DNA from: a virus
Length of the DNA stretch: 21,924 nt
Reading direction: 5' to 3' (one strand)
IMG/VR virus record: IMGVR_UViG_3300032053_016284
Span: 1-21,924 of that record
The notes below the pieces were generated by a model. That model was not told the origin of the DNA, searched no databases, and saw only the letters and a list, made by a program, of their open reading frames with translations. A program made the position numbers and the translations under genes. Shown piece by piece: positions 1-21,924 of the stretch; position 1 is the stretch's first letter, and the number at the start of each line of letters is the position of its first letter.

Positions 1-752
1 AACCATGGTTCTGGCATTAGCTTAAATAAATCAACATTTATTAAAGCTGCCCCTAATCCAGCGGCGTTAACCGGAATCAAGGAATAATCATCTTTTTTAG
101 AATCTGCTATAACATTATGATATAAAAATGTCTTATCTTCACCAACGGTCGTAACCACGCTTTCTAGCAATGGATTACGTTTGTAATAATTCGCTGCAAC
201 AAACATTTCATTAGCAGCAATTAATCTTTCAATAGCATTCAAAGGTAATAGAATATCATCATCAATGAATAAAATATGGGTACAATTAGTTTCTATTGCT
301 TTCTTTGTAAGATATTCTCTTGATTCGGCATAACCCTTGCCATACACTGTTTCTACTTCTACGCGAAATGCTTGCGGAGCGATAAAACCACCTAAATTAG
401 GAGCGATGTGCAATGGGTGGCGGCGTCGTTGAGCAACACCCACCATAACTTTCTTCTGCTTATAATAAAGAGATTTTACTGTAAATAAACTTTGATGTAA
501 ATTGGTTTTTTCAAGTTCTATTCTTAATTTTTGAGATCGACCAATATCTTTTTCTTTCTTTAAAAGTTCATCTCTTTTATCAAGAAATTCTTCACATTTA
601 ATAACAAATGGTTTTAATTGCTCTGTGCCAGATTGGCCATCATTTCGCTTAAGAATCAACTCACACCAAGCAAGATCTGCCGTGGTAAAGGTATCAGTAG
701 CGCTAATACTATTAAGCATTTCAAATATAATTTCATCTTTAGTTAAAGTCAT
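1..752 (-). CDS. GT-A type glycosyltransferase-like protein (3' end cut by window)
   Basis: The reading frame starts at the ATG at 752 and stays open to the left edge of the window, so about 250 residues are visible and the C-terminus is missing. The first ~115 residues are helical and charged. They are followed by a segment opening VMVGVAQRRRHP and then the motif HILFIDDDILLP, which has the Asp-rich DxD-like signature of GT-A (family 2-like) nucleotide-sugar transferases, preceded by a hydrophobic beta strand as in that fold. The acceptor is unknown. It follows the next glycosyltransferase gene with a 1-nt gap, so the two are probably co-translated. Their joint role could be modifying phage DNA, a virion protein or a host glycan, and the sequence does not decide between these. 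Confidence 0.7.
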   Translation of the reverse strand, partial: MTLTKDEIIFEMLNSISATDTFTTADLAWCELILKRNDGQSGTEQLKPFVIKCEEFLDKRDELLKKEKDIGRSQKLRIELEKTNLHQSLFTVKSLYYKQKKVMVGVAQRRRHPLHIAPNLGGFIAPQAFRVEVETVYGKGYAESREYLTKKAIETNCTHILFIDDDILLPLNAIERLIAANEMFVAANYYKRNPLLESVVTTVGEDKTFLYHNVIADSKKDDYSLIPVNAAGLGAALINVDLFKLMPEPW

Positions 753-753
753 A

Positions 754-1740
754 TTAAATTTTCAATTCCTTGATCCAACGGGGTAATATACTTGTAACGC
801 GATAGTCTTTTGGCTTTTTTAAATTTGGTATGTTTTTAGCATTATCAAATACCATTTTTTGAAATTTTTCCAAATCATTAACAACCACCATGTCCCCATT
901 CGCTAAAGTTTCTTGTAAAGCTCCTGGATGTTGCAAAACAAGAATTTGAGGCAAAACCCCAAGAGTTTCTGCCAATACTGCAGTTATGCAAAATGTTTCG
1001 GGAAAACCATTAATGAAAAACATGCTTTGCGTTGTCTGTAATTCTTCAACTAATTTAGGGAATGATAAACAACCCAAAAGATTTATCTTATTTGCAACCA
1101 ATTTAGCCTCATCAACCTTATCGTATCCAGGATGACACACATTAAGTTCGGCTTTTTTAAGAAAATATGATTTTTTCATTTCTCGCCATAGTTCTATGGT
1201 GGAATCTAATCCTTTTAGAGCGGCCGAAGAATAAATATATTTATTGGAATTTTTTATTTTAGGTTCTACTTGATAAATCCAATCTGGTAACATATTATAT
1301 ATAAATGTAAAATTCCAATTGGACGGAAATAATGAGCGATGCCAGGCAGATACGCATACGCCCTTGCCTGGTCTTCCTGGCGCAAGCCAATTAGAAAGTT
1401 GATTTAATTGTTGTTCGTTTGGAATATCTGTAAGCCAATATCTCAAATTATCGAATTCAATGCGTCCAGTAGGGACTTGGGAAGTTCTCATCACTAGGAG
1501 CGTTTTACATTGTAATTTATTATTATTCAAATAATCAGCTGGCCAATAATCAACACCATATTCAGTGCAAGGGAATTTAAATCCATTTATCACTGCCACC
1601 TTATAACCCAATCCAGCCAAACCTTCGGCCAAAAGGACTGTTTCAAACTCAGAACCACCGAGACCGCCATGACGATAGGTTGTGCCAGTATAAGGCTGAC
1701 CCACATTATCAAAAATTATTAAATTATAATGATTTTTCAT
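754..1740 (-). CDS. GT4-like (GT-B fold) glycosyltransferase
   Basis: This 328-aa protein resembles retaining GT-B glycosyltransferases. Near the N-terminus it has the nucleotide-binding type loop HGGLGGSEFETVLLAEGLA, in which GGSE is typical of family 4-like enzymes. The C-terminal half has KYIYSSAALKGLD followed by the motif FPETFCITAVLAETLG, which matches the E-x7-E donor-binding motif of the family, and then a GDMVVVND strand. At 328 aa it is short for the family (usually 350-400), so the N-terminal Rossmann domain is reduced. It sits next to a GT-A-like gene. The ATG at 1740 lies in the 3' arm of a 9-bp hairpin and the AAAGG before it directly abuts the ATG, which is an unusually close spacing. 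Donor and acceptor are unknown. Confidence 0.75.
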   Translation of the reverse strand: MKNHYNLIIFDNVGQPYTGTTYRHGGLGGSEFETVLLAEGLAGLGYKVAVINGFKFPCTEYGVDYWPADYLNNNKLQCKTLLVMRTSQVPTGRIEFDNLRYWLTDIPNEQQLNQLSNWLAPGRPGKGVCVSAWHRSLFPSNWNFTFIYNMLPDWIYQVEPKIKNSNKYIYSSAALKGLDSTIELWREMKKSYFLKKAELNVCHPGYDKVDEAKLVANKINLLGCLSFPKLVEELQTTQSMFFINGFPETFCITAVLAETLGVLPQILVLQHPGALQETLANGDMVVVNDLEKFQKMVFDNAKNIPNLKKPKDYRVTSILPRWIKELKI

Positions 1741-1760
1741 CCTTTATTAAGTAAAGGATG
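1738..1760 (-). promoter_or_regulatory. Perfect 9-bp inverted repeat covering a start codon
   Basis: CATCCTTTA (1738-1746) and TAAAGGATG (1752-1760) form a perfect stem around a 5-nt loop. On the minus strand the 3' arm contains the AAAGG and the ATG of the glycosyltransferase gene, so an RNA hairpin here would hide both. No U-run follows on either strand, so it is not an intrinsic terminator. A TTGACA lies upstream on the minus strand (1776-1771), but the hexamer 17 nt on (TACTTA) is a poor -10, so a promoter is only weakly suggested. Confidence 0.45.
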
Positions 1761-1818
1761 AAAATATAAATGTCAAATCCAATTTATCGTTTTTGCTAAA
1801 TCTGGCAGTTAGCAGCAA

Positions 1819-2640
1819 CTAACTTTGTAGCCATTCTGTTTCTCCTAAATTTTCCTTTAATTTACGCAAAGCGGTTTTTTGTATTTGTTCAATTCTTTGG
1901 CGAGTGACATTATATGTTTTGCCTATTTCATCAAATGTTTTTTCCTGCATATAATATTGCATCAGAACATCTTGTTCTTGAGGCTTAAGATTTTTTAATT
2001 CATTATTAATTTTATTTAATTTATTTACATTCTCTTCTCTATCAATAAAACCTTCTTCAAAAGAAGTAATGCTGATGTTTTCTGATGTTTTTTGCAATGA
2101 AACCTTATCCATATAATAATCTTTAATATCAGGTCTATCTTCGCCCTGTCTTTTTAGAGTTGTATTAAGAGAAGTTTCTGGATTATTTTTGATAACTTTA
2201 ATGGTTTGTATTTGCTCTAAAGATAAATTAAACTTTTTACTTAATTCTTCATTGGTTAAAGTTGAAAATTTATTTATCTTCCAAAAACCTTTCATGAAGG
2301 CGGGCGATGCTGGCACTTTGACCGAAGTTAAATTATCGAATACGTAATTATAAATTTGTGCTTTGATCCAAAATCCGCAATAATGAACAAATCTGCAATC
2401 ATTACTTAAATTAAATTTATCTATTGCGATACTTAATCCTAAAAATCCCTCTTGAACAACATCATCATATTGATGTTTCTTATGACACATTTTCTTAGAA
2501 TAATAATACACAAGTGCCGAATAATTCTCTAATATTTCATTTTTTAATTTATCAGTCTTATTAGCTTGATATCTCTCGAATAACGCTATCTCTTCTTCCC
2601 GTGTTAAGAATTTTTTATTATTTTTCTTATATTTTAACAT
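1819..2640 (-). CDS. RNA polymerase sigma factor, sigma-70 family
   Basis: This 273-aa protein would direct the bacterial core RNA polymerase to phage promoters. Region 2 is clear at about residues 38-105, with YDDVVQEGFLGLSIAIDKF followed by FVHYCGFWIKAQI, the core-binding and -10-recognition helices. A linker/region 3 segment follows (VKVPASPAF and LTNEELSKKFNLSLEQI). Region 4 is at about 205-265, with LKPQEQDVLMQYY, TFDEIGKTYNVTRQRIEQI and a basic terminal helix, the -35-binding helix-turn-helix. Region 1.1 is absent. The start has a good Shine-Dalgarno (GGGA) just upstream, and the gene overlaps the end of the receiver-like gene by 14 nt. Being phage-encoded it probably serves middle or late promoters, but no matching promoter set could be defined within this window. 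Confidence 0.9.
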   Translation of the reverse strand: MLKYKKNNKKFLTREEEIALFERYQANKTDKLKNEILENYSALVYYYSKKMCHKKHQYDDVVQEGFLGLSIAIDKFNLSNDCRFVHYCGFWIKAQIYNYVFDNLTSVKVPASPAFMKGFWKINKFSTLTNEELSKKFNLSLEQIQTIKVIKNNPETSLNTTLKRQGEDRPDIKDYYMDKVSLQKTSENISITSFEEGFIDREENVNKLNKINNELKNLKPQEQDVLMQYYMQEKTFDEIGKTYNVTRQRIEQIQKTALRKLKENLGETEWLQS

Positions 2641-3055
2641 TTTCTTTTCCCTTTGTGATTAAATCAATCGCTAATAAATATTCATTAGGCTCAACTCTGA
2701 AAGGAACCATAAAAGTCTGCATAAGTTGAGTCTTATTAAAAATATGATGCAAAGCCCACGAGCCATTTACATTTACACTATGTATAATGGCCATTTTTGG
2801 AGCTTTATCTAATGGACAATTTTCCATGAATGCCTGAGCCAAACCTTGAGTATTTAACCAAGTTTTCTTATCTTCATCATATGAATCATGATCAAGGTGT
2901 AAAATATCAAAGTAATGAATACCTTCAACATGAGACTTGAGATGAATTATAGCCTCATCTAACGTTTGAGCATATACAAGTTCTGTGCCAATTGCAACTC
3001 TATTTTTAAAAATATCAAATCTAATCTTCTCATCATCTATGAATAGTATTTTCAT
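2627..3055 (-). CDS. Cyclic-phosphate-processing receiver-like (cREC) protein
   Basis: This 142-aa single-domain protein begins MKILFIDDEKIRFDIFKN, a receiver-like beta strand with an Asp pair. It continues to the strand FDILHLDHDSYDED, where the LDHD motif stands in the place of the receiver phospho-acceptor, and then AIIHSVNVNGSWAL. The combination DDE, LDHD and HSxN is what I recall for the cyclic-phosphate-processing receiver family, whose members are thought from comparative genomics to act on cyclic phosphate ends in RNA repair. No phosphorelay kinase is nearby, so it is unlikely to be a signalling receiver. Its ATG overlaps the stop of the polymerase C-part gene (ATGA), and it overlaps the sigma gene downstream. 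The family call is from motif memory, not a search. Confidence 0.6.
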   Translation of the reverse strand: MKILFIDDEKIRFDIFKNRVAIGTELVYAQTLDEAIIHLKSHVEGIHYFDILHLDHDSYDEDKKTWLNTQGLAQAFMENCPLDKAPKMAIIHSVNVNGSWALHHIFNKTQLMQTFMVPFRVEPNEYLLAIDLITKGKENVKI

Positions 3056-4128
3056 ATTATTTTTTCCTTAACCTCTTCGACACCCATTATAGAAAATTTC
3101 CAATTGGAATCATTTTGTATTTTTAAATTAAATAAATAACATGTTTTTTCTTTAATATATTTAGACAGGATAGGTTCCGTATCTGCTTTACGTGGCCAGC
3201 AAACTATTTTTTGCTGATATCCGTCAAAATCAAGAATTAATTCCAAAGCACTTTTATTCATACTATATTTTTCACTAAAATAAGAAAAATTTCTAACCGC
3301 TATAACATAACCATAAGAGACACATTCAACAGATTCTTCTAGAGTCTCATAATTATCTAAAGTTTGATGTAAAGTTTTACCATCAAACAAAGGTATTCTG
3401 CCCCTAAGATAGCGCTGATTATCTCGTATTACGAAAGGTTGATTAATTCCTTGAGTATTTAAAATAGCGTCTGTTAAACTAATAATTGAAACTGGAAGAA
3501 CTTGTTTATTTAATAAAAATTCTTTATATGGATTTAAATCTTTCAACTCTTCTGGAAGTTCTTCTTGTTTTTTGCCTTCTTTTAAAGACTTCCAGACAAG
3601 ATAATCTGTAACTTTATCTTTTAAAGACATTTTTTCTTCAAATAAAACATTCATAGCCCCAGATTTCAAAAGATTAATAATCACTTTCTTATTGGTTTTT
3701 CTACCATCAATTCGATTGACAAAATCTTCTAATGAAGCAAAAGGAGCTTTGGCAGATATATCCCTCAACGCTTCTGGGCCTACTCCATTTATTAAATTTA
3801 TAGGAGGAATAATGCGACCATTATGCAGTTCGTATTTTTCTTTAGATGTATTGATATTCGGCTCTTCTATTAAATGGCATATCTCTGACCAGAATTTTTC
3901 TGTCACTTCATCTGGTGTAGAGTTAGAGAGGACACTGGTCCACCATTCTAATGGATAATGATGCTTTAGATATGCCGTAGCATAAGATATTAAACCATAT
4001 CCTACGCTATGCGAACAATTATGTGCCGCTGCGCCATTTTCTAATAAAAAATTATGCTCGGACGGCATTTCTATATCATAGACTTTAGATTTATACTTTT
4101 TTATCGATTTTATTTTTAACCGTTTCAT
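3052..4128 (-). CDS. dnaE: DNA polymerase III alpha, C-terminal part, with N-terminal split-intein C-half
   Basis: The product starts with a ~37-aa C-intein (KVYDIEMPSEHNFLLENG...AAAHN) and continues directly into C-extein CSHSVGYGLISYATAYLKHHYP. This matches the DnaE segment usually written FNKSHSAAY...YLKAHYP, here with Lys replaced by the +1 Cys. The remaining ~300 residues carry helix-hairpin-helix-like sequence (INLINGVGPEALRDI), the tail of the polymerase core and an OB-fold-like C-terminus. After trans-splicing it would be joined to the product encoded at 4343-6130. I chose the ATG at 4128 because the C-intein then has the length of known DnaE C-inteins. An upstream ATG at 4167 would add 13 residues and overlaps the homing-endonuclease remnant. 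The C-extein is about 321 aa. The stop overlaps the next gene by ATGA. Confidence 0.88.
   Translation of the reverse strand: MKRLKIKSIKKYKSKVYDIEMPSEHNFLLENGAAAHNCSHSVGYGLISYATAYLKHHYPLEWWTSVLSNSTPDEVTEKFWSEICHLIEEPNINTSKEKYELHNGRIIPPINLINGVGPEALRDISAKAPFASLEDFVNRIDGRKTNKKVIINLLKSGAMNVLFEEKMSLKDKVTDYLVWKSLKEGKKQEELPEELKDLNPYKEFLLNKQVLPVSIISLTDAILNTQGINQPFVIRDNQRYLRGRIPLFDGKTLHQTLDNYETLEESVECVSYGYVIAVRNFSYFSEKYSMNKSALELILDFDGYQQKIVCWPRKADTEPILSKYIKEKTCYLFNLKIQNDSNWKFSIMGVEEVKEKII
4018..4128 (-). other. Split intein, C-terminal half (Int-C)
   Basis: This segment is 37 residues from Met to the terminal His-Asn. Block F is KVYDIEMPSEHNFLL and block G is NGAAAHN, followed by Cys as +1 nucleophile at 4017-4015. 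It closely resembles the C-halves of naturally split DnaE inteins in length and block spacing. It should associate with the N-half encoded at 4346-4639. Residue +2 of the C-extein is Ser rather than the Phe of cyanobacterial DnaE. Confidence 0.9.
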
Positions 4129-4356
4129 AAGAAACACTTTTTTCCCCAAAAATTTTTTCAATTTCATCTTGCCACATTAAATATTCATCATCCCAAAATA
4201 CATAATAATTATATTTTAATTTTAAAGCATTTAAAATGTAATCTTTTTTTATTATTTTCCAAAATACATTTTTTTACTTTTAATATATTGTTTGAATATA
4301 TTTGTATACGTATTTAAACCGCATTCACACAATATAGAGACTTTATTCTTCTTCAT
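4091..4356 (-). pseudogene. Decayed homing endonuclease (Vsr-like?) between split-intein halves
   Basis: Two open stretches in different frames fill the gap between the intein halves. The first starts at an ATG (4356) overlapping the N-intein end and encodes 34 residues with a Cys-x-Cys motif (SILCECGLNTYTNIF), ending in TAA at 4254-4252. The second is open from about 4273 to a stop at 4091. It reads KKDYILNALKLKYNYYVFW and then DDEYLMWQDEIEKIFGE, which resembles the C-terminal 'long x(V) x FW-acidic' segment of Vsr-like endonucleases. No catalytic middle is present. I read this as the head and tail of an endonuclease gene that lost its core by deletion. The arrangement mirrors 'fractured genes', in which a free-standing Vsr-like endonuclease lies between split-intein halves. 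The family assignment is tentative. Confidence 0.5.
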
Positions 4357-6130
4357 AGGTATCGATATAAGAATAAATTTCGCATATTGTTTTCAAATCA
4401 ATCCATTCATTATTTACAAAAAATTTGTGATCCGGTGTCGCTTTTATTATTGAACCATCTTCTAATTCAATTTCATATATTTCTTTATTTCCAATAAATT
4501 TACCAAATTTTGGTTTTTCGTACTTAATTTTATTTTCTTTATCAAGATAAGCCACTTCATAATTATCTACGTCGTTACAAATATTTTTTATTGAAAAGCT
4601 GCCACTTTTTGTTTTTATTAATTGAGTTTCTTCAATACAATTAAATGAATATCTAGCAAAAGCCAAAAGAGTATCATAAAGCTTATCAGCTTGTTCTTGC
4701 GTCCAGCCTCTTTCTATAAGCATTGGTAGGCGTTTCTTGATTTCTTCGAAAGCGGCTGGATTTTTATCAGAAATAGCCCCGCGAATTGTATCTGACTCTT
4801 CTTCTGAGTATCCCAACAAATCTTGAATGATTCGAGTAACTGATTCTTGATATACAATAACACCGTAAGTGTCTTTTAAAGCATCTTTTAAATCATCATG
4901 GATATATTCAACATCCAAATTACCATGCATTCTTTCGATATAAGCATCGGCAGCAACAATTTGTTTACCTCCAGATGTGGTAATAATCGCATCTAAAGCA
5001 CCAGGCCTGTTAAGCGCTACACCTGCAAAGATATCTTTTTTTGTTTTTGGTTTAAGTTTTTTAGCGAAACTAGCGCCACCGGAAGTTTCAAACTGAAACA
5101 ATGTATTACATCGTCCGTCTAGATATTCTATATAAACTTCAGGATCTTCGGGAAGGTTCCAAGGATCTAAGATAATACCTCTAGTTTTTATTTTATCAAG
5201 AGTATCACCTATAAAATTCAAACATGTCAAACCAAGATTATCAAATTTAATTAGACCTAATTTTTGAATTACTTTTTTATCATAAGCTATTACATTGAAT
5301 CCATCAACCTTCATTACCGGAACAATTTCATACAAAGGCACATCAGATATGACAATGCCGGCTGCATGTGTACCAATAGACCTAGGAATAGAAAGGATAC
5401 TTTTGGCTGTTTCAAGTACGCTTGGGTACTGTCCAACCCATTCTCTAAATCCAGGATTTGTTTCTAGCAATCCTGGCTTGTATTCCTCATCCTTAGTACA
5501 CCCTTCTAACCACTCTAAATCGGTATCACCAACAGGGCAATTGCCCAAGGTCTTTCGTATATTATTAAATTGTTTAGTAATAATGTCCAAATGAATTCGC
5601 AAACTAATAGATTCGTCTTTTTTATCTTGATCTTTTAATTGTTTAATTTTAAATTCATTTGGCTGTACAATATTAATGCGCCATGCATCCATTAATGAAT
5701 TTTTTAATTTCTGCATGCTAAACGTAGCAACGAAAGCTATTTTGTTACCATATTTATCAAATAATATCTTATTTAACTTATCTCTTTTGTTTTCACCTTT
5801 TTTACCACCAGCGAAGTCAACGTCAATATCAGGTACGCTCTTCTTTAGACGCGATTTACTAATCATGCGCTTCAAGGGTAGATTGTATTTGATGGGGTTT
5901 GTATCAGTAATACCAAATAAATAAGAAACCAAAGAACCACCGGAACTACCCCGACAAGGTCCCTTTGGTATATTTTCTTGTTTGGCCGTATCGCAAATTT
6001 CCTTAAGAGTGAGAAAATACGGCATATAATCGGCGGACGAATTATCCGTGATAATATCTAATTCTTCAATCAGCTTCTCCCTATAATTTTCAGGCAAACG
6101 TTTTAAGATTTCTTCCAATTTCTCTAGCAT
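4343..6130 (-). CDS. dnaE: DNA polymerase III alpha, polymerase core N-part with C-terminal N-intein
   Basis: This 595-aa product has about 497 residues of polymerase and a 98-residue N-intein. It begins inside DnaE, after the PHP domain. Recognisable are PYFLTLKEICDTAKQ, GPCRGSSGGSLVSYLFGITDTNP, the catalytic pair in VPDIDVDF, SIGTHAAGIVIS and the third catalytic Asp in LIKFDNLGLTCLN, followed by the fingers-like GVALNRPGALD. The extein ends FARYSFN and the intein begins CIEETQ at residue 498. It would form the replicative polymerase with the separately encoded PHP protein and, after splicing, with the C-part encoded downstream. The predicted spliced core is 818 aa, and adding the 341-aa PHP gene gives 1159 aa, the usual length of an undivided DnaE. 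The ATG at 6130 lies 3 nt after a small ORF. Confidence 0.92.
   Translation of the reverse strand: MLEKLEEILKRLPENYREKLIEELDIITDNSSADYMPYFLTLKEICDTAKQENIPKGPCRGSSGGSLVSYLFGITDTNPIKYNLPLKRMISKSRLKKSVPDIDVDFAGGKKGENKRDKLNKILFDKYGNKIAFVATFSMQKLKNSLMDAWRINIVQPNEFKIKQLKDQDKKDESISLRIHLDIITKQFNNIRKTLGNCPVGDTDLEWLEGCTKDEEYKPGLLETNPGFREWVGQYPSVLETAKSILSIPRSIGTHAAGIVISDVPLYEIVPVMKVDGFNVIAYDKKVIQKLGLIKFDNLGLTCLNFIGDTLDKIKTRGIILDPWNLPEDPEVYIEYLDGRCNTLFQFETSGGASFAKKLKPKTKKDIFAGVALNRPGALDAIITTSGGKQIVAADAYIERMHGNLDVEYIHDDLKDALKDTYGVIVYQESVTRIIQDLLGYSEEESDTIRGAISDKNPAAFEEIKKRLPMLIERGWTQEQADKLYDTLLAFARYSFNCIEETQLIKTKSGSFSIKNICNDVDNYEVAYLDKENKIKYEKPKFGKFIGNKEIYEIELEDGSIIKATPDHKFFVNNEWIDLKTICEIYSYIDTYEEE
4346..4639 (-). 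other. Split intein, N-terminal half (Int-N)
   Basis: This segment is 98 residues from Cys (codon 4639-4637) to the stop codon. Block A is CIEETQLIKTKSG and block B is IIKATPDHKFFV with the conserved T-x-x-H. It contains the ELEDGSIIKATPDHKF pattern typical of DnaE-type split N-inteins, which are about 100 residues long. The frame ends YIDTYEEE. No endonuclease domain is fused. Confidence 0.92.
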
Positions 6131-6133
6131 TAT

Positions 6134-6316
6134 TTATTTCTCATTTAATATATTTGCTAAAAAATGAAAAGCATTGGGTTCATCAAAAGGACAGCTGCAT
6201 TCAAGCATTTTGTTAAGAAATAACGATAATTCATCTTTTGTTTTGGGAAAATTTTCATTATTAAAATCATGACACCATATGCAATGGCAATAGTATTCTG
6301 TTAAATCTTCATTCAT
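6134..6316 (-). CDS. Small Cys-rich protein inside the split polymerase locus (unknown)
   Basis: This 60-aa ORF overlaps the end of the PHP gene by 8 nt and ends 3 nt before the polymerase core ATG, so it sits exactly at the fission point of DnaE. It has a Cys/His cluster (YYCHCIWCHDF) and a second one (LECSCPFDEP), a possible small zinc site. I do not recognise a family. It could be a subunit that bridges the two polymerase pieces or an unrelated insertion. The tight spacing supports it being translated. Confidence 0.6.
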   Translation of the reverse strand: MNEDLTEYYCHCIWCHDFNNENFPKTKDELSLFLNKMLECSCPFDEPNAFHFLANILNEK

Positions 6317-7334
6317 GACAATCGCATATCTCCTTCATCCTGGACTCTAGCACATTTTTAGAGAAAAGCTGTAAGGATTCCTCTTGGTTCTTGGTTTTAA
6401 AAGCAAGATGAATTGTTTTTTCTACCTTTGAATAATCTATCTTATCAGTAAAGTGTTTTGCATTTTCTACCATGGAATTAAACATTTTTTCATCAAAACC
6501 TGGCAAATACGTCAAATGGCTATACATTTCGTCTGGTTCTAATAAATGATGACTACGGAGAAAATGCCAACCTTTTTCTCCGTTTTGGAGAATGGCCGAT
6601 TGTATTGGATGTTTATCTTTGGTCGTGAAATGTGCATCTGATGTTATGACTGGCTTTAATCCGCGTTTTATAACGGCATGATCCCATAGCCATTGATGAT
6701 ATCCTTTTTGAAGATCTCCATCCGGACACCACGGCTTGCATTCATTCGGAACAAATGTGCCTTTTTTATGATCGTAGTCATGGGTTACTTGATGAGGTAC
6801 AAATTCAGCAAAGACATTATCTTTGCCAAAAATATCTATTAACCAATCAAGATGTCTTTCGGCTAAATCCATTCTATCTTCTAATAGACATTTGCCAACG
6901 ACTCCAGAGACACATCCTGTCCCAACAAAAATACCTTTATTACGCTCTCTTAATAGGTCCCACGTAACATGGTTTTTCTTTTTGCCCCATTTGGTTGTAA
7001 TAACATCCCAAGATTTATAAAAAAGATATAGAAGATTTTTCTTACCTTCATCATTATAAGCAAGAGCTGTTAAATGACCATTGGCTTTAGGAAAATCAGC
7101 ACTTAAATCAACGTAAAATTCACATCCAGCTATATATTGAGCATTGTATTTTTCACAAGCTTGCTCTAGATGATACAAAGCGCTCATTTGTCCGTGATCA
7201 CTCAAGGCTATATATTTAGTATTTTGTTCCTCTACACAATATTTTACCATTTCTTCAGGAGAAGAAACGCTGTCAATGAGACTGAAGGTTGAATGCATAT
7301 GAAATTGGGCATGCATATATTTAAGATTATTCAT
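6309..7334 (-). CDS. dnaE: PHP domain of DNA polymerase III alpha as a separate gene
   Basis: This 341-aa protein matches the N-terminal third of DnaE. It begins with the metal-binding strand YMHAQFHMHSTFSLIDSV (the HxH motif and the following SLxD), then YIALSDHGQMSALYHLEQA, YIAGCEFYVDL and late VITSDAHFTTKDKHPIQSA, the last metal-binding strand and the following linker. The metal ligands of an active PHP domain (HxH, DHG, GCE, H, SDAH) look intact, so it may keep 3'-5' exonuclease activity. The gene stops where the polymerase core begins in the intact enzyme, and the core is encoded just downstream. Its ATG overlaps the stop of the HNH endonuclease gene (ATGA). No intein sequence lies at this break, so this part would join the holoenzyme non-covalently. 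Confidence 0.9.
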   Translation of the reverse strand: MNNLKYMHAQFHMHSTFSLIDSVSSPEEMVKYCVEEQNTKYIALSDHGQMSALYHLEQACEKYNAQYIAGCEFYVDLSADFPKANGHLTALAYNDEGKKNLLYLFYKSWDVITTKWGKKKNHVTWDLLRERNKGIFVGTGCVSGVVGKCLLEDRMDLAERHLDWLIDIFGKDNVFAEFVPHQVTHDYDHKKGTFVPNECKPWCPDGDLQKGYHQWLWDHAVIKRGLKPVITSDAHFTTKDKHPIQSAILQNGEKGWHFLRSHHLLEPDEMYSHLTYLPGFDEKMFNSMVENAKHFTDKIDYSKVEKTIHLAFKTKNQEESLQLFSKNVLESRMKEICDCHE

Positions 7335-7804
7335 TTCGCAATCTCATTCAAATTGGCAAAATCGCCGAATAATTCAATAGCTTTTTTATTATAAGCTTTG
7401 GCTGCATCTATTTCATTATTAAATAAACCTAAGAAAATAGATTTATTAGCATATCCTATTGATGATTTCCATTTTTTGCCTTGTTTATGCCAACATACTC
7501 CTTTATAAAAAGATGTTCCTCTTGTTTTTCTTGTATTACTTACTTGTTGACTTTGATTTGCTTTTCTTAAATTAGATTTTTGATTATTTAAACCATTATG
7601 ATCAATATGATCTATACCTTTGAATCCCATAATTTCAATATGCATTTTATTCATTTTTTGTTTGCCATTTTTTCTTGGCAATGCCCTCACTGCATAAAAA
7701 GTATGATTGTCTTTTAGTGCACACCATTTATATTGATTTAAAGACTCATAATCTTCATCATCAACCTGTGCAAAAAGACCTTGCGTTAAAGAAATTAACT
7801 TCAT
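7331..7804 (-). CDS. Free-standing HNH endonuclease with AP2 DNA-binding domain
   Basis: This ~157-aa protein belongs to the phage HNH-AP2 homing endonuclease family. The N-terminal domain starts MKLISLTQGLFAQVDDEDY and includes NQYKWCALK. The HNH core is KMHIEIMGFKGIDHIDHNG followed by LNNQKSNLRKANQSQQ. The C-terminal AP2 domain is TSFYKGVCWHKQGKKWKSSI ending in FGDFANLNE. I chose the ATG at 7804, eight codons inside the longest frame, because the family starts at this MK-I-L/P motif. It sits between a small gene and the PHP gene and overlaps the PHP start. Such genes normally cut an intein- or intron-free allele of a neighbouring gene and spread by repair. A degraded relative lies at 8080-8157. 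Confidence 0.9.
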   Translation of the reverse strand: MKLISLTQGLFAQVDDEDYESLNQYKWCALKDNHTFYAVRALPRKNGKQKMNKMHIEIMGFKGIDHIDHNGLNNQKSNLRKANQSQQVSNTRKTRGTSFYKGVCWHKQGKKWKSSIGYANKSIFLGLFNNEIDAAKAYNKKAIELFGDFANLNEIAK

Positions 7805-7814
7805 ATTGATAATT

Positions 7815-8045
7815 CTACCAACTACCATAATCTGTGATATCAGCTTCTAGACCAGACATGCTATCTGAAACTTTGATTGAAGTACCAATTCCGGTGTGAG
7901 TAATATGATAAGTAATGCTGCCACCTATAGCCCCAGCGGACTTATCTTTACTTTTCATTTTAATTTGTTGTAAAAACAATTGTAAATTCTCTTGTTCTGA
8001 TTCATTTAAATAAACGTTGATTTCTGTAATTTTTCTTTCCATCAT
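7815..8045 (-). CDS. Small acidic protein of unknown function
   Basis: The 76-aa frame is taken from the ATG at 8045. A longer frame exists from a TTG at 8072, but it has no better start signal. The protein has an amphipathic helix rich in Glu and Gln (NESEQENLQLFLQQIKMK), then a Gly/Ser/Thr-rich beta-like stretch (GGSITYHITHTGIGTSIKVS) and ends DITDYGSW. No motif is recognised. Its stop lies between the two candidate starts of the HNH/AP2 gene, 10 nt before the one I chose. It may be a small DNA- or protein-binding accessory. Confidence 0.55.
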   Translation of the reverse strand: MMERKITEINVYLNESEQENLQLFLQQIKMKSKDKSAGAIGGSITYHITHTGIGTSIKVSDSMSGLEADITDYGSW

Positions 8046-8079
8046 TCTAATACCAATCTTTTTGATTTTCAAAAGTGTT

Positions 8080-8157
8080 CGAATTATATTGATTCTTATT
8101 TAAGATTTAAATATTCATAATTTTCATTATCAATTTGTGCAAATGAATTGATTTCAT
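8080..8157 (-). pseudogene. Remnant of a second HNH/AP2 endonuclease gene
   Basis: Right after the macrodomain stop the minus strand reads, in one frame, INSFAQIDNENYEYLNLK and then a stop. This matches the HNH/AP2 N-terminus TQGLFAQVDDEDYESLNQYK. At nucleotide level 33 of 39 bases match between 8105-8143 and the corresponding part of the intact gene, and a further AATCAATATAA block recurs beyond. The ATG of the remnant overlaps the macrodomain stop (ATGA). Everything after roughly the first 25 codons of the endonuclease is gone. Confidence 0.7.
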
Positions 8158-8615
8158 ATGGGTTCATATACTTCTATTATTTTTGCTTGCCCATCTGATT
8201 GAAATATATCTTTTATAATTAATTCTATTGTTGGCCAAGGCAAATGACCACAACCACATCCTACTGCAGGTAGAGCTATGCTGTCAATATTATAATATTT
8301 CATGGCTTTAACTAAATTCAACAGACCCAATTCTATCCATTCTATTTTAGAATCATCTCGCCAATCAGATTTGGTTGCAAAATATATCAATGTTTTATCA
8401 GTATCCTTATACGCATGTTCTGGCTGTCTAACCAAAATAGACCCGGGAGCCATTTCGCCCTTCATACATGCATCTTTATAAGATTGATTATCAAATTTAT
8501 CTCTAAAGACTTTAGCCAATCCCGCTCCCATAACTCCTCCGCAATTAACAGGACAAACCATGGCAGCCAGTTTTGTATCGAATATATTACCTTTTGCGAA
8601 TTTTACAATTGACAT
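8154..8615 (-). CDS. Macrodomain protein, DarG-like ADP-ribose-binding fold
   Basis: This 153-aa protein is a single macrodomain. It starts IVKFAKGNIFDTKLAAMVCP, followed by VNCGGVMGAGLAKVFRDKF (the ADP-ribose-binding VN-x-x-G-x-MGxGLA loop). It continues with YFATKSDWRDDSKIEWIELG and LPAVGCGCGHLPWP (the second phosphate-binding Gly loop). The order and spacing fit the DarG branch of macrodomains, which remove ADP-ribose from DNA thymidine, and the related ADP-ribose-1''-phosphate processing enzymes. No DarT toxin is next to it. Likely roles are protecting phage DNA from a host DarT-type ADP-ribosylation system, or clearing ADP-ribose phosphates from RNA repair. The choice between them is inference. 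Confidence 0.85.
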   Translation of the reverse strand: MSIVKFAKGNIFDTKLAAMVCPVNCGGVMGAGLAKVFRDKFDNQSYKDACMKGEMAPGSILVRQPEHAYKDTDKTLIYFATKSDWRDDSKIEWIELGLLNLVKAMKYYNIDSIALPAVGCGCGHLPWPTIELIIKDIFQSDGQAKIIEVYEPI

Positions 8616-8622
8616 ACTGTAC

Positions 8623-9030
8623 CTACATTTTTGGATATTTTATTTTACATTTGTCACATATACATTTTGACCAAAAGCTAATAACTCTTAATATTCCATT
8701 TTCGCCGCACTCTTCACATATCTTGCATGATCTTTTCTCAAATTCATTTGTTGAATTATTCATTTTAGTTGAAGGATTATCCATATAACATCGCAAAGCT
8801 CCAAATTTCTCTTTAATTTGAACTATTTTTGGCTTTTGATATTCTTCTAGTGTTGGATTTTCTTTTTCGTATTCAATGATTAAAGTTTCTAACTCTTGAC
8901 ACAGCTGATCAACTAAATTGAACCAGCCTAGCCCAACGTCAAGGTTAAAACATTTAGTTTTGAATAAATTAGGATATTTGTCTATTATTTCTTGAAATAT
9001 ATACATATTAGCATCCAGCGTAAGGTCCAT
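8623..9030 (-). CDS. Conserved phage protein with Cys pairs (unknown function)
   Basis: This 135-aa protein has a front half with GLGWFNLVDQLCQELETL, a middle block IVQIKEKFGALRCYMD and a C-terminal cluster of Cys pairs (CKICEECG and CICDKC) that could bind zinc. The combination GWF-x-L...KEKFGxLR...CxxCG recurs in uncharacterised phage proteins in my memory, without an assigned function. Its 3' end lies 8 nt from the macrodomain gene and its start overlaps the end of the zinc-ribbon gene by 23 nt, which indicates one operon. I cannot assign a role. Confidence 0.75.
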   Translation of the reverse strand: MDLTLDANMYIFQEIIDKYPNLFKTKCFNLDVGLGWFNLVDQLCQELETLIIEYEKENPTLEEYQKPKIVQIKEKFGALRCYMDNPSTKMNNSTNEFEKRSCKICEECGENGILRVISFWSKCICDKCKIKYPKM

Positions 9031-9223
9031 GTATTTTGCAGCACAAGGTCATTCTTATAAAGATACCGATTTTGCCACATTTCGGGCACAATCCATCAGC
9101 TTGAGGCTTATTTTTAAAAGGTATCTTGTAATCAACATCTTTACCATTTCCAGATTTCACTTCTGAAGGAAATAGTTTATCTAGTTGTTTAAGGATTTTA
9201 TCAAGATCATCAGGATCTGTCAT
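9008..9223 (-). CDS. Small zinc-ribbon protein (unknown)
   Basis: This 71-aa protein has an acidic N-terminal helix (DPDDLDKILKQLDKLFP), a basic linker and a C-terminal Cys cluster, LCPKCGKIGIFIRMTLCCKI ending GPYAGC, consistent with a small zinc ribbon. It overlaps the start of the next gene. It begins 12 nt after the tRNA-Trp gene in the direction of transcription. Function is unknown. Confidence 0.6.
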   Translation of the reverse strand: MTDPDDLDKILKQLDKLFPSEVKSGNGKDVDYKIPFKNKPQADGLCPKCGKIGIFIRMTLCCKIHGPYAGC

Positions 9224-9234
9224 AGAAAAGTAAA

Positions 9235-9310
9235 TCGGGAAGATCAGATTTAACCTGACGAATCTCCTGCTTTGGAAGCAGGCGCGATAACCAGGCTACG
9301 CTACTTCCCG
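9235..9310 (-). tRNA. tRNA-Trp (anticodon CCA)
   Basis: A cloverleaf folds on the minus strand. The acceptor stem is CGGGAAG with CTTCCCG, U8-A9 are present, and a 3-bp D stem (GCG/CGC) encloses a GG-containing loop. The anticodon stem is CCTGC/GCAGG with loop TTCCAAA, giving CCA. The T stem is GTCAG/CTGAT. The T loop GTTAAAT departs from the usual TTCRANY, and the discriminator base is A. The 3' CCA is not encoded. It lies between tRNA-Asn and a small protein gene. Confidence 0.85.
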
Positions 9311-9367
9311 TTTGTTAAGATGGTTATCTTGCTTAATTTACATTAAGTAATAAGAGTAATAAAAAAA

Positions 9368-9449
9368 CTCCAGGAGTTAGGATCGAACTAACCTAGACTT
9401 TCGTCCCGCATTAACAGTGCGGCGCGATCACCATGATTGCTATCCTGGA
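9368..9449 (-). tRNA. tRNA-Asn (anticodon GTT) with a long variable arm
   Basis: The acceptor stem is TCCAGGA/TCCTGGA. The anticodon stem is CCGCA/TGCGG with loop CTGTTAA (anticodon GTT). The T arm is GTTAG-TTCGATC-CTAAC and the discriminator is G. U1-A72, G73 and the anticodon loop agree with bacterial tRNA-Asn. Between the anticodon and T stems lie 13 nt (GACGAAAGTCTAG) that can form a 3-bp GAC/GTC stem with a GAAA loop, a class II-like variable arm not expected for Asn. The D stem has one mismatch. No CCA is encoded, and a T7 run follows. Confidence 0.85.
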
Positions 9450-9491
9450 ATAGATAATAACATTAACACCAAGAAACACGCTTGTCAAGCA

Positions 9492-12089
9492 TTAAGCGCC
9501 GCAGCTTCCACCTTTGCTAATCTCACATACATCCGCCTGCTCAACAAATATTTCGCCCGTATATTTAATAGCAATAGAATAATTCACAGGTGATAACGGC
9601 TGTCCGCCACGAGCACCATCAGGGTAGACTGTCATCCCGCGAAGTTTTGGCAAATATTTAATTAACATTTGCCCAAGTTCCATCATAGTTTTTTCATTAT
9701 TAAATTCAGTACCCCAAGCTGGCAAATTGATAGTAGAACTAATACCATGATCAACATATTCTTGAACCCAAGCCTGAAATGCTACGCGTTTTTCAACATC
9801 TTTAGCTAAATCATATGCATCTTGAATATTCTCAGGATTTACACCCGATTCAATCAATCTTTTGGCAGCCGGATCAATAACATATTGATAATGCCAAACA
9901 TTGCCCTTTAAATATCGCCTTTGGTACGATACACAAAAAATTGGCTCAATACCAGTAGAAGTCTCCGAAATGATACCTATCGTGCCCGTGGGTGCAATGG
10001 CTCTTGTTTTGATTGGTTTTGACAAATCCCATTTTTCTGCATAAACATGAGCAATTTCCGTACTTGTGGCGTATATTTCAAGATATTTTTCTAAATCATC
10101 GTCTTTTTCATATTTCTTGCCATTTTTTAGTAACCATTCATGTATACCCATCAGTCCTAAACCAAGGCGTCTATTCTTTGTTCTGATTTGATCTACCTTA
10201 GCATAGGGCACATCACTATAGACCGTCCCAGCTAATAAAAAGGCAGTTGCTAACTCGGTTACGCGCTTCATTTCTTCTAGTGAAGATATTTGCGCCAAAT
10301 TAATAGAACCAAGATTACAAATATCAGAATCATCGCGACTGGTTACCTCTGTGCATTGTCCAGTGGCTATTCCATTGAAACATCCGAGGTGTCTTTTAGA
10401 TTCATTAAAACAATAAACAAAATCTAACGTTTCAGATTCCGTTACATCAACAATAACTGTAAATCGAGCAGCATCTCTGTTGGGATTTTTATCAAATAAT
10501 AATCTTTCACATTTCATTCCTAACGACAATAATTGTTGTAATTGTATTGCCCCAATGCAAATTCTTTTTGATTCTTTACAATAATAATTTTTATAATTAC
10601 CCTTATGATCCGGCAAAAGCCTATCTCCCGCAGGCATTCCGGCTACAATCTTACTATTCGCTCCAATTGTGCTTAGCATTTTTTGAACATTTTCAAGAAA
10701 ACCAAAATCAACAGAGGATAATTGTAATCCGCCCTCTTTCAGTTCGCACCCATCTCCATCGAAAAGTCCGGCTAACCATTCTAATTTAGATTCTAAATTA
10801 TATTCTAATGGTACAAACATTTTCGAAAAAGGTTGAAAATTGAAAGATAATCGTTTTCTATTGTATTTATCAGATTGACTAATAGAAGCAACGCTTTCTT
10901 TTAATCTATTTAGGCAGACATATTTAGGTTCATACAAATATAAAAATTTATAATCATCCATTCCCTCAGCAGAAATAAAACCTTGACAATAAGCATTATT
11001 TAACTCTGGACCGTCTTTTAAAACAGGAAATCCGTATTTAATCAACTTCATTCCGGGAACAAGGTTCTGCGCTTCTACTCTTAATTCTCCACCTTGATAA
11101 TTGGTTGAAATAACGAATTTATGATCTGGTGTACAATTTAATTTTCTTCCGTCTGATAGAGTTACTATTACTGTCTCTTGATTTTCTCCGGTTATTTTAG
11201 GTTCAACCTCAGACCACTCAAAGCCATTCCATATATCGACCTTTTTGCCAACAAGATTTGAAATGCGTTGATAACCTTCTTTGGTTAATAGTTCAGTGTC
11301 ACCCGAGACACAAGCGTTTCTAAGAGTTTCACCTTCATTAATACCAGTATCAACGCTAAAACCCGGTTCGGCTGTTTTTACCATTTGCTCTAACGTGGAC
11401 CAGTAAACAGACGTAGCCTGGGCATGAAGCTTATGTTTCGGATTGTGGAAAGCTTTAAAAAAGTCATCATCCAATAACACAGAAACGTTGGTGCCGTCTA
11501 AGTCGGCTGGAAAATTGAAATCCTTCTCTTTTAGCGCTCTAACTTCGGGAGACCAATTTTTAATTCTAATAAATTTGTGAATATCAGGATGATTCCACTT
11601 TAAGCCAGCCCAAATGGCACTACGGCGGGAACCACCTTGCATGATACCACGTCCAAGCTCATTGATCATTTTCATCAAGCTCAATGGACCAGTGCTGGTT
11701 CCGCCAGTCTTCCGAATAGCCTTACCTTCACCCCTAACATCAGAATAATCTATTCCAATGCCTGCGCCAGTCATCAGCGCCATAGTGGATTTTTGAGTTA
11801 GTTCTGCCCATCCTTCACGACTGTCCTCTGCTCTTAAAAGCAAACAATTTTGAGTCTGATGAAATAGATTGCCAGCGGCATAAAGATATCTGCCACCCGG
11901 AACAAACTTTTTTTCTTTGATAATTTGCTCTATTTCTTTTGTAAGCTCTGACGGTGCATTAACCGCGCGCATCACTTGTCTAGCAACTCGTTTAGATATG
12001 TCTTCCCAGGTTTCCTTTGTTCCGTCTTTTTTAGTGTGAGAATACTTTTGTTCCATAATTGTTTTGGCAAAAACACTTTCGTTGGACAT
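9492..12089 (-). CDS. nrdJ: Class II (B12-dependent) ribonucleoside reductase with intein
   Basis: This 865-aa precursor has an intein at residues 260-578, leaving 546 aa of enzyme. It reduces ribonucleotides to deoxyribonucleotides using adenosylcobalamin. Conserved blocks are FVPGGRYLYAAGN, QNCLLLRA (first redox Cys), MTGAGIGIDYSDVRG, GGTSTGPLSLMKM, MQGGSRRSA, the split active-site motif ending LRNA joined to CTEVTSR, SDICNLGSINLA (second redox Cys), RTKNRRLGLGLMG, PTGTIGIISETSTGIEP and the C-terminal Cys pair CEISKGGSC. The dimanganese/diiron partner of class I is not needed and not present here. A Shine-Dalgarno AAAGG precedes the ATG at 12089. The upstream neighbour is the RuvC-like gene, and the two tRNAs lie downstream. 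Splicing is required to restore the active-site loop. Confidence 0.93.
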   Translation of the reverse strand: MSNESVFAKTIMEQKYSHTKKDGTKETWEDISKRVARQVMRAVNAPSELTKEIEQIIKEKKFVPGGRYLYAAGNLFHQTQNCLLLRAEDSREGWAELTQKSTMALMTGAGIGIDYSDVRGEGKAIRKTGGTSTGPLSLMKMINELGRGIMQGGSRRSAIWAGLKWNHPDIHKFIRIKNWSPEVRALKEKDFNFPADLDGTNVSVLLDDDFFKAFHNPKHKLHAQATSVYWSTLEQMVKTAEPGFSVDTGINEGETLRNACVSGDTELLTKEGYQRISNLVGKKVDIWNGFEWSEVEPKITGENQETVIVTLSDGRKLNCTPDHKFVISTNYQGGELRVEAQNLVPGMKLIKYGFPVLKDGPELNNAYCQGFISAEGMDDYKFLYLYEPKYVCLNRLKESVASISQSDKYNRKRLSFNFQPFSKMFVPLEYNLESKLEWLAGLFDGDGCELKEGGLQLSSVDFGFLENVQKMLSTIGANSKIVAGMPAGDRLLPDHKGNYKNYYCKESKRICIGAIQLQQLLSLGMKCERLLFDKNPNRDAARFTVIVDVTESETLDFVYCFNESKRHLGCFNGIATGQCTEVTSRDDSDICNLGSINLAQISSLEEMKRVTELATAFLLAGTVYSDVPYAKVDQIRTKNRRLGLGLMGIHEWLLKNGKKYEKDDDLEKYLEIYATSTEIAHVYAEKWDLSKPIKTRAIAPTGTIGIISETSTGIEPIFCVSYQRRYLKGNVWHYQYVIDPAAKRLIESGVNPENIQDAYDLAKDVEKRVAFQAWVQEYVDHGISSTINLPAWGTEFNNEKTMMELGQMLIKYLPKLRGMTVYPDGARGGQPLSPVNYSIAIKYTGEIFVEQADVCEISKGGSCGA
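10356..11312 (-). other. NrdJ intein with LAGLIDADG endonuclease, ending Gly-Gln
   Basis: This 319-residue intein starts with Cys (CVSGDTELLTKEG), has block B LNCTPDHKFVIS, and a DOD-type endonuclease with motifs CQGFISAEG and WLAGLFDGDGC. It ends GCFNGIATGQ before the +1 Cys. The N-extein ends LRNA and the C-extein starts CTE. Normal inteins end His-Asn. Here the last two residues are Gly-Gln, a variation known from some viral ribonucleotide reductase inteins. Both endonuclease motifs keep an acidic residue, so cutting activity is possible. Confidence 0.92.
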
Positions 12090-12105
12090 TTGAATACCTT
12101 TTGTA

Positions 12106-12675
12106 TTATTTATTTTCTATGAAGTATGAACTTGCCAAACTCAGACAATCTGCGATGTCATTATCCTTGAGCTTGAGCGAAAGATTGTATTTATTGTTAA
12201 CATAATAAACACTTAGATGTTTTTTCGTGATTTTTCCTACGCGTTTGCCGTCCACTCTTAGAATAGTTTTATTTTTATTAGCTTGTTTGGCCAATTTATT
12301 TTGTTTTTTCTGTGCATCATTTAATTTCATCCCAATCACTTTTCGCCAATGACTAGAATCGATGTAAATAACCTTATTCGAATAACCTTCATCTAACAAT
12401 ATGTCAATTAGATAAGCATGCATAAAATCTAAATAATTTTGACTATTTCTAAATTTAGAAGAATTAGATCGTTCGATTAAAACTTTATCAGTCGGATTAG
12501 CATCAATTAATTCGAAAATAGTTTCAGCGGTTGATTTAGCCCAAGCGCTAATCCCAAATGGAAAAGAATTATCTTTACAAGGAATATCTATTTTTCCATA
12601 AGTGAGGATATGATCGTCTTCTAATACTGCCCATCCACAGTGACTCGACAAGTCCAAACTTAGAACTTTAACCAT
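12106..12675 (-). CDS. RuvC-like Holliday junction nuclease
   Basis: This 189-aa protein has the RNase H-fold layout of RuvC. The first catalytic Asp is in VLSLDLSSHCGWAVLED, a Glu in DKVLIERSN, and the acidic pair is in LKDNDIADCLSLAS near the C-terminus. A basic insertion (KKQNKLAKQANKNKTILRV) lies between. The length fits RuvC (about 170-190 aa). It probably resolves junctions or trims branched phage DNA during replication and packaging. It is encoded just upstream of nrdJ, with a 16-nt gap. Exact substrate specificity cannot be read from the sequence. Confidence 0.85.
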   Translation of the reverse strand: MVKVLSLDLSSHCGWAVLEDDHILTYGKIDIPCKDNSFPFGISAWAKSTAETIFELIDANPTDKVLIERSNSSKFRNSQNYLDFMHAYLIDILLDEGYSNKVIYIDSSHWRKVIGMKLNDAQKKQNKLAKQANKNKTILRVDGKRVGKITKKHLSVYYVNNKYNLSLKLKDNDIADCLSLASSYFIENK

Positions 12676-12683
12676 GAAATAGA

Positions 12684-12932
12684 TTAAGTTTTTGTCACTA
12701 TTTCGTCAATTGTAGTTCGCAGTTTTATTAAATCGACTTCATTGATTTTAAAATCATCCCAGGCTCTGATACTTTTCGAAGGAACACCGGTTTTCAGACT
12801 ATATCTGATGTCGAATGTAGAGTCTAATCCGTAGTCTAGGACAACAGAATCTTTATTGATGTGCTTTATCACGACAGGTCTATTAATCTTGCAACGCGCA
12901 TTTTTCAGAATGATTTTATCGCCGACTTTCAT
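12684..12932 (-). CDS. Small beta-rich protein of unknown function
   Basis: This 82-aa protein starts at the ATG at 12932, preceded by a strong Shine-Dalgarno GGAG about 6 nt upstream. It begins KVGDKIILKNARCKINRPVV, a KOW/SH3-barrel-like pattern of short strands, and continues with VVLDYGLDSTFDIRY and a C-terminal helix. A longer frame runs upstream to 13190, but that extension would overlap the HTH gene and cross the terminator. The gene lies 13 nt after an intrinsic terminator, so its expression may depend on read-through. Confidence 0.7.
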   Translation of the reverse strand: MKVGDKIILKNARCKINRPVVIKHINKDSVVLDYGLDSTFDIRYSLKTGVPSKSIRAWDDFKINEVDLIKLRTTIDEIVTKT

Positions 12933-12944
12933 TTTATCTCCAAA

Positions 12945-12972
12945 TGAAAAAAAGGACAATGCGCTGTCCTTT
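12945..12972 (-). terminator. Intrinsic terminator just before a start codon
   Basis: On the minus strand AAAGGACA (12972-12965), loop GCGCAT and TGTCCTTT (12958-12951) form a perfect 8-bp stem followed directly by more T residues, giving a run of seven T. The stem ends about 18 nt before the ATG at 12932. It is a typical Rho-independent terminator shape and could act as an attenuator for the gene that follows. Confidence 0.8.
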
Positions 12973-13083
12973 AATGATCTTGTTCTGTTGATTGATTGTA
13001 TCATGGTCCCCCACCGGGGCTTGCTTCTTAATATTAATAAGCGGCAGATCAGCTCCGCAAGCCTAACTAGGGCGTTATTAAAC
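12973..13083 (-). ncRNA. Candidate structured leader RNA before terminator
   Basis: This 111-nt gap between the HTH gene stop and the terminator is GC-richer than its surroundings. It holds a perfect 7-bp stem GGCTTGC (13063-13057) with GCAAGCC (13024-13018), two nested hairpins (GCGG/CCGC and GCTT/AAGC), and a C4/G4 hairpin (13019-13016 with 13011-13008) whose arm partly competes with the 7-bp stem. The competing pairings and the terminator behind them suggest a switch or attenuator. No known riboswitch class is recognised. Confidence 0.4.
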
Positions 13084-13305
13084 TCAACAATTCCAACTCT
13101 TGAAATCAGTAGTGGCGACGATCTTCTGAACCATTTCCCGGCGATAACGTCTGACCGTCCTGGCGCTAACACCAGTCTTAACAGCCACAAGCTGTGACGT
13201 TAAGCCTGAATTTAGCAAATTGAAGAAATAAGTAGTATTCACTGACAGTTTCTTAGCTAAACAGTTTGAAACAGAAATCTCGGGAGTAAACTTGTAACGA
13301 TTCAT
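13084..13305 (-). CDS. Small helix-turn-helix DNA-binding protein
   Basis: This 73-aa protein has one recognisable helix-turn-helix, LTSQLVAVKTGVSARTVRRYR, with the second helix SARTVRRYR as the recognition helix. It is preceded by a short N-terminal helix and followed by a basic tail. GAGG lies 8 nt before the ATG at 13305. It is followed by the structured leader and terminator, so it could control transcription of the genes downstream. Its operator is not apparent. Confidence 0.75.
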   Translation of the reverse strand: MNRYKFTPEISVSNCLAKKLSVNTTYFFNLLNSGLTSQLVAVKTGVSARTVRRYRREMVQKIVATTDFKSWNC

Positions 13306-13330
13306 ATCATTTTCCTCTTTTTTTTAAAAA

Positions 13331-13600
13331 TTACTTTCCACGCTCTTGCAAAACTTTCAATACGTAGCGTCTACGAGCACGAACTTCTTTCATGCTTTCT
13401 GAATATGGTGCATTTAGTTCCTTAGCTGTATCCTTAGCTTCTGATAAAGCTGAATCTTCAGATCGAGTTTTAAGAATCTCTTCTTCATTTTTAGATAAAT
13501 TAACAACTTTTGTTTTCAATTCATCGTCGGGAGCCGATGCAACTGCATTCTTAAATTCATCCGAAATCAGATCCTTCGCTTTTCGTCCTCGTTTTGCCAT
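13331..13600 (-). CDS. Small charged, helical phage protein (unknown)
   Basis: This 89-aa, largely helical protein has a basic N-terminus (AKRGRKAKD), a central acidic helix (LSKNEEEILKTRSEDSALSE) and a basic C-terminal helix (EVRARRRYVLKVLQERGK). AAGGAAAAT lies before the ATG. It has no Cys and no membrane segment. I recall similar short phage proteins without assigned function. A nucleic-acid-associated role is possible from the charge, but unproven. Confidence 0.65.
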   Translation of the reverse strand: MAKRGRKAKDLISDEFKNAVASAPDDELKTKVVNLSKNEEEILKTRSEDSALSEAKDTAKELNAPYSESMKEVRARRRYVLKVLQERGK

Positions 13601-13679
13601 ATATTTTCCTTTATTATGATTTTCTCAATTTCTTACTTAATATTCAACAATACAAATTTATTACTATATTTTTTTTTGA

Positions 13680-14039
13680 TTATAGGCTATTAATATAGGC
13701 CAAAACGCTTTCCTTAATACTTCTACGAAGATAACCATTAGAATGAACAATTTCATTTTTTTTCAAATCACAATAAAAACCATCATCATTGGCGGCAATC
13801 AACTTATCGACACTTCCGCCAATCTTTTTAAGATTCTTAGCGAGCGGATTGTTACTCCTAAAGAAATCTTCTCCTGAAACTGCATCTTCTTTACCATCAG
13901 AATCGCGTGCGCCGAGATGTCCCAATGCACAACAACGTCCGTGAGATACTAGCATATAGCGAGTCCACTTTTTGATTGGGATGGCATCAAAAAACTTATA
14001 AAAATCCTTCTTAGTCTTTAGCACTTTCGTCTTACTCAT
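13680..14039 (-). CDS. DUF6197-like protein of unknown function
   Basis: This 119-aa protein has IKKWTRYMLVSHGRCCALGH followed by LGARDSDGKED. The pattern W...GRCCALGHLG followed by a later IAANDDG resembles the uncharacterised DUF6197-type proteins of phages and actinobacteria (W...CALGA..., N-D). It has two adjacent Cys. The ATG at 14039 has the upstream AAGGAGATAGT, and it overlaps, by ATGA, the end of a displaced frame (14036-14115). Function is unknown, and the family link is from memory. Confidence 0.65.
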   Translation of the reverse strand: MSKTKVLKTKKDFYKFFDAIPIKKWTRYMLVSHGRCCALGHLGARDSDGKEDAVSGEDFFRSNNPLAKNLKKIGGSVDKLIAANDDGFYCDLKKNEIVHSNGYLRRSIKESVLAYINSL

Positions 14040-14115
14040 ACTATCTCCTTTGGTTTGTTTCGTTTTTGTATCAAATCTTTAAGTTCATCTAACTTAGCAT
14101 TTTTTCGTTCTATTG
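14036..14115 (-). pseudogene. Displaced C-terminal tail of the 62-aa gene
   Basis: Downstream of the GIY-YIG stop the minus strand is open for ~27 codons and reads ERKNAKLDELKDLIQKRNK followed by PKEIV and TGA. The stop overlaps the next gene's ATG (ATGA), as expected for a real operonic gene end. The sequence resembles the C-terminus of the gene at 14709-14897 (LLKELNYIIEQRRK). It has no start of its own. I read it as the original gene end, cut off by insertion of the endonuclease gene. Confidence 0.55.
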
Positions 14116-14712
14116 TCAAGTCTTTTTGAATGTATGTCCTCCGGCAGAATTTCTTTTACCATTTATATTTCTACTAATACTTTCTATTGCTATGTTCATT
14201 TTTTCTGATGCATCTTTTAAACTATTAAATTTTTCATTAGATTCTATATATTGAACAGAAATCATTTTATGTCTGTTGGCTTCTTTTGCTTTTATTTTCG
14301 ACTCTTCTGAATGAATTTTTCCAAAACTAGGACATTTCTCACCCGTTTTGCCATACATGGGATTATTTTTACCCTTAACATCAGCATGATTGATTGAAAT
14401 TTTCTTTTTAGATTCTTCCGAATGAAGACCGTAAGTACCACCATTTTTTTGGTTATAACCAAATTCAATTGATTGAAACTTTTCTATATAAAAACATTCT
14501 AAAATATCTAATTCTTCTTTATTGTTTGCTTTATCAAGAATTAATTTATCAAAATTATCCCATCCATATTTTTTAATAGAATTATGAATTTTATTACTAA
14601 TTTTATTGTTATTATATTCACGCATACGTCTTTTAAAATCAATAGTCTGTCCTATATAAACTTTATTATTAATTTTATTAATTAAAATATAAATAGTACC
14701 ATAAATTTTCAT
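14116..14712 (-). CDS. Free-standing GIY-YIG homing endonuclease (Seg-like)
   Basis: This 198-aa protein has the GIY-YIG domain at its start: YGTIYILINKINNKVYIGQT, the catalytic Arg in DFKRRMREY, then LDILECFYIEKFQSIEFGYN with the catalytic Glu, and NQKNGG. The C-terminal part has NUMOD3-type repeats (LHSEESKKKIS, KGKNNPMYGKTGEKCPSFGK, IHSEESKIKAKE) and a terminal NUMOD1/IENR1-like segment (FNSLKDASEKMNIAIESISR) that bind DNA. The ATG overlaps the stop of the 62-aa gene (ATGA). It sits at the 3' end of that gene and seems to have displaced the native tail. Confidence 0.93.
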   Translation of the reverse strand: MKIYGTIYILINKINNKVYIGQTIDFKRRMREYNNNKISNKIHNSIKKYGWDNFDKLILDKANNKEELDILECFYIEKFQSIEFGYNQKNGGTYGLHSEESKKKISINHADVKGKNNPMYGKTGEKCPSFGKIHSEESKIKAKEANRHKMISVQYIESNEKFNSLKDASEKMNIAIESISRNINGKRNSAGGHTFKKT

Positions 14713-14897
14713 ATCAGTAGTTTTCTTCTTTGTTCAATTATATAATTTAATTCTTTTAATAAAGATTCTCGTCTCATTTGAGATAAAAAATGATCATGAT
14801 CTAATTGTCTACATAAATGCATGATTTCATATGTAAGGAGATCATAAGTCTTACGATATAAACTGGACACTGGAACCGGAGGCGGTTTGGGTGACAT
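14709..14897 (-). CDS. Small helical protein, 3' end probably altered by endonuclease insertion
   Basis: The 62-aa frame starts at the ATG at 14897, chosen because TAAGG lies 6 nt upstream. A longer frame from a TTG at 14942 lacks such a site. It begins SPKPPPVPVSSLYRKTYDLL and ends in a helix ELNYIIEQRRKLLI. It overlaps the SbcC-like gene by 47 nt. The GIY-YIG gene starts on its stop codon. The displaced frame beyond the endonuclease looks like its former C-terminus. Function is unknown. Confidence 0.65.
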   Translation of the reverse strand: MSPKPPPVPVSSLYRKTYDLLTYEIMHLCRQLDHDHFLSQMRRESLLKELNYIIEQRRKLLI

Positions 14898-16758
14898 GTA
14901 CAACCTTATCGAACACTTCAGATAATTCACTAGTATGTTCAATTAACAAGATTAACTTATCTTTGGACAATACTTTCAACATATTCAAAGCTTCCATTTT
15001 ATTTTCTACGGTCATACCATCTAGGCTTTCATCAAAGGCAAACCAACCCAAATTCTTACCAGTCCGTAAAGATAAAATATTACTTACAGCAAGATCTATG
15101 GCAAGATTAGTAGAACAACGTTCACCACCAGAAAGGCGTCTGAATGGTATCTCCTGTCCACCTTTATAGGTTTTTAGGACTATTTCCTTTTTTATCTTGC
15201 CATTCTTATTCAATTTAGATGTATCAAATTTAATACAAAATGTTTTAGCATTAGGTAAATGTTGAATAAAATCAGATACTTCTGAACTTATCATCTTCAA
15301 GGTGTCTTCAGTAACTAATCTCAAAAAATCCTTAGTGGCATTTAAAATTTCTTTTTCATTATTCATTTGAACAATTATTTTATTTTTAGATTGTTCAATC
15401 AATTCTAATTCTGCGTTCAAATCAACTAATTTACCACAATTTACCTCAAAAACATTAGAATATCTGGTTATGTTATTTTTTAATTGATTAATTTGATCAT
15501 TTAATGAATTTATTCTAACATTGTAATTATCGGTTAATGCAATTTTTTGTTTACGTAGACTTTTTAATTTTTCTTCGTTTAAAGCTCTATTTGAGCCAGT
15601 CTGCTGTTTTTCAAATGACAATTTACTTAAATCTTTATTAATTATATCAGATTCTTTATTAAGATCAGTTATTTGTTGATTTCTTTCTTTATATTTTTCA
15701 AGTACGATATTTAATTCATTTGTATTAAAAATTAAAGATTCTTCATCTTTTTCAATTTGAAATAGTTTTTCATTGCAATTTTTAATTAATAATAAATTAT
15801 TATTCCATTGTTGTTCACAAGTAGGACACTTATTAGCATTTAATTTTATTAAATCACTATTAATTTTATCTTTTTGTTTTATATTATTTTTAAATGAAGA
15901 TATTTTCTCATTTAAAAGAGCTATATCTTTCATAACACTTTTTTGATCTAAAGACAATTTTTCTCTTGATGTTACGACACCATCAAGCTCTGCCATCTTG
16001 ATATCAATTTCTTGATTTACTTCAAAAAGTGTCGAACCATCATCCATTTTTACTAGAATTTCTAACTCTAAAATATTTTTATCAATTTCGTCCGAATTAC
16101 CAATTTTTTCATTTACTACAGTTTTTTCTAGTAATTCTAATTTTGAAATTTCTTCCATTTTGATAGTTTCATCATCAGCAATTTTAGCAGCTTGTGTTTC
16201 GGCCAAATTCCAAGTTACAAGCCTCTTATTGTCTTTTTGTACTAGTTGATCTTCCAAAATTTTCAAATTTATTTCTGATTTTTCTATTACAGATTCAAAA
16301 TCCATCAAAGATAGTAATTCAGATAAGAAATCTTGTTTTTCTGATGGTTTTAAAGTAGAAAAATTACCAACATCACCTTGTCCTCGGTAGGACATGGTAG
16401 ACATGAATTTTGGATCAATTAAGATTTCTGATATTTTTTTAGGAACGTCAGCACCACTAACTTTGATTTTATCATATTCCAATTTAAAAAAACCATTTCC
16501 TCTTTGTAAGATAAAATCTTGATTTTTGACTGATAAAATCAATTCTACGGCTATATCTTCCTGATTATCCCAATTGATAAATTCACTAGCTGGCTCTGAT
16601 AAAAAATCCAGACAATAAGCAATCGCCTTAAGAATAGAAGATTTTCCAGAACCATTATCGCCATGAAGCAGTAATAATCCTGATGATGGAAAATCTATAG
16701 TTTGTTCTTGTTTGAATGAACCAAAGTTTTTTAATTTTAATTTTTTAAGTTTAATCAT
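14851..16758 (-). CDS. SbcC/Rad50-like (T4 gp46-type) recombination ATPase
   Basis: This 635-aa SMC-like ATPase has an N-terminal Walker A LLHGDNGSGKSSILKAIAY (about residues 31-48), then a long coiled coil. The zinc-hook motif ANKCPTCEQQW is at about 308-318, with the second coiled coil after it. The ABC signature FRRLSGGERCSTNLAI is at about 539-553, Walker B LGWFAFDES at about 570-578, and the switch LLIEHTSEL. With an Mre11/SbcD (gp47) partner it would process DNA ends for recombination-dependent replication. No such partner lies in the window. It is shorter than bacterial SbcC (about 1000 aa) and close to phage gp46. It overlaps the start of the 62-aa gene by 47 nt. Confidence 0.92.
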   Translation of the reverse strand: MIKLKKLKLKNFGSFKQEQTIDFPSSGLLLLHGDNGSGKSSILKAIAYCLDFLSEPASEFINWDNQEDIAVELILSVKNQDFILQRGNGFFKLEYDKIKVSGADVPKKISEILIDPKFMSTMSYRGQGDVGNFSTLKPSEKQDFLSELLSLMDFESVIEKSEINLKILEDQLVQKDNKRLVTWNLAETQAAKIADDETIKMEEISKLELLEKTVVNEKIGNSDEIDKNILELEILVKMDDGSTLFEVNQEIDIKMAELDGVVTSREKLSLDQKSVMKDIALLNEKISSFKNNIKQKDKINSDLIKLNANKCPTCEQQWNNNLLLIKNCNEKLFQIEKDEESLIFNTNELNIVLEKYKERNQQITDLNKESDIINKDLSKLSFEKQQTGSNRALNEEKLKSLRKQKIALTDNYNVRINSLNDQINQLKNNITRYSNVFEVNCGKLVDLNAELELIEQSKNKIIVQMNNEKEILNATKDFLRLVTEDTLKMISSEVSDFIQHLPNAKTFCIKFDTSKLNKNGKIKKEIVLKTYKGGQEIPFRRLSGGERCSTNLAIDLAVSNILSLRTGKNLGWFAFDESLDGMTVENKMEALNMLKVLSKDKLILLIEHTSELSEVFDKVVHVTQTASGSSVQFIS

Positions 16759-16830
16759 TTGAATTCTAAAATATCAAGATAATGATTATAAATCCATTAA
16801 TCTCTATCTACCCAATTTCTTAAATTTTAA

Positions 16831-17040
16831 TTAAAAAAAGGAACAACGAATATCCAAATCATCAGATAGCTCTACAGGAGGACCTCCACATAATTCGGTT
16901 ACGCCGTGATTCAATAATGCAAATTCATCAGAAAATCTACAAATTTCTGCAGTGGAGCCCGCATGTATTTCGAATGTAGCCGAATGAAAATCACCAACAC
17001 CTTTATTAAGGTGATAAGAAGGCTCTAAAACAAATTTCAT
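16831..17040 (-). CDS. Small protein, tandem paralogue B
   Basis: This 69-aa protein begins KFVLEPSYHLNKGV and contains LNHGVTELCGGPPVELSDDL and DIRCSF. The pattern LxPxYxL ... LNxGVTELxGG ... D-x-DI-x-x-SF is shared with the adjacent gene at 17037-17255, so the pair arose by duplication. The genes overlap by ATGA. No known family is recognised. It does not have a signal peptide or membrane segment. Confidence 0.7.
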   Translation of the reverse strand: MKFVLEPSYHLNKGVGDFHSATFEIHAGSTAEICRFSDEFALLNHGVTELCGGPPVELSDDLDIRCSFF

Positions 17041-17255
17041 ATCTTATATTCCTCAAAAGAAGCAAATATGTCAACGTCTTCTGCCCACTTATAGTTCACG
17101 CCACCTCTAAGTTCAGTGACACCTCGATTCAAAATATCAACTTCGTTATTCAAATAATAAGAATTGAGACCACCTAAACTAATAACCGTACGAAGTTTAT
17201 ACGTTAAATACAAGCATTCTGCAAGATCATATGTTGGTAACAAAGTTGTTTTCAA
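17037..17255 (-). CDS. Small protein, tandem paralogue A, TTG start
   Basis: This 72-aa protein begins KTTLLPTYDLAECLYLTYKL and contains LNRGVTELRGGVNYKWAEDV and DIFASFEEYKI. It has the same LxPxYxL ... LNxGVTELxGG ... DVDIxxSF frame as its neighbour. The start codon is TTG overlapping the upstream stop (TTGA), and its position agrees with the paralogue's start. The paralogues differ mainly in the segment between the two conserved ends. Confidence 0.7.
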   Translation of the reverse strand: MKTTLLPTYDLAECLYLTYKLRTVISLGGLNSYYLNNEVDILNRGVTELRGGVNYKWAEDVDIFASFEEYKI

Positions 17256-17593
17256 TGTATATTTTTCTTTTTTGGATTTGTTGCTGTTTGTTCTTCGGAC
17301 ATGTCGTGTTGTTGATGTACTTCCATTTCAGAAGTCTGAGCAATCATTCTAAGGCTTTCACCAATATCCGTCAAGCAATATATCAACTTTTCTTCAAACG
17401 AAGTTTTTACTAAATCCATATCATCGGCATTAGCTATTAACGCATCAGTTGTTCCAGAATCTCTTAATACTAATTTTTCTTGACCGTCTTCTGGATCTAC
17501 AAAGTGGGTAACTAATAAAAATATATTGCTTGGGGCTCCGTCATTTTTTTGTAATTCTAACTTAAAACTATATAAATCACCCTTTTTAAACAT
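17252..17593 (-). CDS. Unknown 113-aa protein with disordered tail
   Basis: The protein begins FKKGDLYSFKLELQKNDGAP, with beta-like strands to VLRDSGTTDALIANA, then a helix LIYCLTDIGESLRMIAQT and a polar, low-complexity C-terminus (HQQHDMSEEQTATNPKKK) that is probably unstructured. It lies 4 nt after the FmdB-like gene and overlaps the next gene by TTGA. No family is recognised. The position downstream of groEL suggests shared transcription. Confidence 0.6.
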   Translation of the reverse strand: MFKKGDLYSFKLELQKNDGAPSNIFLLVTHFVDPEDGQEKLVLRDSGTTDALIANADDMDLVKTSFEEKLIYCLTDIGESLRMIAQTSEMEVHQQHDMSEEQTATNPKKKNIH

Positions 17594-17597
17594 TCTA

Positions 17598-17858
17598 TTA
17601 TTCTTCTTTTTTGAATTTCTTTAAAAAATCATCCGCTGCATCTTTTCTTAAATCGGCTCTATTGGTATCGTATTCTACAGTGCGGGGCATAAATCCATTA
17701 TCTATAATTTCAACAGCATTGGATGTTGGTCCTGAAATGATTCTTTCTAAAAATCCACCACAAGAACCACAAGGGATAACCCCCTTAACGTCTTCTAAGC
17801 GAAGAATGATTTTTGAAATATTATTTTGACACGTATTACAAACATAATTTATGAGCAT
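17598..17858 (-). CDS. FmdB-like zinc-ribbon protein
   Basis: This 86-aa protein begins LINYVCNTCQNNISKIILRL and continues IPCGSCGGFLERIISGPTS, giving two CxxC pairs arranged as in the FmdB-type zinc ribbon (often annotated as putative regulatory proteins). It continues to NGFMPRTVEYD and ends in a charged helix. The function of phage FmdB-like proteins is not established. The gene lies 14 nt after the groEL stop. Confidence 0.75.
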   Translation of the reverse strand: MLINYVCNTCQNNISKIILRLEDVKGVIPCGSCGGFLERIISGPTSNAVEIIDNGFMPRTVEYDTNRADLRKDAADDFLKKFKKEE

Positions 17859-17872
17859 AAAAGCTCCTATAT

Positions 17873-20629
17873 TTAAGATTCTTCTAACATAAAACTATTA
17901 TCGGGCGTATATCCATCCATTTCTGATTGCAGTCTAACGCTTTTACCTGATTGCTGACGTTCATATTCATCATCTCTTTGAAATACGCAAATTCCACCTA
18001 AAGTACCAAGTAAACTAGAAATACTAATAGCAGATCTAACAGCTTCCATAACTGCCGGTACGCTATCTAGCAATTTCAATTCGAAAGGATCACCTAATTG
18101 CTTAGTAAGAGCATTATATACTTCATATTCGTTTCTAACCAAATGATCTAATATTGAACGTCTTTCAGAATCACTTAAACCTGAATTTTCCAATAAAATC
18201 AACAAGGGTTGAGTAAAAGCTGGCCCCAAGACCTTTTTTACTACTAAACTATCAAATTCCATGGCTTTTAGGCTAAGATTAAGTAAAATGCGACCACCAC
18301 CAGGCAAAACTCCAGTCCTGGGAGCACCACGTAAGGCGCAGATGGCATCCTCTGCTCTATCCTTGGTTTCCCTAACCTGACTATCAGATACGTCTCTAAT
18401 GGTCAACTTAGCTATACCACCAGTCAACCTTCCAATTCGTTCATCTAGAATTGATTTTTCAAATTTAGATGTAGTTGCACTATCTCTTCTAATTTGCAAT
18501 TGGGCTACTCTTTGTAGAATAGTGGCCTCATTCCCTGCACCATGTACAACTGAAACAAATCGGGCCATTTCAAATGACGTTCCTGTTTGACCCAAATCTG
18601 AGGGAACACCTTGTGATAACGGATAATTAACTGAATTAAAGATTTTACCACCTGTAAAAGCAGCCATATCTCTTAAGAAATCATATCGTGAATTAGCTAA
18701 AGCATCTACCGGAGTTAAGCATGGTATAATCTTAAAAGTAGAGCTACTCTGAATTTTAGCCAATTGAGCCACGACGGAATTATTAAACTGATGAGCCATT
18801 ATTACAAAATTTGTTGAAGTTTTATTATTTTGAATATATTCTTGTTCGAGTAGTTGAAATAATCTACCCAAACCAGCCATATCCATAACATTTCCATCTA
18901 CTAAAATGAATGATGGATTTTCTAAGATTATTTTAGAATTAGATTGATCAATGAATTCATTGGAAAATCGACCACAACTTTCCTCAAAACCTTTGTTTAC
19001 AACATATCCACTGACTTTAGATACACCAAAACCATGAGATCCGCCTTCTTCTGCCAAAGTAATATGACCCCTATCACCAACCAAGTTAAAGGCTTCAAGA
19101 ACAGTTTGTGATAAAACATCATCACCGTTAGTTGAAACTTTAGCGACCATCAAAAGTAATTCATTATAATTATCTTTGTTGACTTTAATTGCTTTGCTTT
19201 CAATGTAAGGAACACAAACAGTTTCAAAAAAAGCAGTTATTTCACGCACCGCTTGCTGTGGACTATATTGTTTGTTGTCCTTTAAAAATTGACTCATGTT
19301 TTTCATAATAGCTTGAGCTAATACTGTTGCTGTGGTGGTATTATGAGTAGCGATGAATCCATCAGTAATATACAAAGAATTTTCATTACTGACCTTGATA
19401 CATTGCATTTCTGTAAACTGCCCAGTTTTTTCTACGCTTATAATCTTATTGCCATATTTATTTCCTTTTAATTCATAAATTCTATGAATTGGATTTTCCG
19501 AATATGAGCCAGAATCTCGATCTCTATGATGAATCTTACTGTAAATAGATTTGCCCAAACTTTTCATCAAATCAGAGATGTCGTTTTTTAAAAAATCACT
19601 AACAGTGCTAAACTCAAAAAGACTTCTTTTATTAAAAAAACCATCAGTGTTCATTAATCCTTGTAATAATTGTTCACGATTATCTTTACTAGAAAATAAA
19701 TATCGCTTAGGAATAAATTTAGTTTTGCTTTTTGTATTTTTTAAGCCTAATTCATCCAATAAATCGCGGATAGATTTACCTTCGTTATTCACACCTGTGA
19801 TTTTGATTCGAAAACTATTCTTATTATCAATATAAGATATATTAGTCTGAATTCCTTTGGGAAATTTTAATTTATTAATTATATGTTGTTTCGATTTACC
19901 TAACCAAATTTCAATACTTCCACTCTCTCCAAGAGAGCCATCGCCTAGCAATACACCTAACAAATAAGGATCTATAGAAAATTCATTTTCTGCAAATTCC
20001 GGATATGATTTTTCTATGTAATATTTAAATTTTTTCTGATTATTATTTGTAATTTCTACAAAGTCATTTATAATTTCTTCAGTCTTAATGACTTTTTTAG
20101 AACCGTAATTAGTAGTGACACTCCATAAGTGATCTGCGCAACATTCTACTATACTATTATCTTCAAATGTTATTTTAATTATTTCTTTTTGTCCCTTTGG
20201 AAAAACCCCAAGCACTCTTTGTACGGTTCCGTTCGTACCACAAATTTTCATTCCCACTTGAACGTCTTTCATTGAAATAAATCCAGAAGGAGTTAAGATT
20301 TTACTCCATAATGGTTGCGGACCATCGCCCGCGCTTTCAACAGTTTTCACAGCTGCATCACGAAAAGCCTCTAGAATAACTTGCTGCACTGAATTTCTAA
20401 ATCCTAAAGAACGAGCAACCGTAACACCGTCTTTAGTTTGATATGGAGCCAATCCAGGATCTGCTCTTTCAATTAAAATTGTTTTACCATGTGGTCCTAA
20501 GGTAGAACCTACCATTTCAGCGATCAAATCAACTGTTTCAATAATAATCTTTTCTAATTCAAAACTGGATGGAACTATGATTTTAGATGCTGATTTTATT
20601 TTCTTTAATTCAGTGTCCATAAAACTCAT
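17873..20629 (-). CDS. groEL: GroEL-type chaperonin interrupted by a class 3-type intein
   Basis: This 918-aa precursor has a 327-residue intein at residues 104-430, leaving 591 aa of chaperonin. It would fold phage or host proteins using ATP. Conserved blocks are MVGSTLGPHGKTILIERADP, QTKDGVTVARSLG (ATP/Mg site), AGDG joined after splicing to TTTATVLAQAI, TKDRAEDAICALRG and VLPGGGRILLNLS. The catalytic Asp of the GDG motif is kept. The C-terminus lacks the Gly-Gly-Met tail of bacterial GroEL. No groES gene is in the window. AGAGG precedes the ATG at 20629. It is the first gene of the leftward block, directly downstream of the non-coding control region. Confidence 0.93.
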   Translation of the reverse strand: MSFMDTELKKIKSASKIIVPSSFELEKIIIETVDLIAEMVGSTLGPHGKTILIERADPGLAPYQTKDGVTVARSLGFRNSVQQVILEAFRDAAVKTVESAGDGPQPLWSKILTPSGFISMKDVQVGMKICGTNGTVQRVLGVFPKGQKEIIKITFEDNSIVECCADHLWSVTTNYGSKKVIKTEEIINDFVEITNNNQKKFKYYIEKSYPEFAENEFSIDPYLLGVLLGDGSLGESGSIEIWLGKSKQHIINKLKFPKGIQTNISYIDNKNSFRIKITGVNNEGKSIRDLLDELGLKNTKSKTKFIPKRYLFSSKDNREQLLQGLMNTDGFFNKRSLFEFSTVSDFLKNDISDLMKSLGKSIYSKIHHRDRDSGSYSENPIHRIYELKGNKYGNKIISVEKTGQFTEMQCIKVSNENSLYITDGFIATHNTTTATVLAQAIMKNMSQFLKDNKQYSPQQAVREITAFFETVCVPYIESKAIKVNKDNYNELLLMVAKVSTNGDDVLSQTVLEAFNLVGDRGHITLAEEGGSHGFGVSKVSGYVVNKGFEESCGRFSNEFIDQSNSKIILENPSFILVDGNVMDMAGLGRLFQLLEQEYIQNNKTSTNFVIMAHQFNNSVVAQLAKIQSSSTFKIIPCLTPVDALANSRYDFLRDMAAFTGGKIFNSVNYPLSQGVPSDLGQTGTSFEMARFVSVVHGAGNEATILQRVAQLQIRRDSATTSKFEKSILDERIGRLTGGIAKLTIRDVSDSQVRETKDRAEDAICALRGAPRTGVLPGGGRILLNLSLKAMEFDSLVVKKVLGPAFTQPLLILLENSGLSDSERRSILDHLVRNEYEVYNALTKQLGDPFELKLLDSVPAVMEAVRSAISISSLLGTLGGICVFQRDDEYERQQSGKSVRLQSEMDGYTPDNSFMLEES
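19340..20320 (-). other. GroEL class 3-type intein with LAGLIDADG endonuclease
   Basis: This 327-residue intein begins PQPLWSKILTPSGFISMKDV, without the N-terminal Cys/Ser/Ala nucleophile of class 1. Block B is VECCADHLWSVTT (Trp169 of the precursor), block F has EMQCIKVS (Cys410), and block G is GFIATHN (Thr428, His, Asn430), followed by +1 Thr. Trp, Cys and Thr at these places are the W-C-T set of class 3 inteins, in which the block F Cys makes the first attack. The endonuclease motifs are YLLGVLLGDGSL and LLQGLMNTDGFF. It lies between GDG and TTT of the ATP-binding motif. Confidence 0.9.
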
Positions 20630-20664
20630 TTTCAGTACCTCTGGTTATTAAATAAGTGTAATAG

Positions 20665-20693
20665 GATTTATTGCCAAGTATTTTTTGTGTCAA
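20665..20693 (-). promoter_or_regulatory. Weak candidate promoter for the groEL block
   Basis: On the minus strand TTGACA (20693-20688) is followed after 17 nt by TAAATC (20670-20665), a weak match to TATAAT. It lies about 40 nt before the groEL ATG, so its position is right. A phage sigma factor could read another motif, so this is only a candidate. Confidence 0.35.
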
Positions 20694-20733
20694 TGAGTAT
20701 TTTCGGCTCAGATATTCGGAGATTTAGGCAATT

Positions 20734-20753
20734 GTGACATTTGTGTGACATTT
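20734..20753 (+). repeat. Tandem direct repeat GTGACATTT
   Basis: GTGACATTT occurs at 20734-20742 and again at 20745-20753, separated by GT. The 11-nt period (about one helical turn) is compatible with two adjacent protein-binding sites between the groEL candidate promoter and the rest of the control region. No matching protein is known. Confidence 0.4.
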
Positions 20754-20892
20754 TAACTTTTTACTTGACAAGATATTAATTTTAATTTACCTATAAAATG
20801 TTGCTTTATCAAACTGTCAATAACAAATTTAATCTCTATCTTCGAGAATAAAATTATTCATTCTAACCTATTAAAAACAAGTTGAAAATAAG

Positions 20893-21002
20893 AGGTAAAG
20901 ATAATTCAATACATGATATTTATATTATATGTAATTAAATTATCTAAATTATCCATAATCTGACTTATCCAAGAAACCTAATGTAATATAACATCTTTAC
21001 CT
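20893..21002. repeat. Long-spaced 10-bp inverted repeat
   Basis: AGGTAAAGAT (20893-20902) and its perfect reverse complement ATCTTTACCT (20993-21002) are separated by 90 nt of AT-rich DNA. Two copies in opposite orientation could be operator half-regions for the rightward promoter downstream or part of a large stem. Only this perfect 10-bp match is counted. Confidence 0.5.
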
Positions 21003-21049
21003 TGTCTTATCAATATAGATTTATATTTATTTTTAAAGCTAGAAGTGTG

Positions 21050-21065
21050 TTTTTTGGCCAAAAAA
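21050..21065. repeat. Perfect palindrome T6-GGCC-A6
   Basis: TTTTTTGGCCAAAAAA is a perfect 16-bp palindrome ending 9 nt upstream of the -35 box of the rightward promoter. It has no loop, so it is not a terminator. The A/T runs could act as an UP-like or bend element, or the palindrome as an operator. Confidence 0.5.
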
Positions 21066-21074
21066 ACCTGAGTC

Positions 21075-21103
21075 TTGACTTACTGTGGAAAAATCAGTAT
21101 CAT
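21075..21103 (+). promoter_or_regulatory. Sigma-70 type promoter for the rightward genes
   Basis: TTGACT (21075-21080) and TATCAT (21098-21103) are separated by exactly 17 nt, with five of six consensus bases in each box. The start of transcription would be near 21110, about 35 nt before the ATG at 21144. This suggests recognition by the host's main sigma factor, hence early expression. Confidence 0.75.
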
Positions 21104-21143
21104 ACAAGTATAGAAAACTTATTCTCATTATAGAGAGGTTATT

Positions 21144-21317
21144 ATGAATAATAAAGAATATCGTGAAGATTTTGACTTATTGTTACAAGAAACTGAACAA
21201 GAAATTGAATGGTATGATATTCAGTTGAGTCAGGAATATAATCTTTCTCAAGAGAATAAAAAGAAACTTTTAAAGAAGAAATTTGCTATTCTATCTTCAA
21301 TAAAAAATGAAATCTAG
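21144..21317 (+). CDS. Small 57-aa charged protein (unknown)
   Basis: A 57-aa frame follows the promoter directly. AGAGG lies 5 nt before the ATG. It is almost entirely helical and charged (NKEYREDFDLLLQETEQEIE, then NKKKLLKKKF), with an acidic first half and a basic second half, like a short helical hairpin. It is the first gene of the rightward transcript and ends 9 nt before the peptidase ATG. Its early promoter fits a small host-takeover protein, but no family is recognised. Confidence 0.7.
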   Translation: MNNKEYREDFDLLLQETEQEIEWYDIQLSQEYNLSQENKKKLLKKKFAILSSIKNEI

Positions 21318-21326
21318 TAGAAAATA

Positions 21327-21800
21327 ATGATAGTATTACTTGATGATTATATAACAGATTCTAAATATTTCAAATGGAAAGAAGCCTTATTTCTCAGATC
21401 TTTGGGAATTTATCATTCTCCTTCGCAAGTTGAAGTTAATAATATTAAAGCAACTTGTTTGAAATTAGATAAATTTAGAAAATTGATAGGTAAACCATTT
21501 TCAATGCATTGTTGGATAAGACCAACGTCAGTAAATGACGAATCCGGTACTCATTCTGGTGTAAATTACAATGCCTTGCCTAATATCAAAGGAGCTACTA
21601 ACAGTTCTCACATATCAGGTTTAGCTGTGGATTTTGATATATCAGGTTTAGATATAGACAGTTTAATGAATTTAATTAAACCCAAACTAGCTACATTTCA
21701 AATGGCAGCTGAGAATAATAATTCTAAAAATGGCAGAACGTGGTGTCATTTACAAAATAGGATTCTGCCAGATAATACGTGGCGTACATATGACATATGA
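21327..21800 (+). CDS. M15-like D-Ala-D-Ala/endolysin-type peptidase
   Basis: This 157-aa protein has the M15_3 zinc-peptidase signature. It contains FSMHCWIRPTSVNDESGTHS, then SSHISGLAVDFDI (the HxxxxxxD metal-binding motif) and near the end RTWCHLQNRILPDN with the third ligand His. Proteins of this family cut peptide cross-links of peptidoglycan and often act as phage endolysins or virion lysins. There is no signal peptide or cell-wall binding domain. The ATG at 21327 has only a weak Shine-Dalgarno. The following gene overlaps its stop (ATGA). Being next to a probable early promoter is unusual for a lysis gene. Confidence 0.8.
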   Translation: MIVLLDDYITDSKYFKWKEALFLRSLGIYHSPSQVEVNNIKATCLKLDKFRKLIGKPFSMHCWIRPTSVNDESGTHSGVNYNALPNIKGATNSSHISGLAVDFDISGLDIDSLMNLIKPKLATFQMAAENNNSKNGRTWCHLQNRILPDNTWRTYDI

Positions 21801-21924
21801 TTAGAAATCATACTAGAAAAAAAATAAACAGCATAATTCAATCTAAATACGTAATAGAGAAAGATTTGAATAATCTAGAATGCTTTATCAAAAATAAGTT
21901 AAAGAAACATGAAGAATCAAATAT
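21797..21924 (+). CDS. Partial small protein, cut by window end
   Basis: This frame starts at the ATG overlapping the peptidase stop (ATGA) and stays open to the end of the window for 42 codons. It reads IRNHTRKKINSIIQSKYVIE and is basic and helical. Too little is visible to name it. Its position next to an M15-like peptidase would fit a lysis-cassette member, though no transmembrane segment is seen in the visible part. Confidence 0.6.
   Translation, partial: MIRNHTRKKINSIIQSKYVIEKDLNNLECFIKNKLKKHEESN

What the first reader, a model, noticed from the sequence alone, without database searches (positions are those of the whole stretch)
3052..6130. Fractured DnaE with a split intein at a new position
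The N-part ends FARYSFN followed by a 98-aa N-intein, and the C-part starts with a 37-aa C-intein followed by CSHSVGYG. Cyanobacterial DnaE is split three residues earlier, before CFNKSHS. Here the split follows FN, and the +1 Cys replaces the conserved Lys of FNKSHS. It therefore looks like an independent insertion at the neighbouring position. The predicted spliced product is 818 aa.
Basis: partly seen in the sequence, partly recalled or inferred. Interest (0 to 1): 0.85.

Follow-up and report, generated by a model that had tools for sequence, protein, structure and literature searches.

The report
Phage DNA polymerase with split intein
A bacteriophage makes its replication polymerase in two pieces that are predicted to join themselves through a split self-splicing insert, and the scar of the mobile nuclease gene that once sat between the pieces is still there; relatives with the nuclease intact or fully gone show steps by which such split genes can arise.

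Summary
dnaE-N (4343-6130, -) is 497 aa of polymerase ending FARYSFN plus a 98-aa N-intein. dnaE-C (3052-4128, -) is a 37-aa C-intein plus 321 aa starting CSHSVGYG. The junction lies three residues downstream of the cyanobacterial site (FAEY|CFNKSHS). The predicted product is 818 aa; the PHP domain is a separate gene.

Pattern scans found the same FN|C split in three more phage contigs: L078 and L079 with the endonuclease intact, L076 with it deleted. L013 has a related element four residues further on.

The four FN|C inteins form one clade (100/99), but the window's polymerase is only 33-34% identical to the others, and the other carriers sit beside intein-free sisters. The best reading is a mobile split intein whose endonuclease has decayed in the window and been lost in L076. 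Both halves are under purifying selection (dN/dS 0.05-0.07, L076 against L079).

The closest solved inteins are cyanobacterial DnaE split inteins; shared ancestry is unresolved. The arrangement is a phage dnaE version of the known 'fractured gene' type. Splicing was not tested experimentally.

The parts
4640..6130 (-). dnaE-N extein, 497 aa: NTPase/palm and finger regions of Pol III alpha, ending FARYSFN; carries the PDIDVDF and IKFDNLGL motifs that hold the three catalytic aspartates in DnaE
   Evidence: aspartates assigned by motif from knowledge of E. coli DnaE
4343..4639 (-). N-intein, 98 aa, Cys1 and block B ATPDHKFF, net charge -8
4255..4356 (-). 5' relic of the endonuclease gene: MKKNKVSILCECGLNTYTNIFKQYIKSKKMYFGK then two stops; overlaps the end of dnaE-N
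   Evidence: weak match (scores 34-42), but at the N-terminus of all three intact endonucleases
4091..4249 (-). 3' relic of the endonuclease gene: KKDYILNALKLKYNYYVFWDDEYLMWQDEIEKIFGEKSVSYETVKNKIDKKV then stop; overlaps the start of dnaE-C
   Evidence: scores 106 (L013), 109 (L078), 74 (L079) against shuffle maxima of at most 59
4018..4128 (-). C-intein, 37 aa from the inner ATG (50 aa if the ATG at 4167 is used): MKRLKIK...GAAAHN, net charge +4
3052..4017 (-). dnaE-C extein, 321 aa, starts CSHSVGYG; rest of fingers and helix-hairpin-helix
6309..7334 (-). PHP domain of DnaE as a separate gene, 341 aa
   Evidence: the same PHP/Pol separation is seen in Rhodococcus phages Grayson and Trina

Best explanation
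This is the replicative DNA polymerase (DnaE, Pol III alpha) gene of a phage, broken in two by a mobile split intein at FN|CSH in the finger region. The two products are translated separately. The acidic N-intein and basic C-intein find each other, fold into one Hint domain, excise by the class 1 pathway (Cys1, TxxH, His-Asn, +1 Cys) and join the exteins into an 818-aa polymerase that keeps the +1 Cys where relatives mostly have Lys. It presumably works with the separately encoded PHP protein. The element originally carried, between its halves, a free-standing endonuclease gene that overlapped both and probably drove homing into intein-free dnaE genes at this exact site. In the window the core of that gene has been deleted and only its two ends remain, so the split intein is stranded: needed to make the polymerase, no longer self-mobile. 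Shown: the anatomy, the catalytic motifs, the 3' relic (the 5' relic is weaker), same-site relatives with and without the endonuclease, incongruent intein and polymerase trees, purifying selection in relatives. Inferred: splicing, endonuclease and homing activity, polymerase function.
For: Complete set of splicing motifs and opposite charges; nearest solved inteins are split DnaE inteins by sequence and fold; same-site split in L076, L078, L079; intact endonuclease between the halves in L078, L079 and L013, relic in the window, scar in L076; intein clade 100/99 against polymerases that do not group and intein-free sister lineages; dN/dS 0.068 and 0.051 for the two intein halves; no second polymerase in the 175.8-kb L078 contig; endonuclease core linked to phage homing endonucleases (hhalign E 9.5e-7).
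Against: No splicing, cleavage or polymerase assay exists. The window record is a fragment, so another dnaE cannot be excluded there. The 5' relic match is weak alone. dN/dS is from relatives, not from the window, and the C-intein overlaps the endonuclease end, which constrains it too. Fold search of the endonuclease was uninformative. The patchy distribution could also come from repeated loss.
Confidence: 0.82

Rival explanations
1. The intein is of the same lineage as the cyanobacterial DnaE split inteins and reached the FN|C site by a local shift or by transfer, so it is not an independent invasion.
For: Cyanobacterial DnaE inteins are the nearest solved inteins (6.6e-7 against 0.009 for the next kind) and the first 14 fold matches; both are naturally split with the same charge pattern; a joint clade is not rejected (AU p 0.49); L013 shows that related elements sit at neighbouring positions.
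Against: The two groups are separately supported clades with long branches, identity is only about 28-32%, and the relation is unresolved.
Confidence: 0.45
2. The FN|C inteins and the cyanobacterial DnaE inteins descend from separate invasions by unrelated inteins.
For: Different site, separate clades 100/99 and 97/98; phage dnaE is invaded at several neighbouring positions by dissimilar inteins (FNK|SH in Grayson, Trina and MT835601).
Against: The cyanobacterial inteins are closer to the window's intein than are the other phage DnaE inteins or gp41-1, NrdJ-1 and IMPDH-1.
Confidence: 0.35
3. The two polymerase pieces assemble without covalent joining and the intein halves are inert, as with phage polymerase genes that are split without inteins.
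For: T4-like phages have polymerase genes split into 43A and 43B without an intein (PMC2988022); Rossellomorea phage phiT1 has dnaE in two ORFs without an intein; the PHP domain here is already separate.
Against: All splicing residues are kept, and both halves are under purifying selection in relatives.
Confidence: 0.06
4. The fractured dnaE is a pseudogene or an assembly artefact, and replication uses another polymerase.
For: The record is a fragment, so a second dnaE cannot be excluded.
Against: Long intact ORFs on both sides, catalytic motifs kept, the same arrangement in three other contigs, and no second polymerase in the 175.8-kb contig of L078.
Confidence: 0.05

Closest known systems
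Fractured genes with split inteins and free-standing endonucleases (Dassa et al. 2009, Nucleic Acids Res 37:2560; content from my own knowledge, the paper is not held)
   Same: A conserved phage replication enzyme broken by a split intein, with a free-standing endonuclease gene between the halves in L078, L079 and L013
   Different: The host gene is dnaE at FN|C; in the window the endonuclease is only a relic and in L076 it is gone. Whether dnaE was among the gene types of 2009 could not be checked
Cyanobacterial split DnaE inteins (Npu, Ssp)
   Same: Same host gene, naturally split near the same place in the intein, acidic N-half and basic C-half, class 1 motifs, +1 Cys; nearest solved relatives
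   Different: Site three residues upstream (FAEY|CFNKSHS); halves far apart in the genome and no endonuclease; separate clade; native +2 is Phe, here Ser
Unsplit inteins in phage dnaE at FNK|SH (Rhodococcus phages Grayson and Trina, MT835601)
   Same: Same loop of the same gene
   Different: One residue downstream, +1 Ser, one continuous ORF, dissimilar inteins
Phage homing endonucleases of the EDxHD/Vsr-like kind
   Same: The core of the intact endonucleases (IEMHG..WH, ND.IKKELA) matches phage proteins L095/L096 (hhalign E 9.5e-7); L095 falls in PHROG homing-endonuclease families
   Different: No direct Pfam or PDB match; assignment to EDxHD rests on motif spacing and is not settled

Membership tests
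Split class 1 intein | Cys or Ser at position 1, block B TxxH, block F, terminal His-Asn, Cys/Ser/Thr at +1, on two separate ORFs | tested here: met
   Sequence and alignments; stops in all frames between the halves
Split class 1 intein | Protein trans-splicing activity | not testable with these tools
   Needs co-expression; indirect support from dN/dS in relatives
Cyanobacterial-type DnaE split intein (same allele) | Insertion at FAEY|CFNKSHS | tested here: not met
   The window site is FN|CSH, three residues downstream
Cyanobacterial-type DnaE split intein (same allele) | Groups with cyanobacterial DnaE inteins in a tree | tested here: inconclusive
   Separate clades; joint clade AU p 0.49
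Fractured gene (Dassa type) | Conserved enzyme gene broken in two by a split intein, halves adjacent | tested here: met
Fractured gene (Dassa type) | Free-standing endonuclease gene between the halves | tested here: inconclusive
   Only the two ends remain in the window; intact in same-site relatives L078 and L079
EDxHD/Vsr-like homing endonuclease (gap ORF of relatives) | Catalytic core homologous to known EDxHD/Vsr proteins | tested here: inconclusive
   Profile match to phage homing-endonuclease-like proteins; no Pfam or PDB match and an uninformative fold search
EDxHD/Vsr-like homing endonuclease (gap ORF of relatives) | Cleaves the intein-free dnaE allele | not testable with these tools
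   Needs a cleavage assay
DnaE (Pol III alpha) | PHP, palm with catalytic aspartates, fingers, HhH | tested here: met
   Present across three ORFs: PHP 6309-7334, palm and fingers 4343-6130, HhH 3052-4128; aspartates by motif

The most novel reading that the evidence does not exclude
The cyanobacterial split DnaE inteins, the textbook and biotechnology standard, descend from a phage element of this family: a mobile split intein that carried its endonuclease between the halves, invaded dnaE, lost the endonuclease as in the window and L076, and was then pulled apart in the host genome.
Probability: 0.25. Interest if true: 0.85.

Novelty: new variant of a known kind. Interest (0 to 1): 0.62.

Why it matters
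It gives a series at one insertion site: split intein with intact endonuclease (L078, L079), with its relic (window), and with it lost (L076, a close relative of L079). This fits a route from a mobile 'fractured' gene to a fixed, endonuclease-free split gene of the cyanobacterial kind. The same split intein sits in distantly related polymerases beside intein-free sisters, which points to a split element that moves. It makes the origin of the cyanobacterial split DnaE intein testable. Practically, it offers DnaE-like split inteins whose native +2 residue is Ser (Ala in L013), whereas Npu DnaE prefers a large hydrophobic +2 residue (PMC8899391).

Tried and rejected
Frameshift or assembly artefact: rejected (stops in all frames; recurrence in three contigs). 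DNA-level search for near relatives of the window in phage records: no match. Endonuclease of L013 against phage records: no match. Structure of the endonuclease: low confidence (pLDDT 59), Foldseek matches not meaningful. Profile searches of the PDB for a Vsr or EDxHD match: none. The one genome-contig hit to the site pattern (L080) was a chance match outside dnaE. A joint clade of phage and cyanobacterial inteins: neither shown nor rejected. dS was saturated or near it for the exteins, so only the intein halves gave usable dN/dS. Several phage hits that seemed to reach into the C-intein (Gordonia, Bacteroides, Mycobacterium phages, phage G) turned out intein-free. Literature: Dassa 2009 is not held; I found no phage dnaE split intein in the titles, abstracts and passages of held papers that I looked at, which is not a full prior-art search.

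Full report
Observation. On the minus strand the window encodes a PHP-domain protein (6309-7334), a 60-aa ORF (6134-6316), dnaE-N (4343-6130) and dnaE-C (3052-4167 or, more likely, 3052-4128). dnaE-N holds the polymerase NTPase/palm and finger domains; its last 98 residues, CIEETQ...TYEEE, are an N-intein. dnaE-C opens with a C-intein ending GAAAHN and continues CSHSVGYG. The window is a 21.9-kb virus record.

Splicing apparatus. Cys1, ATPDHKFF (block B), VYDIEMPSEHNF (block F), His-Asn and +1 Cys are all present. The N-half is acidic (-8) and the C-half basic (+4), as in the cyanobacterial DnaE pair. The solved structures nearest to the N-half by sequence are cyanobacterial DnaE inteins (6.6e-7 to 3.9e-5), followed by DnaB inteins (0.009 or worse). 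The AlphaFold model of the N-half (pLDDT 78) matches Npu DnaE first (2e-5), and the first 14 hits are all DnaE inteins; TM-scores are moderate, about 0.4, as the half lacks its partner.

Position. In 14 genomes with the cyanobacterial intein, the C-half is followed by CFNKSH in all, and the N-half is preceded by FAEY in the ten where my script could read it. The window's FN|CSH is three residues later. The Lys that the +1 Cys replaces is the commonest residue in phage DnaEs but not invariant (30 of 49), so Cys there is plausible. Other phages carry unsplit inteins at FNK|SH (Grayson, Trina, MT835601), and L013 is split at FNxSHS|C. This loop is a hot spot of intein insertion.

The gap. The 175 nt between the halves contain, overlapping dnaE-N, a start MKKNKVSILCECG... 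that runs into two stops and, overlapping dnaE-C...YYVFWDDEYLMWQDEIEKIFG...KNKIDKKV followed by a stop. In L013, L078 and L079 the same place holds a 355-358-aa ORF that overlaps both halves. The 3' relic matches its C-terminus (score 106 in L013, 109 in L078, 74 in L079; shuffles at most 59). The 5' relic matches its N-terminus only weakly, but at the right end in all three. About 270 codons, including the putative catalytic core, are missing.

Same-site relatives. Pattern scans for Asn-Cys-Ser-His with the conserved downstream spacing found L076, L078 and L079. L079 has the endonuclease. L076, whose dnaE parts are 83-85% identical to those of L079 at DNA level on both sides of the gap, has only a short spacer that keeps an endonuclease-like start and about the last 20 codons of the endonuclease frame. 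The endonuclease was therefore probably lost at least twice, in the L076 and the window lineages. The 175.8-kb contig of L078 has no second polymerase.

Mobility. The four FN|C inteins are one clade (100/99). The polymerases are not: the window's DnaE is 33-34% identical to the others and lies across a 100/100 branch from them; L078 is sister to intein-free L009 (99/97), and L076/L079 to intein-free L011 (93/89). Between the window and the others the inteins (47-50%) are more alike than the polymerases. L013 is 84% identical to intein-free DnaEs in which the codons that flank its 1398-nt insert are adjacent. All four FN|C carriers read YSFN|CSH, whereas the intein-free sisters of L076 and L078 read YGF[NS], which would fit co-conversion of flanking sequence. 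I infer homing; no cleavage was tested, and repeated loss from an ancient insertion is not formally excluded.

Function. Between L076 and L079 dN/dS is 0.068 for the N-intein and 0.051 for the C-intein; the latter overlaps the endonuclease end, which constrains it too. Splicing thus appears to be under selection in these relatives, as expected if the polymerase depends on it.

Relation to known systems. The anatomy is that of 'fractured genes' (Dassa et al. 2009, known to me but not held). The endonucleases link by profile comparison to phage homing endonucleases (E 9.5e-7; PHROG names) and resemble the EDxHD/Vsr kind described for phages (PMC3943268; PMC12350094); that assignment is not proven. 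A review describes the cyanobacterial split DnaE intein as a former parasite retained because the polymerase depends on it (PMC3403396); the window looks like the same outcome in a phage.

Side finding. In L012 an unsplit 430-aa intein at FNQ|SHA stays open across an out-of-frame, Vsr-like endonuclease ORF. With the endonuclease's amino acids held fixed, the intein frame stays open in 4 of 10,000 draws or fewer. This looks like an overlapping endonuclease gene inside an unbroken intein, a possible forerunner of fractured genes. It rests on one contig.

Verdict. Observation confirmed, interpretation partly supported. This is a new variant of a known kind. Its value lies in the series of endonuclease states at one site and in the open question of kinship with the cyanobacterial inteins.

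Noticed in passing
L012:4828-6117 (IMGVR_UViG_3300050138_000621): Unsplit 430-aa intein in phage DnaE at FNQ|SHA whose frame stays open across an out-of-frame Vsr-like endonuclease ORF (core of 290 aa); expected 8-10 stops by chance, observed none. Possible overlapping-gene forerunner of fractured genes.
   Followed up: partly
window 19340-20320 (-): 327-aa intein inside a phage GroEL/Cpn60 gene (AGDG|PQPLWSK...ATHN|TTTATV); the first residue reads Pro rather than Cys or Ser, with a weak LAGLIDADG match.
   Followed up: no
window 10356-11312 (-): 319-aa LAGLIDADG-bearing intein in a class II-like ribonucleotide reductase gene, ending GIATGQ|C, with Gln as its last residue instead of Asn.
   Followed up: no
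window 6134-7334 (-): PHP domain of DnaE is a separate gene with a 60-aa orphan ORF before the polymerase part; Rhodococcus phages Grayson and Trina also separate PHP and Pol.
   Followed up: partly
window 7331-7828 (-) and 14116-14712 (-): Two free-standing homing-endonuclease-like genes, HNH/AP2 and GIY-YIG; with three inteins the window is rich in mobile elements.
   Followed up: no
L018, ORF from nt 5059: Another phage dnaE intein C-half at a different site (VIVHN|CAFVIANRP), upstream of an uninterrupted FNKSHS.
   Followed up: no
L060:3056-6338 (Rossellomorea phage phiT1): dnaE broken into two ORFs (573 and 469 aa) with a 49-aa ORF between and no intein.
   Followed up: no
FN|C flanks of the window, L076, L078, L079 against L004, L009, L011, L026: All FN|C carriers read YSFN|CSH while intein-free sisters of L076 and L078 read YGF[NS]; possible co-conversion of flanking sequence.
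   Followed up: partly
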